This document shows positions 1 through 64,000 of a stretch of DNA of 64,000 nt, one piece after another. Both the position numbers and the translations under genes were made by a program. Position 1 is the stretch's first letter. Every line of letters starts with the position of its first letter. Below the pieces are notes generated by a model. The model did no database searches, was not told where the DNA came from, and saw nothing but the letters and a program-made list of their open reading frames with translations. The stretch comes from Megalonaias nervosa (Eukaryota; Mollusca; Bivalvia; Unionida; Unionidae), in contig JAECUM010003215.1 of the NCBI GenBank assembly GCA_016617855.1, forward strand, positions 1-64,000, in the 5' to 3' direction.

Positions 1-685
1 CCATGGGGGTGACAGCATGAGTTACCGCACTGGGTGACACAAACCCTAGTGACGTCACTGACGTAAACTCTGAATTTAATTAAGACTCGACAGTACAAGA
101 AATTTTTTTTTGTATAATGTCCATTTACTTTTCCATCAGATACTTAAACTTATATTAAAAATTTCAGAGACAACGAAAACAGCAGAATTTATCATTTGCT
201 TATAATATAAGCAAACACATTATACATACACAGTATACGTATGAACGTGGTAACAGTCAGCATTTTAACACTATGTTTGTCGAGTATGGAGTTCGACCGA
301 AAATATTCACGTGTCAGCTTGTGAATAAGCATGTCACATGCCCTGAGTGTGAGGCTGGCTGATTGGTTGTATGCCATTGTCGATATCGCCAAATGCGTCA
401 GTTCATCCAACCATTCATCATCAATTCTTCCGTTAATTACTAGAAGAAGATATAAAGAAAAACGTATTTGTCATTATGAGGGATGAAGCTTAAGCAATTT
501 GAATTGTGAATGCCCCTGGCATGAAAATGACTAAATTTATTGTAAAATCTAATCGAAGAAAAAACAATAACCGAAAGTTCATGTTCAGTGAAATGCCACC
601 ATGTTACCTGTTCATCAGCCAAATAATACTCGATGTTTAGCCACGTCCATCTTATTTTTGGAGGCCTGGTCCATAGGAGGCGGAG
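1..685. other. No recognisable gene
   Basis: I see no supported gene or repeat family here. A perfect cAMP-response-element palindrome (TGACGTCA) lies at 50-57 followed by a half site, but there is no gene nearby to connect it to, so it may be chance. Confidence 0.4.
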
Positions 686-880
686 CTGTGCCGGATTATC
701 CAATAGGCAGAGTAGACACCGGCCTATGGGCCCCACGCCTTTTAGGGGCCCCGCGACAACGGATCAAAATAATATTGAATTGATTTGGTCTTGAAAGTAT
801 TAGGAGATAATTTGCGGGGGAGGGGGGGGGCCTGAGATTTCGACTGTCTAGGGGCCTCCACAGGGTTTAATCCGGCACTG
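686..880. mobile_element. hAT-like MITE
   Basis: The ends are imperfect terminal inverted repeats (CTGTGCCGGATTA at the left, TAATCCGGCACTG at the right). The interior has the G/C-rich 'ggccc' runs common in hAT-type non-autonomous elements. The eight flanking bases AGGCGGAG and AGGCCGAA match at six of eight positions, close to a hAT 8-bp target duplication. No coding capacity. Confidence 0.5.
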
Positions 881-1676
881 AGGCCGAAGGGGGGGCGGGG
901 GGCTGGGGAAGCAGGATGCACTGGATCGATTACATGATCTTCGAAGGCGGATTTACTGATAGGTCAGTCGTAAATAAAATTATTAAAGTATGTATTATTT
1001 AAATTTTATCAAACAGTATAGTAATTAATCAAGTTTTAAGTGCAGTGACTCTGCATCATTCCTTAATGTATTTAGTCAGTTAATCATCCCGCCCACTCAT
1101 CGTTACCTCAGTTCCAACCTATGGCTCTCCTTTAAAAGTTTGAATGAAACTACTAAAAGATATGAGGCATGAGGAACCGCACGAGTTTACGCAAGTCTTA
1201 CGTATAATGCAAAAATGGTCATACACACGCACACACACACATCAAAGTCATAAATATCGTGATTTGATTGCTTTATCTGCCGGTTTGTTGCTTCTAGTTC
1301 TAATGAGATCTGGCCACCAACAGTGCAGAACATTTTGTCAACATTTTATGATCAATCTTTTTCCTGTAAGTTTTTGAATATCAAGGAGTTGTCAAATTAA
1401 AGGTTTTGCAAGGGTTTTTGTTCCGAAAAGACGATGAAATCTGTTTATTTTAAAAGAGGTTTCGATGTAGATTTGAGATCAGTAATTGGTTGTAATTTCG
1501 GTGATGACTGAGGATTCACCCGATAACCGGATAGAGATGATGGCGTCTGGTAACTGATTTCACTGAATTTATTCTGCAAAAAGTGGGACTTTTTGGAAGA
1601 CATTTTGAAAAGGCACAGAAATTTTTTGTTGGGATTGTGGTCAGTAACCATTGCGGTGATCTAAGTATGTAGAGTT
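881..1676. other. No recognisable gene
   Basis: Short G-run at 887-905 and a brief (CA)n at 1227-1240. Open frames here are short and lack any family signature. Confidence 0.4.
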
Positions 1677-2165
1677 TAGCAGTGTGGTAGCATACATGCG
1701 GTATTGGATGGGTTAGAGATTAGACTGGTAGTATACATGCGGTATTGGATGGGTTAGAGATTTCTTTGGTAGTATACATGCGGTATTGGTCGATCTAGAG
1801 ATTAATTTGGTAGCATACATGTGGTATCGGACGGGTTAGAGATTAGTTTGGTAGTATACATGCGGTTGTTGTTGTTTGATTTAACGCCATTTTCAGCACA
1901 GGATAGACTATACATGGCGGTGTTAACGGCGGAGGAAGAACCCGGGAAAACCCCAGAAAGAACCACTGACCCACGAGAAGCTACTGGCAAGCTTTCTCAC
2001 ATACCCACGCAGACAGGGGTGAGATGGCAATGATCCCGTAACAGTGAGCGCTTTTGACCACTCGGCCACTCGGGGCCTCAGTATACATGTGGTATTGGAT
2101 GGGTTAGAGATTAGATGGGTAGTATACATGCGGTATTGGATGGGTTAGATATTACTTTGGTAGTA
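1677..2165. repeat. 41-bp minisatellite split by a SINE
   Basis: About four and a half copies of a 41-bp unit (TGGTAGTATACATGCGG followed by TATTGGATGGGTTAGAGATT) run to 1864, and about two more continue from 2080. The interruption is SINE family B. Confidence 0.8.
1865..2079 (-). mobile_element. SINE family B, near full length
   Basis: Read on the - strand it has a class-II-type tRNA-like head (GAGGCCCCGAGTGGCCGAGT, box A), a box B around GGTTCGAG-like sequence, the family body (GTGGGTATGTGAGAAAGCTT, then the AGCTTCTCGTGGGTCAGTGG part), and ends ...GGCGTTAAATC with an (AAC)n tail. It interrupts a minisatellite, and AGTATACATG occurs on both sides. Confidence 0.8.
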
Positions 2166-3149
2166 TCAGTTCTGTTTGTCTCAGAGCGAGTTTTCATTTG
2201 TCTCAGCATGAAAGCTTTTTGAAAGGGGAGTCATAAATGATCAAAGACAAGTCATAAATGATCAAAGACAAGTGCTAAATGCTCAAAGACACTAATCGTG
2301 TATCGGATCATGAATATGCATGCAAGATCTGCAAGTTGATCCGTTCACAGCTGATCCATATTCTTGTTTAATTTTAACTACAGTCCTGATTGACCAGAAT
2401 TAGACCTTCTGGTCTGCTCCCCAATCGTATTAAGTCCATGGCTTTTTGAGATTTGTCCTTAGAATATCTAGCATGCAGACGGAACATTAGTTTATTTTTG
2501 TCAAAAGACATGTTATGTTCGTTCTCCGGGACAATATAATGAGGGTAGCTTTTAGTAAGTGGTACCTACCTTGACACAAAAATATATCTTTAGAATAAGC
2601 TAAATTGATAGGATAAAGTTTGTGCAGTAATTTAAAAGAATGTAATGAAAAATTTCCATTTTTGGAGTGTTATAGTAAGCAGAAATTCGCTATGCACACG
2701 CTGCAGACATGACTAATCGCCTGTCGCAAATTCGTTTTTTTGTTGAGAAAAATGTAAATGTAAATGATGTCTAATATAAAAATTAGACCCCGCAGGCATT
2801 AAACTTTTCGTCTTGAGTTTGCAATCAGCTTATCATTTTGTCTCGCTGTTAGATTGTTTTAAAAACCCAAAAGTTTGAGTTGTTATCCCATGACAAGCCC
2901 CGAAACAGCTAGTTTGTTTCAAAATGTGCATTAATCCAGCAATCCTATAGTATATTACAAAAAGTTAGTAATCCTGTACCAGTTTACAAACAGTCGAGAT
3001 ACTGAGCTGAGATTTTTACTCCTGATTGAGACTGTTTATGAAAGGATGACCGAATTTTATTTGGGTCTTTGTTTCTTTTTTTTTATTCGGCGTAGGGGAT
3101 GACTTTTCTGAAAGCAAATGAAGGAGTTTAAGTAACTGTTAAGCAACAG
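2166..3149. other. Mostly featureless; one 24-bp triplication
   Basis: At about 2226-2292 a 24-bp unit (AGTCATAAATGATCAAAGAC type) is present three times. Nothing else recognisable. Confidence 0.4.
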
Positions 3150-5650
3150 TTAAAGTAAGCACGAGATGGAAAAACATCAACTGCTCACTGCTTACAAGAA
3201 TGAACAAATTAGGGGTCATCACGCGTACGAGAATATTTACCAAATCTGTATTGGACATTGAATCTAAGTGCACGTACAAACGCACGCAAAGTTTATCAGT
3301 AGTACTCACCAAATCTTTCCACGGTCTTTTTATATAAAAAAAAATACAAACAACAACAACAACAAACAACCATACCAAATGATCAACTGAGGTACAGACT
3401 GTGTGACAACGAGTACATGCAGATTTTTTTCAAAGATGAGAAAAACTTTGTCACAATTTTGGCAATGAGCTCATTCGAGAGAACCTGGATTTTTTTCCCA
3501 CTTCCCTTATTCCAGATTGAATCAAACTGACATTCAGCAATATCTTCTCGAATCGACAAAGGGAAATTTCTTTGTAAAGTCTAGCTTTCAAAGCATTTTC
3601 ATGTTAGAAAGGACTTAGAATTTAACAATACTTTTCCCTTCAGATTTATTGACCGGGAATCGAGCTTGAAGAATGTGTGATTCTGTGACGTCTTTCAGAT
3701 TAAATTTATCCAATTTCTGGAATAAAGCCAGGTTATCTGACTTGCAATTTTGTAATCTGATAGCTATAAAAACGGAGTAAAATAATTGTTTTGCAAAATA
3801 AACTGCAACATCCTGCAAAGTTTCTCAAAGAATGTTTTTAAATCAACGTCAGCTTGAATTGATAAAATACATAACAGGCTTAATGCAACATCTGTTGTTG
3901 TATATCTATAGATATATTGCATCTCCTTAGCAGTAAATCGATGGCCTCTCTATAACAGAACTATACTCTGACGGCTTGGGTTAAACCAAGTTTCACAACC
4001 AAACAACGCTCGGGGTATTGCACTATTTTCATACAAAATCTTAGCTGTGCGCGGATTAAATCCATTCTTATTTACTCTAATATTAATACAACTGAATAAC
4101 GTATTTGCAAATTAATCTTCAGCCTCGTTAAGTTAGGTATATATTCTGCTATATATAGATAAATTAATGCATAAATGTCTACATGCTTCTGTTTCTTAAA
4201 CATTCTCAAAAGCTAAAGAACTATTGGCTATTGTTTCTTTTGTTGACACTACAGTGTTAGTTTTCTTGGAATTATATCCAGATCCCCACTTAATAGAGTA
4301 CTCGTTAAATATAAGCTGTAACTGATCCAAGCCTGACTTCGAAAGACTTAAAAAGAAAGTTTATCGTCTGCTGTTGTAGGACACGGGCAAGGATTATCAG
4401 AGAATACAAAACCGTGTGTATACGTTGTTAATACATCAAGAAGCTCTTTTATAAACACAATGTAAAGCCTCGGGGATAATATGCCACCTTGGCTTGTATC
4501 TCTTTAAAACCGGAAATCTTCCAGAAATTCATTTAGACAGAAAAACTCTTTTATACATATTCAACGATAAGCTGGTAATCTCTTTCTGTATTCTGAAATG
4601 GATACCAATATGGCGTCATTTTGTAAAACATACCATCATGTCGCAAGTAATAAGAAGCTTTATTTGTTCAAGAATAGCTGCCTACAACTTGCTTTGGTTT
4701 TACTTAACATAACAAACTAGTTCAAGTACTCAAGGAGGTTATGCTACAACCCATACCATTTTGAAAGCCACCCCCACCCCCACCCAGTTCACCACCCCTG
4801 GAGAGGATTAACTGAAAACTCAAAATATTTAAGATCAATATGCATTCTATTTAATAAAATCTTTTCAGAAACCTTACAACTAACTGGAAGAAGCGTCATT
4901 GCTCGTTAATTATTATGATCACGTTTTTTTGTTCCCTCCATTAAAGAGCGTTAATTATTATGATCACGTTTTCTTGTTTCCTCCATTAAAGAGTGTTAAA
5001 ATTAGATCTTATTTTAGCTTATCAGAAACATGTAGAAATATCAAAATAGAGTTGAAAAGAGTAAACAAGACGGATCTAATTGCATTTCACCCGTCTGTAA
5101 GACGCTCATAATTTGTATTATCTATTTCACCTGCCTTTCTCAATTTAATGTCAGAAAGTACAAAAGAAAGCTCATCGTGTGTGATGTAATCTGACTCAAC
5201 ACTACTGGAGGACTCATTCCATGTTACCTCGATTTCACTAACTTCCTTGTGAAAATCCTTATACTTATTGTTTAACTTCGGGGCCGGGCCGGGAAGGAGG
5301 TGGGTGGGGATACGAAGTTTAAAAGTATAGAGTGTATAACGCCCACTGATCAACAATATACGTAGGGGCATGAGAATCAATATCGCAAAATTGCATTTCA
5401 AACCGTCTTTTAGATTTCTGTTTTCTTAAATTAAGAGCTCTCCAAAATTGGTTTTTGAGGTCTACCTCAGGGAACCTATCCAGGGATCGTTTTCTTGTTT
5501 AAAATAATCTGACAGAAAGGTTTCGAAAGATTGTTTTCGCATTTTCGTAACTGGCATAAAATATGTCTTTTTGATCATAAACGTTTTCATTAAGAACAGA
5601 CTCTTGCCTTTTCTTAATCATGGTTTACTGCGATCCCTTCTAATCAGTAT
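3150..5650 (-). pseudogene. Decayed non-LTR retrotransposon (LINE) ORF2: linker, reverse transcriptase and C-terminal part
   Basis: Conceptual pieces on the - strand, in several frames, appear in LINE order: an endonuclease-RT linker (DLKNQFWRALNLRKQKSKRR, about 5400-5470), RT block 1-like sequence (FVLSDIKLRKAGEIDNTNYE, about 5100-5170), the RT signature QGGILSPRLYIVFIKELLD (about 4435-4491), a degenerate catalytic box ADD (4363-4371), the palm/thumb motif NSKKTNTVV (about 4246-4272), and PRALFGCETW (about 3985-4016). Frameshifts and stops between blocks make it non-functional. A 45-bp internal duplication lies at 4903-4995. No usable ORF remains. Confidence 0.8.
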
Positions 5651-6821
5651 TACTATACAGCATTACGAAGGGTTTGAAGTTAAAAATGTGGAGTCTTTCT
5701 GCTCGTAACAGCTATAGCATGAACCACAAACGTATTATAAGCTAATCATAATCTGATTCCATCTGTGCGATCATCATCAGTCTCTAAAAGATTAGAGTCA
5801 TTATAGTATTTAACATGCTACAAGATGGTCACTCCGCCCTTTTCCATGGGTTATTCGTAATGGCCAAACCGTATCCTGGTCAATAGTGGCGGTAGACAAA
5901 TAGCATCAACATCAGTCGACGAACCTAAGTAGTTCCTCAAATGTACAAAGTATATTAGATTAATCCCCATATTTATGCCGGAAAGAGACAAACAAAGCAG
6001 TAGATAAATGGGAAATTGGGATGAATGCTTATTCATCAGATTCTGTCCGGTAATAACCATCAATGTTCCATCGTTTACTAGTTTCTGCAGTAAACCGCTT
6101 TAGGCCAAAATAACTTTACTAAAAGTTTCCCCATATCTGAAGAGCATTTTTCCTTTTATTCTAGCAGATATGGAGTCTGGTCGTTTGCTTTTCGTATTCT
6201 TATGTAAGCTGTATCTGTATCCAAAGAACGATCAGGATATTGTTTCGAGTTCTTAAAGTCCCAATGCCGCCGTTAATGGAAAAAAGTCGTATATGCCGAA
6301 TCAGATGAATAATACAGAATCTTGAAAGATATTGGTTGTTGGGTTTCATTAAAAGCTCTCCCTGGTTGATCTTTTCAGACCATTTAGGGAGGCCCTCCTG
6401 CCCTACATGTAAAGATTGTGCTATTGTATATTTTTTCCTGTTTCTGTAATGTTTGTCTAATGGTATATATTGTGTTATTATATTTATTTTTGTTCTGTAA
6501 TGTTTGTGTAATATGTTATATATTTTTCTTTTATTTATTTTTTTTATTTTTTTTTATTTTATTTTTTTTTTATATTGGTTCTCTCCATCACCAATCGTCC
6601 ACGTATTCATCTTCACGCACTTTGAGAAAATACTCTTCCATCTCTTCTATCATTTGGCTTTCTTCTTTTTCTTGTTCTTTTTCTTTCTGTTTCCTTCTTC
6701 TCTCTCTCCTTTGCCCCTTTCTGTTTCCCTCTCTTGTTCTGCTTTTTTGTTGTTGTTGTGTCTGTAGAGTGGGTTATTTGTAATCCTGTTATTGGTTCCT
6801 GTGCCTGGATTTGTCGACTCT
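5651..6821 (-). other. Possible decayed upstream part of the LINE; T-rich tract
   Basis: This is where the endonuclease domain of the LINE on the - strand would be expected, but I could not identify its motifs with confidence. 6500-6590 is a low-complexity T/A-rich tract, and 6640-6770 is pyrimidine-rich. Confidence 0.3.
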
Positions 6822-6827
6822 TTATTT

Positions 6828-6861
<34 letters not shown>

Positions 6862-7900
6862 CTATGTCTTGATTGTTGTTGTTGTTCTTTCATTACTGTT
6901 TCTGACAAATTGATTCTTTGGATTCCTGCTGCTAATATCCCTGTTTCTGTTGTCCCAGGAAATTGTTGATTCTGTTTCCCTTGATTTTCTTTTTCTACTA
7001 TTCCTGTTTGTCCCTGGTTTGTTTCCTGTGACTTATTCTCTAGTACCTTTCTCTTTACGTGTTGTTGTTGATTTTGCTGTTGCTGGTTCAGCCTTTGTCT
7101 TGGTTGTTGTTGTTGCTCTTTTGTTGTTATAGGTGTCAAAAATGTTCTTTGGATTTCTACTGTGAGTACTTCGGATGGTATTTGTACTTGTAATTTTTGT
7201 TTCTCTTGTTGTTTATTTTCCTGTACTCCTTTCGTTTGTCGATCTATTTCTGTTAATTTTACCTCATTTCCCTTTCCTTTTCTTCTATCTTGTTGCAGTT
7301 GTAGGCCTATTTGTTGCTGATTTAGTGTTTTCCCTGATCTTTGCTTGGAAACCGGTGTCTCTGGGATGGTGGTATTGTTGCATTCGTTGCCTTTATTTGT
7401 CTCACTTCGTGTTGATTCTGTGAGTTTTTTGGACATTTTTGAGGGGCATGTCCAGTTTGACCACAACGATTACACTTCCTTTTATATATACAACCCTTAT
7501 ACCATGATTTGGTGAGGAAGCCATTCAAGAAAAAGGCTCTTTTAACTTCTGTCAATCTAGTCTTTTCAATTTCTAGTATCCGTATACCATTAAAAATTTT
7601 GGTTAAAGGGATCGTATCTAGTCTTGCTGCTATGACCTTTATTTTTAATTTCTCTTCAAATTTCTCTACTGTAGCTTGCAGCGGTATCTCTAGTGGAATG
7701 TCAGATAAATGGAGTTCAGCCGTTTGTTTTTTTATTTTCTTCAACATGGGCGCTGGTTTTCTTACTGTCACATTACGAGTCATGTAATTTTCCCTCGAAC
7801 TGAGAAACCCGTCCATTATTTTAACATGCGTACGAATTAATCCGATGTTGATCGGCGTTATCCGTGGATCAACCGATTTTAGTCGAAAGCTGGCACACAA
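6822..7900 (-). pseudogene. Retroelement ORF1-like region: CCHC zinc knuckle plus Q-rich tail, frameshifted
   Basis: The first frame (7900 to 7322, 192 codons) has a region like the nucleic-acid-binding part of Tx1/L1-type ORF1 proteins (ELHLSDIPLEIPLQATVE, residues 62-79), then one CX2CX4HX4C knuckle at residues 143, 146, 151 and 156 (CNRCGQTGHAPQKC). A second frame (7466 to 6822, 214 codons) overlaps it by 145 nt and continues as a Gln/Lys-rich tail ending in a polyQ run made by the (GTT)n at about 6825-6860. One shift between frames joins them. It lies just upstream of, and in the same orientation as, the decayed LINE ORF2, so it may be its ORF1; family assignment is inference. Confidence 0.6.
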
Positions 7901-7962
7901 GATATAATGACCTCACCTCTGTAAACATAAGAAGCCAACGCCACGTTATATTGGCTTCTCTT

Positions 7963-8250
7963 CTACTCAAGTTCACCCTTCAAAGCATTCCAGTGCCCAA
8001 GCTGATCACCAATAATCACCCGAGTCTTATTTTTATCTAATGCATGTTTTTTCTTCTCAGATTCGCTTAAAATAATGTGAACTTGCCTCTTTTCATTCTC
8101 TCTCGAATCTGTGCGCCACGTGCGCATGTTGTTATTTTTCGAGTATTCACTAATGGGATTTGGCGAATGTATCACATCACTACCTTTGGAACACTCACGA
8201 ACAAGAACGGAATTGCGAACTTCGTAGACTGAATTGAGGGATGGCACCAT
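7963..8250 (-). CDS. Possible first exon of an uncharacterised protein
   Basis: A 95-codon frame starting MVPSLNSVYEVRNS ends with KTRVIIGDQLGHWNALKGEL, which resembles a short motif (RVxIG...W..LK) I associate with many uncharacterised invertebrate proteins that recur near zinc fingers. The motif is cut at AAGG|GTGAAC, a possible donor, so this could be an exon 1 or a retro-copied fragment. No downstream exon was found. Confidence 0.3.
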   Translation of the reverse strand: MVPSLNSVYEVRNSVLVRECSKGSDVIHSPNPISEYSKNNNMRTWRTDSRENEKRQVHIILSESEKKKHALDKNKTRVIIGDQLGHWNALKGELE

Positions 8251-8879
8251 TTAATTCTAAACTAAATATTTGAACGTCGTTGGAACCTAACATCTTGACT
8301 ATTTCAAAGAACAGTCTATGTCAGATATTTTTTTTTTCAAAATCATTTCCTTCCTTCCGATTTTTAGTTACATCCGAGAATGGCGAAATTTATTATAAAC
8401 TGTGACATTGGGGCTTTAAGCTATTCTTAATTTTGTTTCTTTGAGGGGTACACATTCGTGTGAAGCTCGAGCGACGACGGTTGAAAGAGAGAGAGATGCA
8501 AGCCCTGAGGTAAAAAAACCAACCTTTTTTCTAAATGTAGGTTTGATCCAGTAATCATAAAGCAGTATGTGATCTTTGAAATGAGATTTTTCTCGAGAAT
8601 GGGACATTCTAGGAAAATCGGATCTGGCTTTATTTGGGCTTTTTGCGCAGGGGTCCTGAGAAATTGACTGAAAGGAGCTGAACCCTTGGACACTACCTAG
8701 TCCCACATTATTTGGGAACAAGTTGGATGGATGACCCTCGGCTAGCGAAGATACTCACCTCATCGCGGAACTACCTAGACCAACATCGTCTGTTAGAGAA
8801 AAGCAAAAAATAGAGCAAAGTGAACAAATTAAAAACAGGTTGCAACAACTTAGTGTTGTAATGGATTTGTTGGTGGGCT
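8251..8879. other. No recognisable gene
   Basis: A 101-codon and an 88-codon frame overlap on the - strand (8416-8721) but neither shows a known motif, and I do not support them as genes. Confidence 0.4.
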
Positions 8880-9660
8880 TTAACTCTGTAATGTGGAGAT
8901 TTGAATATAATTCCAAGAAAACTAACACTGTAGTGTTCAACGAAAACTCGTCTGACTACAAAAGAAACAATATACAATGATTATTGGGTTTTGAGAGTGT
9001 TCACGAAACAGAAGCATGTAGACATTTGGTTGTTAATATGTAGAAGTATAGTAGAAAAGATACCAAACTTAGAGAAGCTATATATAAACTTGTAAGTACC
9101 TCCTTCAGTTTTATTCATATTTTGGTAAATAAGAATGTATTTAATCCGTCCACAGCTTATATCTTGTATGAAACTACTGCAATGCCCCGGGCGTTGTATG
9201 GTTGTGAAATTCCACTTCCATCTTTTATATGACAATGCTTTTCATGAAAACATTTCTCTTAGTCGATTTTAAGAAGTTATTGCTTAATGGCAATGGAACA
9301 TATTCCTAACAACAAGTTTGTCAGTAACCCTTGGGAAGTTGGAAAGAAAAATTCAGGGATCTCCTGTTTGCTTCTTGCCAACATTGTGACAATTTTTGTT
9401 TCTCATCTTTGGAAAAATCCGCATGTACTCGTTGTCAAACAGTCTGCCCCTCAGTGGTTGATCATTTTACATTCGTATATAGTTTTCTTACACAAGACCG
9501 TGACAAGTTTTGGTGTGATTATTAATAAACTTGAGGTGCATGTTTGCATGAACTTAGATTCAATGTCCAATATTGAGTTTGGTGACTAATATCTTAAAAT
9601 TGGTGACAAGTGATTTGTTAATTCTTTTAATTAATGAACAGTTGATGTGTTTACATCTGA
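8880..9660 (+). pseudogene. Second copy of the same LINE family, opposite orientation, 3' part of ORF2
   Basis: On the + strand this repeats the order seen in the 3150-5650 element: EYNSKKTNTVV (about 8901-8937), NVFNPSTAYILYET (about 9133-9175), PRALYGCEI (9184-9210), and a Cys/His C-terminal segment (CQHCDNF, CTRCQTVCPSVVDHF, RDKFW; about 9385-9520). Non-coding similarity to the other copy continues to about 9660. Stops and frame changes are present, so it is a dead copy. Confidence 0.75.
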
Positions 9661-9881
9661 TATGTGTTTTAACTGTTGTTTCCATGTGGAGAAAATGTAC
9701 AAGAAACTTTTGACTACATCGAACGTATTCCTAGCAACAAGTTTGTCAGTAACTCTATAATTTGGTTTATTAACAATATCTATTCTGGCTGGTTCATTAT
9801 CGGTAGTATTTATATCATAGCAATTGATAACCATTTTAATTCTTTTAATATGAAGGAAACAATAACTGATTTGAGACAACT
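9661..9881. other. Short duplicated motif, otherwise nothing
   Basis: The stretch at 9720-9752 (CTAGCAACAAGTTTGTCAGT) repeats 9304-9334, so part of the LINE 3' region seems duplicated here. Confidence 0.4.
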
Positions 9882-10192
9882 CCTGGCACCTAATGGTTAG
9901 AGCGTCCGCCTTGGATGCGGGAGGTCGCTGGTTCTAACCCCGACCGAGTCATACCAAAGACATAAAAATGGTACTAGAATCTGCCTCGCCTGGCGCTCAG
10001 CATTAAGAAGTTAGTGTTCAGACTGGTCGGCCTGGTGTCAGGATAATATGACTGGGTGGGACATCATGCTACATGTTTGCGGCATGGTGCCCCAGTGCTA
10101 GAAATCACTATACTGCCACACTGCAGACGCCGTAGCGATATGACTGAACAATTGTTAAAGCTACGTTAAAAATCCAAATCACACACTCACAC
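9882..10192 (+). mobile_element. SINE family A, full length
   Basis: A tRNA-like head carries box A (TGGTTAGAGCG) and box B (GGTTCTAACCC). The family body follows (CTCGCCTGGCGCTCAGCATT, then the TGCCACACTGCAGAC part) and ends AAATCCAAATCACAC with a short CA tail. Five other copies of this family occur in the window. Confidence 0.85.
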
Positions 10193-11270
10193 TGATTTGG
10201 TAATGAATTTTTTAATAAGTAAAAACTACCTTGCAACCGTGACAGTTGTGTCCGTGAAAATGTTAATTCCGCTATTATAAAGTCTAGGAAATATATAAAA
10301 AAAAAAAAAAACAAACTACGGTCTGAAGATATACTCATTTAATTTTCCTCAGCTCTCATGGTCAATGTTAACCATATATACATTTATTTATATATTGTAT
10401 TGCGTCAATGTACGTTGTTTCTCACCATTAATTACTGTACTTTCTATTTTACACTGTTTTATCAGTAATACTGATTGTACTCTTCGCAATATATGGAAGA
10501 TATAAAGATATCAATCAATCAATCAATATTACAACCACGCGGACACAGGTAAGTTGTGAGTGATGTGTAAAGGTAAGCACATTTGACCACGCTGCCACCC
10601 GGGGGTCTCCAGTAAGTGATTTAAATCAAAATAGACTGACACGTTTCTCCCGTTACAAACTATCATTGATCATGATTAGTGTCTGAAGCAAGAAGTCCAA
10701 AGCGGGGAGATTAATTATTTATCCACCATCAGCAGTTTAGACGGAAGAGGGGATTGAAGGGCTGTCGTGTTTTTAAAGCAGCTGAAAGGCAGAATGGTAT
10801 TCTAATAAGGAGAGGTGGGATATGGGATAAAATGGGAGTCAGTCGCCTTTTCGAATGAAATATTAGCAGCCTCTGGTTGGTAAATCTGACGAAAAACGTC
10901 TGTGATATAAAAATGGATGCTGTTCCAAACTTCAATGGTGGAATATTATATAACAGGGATTGCTTGTCATTTATAGGCATGGGGTGTGGGTAATGCCCCC
11001 CGTCAGCAGTGCCACCACTATCCATTGCTACACCTCACCTCTTGGCGGTGGTATATATGAATCCTTTTCTCTGTCCGTCCATCCGTCCGTCACACGAAGG
11101 CGCTGCGAACCGAACGGGTATAGGTTCAAATCCCAAGATTGGATCAGCTTGGACTAGCAACCGTGGCGTGTCCTTGGGCAAAGATCTTTACTTCAGTTTG
11201 TCTCGGCACTAAATAACCTACTTGTATTGATGTACCGTAAAACACCAAATTTATAAGAGCAACTTCGCTC
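10193..11270. other. No gene; LINE-like 3' tail
   Basis: At about 10480-10530 ATATAAAGATATCAATCAA runs into a (CAAT)n run, which looks like a retroelement 3' tail. Sequence at 11040-11220 has a weak tRNA-SINE-like look (GGTTCAAATCCC, CCTTGGGCAAAGATCTTTAC) and may be a further decayed SINE. Confidence 0.35.
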
Positions 11271-11820
11271 ATCACACGATTATTCTGAAAGGAACTAGTC
11301 GCACAACATTTGATGGATCGCCATGAAACCTGTTAAAAGTCATCATCTGGTGATGTGCACATTGAGCAATCACTTTGCTTACACAAGTTCTTACAGAGTT
11401 ATTGCCCTTTTTGCCTTGCAGGTCGGTGTAGGGCATGATACGATCTTATCATTTTCAGTGGATTGCTACGACGCTTTTTACATGTTATGATGACATGTAG
11501 ATGCCTATCGACAAATCACTACTTTGCGATTTTTGCTAGAGTTATTGCCCTTCTTTGATTTGCAGCGGGATGTAACGTATTTACAACAATCTTGTGAATA
11601 AAACTACCGTCACATAAGTTTTGGTGAATTGCCATGAAACTTGATATATTTGATGATAATTATCTAAAGAAACACATACCGATATATCGCTGTTAAAGTT
11701 GTTGCTCGTTTTGTCTTTATGACTTGGATATATTGTACGACCGAATATTGTATACAGAATTAGTCTCACAGCTGTGAATGTGTCGGCCTGAAACTTTGTA
11801 CATGACCTAATCGCCTCAGA
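11271..11820. repeat. Diverged tandem repeat of about 150 bp
   Basis: Three diverged units share a 'cgccatgaaac(c/t)tg' start and an 'agagttattgccctt' end; the latter recurs at about 11394 and 11540 and, weakly, at about 11695. Related 'catgaaacttgg' units occur at 39100-39510 and 51000-51420. Confidence 0.5.
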
Positions 11821-12113
11821 ATAATAGCAGTGTTTTTACAAACACAATCCATGCCTTCAAGAATTTGTATCCGTAATCTAGGCCACCGATCCATACTAAA
11901 TAATATATACAAAGACAAAATACATCAAGCGCATATATACATATTGTACTTGTATTAAATATTATATGTATTTCCTTTTCCACGTAGCAAATGGTATATA
12001 AATAATGCTAATCTGTGAATAACAAAAGGAATCCTTGTTGACATGAAACCATAAAGTTTTTCTAAAGATGGATTATTATACCGAGATTTGTCTAAATACT
12101 TTTCTCTTAAATC

Positions 12114-12389
12114 TTGAGGCCTAAGTGGTTAGAGCATCCCCTTCGGATGCGGTAGGTCGCGGGTTCGAGCCCCGGCAGAGTCATACCAATGACTTATGAA
12201 AACGGCACTGACAGCTGCCTCGCTTGGCGCTCAGCATTAAGAGGTTAGTGTTAGGACTGGTCGGCCTGGTGACGAGATAATGGGACCGGGTGGGACATGA
12301 TGCTATATGTATGCGGCATGTTGCCCGAGTGCTAGACGCCACTATAAACTGCCACACTGCAGACATTGTAGCTTCGTTAAAAATGCAAA

Positions 12390-12428
<39 letters not shown>
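12114..12428 (+). mobile_element. SINE family A, full length with (CA)n tail
   Basis: Head GAGGCCTAAGTGGTTAGAGC with box B GGGTTCGAGCCCC, family body, end AAATGCAAATCACACACA, then a (CA)n run of about 38 bases. The head is closer to an intact tRNA than that of the copy at 9882. Confidence 0.85.
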
Positions 12429-12430
<2 letters not shown>

Positions 12431-14170
12431 AAGCATGCATGCTATTAATCTTCTACGACCGCCAAATTTAGGACCCCATTGAATGAGTACAGAACTCGTT
12501 TGAACGACTTTCTAGATAAGTTTGAACGAGTTCACCTGTCGTTGAACGAGTTGAAAACGTTTCAGGAGAGTTTTTAAGTAGTTTGAATAACTTATAAGTT
12601 ACAAAATTTTGTTTAAACAACTTTAAACCTTGTTGAACAAGCTTACAACGAATTTTAACAGTCACTTCAGCGATGTTTTACTCGTTTGAATGTCTTTAAA
12701 TCTCGTTTGAACGATTTTGTCCGCTCATTTAAACGAGCTAAAAACTATGGTTTTTAATCTTATCTCAACAAGTTTAGAACTAGCTTGTTTACCTCAATGA
12801 AATAGCTGAAAGATGTTGTACAACCCCTGGCGTCCGCTGTGCCACAGGCAAAGGCCTGTCCATATATACATCAGCACTGATCGTCAAACATTCTTTTATT
12901 TGGGTTCTACGTAACAGCTGGAGTAGGTTTCATACCACATACCAACACGGGAAGGTGACAGAGGGCCTTAACTTTGTACATATACCTCTGTTACTACCAC
13001 ATCCTAACAACAAAAGAGATTGATCGTGACCTATATTTCGTCTTTTACTTTTAGTAAAGTTTTATAATTTGCTCGTGACTATGCACACTGTCCTGCCTAG
13101 AATGATGACATATGGTTTGATAGTGATAAATTTTACATTATCTTTTGCAAAGAGATCTCTGTGATCAATATTTCATGTTTCAGTGACCTTGTGAACAGTA
13201 TGTGTTTAAAGATCGTTTATTAGTCGGTATTAGGTGAACTGTTCGAATCATAAAACGTGATAATTGGATTCATCTTTGTCACTATCACACTCTTCAAAGA
13301 GGCCACTGTGACCTACATGCTGGAGGTTTTTTATGCGAGGCCTGCATGAATTTCATGTTTGTACTGCTTTCTGTAGCTCCAGGGTTGCTCCAGGGTTGCT
13401 CAAAACCTTTGACTTTCAACCAGTGAAATCTGGCTCCTAGGGGTGGACAATGATATTAGTTTTTCAAGCAGATTTTAAGGACAATGATTAAAAAAAAAAA
13501 AAAAAAACATTAAATATAAAAACAACAATATCAGGTTCTTATAGAAACTTTATTCTACTTTTGTATCAAATTAAACAGTGCTCTTTTTATTGTGTCATGT
13601 CTTTTATGGCCTTGCTACTGTTGGTAGGTAGGTAGATGTCAAACTTATGTCATCATTCTAGTATGTCAGCACAATACAGACTTTAAAGTGCCCTTGAATA
13701 AGTTCACAAATTTTTGTTTCTGAAAACCACTGGAAGTTATAATGTAAAGATAAAAGACTGGAACGTCTGCAGTTAGAGATTGGTCCACAGTCGTTTTATT
13801 CTGAATTCATTTGTTTGCCCGATAGTGTGTGCTTGACTACTGGAGACTCGATAAAGGAGATGTGATGTTATGGTTGATGATATTCTAGTTTTTGGCAAGT
13901 TTTTAAGTCGTCTGAACAGCTTTAGATCTTGCTAGAAGGACTTTTGAAACTTATTTGAACGAGATTATAATCCATTTGCACGAATTTTAAAAGCCGTTTT
14001 TGAACGAGTTCGGAACTCGTTTTAACAATTTTAAATCTCGCTTGAAGAAGGTTACGAATTCGCTGTTGAACGAGTTAAGAATTCCTAAAAACGACTTTTA
14101 ATCTCGTTTCAACGTATTTAAAACAAATTTCTGCACAAAGTTTGAAGTCGTTTAAACATGTGCTATATTT
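12429..14170. repeat. Two blocks of a degenerate GAACGAGTT/AACTCGTT repeat
   Basis: At about 12485-12790 and 13890-14165 the words AACTCGTT and GAACGAGTT and close variants recur at intervals of about 30 bp, in both orientations, within otherwise T/A-rich sequence. Between them (12800-13880) I see no gene; 13491-13508 is an A-run. Confidence 0.55.
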
Positions 14171-15373
14171 AAAACGTGACCTTTGTTTTGATCTTTTCAA
14201 TGAACTTTCCGCAAAGAAGAAACCTACTATAGTCACTTCAGATGAATGTAATGTTGATCACGTATTAAGTATGGGGCCACGTGGAAAGAAATGAACCAGA
14301 TCCATTTGCAGCACGTGTAGCCTCGACAATGTATCGACTTCGGGAATGAAAAGTACAGTGCGGCCAATACGTGTATTGTATTCTTTTCCAGGGAGAAGAA
14401 TAAAAACGGTAAGTATGTTCTGTTCATACGTGGTTCAGTATTCATTTAATTTAAGTCTTTACCAGGTAACAGAATCCATTGGCATGCTTCCATTTAAGGT
14501 TAAATGCTATTCTGACATTCTACCTGCATGGGGAAAATGTTGAAAACCAAATGCTAATATTCGTTGTTATCAAGGCTGTACACGCAGGTTTCTTTATTTC
14601 TTACTGATTATGCCCGGAGCAATCATACATGCAACAAAATGTACAGGTACAGTCAGCACAAATCAGGACATAAATAATGTTTTTATTAGCTTAAGAAGCT
14701 ATGCTAGAATTCAAGTCACCGTTGCGTAGCACAAAGTCTATGGCCTTTAATGATATATTGAAAGGTAAGTGGTCATTTTCTATTGGGTTTTTATGTCAGT
14801 TAAATACAACTTTTTTTTAAAGTATCTCTCAAATAAGAAACGCCTCCCCCAACAGAAAACAACATCTTTGTTACCATTGTAAATAAGACTTTCAGCAAAA
14901 AAATGGTTGAGCTAAGCTTTTTTATTAATCCCTGGACAATTAGTACCAATGAACAGTTATGTGACCGCTATACCTATAATCCACTATCAGCTTGAGCAGG
15001 TAAGTACCTAGCAGGTACAGCTTAGCTAAAACCACTGTGACTAAACGACGCAACACGACTTTATTTCGAACTCGTCGTGACTGTACACGGATCTTCTTTC
15101 AGATCTTAAAGTATAAATTACGCTTGACTCTTGGATACCCATGAAAGTGACTGTCTGATGTACCTGGTGGCAAAGCTTCTGCATCATTAGGGAAAAAACA
15201 AGTAGAGCCAGTTTTCAGACCTGCGGTGAGTTTAACAATGGATTATTCAGTTTGAATCAACTTGGAAAGCAGTCACACTAATACTAACAACAGGTTTTGT
15301 GTTCCGGCTGTAGTGAATAGGATACACATTTCATAACAAGGTATCAATGATTTACAGTTTTATATTACCTATC

Positions 15374-15376
<3 letters not shown>
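14171..15376. other. No recognisable gene
   Basis: Nothing supported. A splice-like pair brackets 17 nt at about 14391-14408, but there is no coding context. Confidence 0.35.

Positions 15377-15433
<57 letters not shown>
15377..15433. repeat. (TA)n microsatellite
   Basis: Uninterrupted TA dinucleotides of about 57 bases. Confidence 0.95.
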
Positions 15434-15436
<3 letters not shown>

Positions 15437-15679
15437 TGACATTTCCATATAGAGCACAAGTTGAGAGCGTGGTAAAAGTAATAAACTGTTTATAAATTAT
15501 GTAACATGATGGCTGGAGCTCTTGGCAGTATTTGTTTTACATGCTTAAGTATTACTGTCGCACCTGTCTGTATATCGTGGTGTATTGAAAACTATGGGTG
15601 ATGTATTATATATATATATATTTTTCCCCACAACAGTTGTGTATGTATTACAAATGGACAATCCACCACAGATGTTATA

Positions 15680-16115
15680 TGGAGAATTATCATTATGAGA
15701 TAGTAATGGAAATAATTAGACATGATATGGTTATTGCCTGAATTATTATTATCAGATAGTAATGGAAATATTTAGACATGATATGGTGATTGCCTGAATT
15801 ATCATTATGAGATAGTAATTCAAATATTTAGACATGATATTGTGATTACCTGAATTATTAATATGAGATAGTAATGGAAATAATTAGACATGATATGGTG
15901 ATTGTCTGAATTATTATCAGATAGTAATGGAGCTATTTAGACATGATATGGTGATTACATGAATTATTATTATGAGATAGTAATACAGATATTTAGACAT
16001 GATATGGTGATTGCCTGAATTATTAATATCAGATAGCAATGAAAATATTCAGACATGATATGGGGATTACCTGAATTATTAGCATCATATAGTGATGAAA
16101 ATATTTAGACATTAT
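15680..16115. repeat. 56-57-bp minisatellite, about 7.5 copies
   Basis: The unit contains TGAGATAGTAATGGAAAT, TTAGACATGATATGGTGATT and GCCTGAATTATT, with copies differing at scattered positions. Confidence 0.85.
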
Positions 16116-16582
16116 CATTCTCCTTTTTGGTTTAATATGATTCCACCTTTCTTTAGAACAATTGATTTTTCTAGTGGTTTTAGACGGTCAAATATTCACT
16201 ACAGATACGTGTATTGGTTAGATTCAACAATCATTTGCTGATCTTCATATAGTAAAGCATTAATTGTCTGGACACAGATTATTGGGATATTCACTCGAAT
16301 GGACTTCTACGGTGTCCCACAAATCCATTTCTTATTACAATGTACATGTACCTATAAATAAAACTAATTTGCCTGTCACGATGTCAACAGAGAACAGCAC
16401 AAAAAATCAGAAACACTTGATTATAATCTCATATAATTACAATGGTATCATGAATAATTAAATTATCTTCCTAAAGTAAAAATGTTTCTAATTAGGAGAG
16501 AGGAAAAAAAGGGGAAATACAAAGAAAATTTATTCTAACACGAAATTCTCACTAGAATAGTGCCAATGGGCAATATCTAATT

Positions 16583-16584
<2 letters not shown>

Positions 16585-16657
<73 letters not shown>

Positions 16658-16660
16658 CAC

Positions 16661-16696
<36 letters not shown>
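16585..16696. repeat. Compound (TA)n(GATA)n(CA)n microsatellite
   Basis: About 32 bases of TA, then about 40 of GATA, then about 40 of CA. Confidence 0.95.
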
Positions 16697-16845
16697 TTCA
16701 TGCCGATAAAGCATAGTCTCAAAACAGTTAAATTGTAGGCATACTGTAGTCCAAGGGTACTAATTAACTGTCAGTCAGCCATCACTGTTGACCTCAAGGC
16801 TGAGAAAATTACTAATCTGCTGGCACAGGTGTGAATAGAATCCAA

Positions 16846-17168
16846 GCGTGTGTGTGTGTGTGATTTGGATTTTTAACGTAGCTTTAGCAATTTTTAGTCA
16901 TATCGCTACGATGTCTGCAGTGGGGCAGTTTATAGCGATGTTTAGCATTGGGGCATCATGCCGCAGGCGTGTAGCATCATGTCCCACCCAGTCACATTAT
17001 CCTGACACCAAGCCGACCAGTCTGAACACTAACCTCTTAATGCTCAGCGCCTGGCAAGGCAGCTGCAAATACAATTTTTAGAAGTCTTTGGTATGACTTG
17101 GCCGGGGTTTAAACCCATGACCTGCAATTCCGAGATGGACGTTCTAACAACTTAGGCCACTGGAGCGG
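16846..17168 (-). mobile_element. SINE family A, full length
   Basis: The (GT)n here is the complement of the CA tail. The body and a mutated tRNA-like head end at 17168 (TTCTAACAACTTAGGCCACT). Confidence 0.8.
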
Positions 17169-17495
17169 TTGAATCCATGCTAGGAAAGTTTACTTTGAAT
17201 CAGAGCCCTTTGACACTTGTATTGATTAGACCACACATAAAGTGACCATCCATCACATGTATGTTATCATTCCCTCTTGGATAGTCCAAGTAGATTCTCC
17301 AAAAAGTGTGACCACAAATGTTCAACCTTTTTATGAGTCTCGGAATTTAATGAAAGTATCTTTATATTTTTTATTATTTCTGCTTTTTCTGCTCATAAAC
17401 ATGTACAATGCCTACACAGTGGTAATATTTACTTAGTTATATTCTAAAGGTAGAATTGTGAAGAAGTAGATTGAGAGTATGGACAGACAGACAGA

Positions 17496-17613
17496 CATGA
17501 TGCTACATGTCTGCAGCTTGATGCCCCAGTGCTAGACGTCGGTATAAACTGCCACACTGCAGACACGATAGCGATATAAATGAATTTTTTTAAAGCTACG
17601 TAAAAAATCCAAA

Positions 17614-17649
<36 letters not shown>

Positions 17650-17680
17650 GCACACACACACACACACACACCCCAGCATG
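17496..17680 (+). mobile_element. SINE family A, 5'-truncated, with (CA)n tail
   Basis: Begins in the body at ATGATGCTACATGTCTGC, keeps the GCCACACTGCAGAC part, and ends AAAATCCAAATCACACAC with a long (CA)n. The segment before it (GTGAAGAAGTAGATT, then a GACA run, 17457-17500) has a close match at 18232-18272. Confidence 0.75.
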
Positions 17681-18434
17681 GATTCTGTTCACACCTGTGC
17701 CAGTAGGCGAGTAACTTTTTCAGCAATTAGGTCAACAGTGATGTATTACCGTAAACGGTACTACTATGAACCGATTTCTCCAGATGCTTCATCCACAGTT
17801 CTACATTTGTATTCAAAATCAATCATCCATACGATCCGTTATCCAGTTGAAATCAACCGTCTCAAAATGATTCAGATGATCAAAATTATACTGTAGTTTT
17901 TGTATTGCGCCATATCAAATAAGACGTTATTTCCTTTCTCTCAGGCATTGGTCTTTTGAGACACACCATAGAAATATTGTAATGGATGCCATAAAGCTGT
18001 ACGAGAATGGCTTTTTCTTTGTTTCTTTATGGAATTACTGTATTCATAAAAATTTGGTCAGAAAATACTTAAAAATGTACCTGCAATTAAAATATTTTTA
18101 TGTATGATCATTGAGGAAACCTTCCACATCCCCATATTCCATGGGAGGGACCCAAAAATAAAACCATACTTGCAAATTGCACGTCAGTTAAAACCGGTGA
18201 ATTTCCACCCAATGGATTAGGAGGTAGGATCGTGAAGAAGTAGATTAAGACAGACAGACAGACAGACAGACAAATGATGAGTGAATTTGAGGGTATCACA
18301 ATATCCCCACATATTTTGTAATTTACAATATCTGCCCCAAAATTGTTTGTGCATACACAAGTTGGCTGTGGAGGAACTTGGTTGTATTTGTCCATAGGGT
18401 CTTTCAGTCACTGCCTTGACAAGTGTATGCCACA
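17681..18434. other. No gene; (GACA)n tract
   Basis: A short (GACA)n run at 18249-18272 follows the GTGAAGAAGTAGATT word shared with 17457. No supported coding region. Confidence 0.4.
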
Positions 18435-18560
18435 TACCATATATACTCACTTATAAGTCTGATCTAACTGCAAACTGCACAGACTCATATCTGCCGTCCA
18501 AAAAAATGCGACGGCAGATCTGGGTGTGTGCAGTTTGTCAGGAGTAATTCGTAAAACAAA
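18435..18560. mobile_element. Two-hairpin MITE, partial
   Basis: Starts with the family terminus (ACCATATATACTCACTTATA) and has one hairpin (AGACTCATATCTGCCGTC against GACGGCAGATCTGGG). The second half is missing. Confidence 0.65.
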
Positions 18561-19631
18561 CAAGAGAGACGTTGATCTTCCAGTGCTTTATGCAACTAGA
18601 GCCCACTGTCAGTGTTTGCATTTGGATTGGACTTTTATGGGGTTATATACAGTCATATTCAAGAACATTACTTGACAAATCTGTGGTTTTGAATTTTACC
18701 CCTTGGCTGTCTTCCCTTGAATTTGACCTAAAGTTACCCTCTGCAAAACCTCCTCAGGCAGAGACTGCACTGCAGGTGATAAATTTAATCTAGGGGGAAA
18801 AAAATGGTTCCATCTTCATGACAGTGAACATATTTGCTGATACTAAAGACTTTTTCTTTTAATAGACTACGTATCTTGAGAGGCCACAGTTTGATCCAGC
18901 ATTTGATACTTTCCAGATGGTCGAAAGAAAATTGTCTTTAAAGACCATTGTGTTGTTTCCAATAGGTGGTCTCGAAAGACCAATCTTCATTTTTGCTTTC
19001 ATACAGTTAAAATGCTGGACATTCTTGTTTCCTATCCAAGTCATGGGGATACAGTCCCAACTAAACAAACATAAGGCTCAGATAAGTAGGATTTGAATGC
19101 ATCAGTTCGAGAAATTTGTGGGAATAAAAATTGCGTATCCCAAAGCATCTCCAAGTTACCTCCATTTGGACAGGGAATACAGTTAGTATTGCTACTGCTG
19201 GAGTGGCAGTCATGTTTCAGTTTCATGCCTTGTCATGATGTAACCTTTTTGTGTTGATTTAGACATTTAACACCAGCCAACAAAGTTACCGTAACACCAA
19301 CCAACAAAATTACCAACCACGTCTCTATGAATGAATCAGTCTTTAAATTCAAACACTGTTCATTGTATATTGTAAAGCGATGAAGTTTTTTTTTATAAAC
19401 TTCTATGCTGATTAGCAAGTGCAGGCTGGATTCATCATTCTGTGTACAGTTTTGATAAATGAATGCATTTGCAAATACATTTCAGCACAAGTTTGAAATA
19501 TTTTTTGTGTGTGGGATGGGAGTGTTTTAGATTTGACGCTATATTTCTTCAGCACAGGTGCAATGAACCTTTGTTTCGTTTTTATTCTCCTAAAACATGT
19601 TAATAGTATTCATGAAATTGTTTTCTTGTAT
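18561..19631. other. No recognisable gene
   Basis: No supported feature. A 29-bp near-duplicate (ACACCAGCCAACAAAGTTAC type) occurs at 19270-19315. Confidence 0.35.
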
Positions 19632-19980
19632 GCTGTTGCTGTTGTTGTTTTGGGTTTAAAACCGTTTTTCAGCACACGATAGGCTATACATGGCAGCTTT
19701 TGCGTGGGTTCGAGTCTCCGGCTCGGCCAATGTGGGTATGTGAGAAAGCTTGCCAGTAGCTTCTCGTGGGTCGGTGGTTCTTTCCGGGGTTTTCCCGGGT
19801 TTTTCCTCCACCATTTATACTGGCCGCCATGTATAACCTATTTTGTGCTGCAAAATGGCGTTAAACCCTATAAAAACAACAACAACAAATGCATGGCAGC
19901 TAGTATAACTCTTGTGGATCAAAAGCCTAGAAAAACCTCTGTAAAACCACGGAAAGCTACTGGCAAGCTTTCTCTCGTGT
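19632..19980. mobile_element. Fold-back cluster of three SINE family B pieces
   Basis: A - strand 3' part (about 19632-19697, GTTGTTGTTTTGGGTTTAAA and AGCACACGATAGGC) abuts a + strand copy lacking most of its head (about 19698-19889, ending GGCGTTAAACCC and an (AAC)n tail), which abuts another - strand piece (about 19890-19980, AAGCTACTGGCAAGCTTTCT). Confidence 0.7.
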
Positions 19981-21216
19981 GAAGTTATTGTGCCTTCTGT
20001 TGCTTGTGCGTGATGACACGGTGAAACAATGGCAAAGATGTCACTTGTATACATTAATTAATGTTAACCTTCATTAGAATTTCTCTGACATACACGTGTG
20101 ACAGTCACTGGTTTTAGATTAAGAAGAATGCTTTATCCACAGCCCAATCTTTGTGACTTAAGGGAAGGAATATGTCCTTGGCTTTTTTACATTTCAAACA
20201 AGGACATAAAAAAGGAAAGAAAAAAGGAGAAATATTTGCTTTTGTAAATAAAAAAAAATTAATATATCTAATTTACACAAGAAGAGGTACATAGTTATTT
20301 TACAACAACATGTTGCAAACATGAAACTGCAGTTCAGTTTGCCTTGTAGACCACACAACTAAAGCAATCATCTGCCTTAAATAGACACTTTATATAAAAG
20401 TTTATATATGAACCTTTGCTAAGCAGACAGCTGATTTCGTTGGCCATTTTTTGGGCACTTGCCAGATGGAGATTTATGAGCGGTTTGGCTGGATCTATGA
20501 AATTGTTCAATTCAGGCCTTGTGTTATTGATCTGTTGAATTGGACAGTATCACAAGTAGTTTGTAAAAACAATAGGATTAGAGGATGCATCAGAAAGACC
20601 GTAACATCATGATTGATGAGCTATCCATTTACCACCTGTGTCATATTACATTAACAACCCATTTCAGGTGTGGCTTCAGGAATATTATGAGGGGGTGGGG
20701 TGGTGGTGCATGTAAGCAAGTAGTTTGGCAAAGGTTATATGGGACGGAGCCCTCCCTAGTAAGAGCCAAGGGGTAAAATTCCCAGAAGCTCTTCTATTTT
20801 AAGCATTTCCAGGATATAGATTTAACCATCTTACTGTAACGAACACTAATTCATGAAATATGCTGGTTGTTTTGCACTCAGTTTTAGTAAGCGGGGATTG
20901 GGGGGGGGAGGCCTCCCCCAGCTCTGCCTTACACCCTCTGGAATATTGCCCCTGTATTTGTATATTCATTTGCTTCATTATATTCTTATGATATTACTTT
21001 TGATTGTTGTTTTGTTTTTTTTTAAATCATTTACACAATATTGAGACATCGTTTCACCATTGAATTTCATGTTTGATCATCATATATATTTTTATGGTTG
21101 TATAATGTCTGATTTGTTTGCAGCCAGGCAACCTTTAATCAGATTATGATGTTAACTTTCTCAGCTTTCCAAAGCCACTAGGCAAAATGAAAAATCACAA
21201 ACTAAGGTATTGTCCA

Positions 21217-21217
<1 letters not shown>
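19981..21217. other. No recognisable gene
   Basis: Purine-rich stretch at 20200-20265; a G-rich patch at 20686-20712 and another at 20893-20910. Nothing coding is supported. Confidence 0.4.
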
Positions 21218-21280
<63 letters not shown>

Positions 21281-21305
21281 TCACTATATATACTATATAT
21301 ATATC

Positions 21306-21346
<41 letters not shown>
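21218..21346. repeat. (TA)n(GT)n microsatellite
   Basis: About 100 bases of TA with small interruptions, then about 28 of GT. Confidence 0.95.
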
Positions 21347-21458
21347 CATTAGTCAAAGCAAACTGCAGAGATCCGGACCATGAAGCAGACTGCGTGACGG
21401 CTGATCTGGGTCTTTGCAGTCTGCAATTGGACTAGACTTATAAGTGATGTATATGGTA
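21347..21458. mobile_element. Two-hairpin MITE, partial
   Basis: The right half of the family: GCTGATCTGGGTCTTTGCAG, then GACTTATAAGTGATGTATAT and a terminal GGTA. The left end merges into the microsatellite. Confidence 0.6.
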
Positions 21459-22448
21459 CTTATATTGAATTTTAGAGTTTAGATCAAGTCTTTATTGTTG
21501 ATTGTCTTTGTTAGTCTCTTTATTTAAGTTGCTAAATATGAAAATTCTTGCAATGAAGGTTATTTAGATTCAGTACAGTTTCCTTTTAGAACTCTCACAT
21601 GCTGAGTGGTGAGAAAAATTTCACTTGCAACATATTGTTTGGAAAGTTTTTAAAACTTAGCTGAAATGCATGATAATGTTTTTGATTATTGCTACTGATT
21701 AAGTTCTTTATTTTTAGTTTCCCTCTACGTCTTGGATTCAGTTGTAAGTTTAAAGCAATCTCGCCAGTTGAAAATCAATTGTTTAGGTTTTCTTGTATTC
21801 TGGAGGGCAGATGGGCAATTACGTCACAATGAAAGGAAAAAAAAGTCACAGTTCATGCCCACCCATACATTAGTTTGAAATTACTGGATCCAGTTATATT
21901 TAAACAAATATTCCCGCTCTGATTTTATTCTCACGCAATTTAGGGTTTCTTTCACACTCGACTTCATCGTAAAATAATGGCTTTGGAGGCCTCTTGTGGA
22001 TGTATACAGTCATTTCTAACCTAGATGAAAGGTCCAGCTGCATGAAACATAGACCATGATTGGCTTCATAAAGATCAGGTTCAGTGTTGTTTGTTGTATG
22101 GATCAATCCTAATAAATTGCATACATCCAGATCTGCCAGCATATCATGTGACTGCAGATCTGGATCCATTATGGGTCTGCAGTCTGATCTGACTAATGTA
22201 TACAAGTATACACAATATATTTTTTGTCACAATGGCCACACTTAAATACATCCCACACAAAGAGCAGGTAATTTTAAATTAATCTGGCTAACATGACCAA
22301 GTTAATCTTTTGGTTCATTTTTCAAAAGTGGTCATGTTCTTGTTAAGCGCCTTTCGGTATCAGCGGATGTTTACAGCCTGCCACCCCAAGGTAAGGTCAT
22401 ACAGTCATATATTGGCTGTATTGTCTTTAAGCAAAGTATGGGCTTTTG

Positions 22449-22450
<2 letters not shown>
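21459..22450. other. No gene; one diverged two-hairpin MITE at about 22000-22215
   Basis: At 22010-22215 a diverged family member is seen: GATCAGGTTCAGTGTTGTTT, then CCAGATCTGCCAGCATATCA and TGCAGATCTGGATCC. The remaining sequence shows nothing. Confidence 0.5.
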
Positions 22451-22515
<65 letters not shown>

Positions 22516-22537
22516 GGTCTGTCTGTCTGTCTGTGTG
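22451..22537. repeat. (GT)n(CTGT)n microsatellite
   Basis: About 64 bases of GT followed by five or so CTGT units. Confidence 0.95.
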
Positions 22538-23035
22538 ATTCCCTATGGTCAGCTTGACAAGCCAGAATCGTAATTCAAAGAATTCTTCTTTTTCTTTGCA
22601 ATAAAATCTTCAACATGTGGTTTTGTACATGGTACAATTCAAATAGATAAAAGTTCGACTTGTATGAGCTTACTTTAGTCATAAGTATTACTATAGTCCT
22701 ATAGACAGATGACATGGAGGTATACTGTGTCAGTTTATGAGGCCGAGGACGCATAAGGGAACCCCAACGAAACTTGTGATTGTTTGTGTGACCTTACATT
22801 ACCACTGCACATGCTGGAATTGAGGACGAAACACAGACTGCTGAAGTGCGAAACAAGAAATAACCGGTACTTGTGAAATTGTAAATTATAATATGGCGAC
22901 TTCAAGGAAACAAAATGACTTTTGTGTAGATGGATTGATAGTAAATACCATGAAGGCACAGTGTCATGAAGTATACATTCATATGTATACATATGTATAG
23001 ATAGATCAGTCATATATGTCAGAAATCTAGAGTAC

Positions 23036-23255
23036 ATACTATATACTTGTTTATAAGTCGAGTCCACCTGCAAACTGCACAGACTCAGATCTGCCATCGC
23101 ATAATGTGCTGGCAGATCTGGGTCTATGCAGTTTGTTAGGAGTAATCAGTAGAACAAACAGCATAGACCCTGATCTGCGAGCACATTATGGCACGGCAGA
23201 TCAGGATGTTTGTTGTTTGCAATTTCACTTGACCTATAAGCGACTATATACGGTA
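23036..23255. mobile_element. Two-hairpin MITE, complete
   Basis: A complete copy about 220 bp long. Outer inverted ends (TATACTTGTTTATAAGTCGA against ACCTATAAGCGACTATATAC), an inner hairpin (CAGATCTGCCATCGCATAAT with TGCTGGCAGATCTGGG), a linker (GGAGTAATCAGTAGAACAAA), and a second hairpin (CCTGATCTGCGAGCACATTA with ACGGCAGATCAGG). No coding capacity. Confidence 0.8.
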
Positions 23256-23983
23256 CATGATTGCTTGTCCAAGATGCACACACCTTACCTCAAAAATTTA
23301 GGTTTATAAGGGTCTTGGCTCTAAGTCTAATCTGATTAAGCTGGTATCTAACCATGTATTAATTAGTTTTAAATAATGATCCTGTCTCTCTTTGATAACG
23401 TTGATTTTTTTTTTAATCAGTTGATCTTTTGCAACAATTTTACTTGAAATTCACGCTTGGATTTTGAAGCCACTTGAGCAGTCCTATTAAAGCAATAGCA
23501 GTCAGCAAGAAAGAACTCCAAAGGTAAAAGTATGTATATTAACTAACTGAACTCATTATTTTTCATTGTGTACCATTTTGTGGTAGGCTATTTTACCACA
23601 TATTTACAAAAATTTCTTGTAGTTATTGGTAGCTATTTTCCATGAATTCTATCCAAAATTCTTGCCATGGATGACATTTCTGCTTTGGTTTTGTTATGGA
23701 GCTAAGGGGTATGTTCTTGTTACAGCAATGCAGAATGGACATGCATTCTACCCATTCTAAGACTGTTTGCCCAATATTTATTCTTTGTTTCATTATTTAA
23801 TTCTTGTTTGTCGATTCTCCCTGCCACTCAAACATGTAGGAGTCCAAGGTTGTGTTTCTTGTTCAGTTGTTGATGCATGTTGATTCTTTCCATGATTAGC
23901 TTTAAACTTAGGGGAAATTGTTTGGTATCTGCACCAATACCAATTTGTGTCTCATATTATGTTCATATACATGTATGTGTGTG

Positions 23984-23985
<2 letters not shown>
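23256..23985. other. No recognisable gene
   Basis: Nothing supported. Confidence 0.4.

Positions 23986-24070
<85 letters not shown>
23986..24070. repeat. (TA)n(CA)n microsatellite
   Basis: About 55 bases of TA then about 30 of CA. Confidence 0.95.
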
Positions 24071-24074
<4 letters not shown>

Positions 24075-26040
24075 AAATTACAGTACAATACAATCAGTTT
24101 TAGCTATTGGGTAATAATAGAGACTGGGTTTCTTTGTGGACTGCAAGTTATAGGTATAATGTTTAAAGGTCATTCATAGTTTTGGATTTAGAGTTATTCA
24201 GAATATGAATGCTGGTGTACATGTACATGTCCATTTTTGATGCTTACCTGATGTAAAAGGTGAAAATTCCTTTCCAAAGCACATTAAAGGATTGGATGAC
24301 ATTAAAATAAACTGTAGTAATTTTAATTACGTAGTTGATTCACATTTTATGGTATAGTGTTGATGGAAATTCAGTTTGGACTGATTTAGTTTTTCTCAAC
24401 ACAGCAACACAGGTAGGCTATATTTTTACCAAGGTAATTGGAGTAAAGTTCGGATCTTAACCCTTTGGGGAAATTTAATTAAAGGATGACATTTCCAAAG
24501 TACTTCATATTATTAAAAATGAGAAATATGGAATTTTGCGATATTTTCATATGCCTGATACATTACCTTTCATTATTTCCTACTTGAAATGATACATTAC
24601 AAAGAGGATTACATTAAATGAAATTTAACGAGTAGGTGTTTGTGACATGTTCAGGTTTTTCCCACATTTTCCTTGTAACCACAACGTGCTTTGACTGATT
24701 TGTTTAGCATGGATGCTCTGTTGGTGACATATTTGAACATTTACTTATTTAAGAATTCAGTCCAAGCAAAGTGATTCTCAGTAATTATACCTTTCAGGTA
24801 AATCTAAAATAAGACAGACTCATTGTATTGAATTACCTGAGTAATATAGCTATTAAATTGGCGAGTCTTGTTGATTTATTGACTGAGGCATATACAATGT
24901 GGTCTGTGCTGTGAAGAGGAAATGAATTTAATGTGCAAGTCACATAGGCAGTTGCTACCTGCTATTTCATCCAGAGGTGACAATTTTAAAATTTTTAAAA
25001 TCTGATAACACATACCCTTTAACTGACAGTCACTTTATTTTGCTCTTTATTGATGAATATTCGTTGGAAGATCATTATATAAACACCCCGAGAAATACAC
25101 ATGACAAAGTAAGCACTAAAGTTTTACTGTCATATTTAAATGGAGATCATTCAAAAGGTGTGATTCATTGTAAACTGGAATGCATGTTGCATAATGAAAG
25201 CACGGTGTATGTAAAATATTGGACCTAATCTTCACTGGTTATGAATTACGATTAGACTTGCTGTCTGCTATTCTTGGCACAGTTTAGTGCCAGTTTGCAA
25301 TGGAAAAATTCTGTAGCAATTGCTAATTTTTGTCTGGAAGTTTTATGACAGCTTTAAGGTACAGATTAATCAACAATCAGGAAATGAACGGACATTGCTT
25401 TAACTAATTCAGTACAAAACTTCGTAACAGCAATTAATATTTCATTTAAGATCAATAAAGGTACCTATGTGACTGTGTTGATGTGAACTGTAGGTCAGAC
25501 TGATGTAGGGATATGATCAATGTTGGCTGATTTTAATAAGGGAAGGGTAAAATTTGTAAATTAAGTGAAGAGAAGCAATGACAGAACCCTGAAGGATATG
25601 AAAGGTTGTCTGTAAATGGTAAGTGACCAATATAGGAGGTTGCGCTGCACATTTCAATTAAGTAACAGTTGTACGCATTTAGTTAATGAACCATTTCTGT
25701 CAGAGACCCTTCTAAGGCTGCGATGCTTAAATTTTGTCACTTTGATTTTCAAGGCTTTGATAGTGTTTTTAATTTCGTGCTTTTGTGTGTTGGAAACTAT
25801 TCCCAGGGTTTTAAATTTAGTTCATTTAACCTGTCGGTGAATGTTCATAGATGTTTTATTTTCACAGAAGACTGATGGAGTCTGGATACATTATGTAACA
25901 ATAATAAAATATGAAAAAATAGAGGCATTATTACTGCATGTGTTAGTGGGGAAAATATTTCATTTAAGATCCAAGCTATATTTGTAATGAATATTTTGAT
26001 AGAATCTTATAATATTTATGTGTATTGTAATTATAAATGT
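24071..26040. other. No recognisable gene
   Basis: Two frames of 74-83 codons (24977-25228 and 25616-25840) have no family signature or splice context, so I do not call them. Confidence 0.4.
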
Positions 26041-26054
26041 AGATTTTTATAAAC

Positions 26055-26140
26055 AAAAGAAAACGAGAGGGAAATACAGCAAAATGAGAGGGAAATACAG
26101 CATATGAGAGGGAAATACAGCAAATGAGAGGAAAATACAG
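26055..26140. repeat. Short minisatellite, about 19-21 bp
   Basis: Four units of GAGAGGGAAATACAGCAAA with small length differences. Confidence 0.8.
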
Positions 26141-26619
26141 CAGAACTCGTTTATAAATTACTAAAAGGGAATATTAAACTTGGGTCATTAAATAAAAATT
26201 TTGTGTAAGACCCCCCATCCCCCCATTTATAACTAAAAGTTTTGTTAGAATTTGCCCAGATTTATGTAATCCAATAAAACCACATGTAAGCAGAGGGATA
26301 TTGTGAGACAGTCTGTCGGCCATTCTATCAGCAACTATGTCTCATTAAAAAAAATGCCCCCCCCCAAAAAAAAATAGGTGGAAACTTACCAAAACTTTAC
26401 TTAGGCTGAACATGTCATGATCAGTATTGACTGGGGTATGTGTTTAGGCCTTTTCCACAGAGCCCCTTGAAGAATGTCAGAGGTCATATATACAAAAATT
26501 GCAATTACAGTGACATTTTTGAATATGTTGTGACAAAATTTTAGATGTGCATTCAAAGGAAGAGGCCACAATGTGAAAGGGATCTGGGGCTATGAGATGT
26601 ATGCATTATATTATTGCAC

Positions 26620-29275
26620 AAATAGGATGCATCTCAGTTTGTATGACATGTAGGCAATATGTTCGTATGCAGAAGTAATGATGTAATATGCATGAGTAGA
26701 AATGTAATGTGTGCTTAGTAGTGTGATATTAATGACTAGTAATGAAATACATACAAGTAGAAATGCAGTATGAATGATTATTAGTGTGATATGCATGATT
26801 AATAATGACACATGAGTAGAAATCCAATATGTGTGATTTGTAGTAACGTATGCATAAGTAGAAATGCAATATATGCCATGAGAATTGTCATATGCATGAG
26901 TAGAAATGCAATGCGTGTGATTAGTAGTATGGTATGCATGAGTAGAAATGCAGTATGTATCATCAGAAGTGTCATATACATGAGTAGAAATGCAGTATGT
27001 GTGTTTAGTGGTATGGTATGCATGAGTAGAAATTCAATATGTATCATTTGAAGGGTCATATGCATGAGCAGAAATGCAATATTTGTGATTAGTATGGTAT
27101 GCATGAATAGAAATGAAGTATGTGTGATAGTAATATGGTATACATGGGTAGAAATGTACTATTTGTAATTAGTAGTATGGTATACATTAGTGGAAATGCA
27201 GTAGATGTGCTTAGTAGTGTGGTAATTCATGAGTAGAAATGCAATATTTGTAGTTAGTAGTATGGTATGCATGAGCAGAAATGCAATATGTGTGATTAGT
27301 AGTGTGGTATGCATGAGTAGAAATGCAATATGTGTGTTTAGTAGTGTGGTATGCATGAGTAGAAATGCAGTATGTGTGATTAGTAGTGTCGTATGCATGA
27401 GTAGAAACACAGTATGTTTGATTAGTAGTGTGTTATGCATGATTAGAAAATGCAATATGTAATTAGTAGTGTGGTATGCATGAGTAGAAATGGTGGCGCT
27501 CTACAGTTTCGTATTTTGCATAGGTTAGAATTTTAAAGAAAAATAATTTCCCTGGCTTTCCTCACTGGTTATACTGGTTATTTAAAAAGACCTTGTATAT
27601 CTTAGGTATAGTTCAAAGAACCTTTAATTCCCTTTATTTTGGTGTATGATTGATGGGTGTAATATGGGTTATAGAGTATACAGCTTGGCCTTACTCAAGA
27701 TGTGCACCTTTCAAAAGAGTGCTAGCTCTACTTGTCATTTTCACTTCCTGAACTTCAGAGGTAAATTGTATATACAAGAGCTGATAACTTTTATTACATT
27801 TTATATATTTGGTAATTCATTCATTGCACTTTCAGTAGCTGGTATTGTCTAGTCTGGCAAAATTCATTTTCCCTATTTTAATAGCTGCTACGGATAGTGT
27901 ACTTAAGACTAATTCAGGCTGATTTTTTGAGCACAAGGGAGCAGTCATTTTAGTTACCAGTATGCTTAGATCATGTACAATTTCCAAAAGTACAACAGCC
28001 AAAGAAATGGCAGCCACATTACATTAAAGAAGCATATAGGTATGCCAACATTCTCTCCACTGTGCATGTTTTAAATGCAAACAACTTCACCTTACATACG
28101 CCAATCTCAAAAGTACATAATAACTGGTGAGCGCCCCCAATGCAATATGTGTGATTAGTAGTGTGGTATGCATGTGTAGAAATACAGTATGTTTGATTAG
28201 CAGTGTTGTCTGCATGAGTAGAAATGCAATATTTGTGATAGTAATATGGTATACATGAGTAGAAATGCAGTAGAAATGCAGTATGTTTGAATAATAGTGT
28301 GGTATGCATGATTAGAAATGTAATATGTTAGATTAGTAGTGTGGTTTGCATGAGTAGAAATGCAATATGTGTGATTAATAGTATGGTATGCATGAGTAGA
28401 ATTGCAATATGTGTGATTAGTAGTGTGGTATGCATGAGTAGAAATACAGTATGTTTGAGTAGTAGTGTTGTCTGCATGAGTAGAAATGCAATATTTGTGA
28501 TAGTAATATGGTATACATGAGTAGCAATGCAGTATGTTTGATTAGTAGTATGGTATGCATGAGTAGAAATGCAGTATGTTTGATTAATAGTGTGGTATGC
28601 ATGATTAGAAATGCAATACATTAGATTAGTAGTGTGGTTTGCATGAGTAGAAATGCAGTATGTGTGATTAGTAGTATGGTATGCATGAGTAGATATGCAA
28701 TATGTGTGATTAGTAGTGTGGTATGCATGAGTAGAAATACAGTATATGTGATTAGTAGTGTGGTATGCATGAGTAGAAATGCAATGTGATTAATAGTGTG
28801 GTATGCATAAGTAGAAATGCAGTATGCATAAGTAGATATGCAGTATGTGTGATCAGTAATGTGGTATGCATGAGTAGAAATGCAGTATATTTGATTAGTA
28901 GTGTGGTATGCATGAATAGAAATGCAATATGTGTGATTAGTAGTGTGGCATGCATTAGTAGTGTGGTATGCATGAGTAGAAATGCAATATGTGTGATTAG
29001 TAGTGTGGTATGCATGAGTAGAAATGCAATATGTATGATTAGTAGTGTGGTATGCATGAGTCGAAAGGCAGTATGAGTGATTAGTAGTGTTGTATGCATG
29101 AGTAGAAATGCAATATGTATGATTAGTAGTGTGGTATGCATGAGTAGAAAGGCAGTATGAGTCATTAGTAGTGTTGTATGCATGAGTAGAAATGCAATAT
29201 GTATGATTAGTAATGCAATGTGTATGATTATTAGTGTGGTATGCATGACAAGAAATGCAATCTTTAGTAGTATCA
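26620..29275. repeat. 42-bp satellite array, about 47 copies, interrupted
   Basis: The unit is GTGGTATGCATGAGTAGAAA then TGCAATATGTGTGATTAGTA and GT. The central part is well conserved; the left edge (to about 26800) is more diverged. As 42 is a multiple of three, long frames stay open on both strands, which is an artefact. The array is interrupted at 27493-28138 by a DNA transposon. Confidence 0.93.
27493..28138. mobile_element. Non-autonomous DNA transposon inside the 42-bp satellite
   Basis: The 646-bp insert starts GTGGCGCTCTACAGTT and ends AACTGGTGAGCGCCCCC; its ends are imperfect inverted repeats of about 17 bp. AATG lies directly on both sides, and removing the insert plus one AATG restores an ordinary satellite unit (GTAGAAATGCAATATG). 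If the left end is taken one base earlier, the duplication is AAT. It has no credible transposase ORF. Harbinger-like (3-bp duplication) is one possible class. Confidence 0.75.
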
Positions 29276-29590
29276 ATTTAGTATGTATGATGAGTAATGT
29301 AATGTGTATGAGTATGCAGTATATATGAATTACAATGCAATATTTATGAGTGTGCAGTATGTATGAATAATATGCAATATGTCTGAGTAGTATACAATAT
29401 GAATGAGTAGTATACAGTATGTATGAGTAGTATGCAGATGTATGATAATGTGCAATATGTATGAGTATACAGTATGTATAAGTAGTATGCAGTATTTATG
29501 AGTAGTATGCAGTATGTATGGATATGCAGTATGTATGATACTGTGCAATATGTATGAGTATACAGTATGTATGAGTAGTATGTATCTCCT
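29276..29590. repeat. Satellite edge, variant of about 19-20 bp
   Basis: Units of the GTATGTATGAGTAGTATGCA type continue from the 42-bp array with a shorter period, suggesting a related but differently evolving edge. Confidence 0.75.
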
Positions 29591-29869
29591 TTATATCTTG
29601 TATATTTTACAAAAGTCCATAGTAAACAATATTACAGGCTGACACTATATTGGCATTATCATATAATTACTGTGTTATTCAGTTGATATTCCCACAAAAA
29701 CATTTCTGAATGTGAAATGTATAATAACACCTAAGTTTATTATATAACAAATGATCATGTCATAACACTGTGTAAAGTAAAAGACCTAACAGTGATCTAG
29801 ATATATAAATGTTTTTCAAAGTCATACCACCATTGTAGTCTTCAAATAAAATCAAACACTTCCATCATG

Positions 29870-30350
29870 TAGTAAGTGTGTTTCCTGCATGTAATAAATA
29901 TAATCTTACATTTCCATCATGTAATAAATATCATCAGACATTCACATAATGGAATAAATATACTCTTACATTTCCATCATGTAACAAACAGAACCATCAT
30001 TCAATGAATAGAAGCCAAAATTTCCATCATGTAGTAAATAGAATCTTAAATTTCCATCCTGTAATAAAATGCTAACATTTCCATTATGTAATAAATATAT
30101 ATTTCCTTCATGTAATGAATAGAATCTTACATTTCCATCATGTAATAAATAATATTGTAAATTTCCATAATGTAATATAATCTTATATTACCTTCATGTA
30201 ATAAATAGAATGTTATATTTCTATAATGTAATAACTATAATTTTATATTTCCTTCATGTAATAAAAAGAATTTTACATTTCCATCATGTAATAAATTGAA
30301 TCTTACATTTCCATCATATAATAAATAAAATCTTACATTAGAATCTTATA
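29870..30350. repeat. 30-bp minisatellite, about 16 copies
   Basis: Unit ATCTTACATTTCCATCATGT then AATAAATAGA, with frequent deletions. Confidence 0.85.
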
Positions 30351-30898
30351 TTTTTGCTTATTGTACTTGAAATTTATGAAAGTCATGAAATAATTTGAAT
30401 CTTTTGCTTACCAAGGCTTGAATACTTATTTGATAAATTTAATTTAGTATGAGGTCTAATGTAAAATTTTCTTTTTATCAATTTAACTCCATCAAACATT
30501 GTAGTTTATAAAGCAGTTTAAAAAGTGTCCATCACTGTAAAGTATACAGTAGCTTTAGCTATTTATGGCCAGTGTGAAGTGAATATATGTGGAAATAAAG
30601 TGACACTCCTTTAGCCTTCAGGCTCTGTTGTGATTCATTTCTGCTACAAAATAAATTTGTCATCATTCAAATTTTACACCTTATTTGCATCTAAGACGTC
30701 TAGAAAATGAAAACATCAGGATCTGATTTGTATTGCTGGTGTATTAGCTAAAACAGCTTTTTTTAAACTTTTGATATATAACTAAAATCATTTTGATTTC
30801 CCATGGTGAATAATTTATGTTCCTGTTTTTCGTCTTAAACATTTTTATGCGTATACTTGTCATCAGAGGAGGCGTTAAATTTTGCCATCGTTTTATAT
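30351..30898. other. Upstream region of the MEGF10-like gene, no clear promoter
   Basis: No TATA box, CpG-rich patch or other promoter mark I could defend. If exon 1 is preceded by a non-coding exon, the promoter may be farther upstream. Confidence 0.3.
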
Positions 30899-31010
30899 AT
30901 GAATATGTACTCACATGTAAGTCAAATCCAACGGCCAGCTGCACAGACGGCAGATCAGGGTCTGTGTTGTTGGTGGCTGGACTGGATTTATAGCGGGTAG
31001 ATCTGGTACC
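30899..31010. mobile_element. Two-hairpin MITE, internally deleted, next to exon 1
   Basis: Left terminus TATGTACTCACATGTAAGTC, part of one hairpin (CGGCAGATCAGGGTCTGTGT), and right part (CTGGATTTATAGCG ... GGTACC). It ends about 25 bp before the putative acceptor of exon 1. Confidence 0.65.
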
Positions 31011-31035
31011 AATAATGCCTTGGACTTCATTTCAG

Positions 31036-31182
31036 ATATAGCGAGAGACTGTCTTGATTTTCCAACATGGAAGTGAGGGACATCTTAAGTGTAGCTGTAA
31101 CTGTGCTATTTTCTATTGTTCTGAGTAGAGGACAGGAAGCCCCCAGAGATGGAGGACCCAATATTTGTCATACCATAGTGTC
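31036..31182 (+). CDS. Exon 1 of the MEGF10-like gene: signal peptide and start of EMI domain
   Basis: The ATG at 31067 opens a hydrophobic leader ([13 protein letters not shown]) followed by a short linker and PNICHTIVS, the usual start of an EMI domain. The donor is TC|GTAAGC at 31183, phase 2. The 31 bases before the ATG follow a plausible 3' splice site (CTTCATTTCAG, ending 31035), so 31036-31066 is probably 5' UTR spliced to an upstream non-coding exon that I could not locate. The coding part is 116 nt. Confidence 0.85.
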
Positions 31183-33593
31183 GTAAGCCATCAAAATTTT
31201 ATATTCTAGTTTAGACCAATTGTTTTAGGTTTATGCCTTAAGATGTTGACAGGAACTCGAGCCTGCATAATTTATGGAGGGTTGTGATTCAAAAGAGGAA
31301 CTTGGGGCCTTAGAGATGGATCATTGCATATTGGATTTGAAATTTTGTAATTTGTAGTATTCATGTAATCCATGAAAAATAGTCAGTTCACACTAGATTA
31401 TAACAATATAATATTATTTATATCTCTTACTCTGTTTCTCTGTCTGCATTGTATATTTACAGTTTTGTTAGGAGCCCACTTGGCTAAGTGGTCTAATTTT
31501 GTGCGCTTTTACTGTTCACTGCCATCTTACCTCTGTCCATATGGGTTCGAGTCTTGGGCTCAGCCAATGTGGGTATGTGAGAAAGCATGCCGGTAGCTTC
31601 CTGTTGGTCAGTGATTCATACTGGATTGGGGTTCTCCCAGGTTCTATCATCTCTGTTATACTGGCTGCCATATATAGTCAATCGTGCACAGTTTTCTTAA
31701 TCACATTTTCTAAGATGTTTTAATTACTGTCATACACTTTTAAATATACCAAGGGGATATTGTGATACAGTTCATTTGTATCTGCATAATGTCATTGAAC
31801 TCCTACACTTTTTAAAGCTAGATGCATGGAATGAGAAATCTGGGGTAGCCTTGTGGGCATAGACTGTGCTGACACTTTCAGAATTTTTATTATGCCACAG
31901 AAGTTGGGGCTAGTGGGTTAGTAGGTAATTGTACAGTAAAATTTGAAATAACCAGAGTTTTATGTTTCTCATGTCTGAGAATCAATATGTGTGATCAGTG
32001 AACAAATTTGATGGTTACAAGTCACTTTAACTCTGTGAATATTTAGCTTCTGCAATCTTTAAACACATGAAACGATACCTCTTTTAGTTGTTTTAGTAAA
32101 AATAAAGCATATTGTAATATTTATATCATCTTGAACAAATTTTCATTGCATTTTTCCACCACCATCTCCATTACTCTCCCTCCCCCCTCAACTAATCCCC
32201 ACCTTGTGACATTGGTTTGGTTTTGTGTTTTAACACTATTTTTAAACATGACTGACTGTACATGGCAGCTAGTATGTTTGGTTGAGGAAGAAAACCAGGA
32301 AAATGCTGGGAATAATCACCAGCCTGCAGGAAGCTACTGACAAGCTTTCTGAAATACCAACGTTGGCTGCACCAAGACTTGAGGCCACATGACAGGGGTG
32401 AGATGTTGATGATCTGTAAAGTGAGCACCTTAGACAGCGACCCTGTGGTCATGATACAAAACTTGTTGCAGGTTTGATATTTGACTTTCTGCTATGACTG
32501 CATACAGTACATAAAGTTGGATCAGAAAATATTAAAAAAATGTCATTGTAATGCAAGTTTTTCAATTCATGACTTTTGATCCACTCCCAGTAACCCCATG
32601 GGTGGATGACAAGGATGAGTCCTTCTTGCAGATCATGTTACTCTAGGGAAAAACAGCTGCGAAGTTTTGGGAATTCCCACTTGTTGGTTTTCAAGAGTTG
32701 TAAGAGATGAAAATTATCAAACTTTTGTCATATTAATTTCATTTGAAATGAGCACTCATGTAAGATAGATGGACATATAAAGTGTGTCACAATATCTGGG
32801 GATATTGAGGATGGGTAGCCTCAAGCTAATAATCCAAAAATGAATGCTTTCTTCTTCATTTCAGGGATACAGTATCAGTAACGGTGACCTACAATGAGCC
32901 CTACACTTACAGGACCACTACATGGTGCTTGGCATTTCCACCAAGATGTTCACAATATTTGTGAGTTGGCTACAGTGATTCATATTGATTGCATGATACT
33001 CTAAAGAATTTACACAACAGTATACCTAAATAAATATGTATAAAATTTTTATTGCTCCATACCTTGCAAATATATTACTGTTTTTAATCCGAGATTGCAA
33101 ACACTACCTGCTCCGAACTTGAAATGCTAAATAACAAACCCTCCCCGTTAAAGTTATTGACTTGAGGTGTGAAGCATGCTTGTGATATAGAAAGGTTACT
33201 TTTTAATATATGTATGTGCTTAGGCTGTGAGAATGATGTCAGAATACCAGACTTCAGTCGGGATATTAGATATTTTAGCAGTTACCAGGTTATCAGCCTT
33301 TGATATTGATTTGCCAGTTTGGGCCTGGTACTAGTATTAATAATTCAAACTTCGTAAAAACTGACTGGTTTTTATTTCTCTTCACAACTGCCAAAGAGGG
33401 AATGCATCCTGCATGAAATGGTTTAACTGCAGGAAAAGGTCAAGTTTTTGCTGTCTGTAGACAAAGTATGGAATTTATAATGGGCATGCAAATGGGCATG
33501 CATACTGGCAATCACTCAAAGTGGAAATCATCCATCACGGATGAATTTTAAGCAGAGCAGAATATAATTATATAGATTCCACACATACAAACA

Positions 33594-33663
<70 letters not shown>

Positions 33664-36600
33664 GCCCACATTCAATGTTGATTTGTATACAAAAGACCAA
33701 AATCCAGATTCATATAATGTGATTGATTTATATACAAAACGTAAAGCCCAGGTTCATGAAATGTACAAGAACAAAGGCCCAGGTTCAAGTAATGTTGACT
33801 TTTATACAAAAACTATAGCCAGGTTAAATTAATATTGTTGAGTTATATAAACTTATTCCCATGTTCAGGTAACAGTGTTTGTATACAAAAGCCCAGATTC
33901 AAGCAGCATTGTTGATTGATATTCAGAAACTAATGTACAGGTTCATGTAATGTTGTTCATTTACATAAATACATTTAAGCCCAGGTTCAAGTAATGTTGT
34001 TTTATATATGAAAATGTAAGTCCAGGTTAAAGTAATAATGTTCAATTGTATCTAAAATCGGAAGTATGGGTTCATGTAAAATGTTGTTGATTTATATGCA
34101 AATCCTCCCCCCCTCCAAAAAAAAAGAACAGGTTGAAATATTATTTATTTTATACAAAGACTAAAACCTGGTCTCGAGAAATGTTGATTTATATACAAAA
34201 ACTAAAATCTAAGTTTAAGTAATATTGTTGAAATTCAGATATACATTTCAAGAAAGATAATCTCTTCACTTACTTATTTAAATTACTGTCCACTCTCACT
34301 AGGACAATCCACTTTTCTGTAACTCATGGCTTTATTGGCAAATAGATTAACACATCTGAGGGCAAATAAATTAAAGTATTACCTGACTTTGTGGGCAAAT
34401 AAATTAAGAGATTTGAGGGTAAAAAGCATTACTTGACTTCATGGGCAAATAGATTAATATATTTCAGAGCAAAAGCTATTACTATTTTTGTGGGCAAGGA
34501 GATTAAAGTGTTTGGGGACAAAAATTATTTCTAGATAAATGCATGTTGAGCATTTATTTCATTAAATCAGTTTTGGTCTCATAATTTAATTTTTATTTCA
34601 TTTTAGCACCAAGTACAGGTTGGCACAGCGGGTTGAACAAAGGACAATCTATAAAACAATTAACAAGTGTTGTGATGGATATAAAAATGTAAATGGAATA
34701 TGCCTTGGTGAGTATAGAGTATTGACATGTTAAATAGGCATCTAACATTAGATTAGACCTGACCCCCGTTATGTCTCATTTGATGATAACATTGTAGATC
34801 AAGGTCTATATTACATAGACCTAGGGGTGTGTTATGCTAAGCACAATGTGCTATTTGTTATTTTACTGTGTGTCACATATTATTGACATCATAACATTTG
34901 TCTGCCTGTTAGGTCATAATGCCATTTACAATAAAAGCACTTAATGTCATGAGAGATAAAGTTGGTAATATTTTCGTTGATTTACATCTGTTACATGGAC
35001 AAGGAAGACATAATGATGATCACTCAATCCATTGAAAAGTTAAACTTTCACTCAGTCCATTACAAAGTTAACATTTATTCAGTCCATTACAAAGCTGATA
35101 TTTTGAGTCTCATAGGTCATTTATATCCTTTAACATGCCAAGTTATTTAATATCAGCAATTATGGAATAATCCAAGTATCTTTTGTCTGTGTAATAGACA
35201 ATTGTATTAAATCTATATATGTCTGTTTTGATTAGTTAAATCTAACTTGCAGGATACCCAGGGGCCCCGAGTGGCTGAGTGGTGTAAAACGCTCACCATT
35301 TCGGATCACTGCCATCTCACCTCTGTCTGCGTAGGCTTGAGTCTCAGGCTCGGCTAATGTGGGTATGTGAGAAAGCTTGCCAGTAGCTTCTCATGGGTCG
35401 GTGGTTCTTTCCGGGGTTTTCCGGGGTTCTTCCTCCACCAGTTATACTGGCTACCATGTATAACCTATCTTGTGCTGAAAAATGGCGTTAAACCATACAA
35501 CAACAACTTGCAGAATACCAATTGATCAATATTCCTCATAATTTATTAACCTAGCTCTCCACTTTTCTGTACGCATTACTAATCAGTTAAGTTACACATA
35601 TATATATAATTATCTATCAGTCTATTTAAGTATACACACATACATACATACATACATACATATATACATACATACATACATACATACATACATACATACA
35701 TACATACATACATACAGGATACTGAAAGAAAACAATAATATAAAGACCAGCTTGGAAATGTGACCACTTTTCTCAAGTTCTGCCTGTTTTCTCTTTAGTA
35801 GAGTTTAACTGCATATTACTCAGTCACTTGGACTTGTATCAGAACTTTTGTCCTGTGCAGCAGTTATAAATATCAGATGTTGTTTAAAGTCATTTGCAGT
35901 TTATTCAATTGATATAGAAAGAACTGTTGCTTATTATGAGTTGAATTTACTGTTCTCTTAATTTTAATTTAATATGTAACAGTAAAGATTTTCAAAGCAA
36001 TTCTAAAGAAAGTTGCCTGAAATTATTGTCACAATAAGACCACTGTACTGAAATGACTAAATTTCTTTTTTTCTGGCTCTACTGGTAGAAGACTAGAAGA
36101 GCTTATGTAGTTGTCCTGCATTCATTCTAGAGCCATCTAGCATGTTATTTGGAGAAAAGCCATGAAATGTGATGCACAATCTTACCTTGAGGTTTAGTTG
36201 GTTCTAAATTAAAATGGTGCCTTTCAGACACTCAACAGACTTTTCATGAATTTCTACACTTTTTTTCCCATCAGTAGAGCATCAGCCCCATCAAGGGACC
36301 CTTGTTTTTATTTTAAACCCATTGTTATAAGCTGAGTGTTTGTAACCAGTTTTACTAGTGTGTCAAGTCCATAAATACCTTCATTTTTGTTTTCAGCACA
36401 ATGTTACAATGCCTGTAATGGCCAGGGAGCCTGTGTTGCTCCTGGAATCTGTCAATGTTCACCTGGGTTCAAAGGAAACAACTGTGAGTCAAGTAAGTAG
36501 AGTCAATTATTATACCTCTTTGTGCACTCATCTGTGAACATATTAGGCATGATCTGTCCTTGCATGGAGAATAATAATGTGAACAGTACTTGGCCCAGAT

Positions 36601-39600
36601 CTGTCATTGCACAGAGAATCAAGTGAACAGTATTAGGTCCAGATCTGTCATTCCACAGAGAATCATGTGAACAGTATTAGGCCTAGATCTGTCATTCCAC
36701 AGAGAATCATGTGAACAGTATTAGGCCTAGATCTGTAATTACACAATGTGCCAGAGAATCACCAATATATATTGTTTACTTGTAATGATATATTAAAGAC
36801 AGTATAGATCTTTCATTCTAGTAAGTCACAGAAGAATGGGGTCCAAGCCAGTTCCATCTGGATGCCAATTCATACATATCTAATTATAGTAATCTCTCAC
36901 TATAGCGCTGTTCAAGGCAGCCATAAAAGTGTACTGTATATATGAGATCACCCTATACTCGGCTACATTATATTGTGATCCATCACTACAACGGTTAAAA
37001 TATGCTGTTCAAGTGTCCCTTGTTATATGTTAGGTCACCTTGTACTGAGGTATTATTATATTGTTATTCCTCAATATAACACCTTTCCTCAGTATAACAC
37101 CTAAGGTATACTGAATGTGATGTAACCTTATAATGGGTTACATCACATTATGATAACTTACTATAGCATCATTCAAAAGAGCCCTAAAAGTGTACCACAT
37201 ATATGAGGTCACCTTATAATGGGGTACATTACATTGTGATCCCTCACTAAAACACCATTCACAAAGAGCCCTAAAAGTATACCATATATATGAGATCAGC
37301 TTATAATAGGGGTACATTACATTGTGATCCCTCACTAAAACACCATTCAAAAGAGCCCTAAAAGTATACCATATATATGAGATCAGCTTATAATGGGGGT
37401 ACATTACATTGTGATCCCTCATTATAGCACCATTCAAAAGAGTCCTAAAAGTTTACCATATATAAATGAGGTCACTTTATAATGGGGGTACATTACATTG
37501 TGATCCATCAGTATAGCATCATCCATAAACATTTATTGTATATATGATGCTACTTTATACTGAGGTAGATTAAACAGTGATCCCTCACTGTAATGCATTT
37601 CATTGTAGCCATAAAAACATACAGTATAATGTGGAAGGTTGTACTGTCTGGAGGTACATTAAACAGGATTTCTCATTATAATGCAATTCAGGTTAGACAT
37701 ACAAGTGTACATTGTATGTGAGGATACTTTATACTGGGGTACATTATAGAGTAATCTCTCCCTCTCTCTATAATCCTGTTTAAGGCAGTCATATGAGTGT
37801 ACCATCTTAAATGTGAGGTCATTTTATGCAGTGATATACTATACTATCATATTGCCATCATATAATGTAGTGGGATCAAAAGGAGACTGTTATATAGCAA
37901 TTCCTTATTCGGAGGGTCCACTTTACAGTGTGCTTTTAAAATCAGGAAGGTAAAATCAAATCAAAATGGCAGCAGATTACTGTCTAGTGTCAAGTTCAGT
38001 ATGTATGTTTCTGGCTGATATCAAACTAGAATGCCTAGTCCAGAATGCCTAGTCTGGATTTGATTGACTACATTGTTGCTTAGCCATCTACTACAACCTT
38101 GGATCAGTTTTTGCAACAAATAGGAAACCAGTCTTAGCATGTCCAACTGCTGATGCCCTCAAGAATTTTATTTCTTCTTGTAAAAAGCAGATAACACATT
38201 ATGCATTATGTCATAGTTTAAAAATGTATTGAATGTAAGCAGGATTTAATGGAAATAGCAGTTTCATTAAACTGCTTCTGATCATTGTTCAGGTGGAAGA
38301 AGCAGACTGAGGGTTTAATGGGCATAATGGTGGGCACTGGAGGGCATAATGGTGGGCACTAGAGGGCATAATGGTGGACAATAGAGGGCAAGATGGAGGG
38401 CACTAGAGGACATGATGGTGGGCACTAGAGGGTAGGATGGAGGGCACTAGAGGACATGATGGTGGGCACTAGAGGGCATTATATTAGGTATTAAAGGGCA
38501 GGATGGTAGTTAGAGGACAGGTTGGAGGGCAGTCGAGGGCAGGATGGTAGGTACTAGTGTGCAGGATAGAGGGCACCAGAGGGCAGGATGGTGAAGTGAG
38601 GTGGGCAGTTAAGGCAGATGGGGTCACTAGAGGCCATGATGGAGGGAACTAGGGGTGGTTGAGGACATATAGATATGGTAATGAAAATACAAGTAAAGAG
38701 GCAGATGGGTCAGGCATACAGAGCAGAGAAGGCCACCCTTGTTTTTCTATATACAGGAAGTTGGACTTTTGTATCTTGTCTGTAAATTGTAAGTATCATG
38801 TATTTATTGCTGATGTCTCTTAAATGAATTTAGTTTGTGTGGAAGGAACATGGGGACCAAACTGTGACAGGAAGTGTAACTGCAGTGGTTATGGCACATG
38901 TAGCACTGTGGATGGAAGATGCATGTGTGCAGCAGGTAAGAGTTAATGCCAATTGCTTCTGATATTAGAGTGTTGAGATATAAATCTGTATAAAAAAACA
39001 AGTTGAGTGATATTAAATATTCCATATACAGTTGGAAGCAAGTATCCTATTGTATCATCCACTGAGTAGAAGGAAACTTCAAGGACAATGACAAACTAAA
39101 GATTCTGTTTATCTTAAAACTGCAAAGGCATTTCTCTGACACTGTAGTATGCAGTCATGAAGTTTGATGTGCATGTTTATTTTGGAGGATATACAGTTTT
39201 CACAATGGGCAAAATTAGGTTACAGTTACATATTTCTCATGCTCATTGCTCACATGCTTTTGTATTTGTCTCAGTTACTCACTTTTATATATATACAGTC
39301 ATGAAACTTGGTTTGTGAATCTTGATAGATGCTATTTAAAATGGGCAAAAATAGATATTACAGGTAACAACTTTTCATGCTCATTGATTACATGCTTTTG
39401 CATTTGTCTCAGTTACTCACTTTTATATGTACAGTCATGAAACTTGGTATGTATAACCTGATAGATGCTATTCACCATGGGTAAAAACAGATTACAGTGA
39501 CCTCATTTTCTTTCTAGATACTTTGCAATAATTTTGGTGTTAGAGGCATAACAATATGAAACTTTCGTTATTCTGTGACATTGCTATGTATCATGTTGTG

Positions 39601-42600
39601 TTATAACATGGCATGATATATGTATAGTATATAACTTATGGTATTAAAAAGGTAAAGATTGTTGCTTTTTTTAAAGATTTTTATTAAACATTTTGATAAT
39701 ATTTTGTACATCTCTGTGATGAGGTATCTATACTATTCGCACACCCTCCCCCCTACTGATTTCAAAAATGAAAAACATCAAGGATATAAAAAATGCATAA
39801 ATTTTACTCATTTTGTTCATTGATTTATAACCTGAATGTCACCAAGGGTCCCCTAACAATGTCGAGTTGTTGACGTTTCAATGCAAATGGAAGTTCCCAA
39901 TGTAAACAAGCAGTCAGATTGCTTGCCATCTACTTGTCATTTCTAGAATAGTCTATGTCAGTAAAAACTGTGTTATCCGTGTCCAATATTTGCAGTATCT
40001 AGTTATATTTCTAACACAAATTAAACAAAAATTAGGAAGAAGTCTTGTGTATATGTGTTCATAGAGATATAAATCCCAAATTTAGATAGTGAACTCCATC
40101 ACATCTAATGCTTGAAAACATACACTGGCCAAAGCAAATATGGTGACCATGTTGCTCAAGAAACTCCCATTTGATTTGAATCACCAGCAAGCTGACAATG
40201 TTGGGAACCTCTGGCAACATTCAAGTACAAAATTATAAATCATGATTGAAATGACTAAGCTTTGTGCATTTTTTATATCCTTAATGCCTTCTGTGTTTAA
40301 AATCAGTAGGGATATACAAACAAACAGGATGTATGAAAATTCTAAATGCTAACTGTTTAATGTCCATGTAGAATTTATAACTTACCTCCAGTATGTCTTG
40401 ATGTTTGCTATTTCTTTACAGTATTATTGCTTTAAATGTGTTTATTAGAATTTTGATATCTTTATTTCATATAGTTTTCATATTTACTTAATTACAATTT
40501 TCATATTTGCTTATCTGTCATTGTCTTCCAGGTTATACAGGAGAAAACTGTCAAACTACATGCTACAATTCTTTTGGAGTGAACTGTCAGATTCCATGTG
40601 CATGTCAGAATGGAGCAAAATGTGATCATGTGACAGGAGCATGTACCTGTGCCCCTGGATTTTATGGACCTTTGTGAGTAGTATTCCTTGCATTCCATTT
40701 GAAGAGAGCTGTCTGCATACAATGTCTGTGCATGGATGTATGTGCATTATTTAGTGTTGTCATGCTACTATTCACACCAACCAGGCTATTATTATACACA
40801 CCAACCAGGCTATTTTTATTCACACTAACCAGACTATTTATATTCAAACCAACCAAGCTATTATTATTTACAGCAACTAGACTATTATTATTCACACTAT
40901 CCATGCTATTATTATTCACACTAACCAGGCTATTATTATCCACACCACTCAGGCTATTATTATTTGCACCAACCAGGCTATTATTATTCAGACCAATCAA
41001 GCTATTATTATTCTAACCAACCAAGCTATTAGTATTCTAACCAACCAAGCTATTAGTATTCACACCAAGCAGCCTATTAATATTGACATTAACCAGGCTA
41101 TTATTATTTACACTAACCAGGCTATTATTATTCCCACTAACCAGGCTGTCATTATTCACACCAACCAGGCTATTATTATTCCCACCAACCAGGCTAATAT
41201 TATTGACACTAACCAGACTATTGTTATTCACACCAACCAGGCTATTATTATTTACACTAACCAGGTTATTATTATTCACACTAACCAGGCTGTCATTATT
41301 CACACTAACCAGGCTATTATTATTCCCACCAACCAGACTATTATTATTCAGACTAACAAGGCTATTATTATTCCCACCAACCAGGCTATTATTATCCACA
41401 CCATCCAGGCTATTATTATTCACACCAACCAGGGTATTATTATTATTCAAGCCAAACAGGCTATAATTATTCACACCAACCAGCTTATTATTCACACTAA
41501 CCAGGCTATTATTATTCACACCAACCAGGTCATATTTATTCACACCAACCAGGTTATTATTATCGGCATTAACCAAGTTATTATTATTTACACTAACCAG
41601 GCTATTATTATTCACACTAACCAGGCTATTATTATTCACACACTAACCAGGCTATTATTATTCACACTAACCAGGCTATTATTATTCACACCAACCTGGC
41701 TATATATCATTAATGCCAACCAGACTATTATTATTAACACTAACCAGGCTATTATTATTCAAACCAACCAGGCTATTATTATTCACTCTAGCAAGCTTTT
41801 TTAAACTTATACATTAAATACTACCAATGCAGTGCTCAACAAATCTAATAGCCTGACGTCCAGGGCCCCTCTAATTTTAGATTGGGCCCATCCTGTATTC
41901 TAAGTGAGGTGCCCTTTGAGCTTGTCAAAAAATTTTTAATTTGCCTTAGGAAGGTTTAATTGCACTGATGAAATGTGTAAATGTATTTTCAAGATGCTGA
42001 TATACCTGCCATAACATGGCGCAATCTAAATCAGATCACCACTGTCCTACGTGAAATTGAGAACTGAGTTTTATCAAAATGAAGCATCGCGTGTCATGCC
42101 AAAAATATGATTTTGTACTCCAAACCCCCTGACATGGTCAGTTTTTGAGAAAACTCAATTTTCAGTAATCTTCAAAAATTGTAAAATAAAAAACCCACCA
42201 CTTTCAGTATATGCCCATTACATGTAGCATGTTTAAATGATGGCCATGATTAGAGCTGATGTAAAACTATACCTTGGGCAGATTAAATAGTGGCAATTAA
42301 AAGCAAAGAGGTCAGGTTTAATCCAATTGGCTGACAAGAGCTAGTGTAGATGTGTTTGAAGGCTGCAGTGGGTGAGCCCATTGTGCTGAAATGCATAGGT
42401 AGGATCAGAAAGTGGAGCAAACCATTATAGGTAAATCAAAGAGATGCTAGATGTGTGCACAAGAATAAAAGTTATTACATATCATTGCCTTGAATGAGAA
42501 TGTTTAAGCCATATGTATTATATTTTTGACAAGTTTGTGAACAGTGGCAATGTTTCTTTGAAGTATCAGCAAAGCCCAAAAACTAAATTTCAGAGCTCTT

Positions 42601-43301
42601 GGTTGATGGAGTTTTACTTTGTGACATATGCTAGCCAAAAACATGAAAATGATAAGGGACACATCTACGTACGTTAACTCGGTTCTGACCAGGATTCACT
42701 CAGAGAATCCAGCAGAGAAGATTGAACACCAGGACCATCCAGTCCCTGGTGAGGGTAGTGATGAATGCTGAAAATTACCTTCAAACTCCTATGAACCCTA
42801 TTGAATTTATATTTGAATTGTAGCTACTATTGCAATGTTGTGTGAAAATATTGAAAAAGGGGAAATTTTGGGCATGTGGAAATTGGAGTCCAGGCTTGTG
42901 GAATTTCAGTCAGGGCTTCTGAGTTTATTTAAGTCACCAGTCCTGGGCCTATGTCTAAAATAAATTGTCTTTGATCACTTCAGTGCCAACATATACATTT
43001 TTACTTGTAACCACTCCTAGTGGATGGCAAAACAAACCTTAAATCTGCAAACAAATAACATCTCTTAAAGTGTTTGCCAGTTTAAGAGAAGCATGTTTTG
43101 CTAATTGACTGTCAAAATTTGCATATACTGTTACCAAAACTATTGTTAAACTATTTGTTTAATCTAATTTAGGAGTATGTCATTTAGAATTTATAATTGA
43201 TGATTTTAAGCAGTTGCACACCAACTTAATTATTTTATGGCACAGAAAAAAGTATTTAGTAAATCAGTCATTCATGACTGACAATGCATGTGTCATTACA
43301 G

Positions 43302-43366
<65 letters not shown>

Positions 43367-43655
43367 TAATGAATCATCAATAACCATACAATTTATCAAT
43401 TTTCTGCCTGAGATTGGTGACCATGTAATGTGGTAAAATCAGTTCTCATGCGCTAATAATTATATCCTTGACCATAAGAATCAGTTTACCAAACATTCTT
43501 ACTTCCTTTCATTTTTTTAATATTAGGAAATTACATTGGATACACTTGCTATTTGTTGACAGTATCTTGATATAGCACACAAATTAGTGACTGCTTTGGC
43601 TGCTGAAAAGTACTTTTTACTGACTGTGACCAAAGCTTTGCTTGTCACAAGCTCT

Positions 43656-43706
<51 letters not shown>

Positions 43707-46700
43707 TGACAAAATATATTTGATCCTTAACAAAAGCAATAACAATACATATACAAAATATCATTTCACTTTTTCTTTGTGCATTTGCAGTTTCTTGTAA
43801 TTATAAATATTTTACATTTTTCCAGCTTTTAGCCAGTTATTTTATTTCTCTAACAAAAACTATGGATCTGTGTAGTGATTCTAGATTTCAAGATTTTCAT
43901 ACATATATAAAAAAAATCACAAATGCAAGCAAGCATGGTTTATATATCTGAGAAATGTCTAGAAAAGTTGACTGAAACACATCCGTAGCTATTATTTCAT
44001 TACACAGTAGAAAGGGAAATGACAGCATTATTGTTTATTTTGGAATAACAGGACCTTCAGAGTATATAACTGGAATGGAGTTTTTCATCAATTTTCCAAA
44101 GTCATTTGGGAAACATGTTTGCAGTTCTATTTGTTGTTTATTGCTCTACATTTTGCAATTTGCATCTGTACTTTATGTTCATATTCAGCATTTTATTTCC
44201 ATTAATACTGCATTCACTTGGTGTTAATTTTGCATTCACTCAGTGTTCATTTTGCATTCACTCAGTGTTCATTTTGCATTTACTTGGTGTTCATTTGGCA
44301 TCCACTCAGCGCATTCATTTTACATTCCTTTCAATCACTCATCATGATTCGTTGTTAGAGTTTTGGGTTTAAGTTTTGTCATGTCAGATGTGTGATGACT
44401 AATTCATCACAATTTGCATAATAATAAGACAAAACAGTGCTTCCAGTGGAACCCATGTCTGATAGCCTGGTAATTCTGAATAATCAATGTTGTAAATTTT
44501 ATGTATAGGTTGCCTAGTTTTCATTTGGTGAAAAAATTGAAATGCATTTTTTTTTCTTCCTGCAGGTGTCATCTGGTATGCCCTCCTGGAACCCATGGGG
44601 ACAGTTGTCAGAACAAGTGCCTGTGTCAAAATGGAGGACAATGCCATCCTGTGACTGGAACATGTAACTGTACACAGGTCTTTGGATATACTGTAAGTAC
44701 TTTGCTGTTTTCATTTTAACAAATTTTAAGTTTTGATATGCAGTATAATTCTCACTTATTTTTTGCATAACATTTTGCCAGAGAAAATAGACATTAAAAA
44801 AAATGTTCAGGCGATGGAAGGCTGAGATTTATTTCAAAAAAAATTTCAAGCCCTCAAAAAAAAGAAAATTTTTGCTTTGATTTGAAGCAAAAAAATCTAT
44901 TATATCAAAATATAATAAATAAAAAAATATATTAGTCAAAAAAAGTATACAGTGGTCCCCCTCTTATACGGCCACCCCTTCTGCACTGGGAAAGTGGCCT
45001 TATAAGATGGGTGGCCTTTCCAGAGGGGGACTATATTTGTGAGATGTGTATGTATATGTGTATACAGTAGGAAAGCTACTATATAACTTAGAGCAGTTAA
45101 TGTATTCATTTAAAAGTGGCATTAATTATTAAAATGTTCATCCTGTTTTAAAAACAGTTATTTCAAGGTAATAGAAATTAATAGTTCTTATTCTTAGGCA
45201 TGAAATGTAAGTGGGATATTGTTGACATGCGCACTACAAAACTATTGAAAAATGTTATTTAAATCTTGGTTCATGCATTATTTCGTATTTAAAATTATTC
45301 TCTTTCCATTTACTCCATTTTCCCACTGCTATGGAATATTCTTCTTATCTGTTACGATCTTGTTTATTTGAGTCTTCCTAACATAAAATCTTTTGGTAAG
45401 TGAACTCTCCCCATTGTTGTCAAGTCGAATAACATTGACTTTTTCTTCTAAAGCATTATTTCTTCGTATATGTGATGACATGTTAAAGTTTTGTAATGAT
45501 TTATTCCTATGTTGCTAATTGTACAGTACTGCAATTTAATTTTGCAGACGAAACTTTTGTACGTGAAACACCTTCTCATAAAGGAAGTGATACATGTACT
45601 GTCGTGTGATTTTTATCTGGTGCCCTGTTTTGTTCAAAGTTGATTGTTTCTGTGTGTATGTGTTAATCTGCAAAATCTATTTTTAGCCTATCTGACCATG
45701 TTATGATCTTGACAATTACCTTGGTCATAATTGTACAAAAAAAAATCTGCTGTGCGAAGCCCAAAGTTCTATCAAAACATTAAAACATTGTTGACTCCAT
45801 TTCTATTTAACCATGTTATGATCTTGACAATTACGTCCAGTTGTAATCGTCAATTAAAAAAAAAAATCTGCTGTGTGAAAAACAAAGCCCTATCAAAACA
45901 TTGCTGATCCCATTTCCTGCAAATTTCAGTGTTAATGATACAATAATAACATTAGTGCTACATGTACTTTAGCCAACACTTCTTTCAGTAATGAAAACAC
46001 AACATCTGGAAACGGACATCAGGAAAGATAATTGGATTACTTACCTTACCGTAATTAAATATTGGTTCTGGATAAATATTTATAATAAAATGTGTCCACT
46101 TGTGGGGGGTAAATTTTACATTTGTGCACCAATATGTTGGCTGCTGGTCACATTAGAGGGGTGGCCTTTCTTGAGGGGTACTTTTGAACACAAACTCATT
46201 GGTGCCAAGGGGGACCACTATATTAGTTGAAAAAAATATCTTGAGGTAAAAGAAAACATAATATCCCAGTTCTAAAGAAAATCACATCCCCTCACCTACT
46301 GAAAATTAAATTTTCAATCCATGTTTTTCACTAGAAGTCAGTGAAATGTCATTCTGTTATTTCAAGGTTATCCTGTTCATAAAATAAACATGTTTGTGCT
46401 AATTATCAGTGTACAATGTGATTAAATACTACACATACAAAAAAACCTCTGTACATTGATTGCACACTACACATGCAAGAAAATAATCTGTACAGTGTGT
46501 TTACATACTACACATGCAAAAAAATCTGTGTACAGTGTGTTTAAATACTACACATGGAAAATAATCTGAGTACAGCATGTTTACGTACTACACATAGAAA
46601 CAAATAATCTGTATACAGTGTGTTTACATACTACACATGGAAAATAATCTGTGTACAGTGTGTTTACATACTTCACTGGAAAATAATCTGTGCACAGTGT

Positions 46701-49700
46701 GTTTACGTACTACACATAGAAACAAATAATCTGTGTACAGTGTTTACATACTACACATACCAACAATCATTACATAATCCAGTAATTAGTGATTATTAAA
46801 CAAAGATTGCTTCTACAGTTCATTGGTTGCATAATGGTCAACAATTTCCTGACATTTAGTCATGGATATATATAGGATATGCTAGTAATGTCTGTATATC
46901 AGGAGTCAAATTTGATGACAAATGAAAAGAAATGAATTTTGAGCAATTTATCTAACTGTCAAAAATATTCAAATAAATGGTGTTTATTTAAGTGAGATTT
47001 ATTGTTCTCGTATCTGTATGTATTTTCACACTGTGTAGTTCCAACTTAGTTGGAAATACTTGGCAAAATGTTTGACAAGGTTTGTAGTGTAAGAAATGGT
47101 CCTTCATTGAACTTTTATGATTATTTATAAAAAACTTATTTTTAATTTAAGCATTGTCTTGTTGTTGTTCAAAGACATTAACAGTGTCTAAAGAATGTTC
47201 TTTAGAATTTTGCCATAGCAAGAACGGGTATGATTAATCAATAATTAGCCAGATCTGTAGTAAGTTTCAACAATAAGTGAATTAGTCTTGTATGGTAACA
47301 CATATCTGCACTGTGATCCAGTTAAAAAAAAATAACATTTCTAGTTTTCTGTTTCTTGCTTCTTAAAATGATTACTTCATAGAGTAATTCAAGAAATAAT
47401 ACAAATTTCAGAACAAAAATTAAATAAAGCGAAGGAACAAAATGCTATATAAAGATTCATCACTTTCAATATATGTTAAGTATTCATTGAAAAAAATAAT
47501 ATTCTTTGCAGTGCAGAATATGATCTTTGTACAGGTGAAGAACATGAATGTCATGCTATGCACAAGATTTCCTTGACATTGTACAATATTGTTGTTCTTC
47601 TCACATATGTCTCCACTTCAGTTTTGAGAACTGCCAGTCAATACATGCAGTACAATAGTATACATGTCTAAAACTGGGTTTGTTTCACCTAGGCCTTGTT
47701 GATTTCATTTTGTCCTGTAATTTCAGTGTGTCCATTGCAAGGAACCATGCCCAGATAACATGTGGGGCTTACCTATTTCATTTTGTCCTGTAATTTCAGT
47801 GTGCCAATTGCAATGAACCATGCCCAGATAACAAGTGGGGCTTGTCTATTTCATTTTGTCCTGTAATTTCAGTGTGCCAATTGCAATGAACCATGTCCAG
47901 ATAACAAGTGGGTCTTGTCTATTTCACTGTGTTCTGTAATTTCAGTGTGCCAATTGCAATGAACCATGCCTGATAACAAGTGGGGCTTGTCTATTTCATT
48001 GTGTTCTGTAATTTCAGTGTGCCAATTGCAATGAGCCATGCCTGGATAACACCTGGGAATTGTCTATTTCATTTTGTCCTGTAATTTCATTGTGCCTGTT
48101 ACGATGAACCATGTCCAGATGACACCTGGGCCTTGTCTATTTCATTTTGTCCTGTAATTTCAGAGTGCCTGTTACAATGAACCATGTCCAGATGACACCT
48201 GGGCCTTGTTTCTTTCATTTTGTCCTGTAATTTCAGGGTGCCTATTGCAATGAACCATGCCCAGATAACAAGTGGGGTTTCAACTGTAACAGTACATGTC
48301 CTGTTTGTTATAATGGAAAGTGTAAACGGTCAACAGGAAAATGTGAATGTTACTTTGGGTATGGAGGAGATGAGTAAGTAATTTAACAGTGGTTATCATC
48401 AATAACTTCCATTCTTACTTTAAAAAACTTTAATTATAGTCCTAGAGAAAATTAGTAAGTGAAGAAAGGAGGGGATTTTGTTATTGTTTGTTTGTTTGTT
48501 TGTCAGATATGATAATTAAAGGAACATTTAATGCTTTACAGACACTAATATCTTTTAAAATTTCTAAATATGAACTTATTCTAATTTTATAGTATGATAT
48601 TTCTTAAGTTTAATCATCCAGTTCAATGACATGGTGAACACCTCCTTGGGAAGGACCTTTGTACTTACATGACGTTTAGAAGTACTTGTCTACATTTATA
48701 ATTGAAACCTATTAAAAAGGACACATATCCATACAGGATGATTTTTGTCATCTTTTTAATATGCTTTGAACAGAGGTTTTACTGTACTTTTTGTTATGAT
48801 GCCAATGTTTTTGGCCACATTCCTTTTCTCCTGTGCAGACATTTTTACTGAAAAATGCTTCAGAAAATTCTTAACTTTCTTACTTTGTTGCAGGAGGTAC
48901 AACTGTACATAACAATAGGTAGTTTATAATTTAGTGCTTTGAGATGTATTCAGTAGCATACAATAGTTCTGCCTGATTTACCAGTACTGTATGTACATGC
49001 TTACAAGTTGAGTCCAACTGCAAACAACATTAACCCTAATCTGTCATGGCATGAGACACTTGCTGATCAAGGTCTGTGTTGTTTGTTCTACTGCCTACTC
49101 TTTTCAACCTGTGTATAGTCAGATCTGCCAGTACATTATGTGATGGAAGACCTGGGTCTGTACAGTTGGCAGTTGTAAGCAAGTGTATGCAGTATTTACA
49201 TTTTCTATGAAGCCTTGACAACATACAACTCTGTATACAATTTCTGTCAATCATTAAGTTTTAACGTTTTAGTTATTTGTACTTCCTAGGTTGCTCATTG
49301 TTAAAATTACGAAATATTCAAATTCTTAAATTAAAATGCCCAATATTTATGTTCTTAAAATGATATTATTTTGAATAATTAAATTTTAGCAAATCCCAGA
49401 TTTTAACATTCCTTGTTCTGCCTAATAAATACACGTGCCAGAATAAACAGCCATCTAACCCTATTTTAAGTATAGGGAAGTGTCTGCCTTTGACTTGGAT
49501 TGTGAAATTGATCCTTTAACTGTCGTATTTTACACACAAGATATCAACAGATAGACACATTCAAAACAAAACGTGATATTACAGGTGTCATGCCATGTGA
49601 TCCTTTCCAGTTCTACTCAATGCACATATATAGTTTGGCAAGGGACAATGATATGGGAACATGCAGTGTTCAGTTCCCAAAGCATGAGTCATGTTTCTGT

Positions 49701-50292
49701 TTTTGTCTTCAGAGAAATAAATCAACAACAGAGAACTATAAAGAACCAAAAGGTGCACTGATAAAGAACAAGATCTTTTAGCTGTTTGGGTCTTAATAGA
49801 GATGCACTTCTCGTTGATTTTGACAAGCCAGGTGTGCTATTTGGCAGACATAAATTGACATGCCCTCCTCACTGATTTTCACAAGCCGGGTGTGCCTATT
49901 TGGCAGACATAAATTGACATGCCCTCCTCACTGATTTTCACAAGCCAGGTGTGCCTATTTGGCAGACATGAATTGACATGCCCTCCTCACTGATTTTCAC
50001 AAGTCAGGTATTCATATTTTGCAGACTGCAATTAGACATGCCCTCTTTAATGATTTTCACAAACTAGGTGTGCCTATTTGTTAGATGTAACTAGACATTC
50101 CCTCCTCAGTGATATTTGCAAGCTAGGTGTGCCTATTTGGCAGACGTAAATAGACATGCCCTCACTGATTTTCTCAAGCCAGGTGTGCCTATTTGGTAGA
50201 CATAAATAAATGTGCCTTACACACTGATTTTTACAATCAAGGTATGCCTATTTGGCAGAAAATTGTATTAGTGACATAAAACAAGAACAATA

Positions 50293-50347
<55 letters not shown>

Positions 50348-53300
50348 GCTAGTTTGTTTTTTTAATTTGAACATATAAACAATAAAATGAAGTTTGATTG
50401 CTTTATTTTTTACAGACATGGGGACTATAAGACTGCAAATAACACAAATCACTGCTAACAGTGAATGAATTTTCAAATAAAATTAAACACAGGTCATCAA
50501 TTGCAATATTTCTTAAACGTAACATCCAAGCTTCATTGCCTCCCTTGTAAGGTAACTAAATGCCATTGTTAGTATGTAACCCCAGTCACTGTACTGACTT
50601 CTAGATAAACATTCAACTTTATAGCTTACAAATAATGACTGTATCATCACAAAATTTTAACATGAATAAAAGTGTAACGAAAATTAATCCACTTAATAAA
50701 CAAAATTTTTCCCTGCTGATGTTTTGTAATTTACAGTGTTTAGCAGCCAAAGTCAATAATATACACTAAAGTCAATAATAATAATAGTAATAATAATAAT
50801 AATAATATTACCTCAAAGTCAATAACATGCCATTACCTTTTGATGATTTAATTTCAGTTCTTCAATCAAAAAAGCAAACTCTGTCCCAAAACAATGTTTC
50901 TTGTGAACATTTTATCTCACCTTTGAAGTATAAGCAGGCTTTACTGTCCTAGTGGTGTCATTGTGTAAGGCACATTTTTGCATTTGAATCTGTTTATCTT
51001 ACACTGTTTCATGTACAGTCATGAAATTTCATCATGGAGGGTACAACACACTGCTGGTAAAAGTAGGTCTCAATGACCATCTTTTTATATTGCAGTGATT
51101 AAGTTTTTGCATTTAGTTCACTTTGCTTTTTGACACTGTTGTATGCACAGTCATGAAACTTGGTGAGTGCATTCATTTTTGTGAGTACAGGTCCACATTG
51201 GCCAAAGTGGGTCAGTGGTCTTCTTTTCACACTAGTGATTAAGGTAATTTCTTTGTGGTAAGTTTTGTTTAACTGATACTTTTATGTGTATAGTCATGAA
51301 ACTTGATGGTTTTATTTATCTTGGGCCTGATACAAACTTATCTGGGGCAAAAGTAGATAACATTGACCTACTCTTTATGCTCCATTGTTTATGTAAGGCA
51401 TTTTTCAGTTGCCTGAACTCAGTTTCTATGCACTGGAACAAATAAAAACAGCAACAACAATACATGTACTCTCAAACCACAGAATAATACATTTTCTTTT
51501 GTTTAAATAGAATCACTTCAGGGGCAAATTCATTTGTCATAATGGCATTAATATATACATTTCAGCTGTCAAACCCAATGCCAACCAGGTCGCTATGGTG
51601 ATAACTGTCAGATTCAGTGTCCATGTCTGAATGGAGGCACTTGTTACCAAATGGCTGATGGAGGGGATATTGCCTGTAACTGTTCAGCAGGATACATTGG
51701 AAAATACTGTAATCAAACTTGTCCATGTTACAATGGCGCCAGATGCTATTACACTACCACAGGCATTATTGGCTGTGATTGCCCTGCAGGATTTATTGGT
51801 GACAAGTGTAATATCAGAGGTTGGTATCAAATTTAATAAATGAGAAAAAATTGGTTTTTCCATGTCAGAATTATTAAGTAGCAAAAAAAATAGGCACCAT
51901 ATATACACGCTTATAAGGAGAGTCCAATAGCAAACATCATAGATCCTGATCGCCACTGCATAATGTGCTGTAAGGTCAGGGTCTGTGTTGTTTGTTATCT
52001 GATATACTTATAATGAACTCGTTAGACCCAGATCTGCTGATGCATTATGTGAACTCCACTTATAAGCTACTATATATGGCATCACATTTCTAGCATTAAT
52101 GGTGGCATCAGGGTCTACATTTTGTCCAAAGTATTTGTGTTAAATGTTTTGAAAGTCATAATGGTACATACAGAACTCCCTCATGATAAGGCACTTCTTT
52201 ATAACATGTCTCCTGTTATCAGACACTTATATAACATATTTCCTGTTATAAGGAACTTCTTTATAACATGTTTCTTGTTATAAGGTACTTCTTTATAACA
52301 CGTTTCTATTATAGGGCAGGTATAGTTATGGTTTGCATTTTGTTATGTACTGTAATAGCAAACTTATATGTATTATATACTTCATTATAAAGTGGCTCAC
52401 TATAAGGCAGTATACTCCATGACTCCCATGGACAGACTGTTATAATAAGGGCATACTGTAATGGTATGTTTTGCAAGAGAGATTTAGTATTCCCTTGAAC
52501 ACTTGACATTAAATTGTTTTATTACTTTGCAGTCAACTTAACTATGTGCTTCACTGATTCAGAGAGTATTTTAAAAGAATCTGGGGAGTATTTGTATCTG
52601 GCCTTTATCGTATTTATTTGCTTATATTAGTCAGGTCCTATTGCAAACAACACAGACCTTGATCTAATGACACATTGTGCACCAGCTGATCAGGGTTTAT
52701 TTTGGTTGTTCATAAGATTACTTGTCACATACTAAATAGACCCAGATCCGCCAGGGTATTATGTGATGGCAGATCTGGGTCTATGCGCTTTGAGGATCTT
52801 ATTGACACCATCAAGTGTTTCGGATATATGCAAGTTTCCACAAAACTAGTTTACTAAACTTTTGAATTGTTATACATAGTATTCATTTCTGATGCCTTAA
52901 TGTTTTAAAATTTCTTTTTGTAGCATGTCCACCAAACAAGTATGGAGTCAATTGTGAATATGACTGCCCATGTGTACAAAACAGAACAGAACTGTAAGTA
53001 GTGCTTAGATTCTTGAACAACTATTCTGAAAATGAAATCTGAGTTACTATGGTTAGATTTTTGTATCCCAGACAATTGATGTTAGTCACCTATTTACTAT
53101 AATTTACAAATGGCTTTGTCTGTAATACTGTTAAGTAATCTTGTCTGTCAAGATTTTAACCACTGAAACACAGTCAGATATTTAAATTGTCAATTGTCTG
53201 GGATGCAAAAATCTAACCATAGTAACTCAGATTTCATTTTCAGAATAGTTGTTCAAGATATTTAAATGAGGACACTATAAATCATTTAAATCAACCCCAC

Positions 53301-55887
53301 CTGCAGGCCTCTAATCCAACCCCTACCTACACTCCTTTAAATCAACCCCACCTGCAGGCCTCTAATCCAACCCCTACCTACACTTCTTTAAATCAACCCC
53401 AACCTGTACTCTGTAAATCAACCTCCACCTGTACATCTTAAAATCAACCCACCTGCACTTCTTTAAATACCCCCCTCCCGCACTCTTTTAAATCAACCAC
53501 CACCTGCACTCCTTTAAGTCAACCCCCACCCTCGCTCCTTTAAATCAACCCCTGCCTACACTCATGTAAATCAACCTCCACCTATACTCTTATAAAATGA
53601 TTTAAGAATAATATTGACAGAAGAAAGCAGTATTTTATGAAATGGCAAATGAAATTTAATTTCTATCTTCATTTTTTTTTGGTTGTACATGCAGATAGCA
53701 GATAAAGGGACATATGTTAAAGTCTCCAGCTTTTTATTTTTGTTTGTTTCCATGGAAGGGTTCATATAGTTGTTTCCCACACCCATCCTCTGTGTCACAT
53801 CTGCCACAGAGTTTATTTTGGCTCAATAGCTTTTGAAGGACTTAATGGATTCCAACCAAATTTAGCCATAGGCTTTAAGGGGATCTAGGTCAGGTTTAAT
53901 CTTCATCTTTTTGGGTTGCCAGACTTTTGTGTAATTATGGCCCTTGTTTTGATTACAACTTTACCATCCAATTGTATTATATTGGGATAGTGTAGGGATA
54001 CTTTTTGTACATTTATTTTCTCTTATAAATCCTATGCATTACATTACAACATTGCCTGATGCTGAAACAAAGTGTCCCACAAATTTTGTATTCAGAAATT
54101 AATGATAAATTTGTGAAGAAATTTCTGGCTCCATCCTTCACCTGTCATTAAAGATGAAAGTAATGCATCAAGATAATTGGCATGTTAGAGTGGATCAGGG
54201 GGACTAATTAGACATGTTTCAGCACTGTCATAATTAATGGTGTTTCTCAAGATGGAAGGTATAGTGGTCTGGCTATGGTCAGACTTGCCTGTAAAAATTT
54301 ACTGGGTCTTATATGGGCAAAACTGGTTGCTTTTTCTTGTTTTTGAATAAAGGAGAACAATTATCAGTGTGTGTTTGTTGGAATTTTAAAGTTCATTGGT
54401 GTAAAAGAAAATTAATTTACTTCAAAGCTTTGTTTTCTTCATAAATATTGAATCTTACATTTGAATTTTGCTTAATTCTAGTTATTGCTGTAATAAAATC
54501 TCATTCATTTCCAGCTGCCATCCCAATACTGGACACTGCTTCTGTAAACCAGGATGGCAGGGTATCTACTGCAATCAACCCTGCTCGTTTCCATATTATG
54601 GGGAGAACTGTGCTAAAGTCTGTGATTGCCTTAATAATGGAAATTGTGACCACATTACTGGACAGTGTGAATGTCAGCCTGGGTACAAAGGAGTCAGGTA
54701 GGAAACAGCAAAAATTAAATGTGCTTGAGATGATAGTGCACAGTAGCTTGGATAGCACTATGGTGAAGACACTTGCTTTGCATCTCGGCAGTTCTGGTTT
54801 GGATCCCTGAAACCAGCATATATTGCTCCCGAGTTATAATCTCTTTTAGCTAGCCATTAAAGTGAACTTTCTTATAAGTGCAGCCCTTTACCCTTGAGAT
54901 ATGGTCCAACATGATTTTGTCATTAAAGTGCCCTGTTATGTGCAAGGCCCTTTACTCTTGGGATATGGTTCAACATGGTTGTGTCATTAAAGTTACCTGT
55001 ATTATGTGTGAGGTCATTTGACCTTGAGATATGGTCTAACATGGTTGTGTCACTAAAATGACCTTTTATGTGTGAGGCCCTTTACTATTGGGATATGGTT
55101 CAACATGGTTGTCATTAAAGTGACCTTTGTTATGCATGAGACCCTTTACACAAAAAGGTGTTCACAATGTAAAACCACATTCTAACTGGTTCTTATTAAC
55201 CCAGTAGATTAAATTAAATAAAGTACTGTATACACTCAAGTGCAAGCCAAGTCCAAATGCAAACAACATAGACCATTATCTGCTGTCGCATAATGCACTG
55301 ACAGATCAGGGTCTGTGTTGCTTGTTCTACTGATTACTCTTAACAAACTGCATAGACCTAGATCTTTTTGTTCATTATGCAATGGCAGATCATGGTCCAT
55401 ACTGATAGCAGTTGTATTTGACTTATATGTGAGTATATATGGTAGCAATAAATAAAATGTCATACTGACATTATAAGAGAGGCAGCAAAATACTCAGGGA
55501 TGCTATGGTGAAGGACCACTGTACATGTTTAAAGTGAGGGACCACTGTACATGTCTAAAAGGAGAACTGTACATGTTTCAAGTGAGAAACCACTACACAT
55601 GTTTAAAGTGAGGGACCACTGTACATGTTTTATTGTGAGGGACCACTGTATATGTTTTATAGTGACCACTGCATGGTACTAGCAGGTGCCTCGCTAGGCG
55701 CTCAGCATTAAGAGGTTAGTATTAGGACTGGTCAGCCTCAGGTGTAAGGATAATAAGATGGGGTGGGACATCATGCAACATGTCTGTGGCATGATGCCTC
55801 AGTGCTAGACATCATTATAAACTGTCACACTGCAGACAACATAGTGATATGACTGAAATTTTTTTAAAGCTATCTTAAAAATCCAAA

Positions 55888-55920
<33 letters not shown>

Positions 55921-58900
55921 CCAACCCTTTGCTGCCCATAAAAACTGTAATTTTGAAGAAATATTTGTAATCTATTCTGCAGCTTGATTGCAAAGGCCAA
56001 TAAATATGTGAGGTGTTATAGACATATTCAAGGGTTGGAAGACATATTTTTAGAGACCATCTAATTTCAATCAGGAATATAATATGCTTGTTAAAAGACA
56101 ACAATTTAGCACGCAATAAAATCATCAGCAAAAATGTATGATACCTCCAAAACCATCCAATTCTGTTTGTATTAATAACCAAAACCAAGTAAACAGGATT
56201 TGAGGTGTTTCTTAAGCATGAATGAGTTCATTGACAAGACATGTCGGAAGGTTTTAGCTTTTGTTTATAAGGATATAACAGGATACAAAGCAAAATGACA
56301 GTAGCAGATATGCTTAACTCGCCTTGATATGTTTTTGTTAAGAGTTACGGTACTTCGAAAATTATCCATCTCTGATTCCAGATGTGAAGAAAGATGTGAT
56401 GACGGCACATTTGGTGTCAAGTGTCAAGAAAAATGCAACTGTAAAAATGGAGTATCTTGTGATGCTAGCAATGGTCGCTGCATATGTACAGCTGGTAAGA
56501 CCTGACTTTTTATAACTAAGAGTAATATTTTTTTTTTAATGAATTTAAAATTTACAATCATGTTTACCTGACATTTTTTTCATTATTTGGAAAAATGTGT
56601 AAACATCTCAGCCCTTTGAAGAGTAAGGCTAGTGGTAAATTTTCAGATCATATTTTTGTATGCTCCATTGTGACATAGGTGTAGATCTAGATTGTTAACC
56701 TTTTCCATCTCTTGTGGGTCGGTGGTTCTTTCCGCGGATTTCCCGGTTTCTTCCTCCACCATTAATACTGGCTGCCATGTATAGCCTATCGTGTGCTGAA
56801 AAATGGCGTTAAGCCCCACAACAACAACAACAACAACAACCTTTTCCATCAGTTACATCTTGGTTACATTTTGCATTTTAGGTCATGTCAGGTATTGATG
56901 AGTGTTAACTGTAAGTATATAAAAAATACACAGTATCGAGGAATAAAGAGTGACATTTAAGTATACAACCCAAGTTTATTATTGTTCTCCACATCATAAC
57001 ATGATTTAATACATAACTTCATATGTGCCACCTGATCAAAATGAAAACAAATATTAGAAAATAATATGCAGCGGCAGATCTGGGTTCCTGCAGTTAAAAG
57101 TTAGATCGAACTTACATGCGTCTATATTCAGTAATGCTGTAGAATTTATCTTGACAGAACTTTAAGTTTACCAGAAACATTAACCTAGATTTGAAAAAAG
57201 TGCTTTTGTTTAGGGATCTGTCTCAGAGATATATTTAGGTTTTCATTCTATAATCACAACTTTATTAATATAATATTTTAATATTTTTTTTAAATAGTGG
57301 TAAAGTTTTTCATTCTGTAATCTCTACTTGTACTGTTAATTACATTCTGTTAGTTTTTGAATCAGTAATCAAACTACGCATAATGGGGACACAATATATG
57401 CATCATCAATTTTTGCTCAATTGACCCTTGTAACCACAAAGATGCATGTTCATATAACATTTGTATTTTGGTCCCATTTTTTAGGTTGGAATGGAACATT
57501 CTGTGAGTCTCCCTGTGTTGGATATTATGGATTAAACTGTGCCTCTCTGTGTCTGTGCTCATCAGAGACCTCGGTATGTGACCCATTTGATGGGACCTGT
57601 ACATGTAAGCCTGGATACACTGGGAAATATTGCATTGAGCAATGTAGTGTAAGTAAATGTCATTTCTGCAGTAGTTTGCATTTTTGTTGCTATCTTATGT
57701 TTGGGAGAAGCCTAATTTGAAGCAGGTTTCTATTCTCTTTAATAGTTGAGTAGATATCATTAGGTGCCACACTGTTATCATTACCAGTAATAATACACAT
57801 AAATGACAGAAAGAGTTATCTCCCTTTCATCCACTAAAAAGTTCTTTAGTTTTTTCTAATGTGATTGTGTTGAATAAAGCACATGTCTTTGAGACTGAGT
57901 ACCCAACACAGTTAAATGGTGATGTCATACATCAGTTATGCACAGTGAAAAGTTCCAAGAATATTTTGATGTTTTAGAAGGGTTTTTGTAGCTAATTTCT
58001 TGCCACATTACATGCTGTGATAAAAGCATGTTTTCTTAATAATGGATATTTTTATGTAAGATTCCTAAAGATTGTGGATTTTTTATACATATTATGTGTA
58101 GGCTTTACTCCATTATGATAGATGAGTTGATATCTTGAGACAATAAGGTTTATGTGCATGATAATATTGTCAGAGATTGTTTCCAATGTTTTTCAGGCCT
58201 GGAAGTTTGGCAACCAGTGTTCTCAGTTGTGCAGTAGCTACTGTGATCAGAACAATAGTTTGGGTTGTCATCATGTGACAGGGGAATGTATTTGTATGCC
58301 AGGGTGGAGTGGTAAGTATCTCAGGATTAATTCATTTAAATTTGAGGTATCTGATGTCAGTGGTTCAGCTAGTTCCAAAAACGGATTTATCGTACATCTA
58401 ACAGTTCAGATGTACATTAATGCAGGCAGATGTTAACAGCATAAACCCAGATGTACCATCTCATTATACATTGACAAATAAAAGTCTGTTCATTGTTCTC
58501 ATTATGTTTTTAAGTGACAAGCCAATTGTAACACTGATCTACACTGCACACAATGCTCCTCATCTACCAGCACAGTATGCCACTAATCTACCAGTATGGT
58601 ATGCCAGGAATCTACTAGCTTAGTATGCATCTGATCTACCAGCACAACATGCCTTTTATTTGCCAGCACAGTATGCCCTTGATCTGCCAGCACATTATGC
58701 CCTTGATTTGTCAGCACAGTATGCCCTTGATTTGCCAGCACAGTATGCCCTTGATTTGCCAGCACAGTATGCCCTTGATCTACCAGCATAGTACATCCTT
58801 GATCTACCAGTACAGTGTTCCTCTGATCTTCCAGTATAGTTTGCTCCTGATCTACAGTGGTGTGGTACTAAATCAAGAAGAGGGAACACATGTTAGTCAA

Positions 58901-61153
58901 ACATGGGGGAAGGGGGGGCAATGGTGAGTGAAAAAAACGTAATGGAATACTGTTCCCATGGATTCCCACAGCTCTATACCCATGCTGATCTACCAGCACA
59001 GTATGTCCATGATCTACCAACACCGTATGCATCTGATCTACCAGAACATTGTTTTTGATCTACTAGCACAGTATGCCTTTGATCTAACAGTACATTATGC
59101 CTCTGATCTTCCAGCAAATTATCCTCCTTATCTACCATCACAGTATGCATTTGATCTACTAGAACATTTTGTCCTTGATCTATCAGTACAGCTTGGCCTT
59201 CATCAACCATCAAATTATGTTTCTGACCCATCAGCACAGTATGCGCTTGATCAATAAGCACAGTATGTCTGTGATCGACCAGCACATTGTGCCCCTAATC
59301 CAGTACCAACACATTATGCCTATATCAACCAGCAAATTATGTTCTTGATCTACCAGCACAGTATACCTTTGATCTATAAGCACAGTATGCCCCTGATTGA
59401 ACATCACAGTACAACTCAGGGGCATAATGTGCTGGTAGATCATTGGAATAATGTGCTGGTAAATCGGGATCATAATGTGCTGGTAGGTTAAGGACATCCT
59501 GTGTTACAGATCAAAGGCATGCTATGCTGGTAAATCAAGGCCATAATGTGCTGGCAGCACAGTGTGACCCTGGTGTAATATGTTGGTGTGTGTGTTTGTG
59601 ATTTGGATTTTTAACGTAGCTTTAATGTTTTTTTTAGCCATATTGCTACGATGTATATAATGTCACATTATCCTGACACCAGGCCAACCAGTCCTAACAC
59701 TAACCTGTTAATGCTGAGTGCCAAGCGATACAGCTTCTAGTACCTTTTTTCATAAGTCTTTGGTATGACTTGGCTGGGTTCAAACCCGTGACCTCCCGCA
59801 TCTGAGGCAGATGCTCTAACCATTTAGGCCAATGGAGTAGTCTATTATATGTTGGTAGACCAGGGCATGATGTGCTGGTAGATCAGTCATACTGTGCTGG
59901 TAGATCAGTCATAATGTGCTTGCAGATCAGTCATAATGTGCTGGTAGATCAATGTCATACTGTTCTGGTAGATCAGGGTCATACTGTGCTGGTAGATCAG
60001 GGTCATAATGTGCTGGTAGATCAGGGTCATACTGTGCTGGTATATCAGTCATTATGTGCTGGTAGATCAGTCATAATATTCTGGTAGATCAGGGTCATAA
60101 TGTGCTGGTAGATCATTGTCATACTGTTCTGGTGGTCCAGGGTCATACTGTGCTGCTAATAGATCAGTCATACTGTGCTGGTAGATTAGGGTCATACTGT
60201 GCTGGTAGATCAGTCATAATGAGCTGGTAGATCAGGATCATACTGTGCTGGTAGTCCAGGGGCATAAAGTGTTGGTAAATCAGTGGAATAATGCTCTAGT
60301 AGAACTAGTTAAACTGAATAAGTAATTGTCTGCAAGTTACTACTTTGCAAATAGAATGAGTACCCTACCTTTTAAGTTATCTCTTGTTTATTTTTAGATA
60401 TATCCTTATGAAACAAAAATTACAGAAAGATTTATAATAAAGGATACTATTGCTAGACTGTTTAATTTGGAGTCTTGATTCTGAAATCAATTGTTGCGTT
60501 TGGTGAGTTCCAAGACTACACAAACTGCATTCAAATTCAAGATTACAAACAAAATATAATAGCTGCCATGTATAGCCTATCCTGTGCAGAATAATGGTAT
60601 TAAACCCCACAAACAAACCGAATTCTGTAAAATATTGACAGGCAAAGAAATATAAACTTGCTGTTGTTTTGATTTATCAAAGAAAACATTTTCATATTTT
60701 ATGTTTAATAAGGCACATATTTGTCAGTAATTGATTCTGTACCTTTTTTTTCATTCTCACAAAAACATGGTCATCACATTTACCTGAGTTTCTGAACAGG
60801 TTAATCAAGAAAGTCTGTCAAAAGTTTATATTTTTATAAATATTACTTCACAGACTCTGGGGAGGGATCAGCCTAATGTATTGGTGTGTGTTTTCATTGT
60901 AGATGTGTAGCAAATTTTAAACGATTGTTCTGTTTCAGGCTTGAACTGCAAGTCTTCCTGTCCAGCCAATAAGTGGGGCCCTAATTGCCTGGACAACTGC
61001 AACTGTAAGAATGATGGAACATGCGACAGCAGCACTGGGTCTTGTATCTGTCCCCCAGGGTACCAGGGCACCTTGTGCGAACAGAGTAAGTTGGAATGTT
61101 TATTTGATCACATTTAAAGTTTAAAACATATATTCTATTTAGTGTTATATTGT

Positions 61154-61211
<58 letters not shown>

Positions 61212-61873
61212 TTAGTTTTTTAATTTATTAATATGTATTTATGACTTATCAAAACTAACATACTTTTGCAATATTGTGTATTACCTTCAGCAATTATCTA
61301 TATATTTGTATTGATGTATACATTTGTGCAAAGTGTATTGCAAATTTGTGTTTTGTAGATTTAAATTATAGTGATTTTGAAAGAATTGCAATTTTGTTGG
61401 TATATATATATTCATGACCAGGACATCAGATCACTTTGTTGTTATAGATAAGTAATATAACAGGATTGTGTCTTTTAATTTGTGGTTTGCAGAAACCATA
61501 AAATCTGCAAAAATTGGTAAGTAATGAAATCATACTATCTTCTGTATCAATGGTTTTGCAAAATTTACAGCAGGTTAACTTGTAAGACAGTCAGACATTT
61601 TTTTCTTTTGTATGGGTTATTTTTTGCTTCAAAGGGATGACCAACATAAACTTTTTTGATGCATTTCACATACTAATAAAAAAGAAAAGAAACGCATAGG
61701 CCCAGTTTCAGTAATGCAAATTAATTTTTCAGAATGTAGTGGGAACACATATGGCAAGGACTGTGCCTTCAAGTGTCCAGTATGTGGGCAATATAAGCAG
61801 TGTAACGCAGTCACTGGTGTATGTGAACTTGCCAGCTGTCCACCTGGTTATACTGGGCCTAACTGTCAATTCA
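31067..61873 (+). CDS. MEGF10-like: EMI plus multiple EGF-like domain receptor, MEGF10/11/Draper/CED-1 type, 3' incomplete
   Basis: Sixteen coding exons (31067-31182, 32865-32960, 34607-34707, 36397-36492, 38834-38935, 40532-40673, 44566-44692, 48237-48373, 51566-51819, 52924-52993, 54515-54697, 56382-56494, 57485-57648, 58197-58311, 60939-61085, 61733-61873) join in one frame for 701 codons with no stop. Residues 1-22 are a hydrophobic signal peptide. Residues 31-104 form an EMI domain with six cysteines (34, 60, 67, 92, 93, 103). From 105 on there are EGF/laminin-EGF-like repeats of the form WGxNCxxxCxCxNGxxCDxxTGxCxCxPGYxGxxC. In the family this ectodomain binds apoptotic cells or debris and signals from the plasma membrane for engulfment. 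The transmembrane and tyrosine-motif tail are not in the window. MEGF6, SREC or PEAR1-like membership is an alternative, but module order and the atypical repeats of exons 10-11 and 14 fit MEGF10/11 best. Confidence 0.93.
31471..31690 (+). mobile_element. SINE family B in intron 1
   Basis: Head GGAGCCCACTTGGCTAAGTG, box B GGGTTCGAGTC, body GTGGGTATGTGAGAAAGCAT and TATACTGGCTGCCATATATA. The 3' tail is decayed. Intron 1 spans 31183-32864; the rest of it shows nothing except this and the next copy. Confidence 0.7.
32215..32450 (-). mobile_element. SINE family B in intron 1, diverged
   Basis: On the - strand: body GTATTTCAGAAAGCTTGTCA and the TACTAGCTGCCATGTACAGT segment, ending in a decayed tail. 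About 530 bp from the + copy in the same intron. Confidence 0.6.
32865..32960 (+). CDS. Exon 2: EMI domain core
   Basis: Acceptor CTTCATTTCAG and donor TT|GTGAGT. It completes the split serine codon and encodes the EMI stretch ending [15 protein letters not shown], holding EMI cysteines 2 and 3 (residues 60 and 67). It is 96 nt with phase 2 at both ends. Confidence 0.9.
33600..33661. repeat. (TA)n microsatellite in intron 2
   Basis: Pure TA run of about 62 bases. Confidence 0.95.
33665..34240. repeat. Degenerate minisatellite of about 55-60 bp in intron 2
   Basis: Around ten diverged units share GTAATGTTGTTGATTTATAT, ACAAAAACTAAA and GCCCAGGTTCA. Confidence 0.7.
34330..34530. repeat. Short degenerate repeat in intron 2
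   Basis: About four units share TGGGCAAATAGATTAA, a short A/T stretch, and TATTACTTGACTT. It ends about 75 bp before the acceptor of exon 3. Confidence 0.65.
34607..34707 (+). CDS. Exon 3: EMI domain C-terminal half
   Basis: Acceptor ATTTCATTTTAG, donor TTG|GTGAGT. It encodes [13 protein letters not shown] through [14 protein letters not shown], the EMI double cysteine and last cysteine (92, 93, 103). 101 nt; ends in phase 1, setting the 1-1 phase of the first EGF exons. Confidence 0.9.
34708..35258. other. Intron 3, first part
   Basis: Three copies of the word CATTACAAAGTTAA-like occur at 35025-35100. Nothing else. Confidence 0.4.
35259..35504 (+). mobile_element. SINE family B with clean target-site duplication
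   Basis: A full-length copy: head GGGGCCCCGAGTGGCTGAGT, family body, end GGCGTTAAACCATAC then (AAC)n. The flanks AACTTGCAGGATACC (35244-35258) and AACTTGCAGAATACC (35505-35519) are a 15-bp duplication with one mismatch, so both ends of the element are fixed. The retroposition mark fits LINE-driven target-primed insertion. Confidence 0.9.
35635..35716. repeat. (CATA)n microsatellite in intron 3
   Basis: About 20 CATA units with one interruption. Confidence 0.95.
35717..36396. other. Intron 3, last part
   Basis: Nothing recognisable. Confidence 0.4.
36397..36492 (+). CDS. Exon 4: first EGF-like repeat
   Basis: Acceptor TTTGTTTTCAG, donor TCAA|GTAAGT. A symmetrical phase 1-1 exon of 96 nt encoding one compact six-cysteine EGF ([13 protein letters not shown] ... 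[12 protein letters not shown]), residues 105-136. Confidence 0.9.
36530..36765. repeat. 45-bp minisatellite in intron 4, about 5 copies
   Basis: Unit GTGAACAGTATTAGGCCTAG, ATCTGTCATTCCACAGAGAA, TCAT. Confidence 0.85.
36885..37860. repeat. 87-bp minisatellite in intron 4, about 10 copies, decaying outward
   Basis: Unit: CACCATTCAAAAGAGCCCTA, AAAGTATACCATATATATGA, GATCAGCTTATAATGGGGGT, ACATTACATTGTGATCCCTC. The central copies are nearly identical and outer ones are diverged, as expected for expansion from the middle. The content resembles the subterminal part of a pogo-like element (see 52171-52458). Confidence 0.85.
37861..38305. other. Intron 4, middle
   Basis: Nothing recognisable. Confidence 0.4.
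38306..38680. repeat. 22-bp minisatellite in intron 4
   Basis: Unit GGGCACTAGAGGGCATGATG plus GT, about 16 copies with variants. Strongly purine-rich on the + strand. Confidence 0.85.
38834..38935 (+). CDS. Exon 5: EGF-like repeat 2, first part
   Basis: Acceptor TTAAATGAATTTAG, donor GCAG|GTAAGA. A 102-nt phase 1-1 exon encoding [20 protein letters not shown] and then [13 protein letters not shown]; the loop and closing cysteine of the repeat are supplied by exon 6. Confidence 0.9.
39100..39510. repeat. Dispersed/tandem unit of about 120 bp in intron 5
   Basis: Two to three units with TTGTCTCAGTTACTCACTTT, CAGTCATGAAACTTGG and GATAGATGCTATT. Related units lie at 51000-51420. Confidence 0.6.
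39511..40531. other. Intron 5, remainder
   Basis: Nothing recognisable. Confidence 0.4.
40532..40673 (+). CDS. Exon 6: EGF-like repeats
   Basis: Acceptor TTGTCTTCCAG, donor CCTTT|GTGAGT. It closes the preceding repeat ([11 protein letters not shown]) and encodes the next one ([30 protein letters not shown]). 142 nt, phase 1 to 2. The 24-bp minisatellite starts about 80 bp after its donor. Confidence 0.9.
40755..41790. repeat. 24-bp minisatellite in intron 6, about 43 copies
   Basis: Unit CACACCAACCAGGCTATTAT with TATT. The period is a multiple of three, so open frames of up to 200 codons appear on both strands; their simple repeating products are artefacts. Confidence 0.93.
41791..43310. 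other. Intron 6, middle
   Basis: Nothing recognisable. Confidence 0.4.
43311..43364. repeat. (CT)n(CA)n microsatellite in intron 6
   Basis: About 32 bases of CT then about 21 of CA. Confidence 0.95.
43659..43706. repeat. Second (CT)n(CA)n microsatellite in intron 6
   Basis: The same composition and order as the one 350 bp upstream. Confidence 0.95.
43707..44565. repeat. Intron 6 end, with a 22-bp minisatellite at 44210-44320
   Basis: About five units of TTTGCATTCACTCAGTGTTC plus AT. The rest shows nothing. Confidence 0.7.
44566..44692 (+). CDS. Exon 7: EGF-like repeats with a small insertion
   Basis: Acceptor TTTTTCTTCCTGCAG, donor ATACT|GTAAGT. It encodes [35 protein letters not shown] and TQVFGYT. 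The spacing between the last cysteine and the GYTG motif is one or two residues longer than in the other repeats. 127 nt, ends in phase 0. Confidence 0.88.
44950..46220. mobile_element. pogo/Tc1-like non-autonomous DNA transposon in intron 7
   Basis: Left end TA|CAGTGGTCCCCCTC and right end GGGGGACCACTA|TA form about 12-bp inverted repeats with a TA dinucleotide outside each, as in Tc1/mariner-pogo elements. Subterminal GGGTGGCCTTTC words occur at both ends (about 45010 and 46155). The left 90 bp are themselves a hairpin (GTGGTCCCCCTC with GAGGGGGACTATA), so a smaller element may be nested or the outer pair may be two separate short copies. No transposase is visible. Confidence 0.6.
46410..46765. 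repeat. Minisatellite of about 40-45 bp in intron 7
   Basis: About eight units with TACTACACATGGAAAATAAT and CTGTGTACAGTGTGTTTACA. Confidence 0.85.
46766..47696. other. Intron 7, middle
   Basis: Nothing recognisable. Confidence 0.4.
47697..48276 (+). repeat. 73-bp tandem array of the exon 8 splice acceptor
   Basis: Each unit holds TATTTCATTTTGTCCTGTAA, TTTCAG and then about 40 bp matching the start of exon 8 (TGCCAATTGCAATGAACCAT, GCCCAGATAACAAGTGGGG). Acceptor AGs end at 47726, 47799, 47872, 47945, 48017, 48163 and the in-frame 48236; the one at 48090 reads AT and is dead. Spacing is 73 bp throughout except one 72-bp step. Only the last unit continues into the rest of the exon. The duplicated exon start still reads as CNEPCPDN in most copies. 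Confidence 0.93.
48237..48373 (+). CDS. Exon 8: EGF-like repeat, acceptor part of a 73-bp tandem array
   Basis: The in-frame acceptor is GTAATTTCAG ending 48236; donor GATGA|GTAAGT. It encodes [20 protein letters not shown], then [20 protein letters not shown] and GYGGD. I chose this acceptor because it is the only one in the array that runs without a stop into the remainder of the exon in the phase left by exon 7. 137 nt, phase 0 to 2. Confidence 0.88.
48374..48983. other. Intron 8, first part
   Basis: A short (GTTT)n at 48484-48503; nothing else. Confidence 0.4.
48984..49195. mobile_element. Two-hairpin MITE in intron 8, complete
   Basis: Outer ends TACTGTATGTACATGCTTAC and GTAAGCAAGTGTATGCAGTA; first hairpin around CATGGCATGAGACACTTGCT; second CAGATCTGCCAGTACATTAT with GATGGAAGACCTGGGTCTG. 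Confidence 0.75.
49196..49794. other. Intron 8, middle
   Basis: Nothing recognisable. Confidence 0.4.
49795..50260. repeat. 59-bp minisatellite in intron 8, about 8 copies
   Basis: Unit TGATTTTCACAAGCCAGGTG, TGCCTATTTGGCAGACATAA, ATTGACATGCCCTCCTCAC. Confidence 0.88.
50292..50342. repeat. (TA)n microsatellite in intron 8
   Basis: TA run of about 50 bases. Confidence 0.95.
50343..51000. other. Intron 8, later part
   Basis: A (TAA)n-like stretch at about 50775-50808; otherwise nothing. Confidence 0.4.
51001..51420. repeat. Diverged units of about 130 bp in intron 8
   Basis: Three units carry CAGTCATGAAACTTGG-like words at about 51017, 51150 and 51293. Same family as 39100-39510. Confidence 0.55.
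51566..51819 (+). CDS. Exon 9: two EGF-like repeats in one long exon
   Basis: Acceptor TATATACATTTCAG, donor AGAG|GTTGGT. At 254 nt it is the longest exon seen and carries nearly two repeats ([18 protein letters not shown] ... [12 protein letters not shown], then [11 protein letters not shown] ... [12 protein letters not shown]). The donor departs from the GTAAGT/GTGAGT pattern of nearly every other exon; reading through it gives a stop seven codons later (51835-51837). Confidence 0.88.
51896..52081. mobile_element. Two-hairpin MITE in intron 9
   Basis: Left end ACCATATATACACGCTTATA, right end CCACTTATAAGCTACTATAT. First hairpin intact (AGATCCTGATCGCCACTGCA with GTAAGGTCAGGGTCTGTGTT); the second is half deleted. 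Confidence 0.75.
52171..52458. mobile_element. pogo-like MITE in intron 9
   Basis: Ends TA|CAGAACTCCCTCATGATAAG and GACTGTTATAATAAGGGCAT|ACTG|TA are imperfect inverted repeats with flanking TA. The interior holds four units of about 33 bp (CTTCTTTATAACATGTTTCC). Confidence 0.5.
52605..52791. mobile_element. Two-hairpin MITE in intron 9, right end missing
   Basis: Contains CAGACCTTGATCTAATGACA with CAGCTGATCAGGGTTTAT, and CCCAGATCCGCCAGGGTATT with GATGGCAGATCTGGGTCTAT. The second MITE copy in this 1.1-kb intron. Confidence 0.7.
52924..52993 (+). CDS. Exon 10: partial EGF-like repeat
   Basis: Acceptor TTTCTTTTTGTAG, donor GAACT|GTAAGT. A short 70-nt exon encoding [16 protein letters not shown] and VQNRTEL, continued by exon 11. 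In human MEGF10 the corresponding repeat also has an unusual loop before its fourth cysteine, which supports the family call. Confidence 0.87.
53011..53258. mobile_element. Long-arm fold-back MITE in intron 10
   Basis: Arms of about 69 bp (53011-53079 and 53190-53258) are near-perfect inverted copies: TCTTGAACAACTATTCTGAA at the left and TTCAGAATAGTTGTTCAAGA at the right, through TGTCTGGGAT near the inside. The loop is about 110 bp without obvious coding. The left arm begins 17 bp after the exon 10 donor. Confidence 0.88.
53280..53590. repeat. Minisatellite of about 25 bp in intron 10
   Basis: C-rich units such as CTTTAAATCAACCCCCACCT plus GCACT; two longer units (with GGCCTCTAATCCAACCCC) are repeated at the start. 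Confidence 0.8.
53591..54514. other. Intron 10, remainder
   Basis: A weak 'tttaatcttcatctttttgg'-type word; nothing supported. Confidence 0.4.
54515..54697 (+). CDS. Exon 11: EGF-like repeats
   Basis: Acceptor CATTCATTTCCAG, donor GTCAG|GTAGGA. It encodes [19 protein letters not shown], then [18 protein letters not shown] and [10 protein letters not shown]. 183 nt, phase 2-2. Confidence 0.9.
54855..55150. repeat. Minisatellite of about 62 bp in intron 11, about 5 copies
   Basis: Unit GAGGCCCTTTACTATTGGGA, TATGGTTCAACATGGTTGTG, TCATTAAAGTGACCTTTTAT. Confidence 0.85.
55224..55444. mobile_element. Two-hairpin MITE in intron 11, complete
   Basis: The clearest copy: outer ends TACTGTATACACTCAAGTGC and TTATATGTGAGTATATATGG; hairpin 1 ACATAGACCATTATCTGCTG with GACAGATCAGGGTCTGTGTT; linker CTACTGATTACTCTTAACAA; hairpin 2 TAGACCTAGATCT with GGCAGATCATGGTCC. 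Confidence 0.8.
55495..55670. repeat. Minisatellite of about 28 bp in intron 11
   Basis: About six units of GTGAGGGACCACTGTACATG plus TTTAAA. Confidence 0.8.
55672..55919 (+). mobile_element. SINE family A in intron 11, lacks the tRNA head
   Basis: Starts in the body (GCCTCGCTAGGCGCTCAGCA), runs through CTGTCACACTGCAGAC, and ends AAAATCCAAATCACACAC with (CA)n. It abuts the preceding minisatellite. Confidence 0.8.
55920..56381. other. Intron 11, last part
   Basis: Nothing recognisable. Confidence 0.4.
56382..56494 (+). CDS. Exon 12: EGF-like repeat
   Basis: Acceptor TCTGATTCCAG, donor GCTG|GTAAGA. It encodes [39 protein letters not shown]. 113 nt, phase 2 to 1. Confidence 0.9.
56710..56837 (+). 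mobile_element. SINE family B in intron 12, 5'-truncated with target duplication
   Basis: Starts within the body (TCTTGTGGGTCGGTGGTTCT), ends GGCGTTAAGCCCC and (AAC)n. The 13-bp flanks AACCTTTTCCATC at 56697-56709 and 56838-56850 are identical, so truncation happened at insertion. Confidence 0.88.
56851..57484. other. Intron 12, remainder, with a MITE remnant
   Basis: 57065-57133 carries the right end of the two-hairpin MITE (GCGGCAGATCTGGGTTCCTG, then the AACTTACATGCGTCTATATT terminus). The rest shows nothing. Confidence 0.5.
57485..57648 (+). CDS. Exon 13: EGF-like repeats
   Basis: Acceptor CCCATTTTTTAG, donor TGTAGT|GTAAGT. It encodes [36 protein letters not shown] and [14 protein letters not shown]. 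164 nt, phase 1 to 0. Confidence 0.9.
57649..58196. other. Intron 13
   Basis: The shortest-but-one large intron here, free of recognisable repeats. Confidence 0.4.
58197..58311 (+). CDS. Exon 14: variant EGF-like repeat
   Basis: Acceptor CAATGTTTTTCAG, donor AGTG|GTAAGT. It encodes [13 protein letters not shown], then [20 protein letters not shown]. The extra residues before GCHH match the variant repeat of MEGF10 ectodomains (CHHITG). 115 nt, phase 0 to 1. Confidence 0.9.
58395..60295. repeat. Inverted minisatellite of about 25 bp in intron 14
   Basis: From about 58545 to 59400 units read GATCTACCAGCACAGTATGC plus CCTT. From about 59413 to 60295 units read CATAATGTGCTGGTAGATCA plus GGGT, the reverse complement. 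The switch is a snap-back at about 59380-59430 (GTATGCCCCTGATT against AACTCAGGGGCATAATG). A SINE interrupts the right arm at 59584-59838. The monomer matches a hairpin arm of the two-hairpin MITE. Confidence 0.9.
59584..59838 (-). mobile_element. SINE family A inside the inverted minisatellite
   Basis: On the - strand it has a tRNA-like head (GCCTAAATGGTTAGAGCATC), box B GGTTTGAACCC, body, and the CA tail read as GT here. About 90 bp of the body is deleted (at about 59650-59660). Confidence 0.82.
60296..60938. other. Intron 14, last part, with a SINE B tail
   Basis: 60557-60618 is a 3' fragment of SINE family B (ATAGCTGCCATGTATAGCCT, ending TTAAACCCCACAAAC). Otherwise nothing. Confidence 0.5.
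60939..61085 (+). CDS. Exon 15: EGF-like repeat
   Basis: Acceptor TTGTTCTGTTTCAG, donor CAGA|GTAAGT. It encodes [47 protein letters not shown]. 147 nt, symmetrical phase 1-1. Confidence 0.9.
61157..61206. repeat. (TA)n microsatellite in intron 15
   Basis: TA run of about 50 bases, 71 bp downstream of the exon 15 donor. Confidence 0.95.
61493..61516 (+). CDS. Candidate in-frame 24-nt microexon in intron 15
   Basis: Between exons 15 and 16 a TTTAATTTGTGGTTTGCAG acceptor and a strong ATTG|GTAAGT donor bracket exactly 24 nt. Its phase is 1-1, so inclusion would add eight residues (TIKSAKIE, replacing none) between CEQK and CSGN without breaking the frame. This is basic, cysteine-free linker sequence between two EGF repeats. 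Splice signals and phase are seen directly; use of the exon is inference, and a chance match cannot be excluded. Confidence 0.4.
61733..61873 (+). CDS. Exon 16: EGF-like repeat, last coding exon in the window
   Basis: Acceptor AATTTTTCAG, donor TTCA|GTGAGT. It encodes [46 protein letters not shown]. 141 nt, phase 1-1. The gene must continue past the window end, because no stop, transmembrane segment or 3' UTR has been reached. Confidence 0.88.
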
Positions 61874-61884
61874 GTGAGTGTTTG

Positions 61885-64000
61885 CAATAATCACTCTATA
61901 TGCATACTTAAGTACTATGCAATTACATGTAAAAGATAATAACTGTATATGCATGCTTAAATACCATACAATTGCATGGCTAAGATAATCACTCTATATG
62001 CATACTTAGATACCATACAATTACATGTAAAAGATAATCACTGTATATGCATACTTAAATACCATACAATTACATGGCTAAGATAATCACTGTATATGCA
62101 TACTTAAATACCATATAATTACATGGCTAAGATAATCACTCTGTATACATACTTAGATGCCATACAATTGCATGTAAAAGATAATCACTCTATATGCATA
62201 CATGTACTTAAGTATCATACAATAACATGTATAAGATAATCACTGTATATGCATACTTAAGTACCATACAATTATATCTAAAATATAATCACTGTATATG
62301 CATACTTAAATACAATACAATTACATGGCTAAAATAATCATTGTATATGCATACTTAAATACCATATAATTACATGTATAAGATAATCACTGTATATGCA
62401 TACTTAAATACCATACAGTTGCATGGCTAAAATAATCACTGTAAATATGCATACTTAAATACCATACAATTACATGGCTAAAATAATCACTGTATATATG
62501 CATACTTAGATACCATACAATTACATGTAAAAGATAATCACTGTATATGCATACTTAAATACCATACAATTACATGTAAAATATAATCACTGTATATGCA
62601 TACTTAAATACCATACAATTACATGGCTAAGATAATCACTGTATATGCATACTTAAATACCATACAATTACATGACTAAGATAATCACTCTGTATACATA
62701 TTTAGATGCCATACAATTACATGTAAAAGATAATAACTCTATATGCATACTTAAGAACCATACAATTACATGTGAAAGATAAACACTGTATATGCATACT
62801 TAAATACCATACAATTACATGTAAAAGATAATCACTGTATATGCATGCTTAAATACCATACAATATCATGTGAAAGATAATCACTGTATATGCATACTTA
62901 ATACCAAAAAATTACATGTAAAAGATAGTCACTGTATATGCATACTTAAATACTATACAATTACATGGTTAAGATAATCACTCTATATGCATACATAAGT
63001 ACCATACAATAACATGTATAAGATAATCACTGTATATGCATACTTAAGCACCATACAATTATATCTTAAAGATAATCATTGTATATGCATACTTAAATAC
63101 CATACAATTACATGGCTAAATAATGACTGTATATATGCATACTTAAATACCATATAATTACATGTACAAGATAATCACTGTATATGCATACTTAAATACC
63201 ATACAATTGCATGGCTAAAATAATGACTGTATATATGCATACTTAAATACCATACAATTACATGTATAAGATAATCACTGTATATGCATACTTAAATACG
63301 ATACAATTACATGGCTAAAATAATCACTTTATATATGCATACCTAGATACCATACAATTACATGTATAAGATAATCACTGTATATATGCATACTTAAATA
63401 CCATACAATTACATGGCTAAAATAATGACTGTATATATGCATACTTAGATACCATACAGTTACATGTAAAAGATAATCACTGTATATGCATACTTAAATA
63501 CCAGACAATTACATGGCTAAAATAATCACTGTGTATATGCATACTTAGATGCCATACAATTACATGTATAAGATAATCACTGTATATATGCATACTTAAA
63601 TACCATACAATTACATGGCTAAAAAAATGACTGTATATATGCATACTTAAATACCATATAATTACATGTATAAGATAATCACTGTATATATGAATACTTA
63701 AATACCATACATTTACATGGCTAAAATAATCACTGTATATATGCATACTTAAATACCATACAATTACATGGCTAAGATAATCACTGTATATGCATACTCA
63801 AATACCATACAGTTACATGTATAAGATAATCACTCTATATGCATACTTAGATACCATACAGTTACATGTATAAGATAATCATTGTAGATATGCATACTTA
63901 AATACCATGCAATTACATGGTGAAGATAATCACTCTATATGCATACTTAGATACCATACAATTACATGGCTAAGTTAATCACTGTATATATGCATACTTA
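61885..64000. repeat. 48-50-bp minisatellite at the start of intron 16, runs off the window
   Basis: Unit ATAATCACTGTATATGCATA, CTTAAATACCATACAATTAC, ATGGCTAAG or ATGTATAAG. About 43 copies in 2.1 kb and still going at base 64000. Two unit types (GGCTAA and GTATAA/GTAAAA) alternate in long stretches, suggesting a higher-order unit of about 97-100 bp. Confidence 0.93.

Follow-up and report, generated by a model that had tools for sequence, protein, structure and literature searches.

A minisatellite across the exon 8 acceptor of a freshwater mussel receptor gene: very probably a tolerated intron-exon "mirage" that a paralogue shares

The stretch of Megalonaias nervosa DNA that I consider here (the window, meaning all 64,000 nucleotides from the start of contig JAECUM010003215.1) holds part of what is, judging from its predicted protein, a MEGF10/Draper/PEAR1-type cell-surface receptor gene of a freshwater mussel. 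The model within the window has 16 exons between 31067 and 61873, is phase-consistent, encodes 701 aa without a stop, has AG and GT at all internal borders and has lengths of 70-254 nt for exons 2-16; the gene then continues to 89565 of the window's contig (C2704 below), with a cytoplasmic tail and an exon that looks membrane-spanning. A 606-residue query taken from 13 exons is 86% identical to a MEGF10-like protein of Sinanodonta woodiana (order Unionida), while the remaining relatives among the matches listed reach 29-44% identity to the same query. Exon 7 (44566..44692, 127 nt, forward strand) is 95% identical to the matching part from S. woodiana and ends in phase 0 at an ACT/GTAAGT donor, precisely where the initial annotation had placed it, after 44692. 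Exon 8 (48237..48373, 137 nt, forward strand), the eighth of the 16, is EGF-like and is entered in phase 0 and left in phase 2, and exon 9 (51566..51819, forward strand) comes next in the chain of the exon model. Elsewhere in the window, the minus strand at 7322-7912 carries an open frame in which one stretch (CNRCGQTGHAPQKCP) resembles a CCHC zinc knuckle, and this frame is probably a piece of a retroelement.

Across the acceptor of exon 8 lies a forward-strand tandem array of eight head-to-tail units (47696..48277), which Tandem Repeats Finder returns as 47695-48277 with a period of 73, 8.0 copies, 89% matches and a score of 837. Every unit joins 31 nt of intron end to about 42 nt of exon 8 start; the first seven are 73, 73, 73, 72, 73, 73 and 73 nt long in order and the eighth continues into exon 8, and over all pairs the units are 80.6-95.9% identical, with a mean of 86.5%. 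Unit 1 (47696..47768) keeps the native upstream intron flank and carries a decoy acceptor ending at 47726 (AG/T), unit 2 (47769..47841) carries one ending at 47799 and unit 3 (47842..47914) one ending at 47872, all three scoring 5.99 on the matrix introduced below, and unit 3 also holds a donor-like CAA/GTGGGT after 47907 that scores 7.9. These are followed by unit 4 (47915..47986; acceptor 47945, score 3.79), unit 5 (47987..48059; 48017, score 4.60), unit 6 (48060..48132), which has AT in place of AG at 48090, unit 7 (48133..48205; 48163, AG/A, score 6.75) and unit 8 (48206..48277; 48236, AG/G, score 8.56), whose acceptor opens exon 8, so that six of the seven upstream acceptors are intact. 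The eight copies, the 73-bp unit and the acceptor positions given by the initial annotation were all reproduced by the program and by unit comparison, the AT mutation at 48090 was seen in unit 6, and its description of a minisatellite lying across an exon boundary of a receptor ectodomain is supported. A search of the mussel's own genome (2.19 Gb in 54,709 contigs) gave no second haplotype of this stretch among the matches listed, for which the best candidates were scored.

The last copy, 48236, is very probably the real acceptor, as the protein of S. woodiana has a junction that is exactly the product of this site, and the exon parts of the decoys would begin with Cys or Ser where the real one has Gly. 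Compared codon by codon with the real exon start, with one gapped codon omitted, the seven decoys together show 30 nonsynonymous and 7 synonymous differences, whereas a comparison of the real exon 8 with that of the paralogue (described below) gives 7 synonymous differences and 1 nonsynonymous one in 45 whole codons, and from this opposition only the last copy looks constrained. The strength of the sites was judged with a small acceptor matrix built from the 12 other exons then known, each of those 12 real acceptors being left out in turn, and the real ones score from -0.73 to 12.17, 48236 scores 8.56 and the six intact decoys score 3.79-6.75. The six good-looking decoys of the initial annotation are therefore right in number, but 33 to 135 of the 1471 other AGs between 34607 and 61873, exonic ones included, score higher (decoy ranks 34-136), which makes the decoys good acceptors and not exceptional ones.

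What would follow from their use is a matter of reading frame. Read on from the end of exon 7, each of the seven upstream copies, the AT copy included, leads to a stop after 21-29 codons and more than 100 nt ahead of the exon 8 donor; from 48163 the phase-0 frame meets a TGA after 29 codons, in keeping with the TGA within about 90 bases that had been read there at first. The companion claim, that upstream acceptors change the frame, stands insofar as the frame is broken or a stop is met in seven of seven, but the acceptor at 48017, lying 219 nt upstream, is in frame, yet stops anyway. Nonsense-mediated decay usually operates where a stop and the junction that follows it are over 50 nt apart, and since the stops behind the decoys come early and more than 100 nt before the donor, decay is the expected fate of decoy mRNAs; the suggestion that the decoys might produce useful truncated ectodomains is accordingly not supported. 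Use of 48236 gives an exon of 137 nt, use of 48163 would give one of 210 nt, and the other five intact decoys would give 356-647 nt. Now considering that 48163 differs from the real site within -20 to +3 only at +1, and that its 210-nt exon falls inside the gene's range of 70-254 nt, it is the likeliest site to leak.

A second copy of the gene, represented by exons 1-10, lies on contig C8188. Over exons 7-10 it matches the window's gene at 551 of 588 nt, the colinear aligned pieces of the two contigs are mostly 68-85% identical with exons included in the highest ones, and among 195 residues there are 177 matches between window and Sinanodonta, 174 between paralogue and Sinanodonta and 179 between window and paralogue; in a tree meant to date the duplication against Sinanodonta, IQ-TREE groups the two paralogues at 95, though with very distant outgroups. 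By the residue counts, the C8188 copy has diverged further than would be expected of an allele, and it appears to be a duplicate gene. Contig C1709, which carries exons 11-18, is probably the rest of this paralogue, on the strength of complementary exon sets and not of linkage, and an exon-11-like piece at C24804:53739-53927, 70% identical to the Sinanodonta protein, suggests a third copy or a fragment of the receptor gene.

The C8188 copy has its own array at exon 8, with 14 units against eight in the window, and its left and right ends are the same as those of the window's array relative to the first acceptor and the exon; intron position and phase are also the same in both genes. Eight of the 13 upstream acceptors on C8188 are intact, five units have AT, the real acceptor is at 20154, and each of the 13 upstream copies, when read in phase 0, runs into a stop after 21-29 codons. 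In a tree of the units, those of the two arrays intermix, with mostly low supports (0.06-0.91, one of 0.996); window unit 8, the cluster-end unit that in a mirage (see below) would be less homogenized than the others, groups with the last and 10th units of the C8188 array at a support of 0.685, and mean unit identity is 0.865 within the window's array, 0.848 within that of C8188 and 0.842 between them. The shared ends together with the intermingled units suggest a probably old array whose copy number has changed, and these sequences are most simply read as going back to an array of several unit types that probably existed before the gene duplication; exchange between the paralogues could mimic such great age, and the retention of the array in both of them could reflect selection. 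The intron minisatellites at 46410-46899 and 53256-53596 also align with array-bearing stretches of C8188, so several arrays may predate the duplication.

The paralogue also bears on how one acceptor is chosen among many, since its decoy at 19861 is identical to its real acceptor over 31 intron bases and the first 20 exon bases, and the local signal alone therefore cannot make the choice; it is probably distance to the exon's donor that does so. Two other candidates were tried and rejected. A G directly after the AG fits the window's array, where no copy other than the real one has it, but it fails at decoy 19861, which reads AG/GG, and real exons of the window gene also begin with bases other than G. 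A choice based on RNA structure fails as well, predicted pre-mRNA accessibility being lowest at the real site, the opposite of what would be needed. The decoys themselves carry little trace of selection: among them 1 of 12 acceptor-core columns is variable versus 23 of 61 other columns, which is not significant (Fisher P 0.089), and neither is the longest invariant run in the decoy units (P 0.20). The AG survives in six of seven decoys, and a rough neutral expectation, worked out by hand from 7% divergence per unit (86.5% mean identity), is about 6.0 of seven, a match by which nothing points to selection either keeping or removing them.

The place of the array needs no special reason either, because minisatellites are dense here and random placement would strike more boundaries than are struck. 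Arrays with a period of 10 or more make up 19% of the window and 25.7% of 31067-64000, and in this latter region they span 1 of 31 exon boundaries, when about 7 of 31 would be expected under random placement (P 0.999 for one or more boundaries and 0.009 for one or fewer). For one or fewer, P is 0.012-0.037 with stricter array definitions and 0.045-0.18 with whole-window nulls and 13 exons, so that exon boundaries are, if anything, avoided by arrays, with modest support (P 0.009 to 0.18 by setting). The initial annotation's view that a minisatellite over an exon boundary is unusual is not confirmed by these counts. One of the region's arrays, of 42 copies of 49 bp (61887-64000), starts 14 nt past the end of exon 16 and reaches the window's edge without including the donor. 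Another observation concerns intron 14, where two 24-bp arrays lie back to back (58534-59411 and 59416-60283) with related units in opposite orientation (CTGATCTACCAGCACAGTATGCCC, TGGTAGATCAGG...), and the RNA of this intron could possibly form a very long hairpin.

Furthermore, exon 8 is not the only boundary affected. A search of the genome with the Sinanodonta protein yielded 38 matches, 30 of them with DNA; 29 of these were examined, one being cut by a contig end, and some come from more distant EGF genes. Boundary-spanning arrays were found at the exon 8 acceptor in the window's gene and on C8188, and over two donors, those of exon 17 (C2704) and exon 13 (C1709), a fifth flagged array only adjoining exon 16. 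The exon 17 array belongs to the window's gene and starts 943 bases past the window's end (C2704:64943-65080, 28 bp x 4.9), with donor-like sites at 0, 28, 57 (GC), 85 and 113 nt on; the GC site at +57, if used, would add 19 residues in frame. The exon 13 array, on the minus strand of C1709 in the probable paralogue, is 34 bp x 15 and has 14 consecutive GTAAGT donors (GTAAGTAA sites), nine of them preceded by TGCAGT, and every donor except the first would add V-S-K-stop. The corresponding exons of the other copy showed neither donor array, exon 13 of the window being without an array. The authentic copy is the first in donor arrays and the last in acceptor arrays, and it is always the one adjacent to the exon. 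At myosin-head exons, none of 30 loci (from 73 matches) had a boundary array, in a comparison that would miss arrays more than 20 nt from the match end, and boundary arrays may on this count be rare in the genome.

From these observations I consider it highly likely that the exon 8 array is a boundary-spanning minisatellite, or "mirage", which is tolerated, the exon-adjacent copy being used and the decoys being passive or leaky. A 73-bp segment made of intron end and exon start would have been duplicated in tandem and would have grown by slippage or unequal exchange, probably before the two gene copies parted. An array growing over an acceptor would leave a single terminal copy, the most downstream, on the whole exon, and since this copy stays on an intact exon, further growth would lengthen the intron and leave the coding sequence untouched. 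Under exon definition, the spliceosome would most likely pair 48236, the closest acceptor, with the donor at 48373, a pairing favoured because it yields the shortest and only productive exon (137 nt against 210-647 nt from the intact decoys), and an mRNA made with a decoy would gain a stop within 30 codons and be expected to be degraded by nonsense-mediated decay.

A broader and rather unlikely proposal is that boundary arrays are a regular, heritable product of mussel genomes rich in minisatellites that outlasts gene duplication and serves as a decoy bank, copy number setting the unproductive fraction of receptor mRNA to a measurable degree; if true, nature would be providing its own duplicated-splice-site minigenes, in which as many as 14 acceptor copies, or 14 GTAAGT donors without a difference between them, stand in a row. 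A copy-number rheostat at this one receptor, which the initial annotation had raised and which is not supported, seems less probable still; here the decoys would draw the spliceosome away from the real site, the unproductive share of the mRNA would rise with each added copy, and the array would thereby set receptor dose. The intact decoys (3.8-6.8) do fall within the range of the gene's real acceptors (-0.7 to 12.2), every upstream copy brings an early stop, the paralogues differ in copy number (8 versus 14), and human TERT intron 6 is reported as a precedent in which repeat number, at least nine 38-bp repeats, controls splicing (PMC3948165), but decoy survival fits the rough neutral estimate, AGs of decoy quality are common across the gene, and the amphioxus mirages are reported as normally spliced (PMC3087553, PMC3902484). 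An exon or intron in the making, with a unit becoming a poison exon through a decoy acceptor and an in-array donor, is very improbable: unit 3 does combine an acceptor of 5.99 with the CAA/GTGGGT donor of 7.9 (13 real donors score 6.3-10.4 on a matrix made from themselves), and an intron-gain model has been proposed for the amphioxus mirages (PMC3087553), but the product would be either a 35-nt exon that shifts the frame or a 108-nt exon that contains an in-frame TGA, and 1.7% to 3.7% of the GTs in the gene span score as high, so that a single site of this kind in the array is about what chance would give. Just as improbable, although tandem arrays are often misassembled, is a wrongly assembled array or copy count. 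The BflGb6 mirage is reported as misassembled in the amphioxus draft (PMC3087553), but the mussel units differ by 4-19%, which a wrongly repeated read would not give, and in the paralogue, whose assembly was separate, a homologous array starts and stops at the same points.

The tolerated boundary array that I favour is, by its structural features, a mirage of the kind already described in amphioxus: each unit holds intron and exon sequence of one boundary, most but not all units keep the splice signal (6 of 7 upstream copies in the window and 8 of 13 in the paralogue), and 5' and 3' boundaries are both affected in one genome, as the donors of exon 17 (C2704) and exon 13 (C1709) demonstrate. 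Tandem acceptors of the NAGNAG type, which lie a few nt apart, are ruled out by the spacing of 72-73 nt, and intron gain by tandem duplication, which places a new intron inside coding sequence and leaves the mature mRNA unchanged, was rejected with the same intron position and phase in both paralogues and a 16-exon model without an added intron. The choice of the spliceosome among near-identical neighbouring sites is usually studied in built minigenes, and these are natural tandem arrays in genes with conserved exons: two of acceptors, with 8 and 14 copies of which 7 and 9 have AG, and one of 14 GTAAGT donors. In one acceptor array a decoy and the real site agree at all of 31 intron and 20 exon bases, so that local strength is not the whole answer. 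The arrays also suggest that such a repeat may survive the duplication of its gene and yet gain or lose copies, and boundary arrays could feed exon-boundary shifts and new introns. The open-licence papers listed in the literature searches describe splice-boundary arrays for amphioxus only, with none found for molluscs and nothing relevant found on classic duplicated-splice-site experiments, and such arrays are now seen outside the only animals that had them there.

Among known systems, the 38-bp VNTR in intron 6 of human TERT is likewise an intronic tandem repeat whose copy number affects splicing, but it is described as lying more than 1 kb from the exon junctions and as acting by RNA pairing, without copied splice sites (PMC3948165). 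Intron gain by tandem genomic duplication, as reported, resembles the mussel case in that a duplication supplies splice signals, and differs in that the mussel unit copies one acceptor, a new intron being neither needed nor supported (PMC4974935, PMC2891723). Closer in structure are the amphioxus globin, Adh3, troponin C and PGBD5 genes, whose mirages are described as tandem repeats across intron-exon boundaries; the number of units varies in some of these genes, and splicing is reportedly normal (PMC3087553, PMC3902484). In PGBD5, imperfect repeats of 60 and 108 bp overlap splice sites and the copy count differs between assemblies, but an extra exon was predicted inside the repeats, which the authors excluded, and none is supported in the mussel (PMC3902484). 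In Adh3, short units (10-72 bp) lie over a boundary and are said to be without effect on splicing, and whereas length instability, including somatic instability, is reported there, in the mussel the difference is between paralogues only (PMC3087553). BflGb6, finally, is reported to have tandem copies of an intron 3' end and an exon 5' part, as in the mussel exon 8 array, its units being 81-100% identical and many of them having splice signals, with six and three units on its two haplotypes; it differs in coming from a chordate, in its unit length of 150-160 bp against 73 in the mussel, and in that its haplotypes and RT-PCR products are known (PMC3087553).
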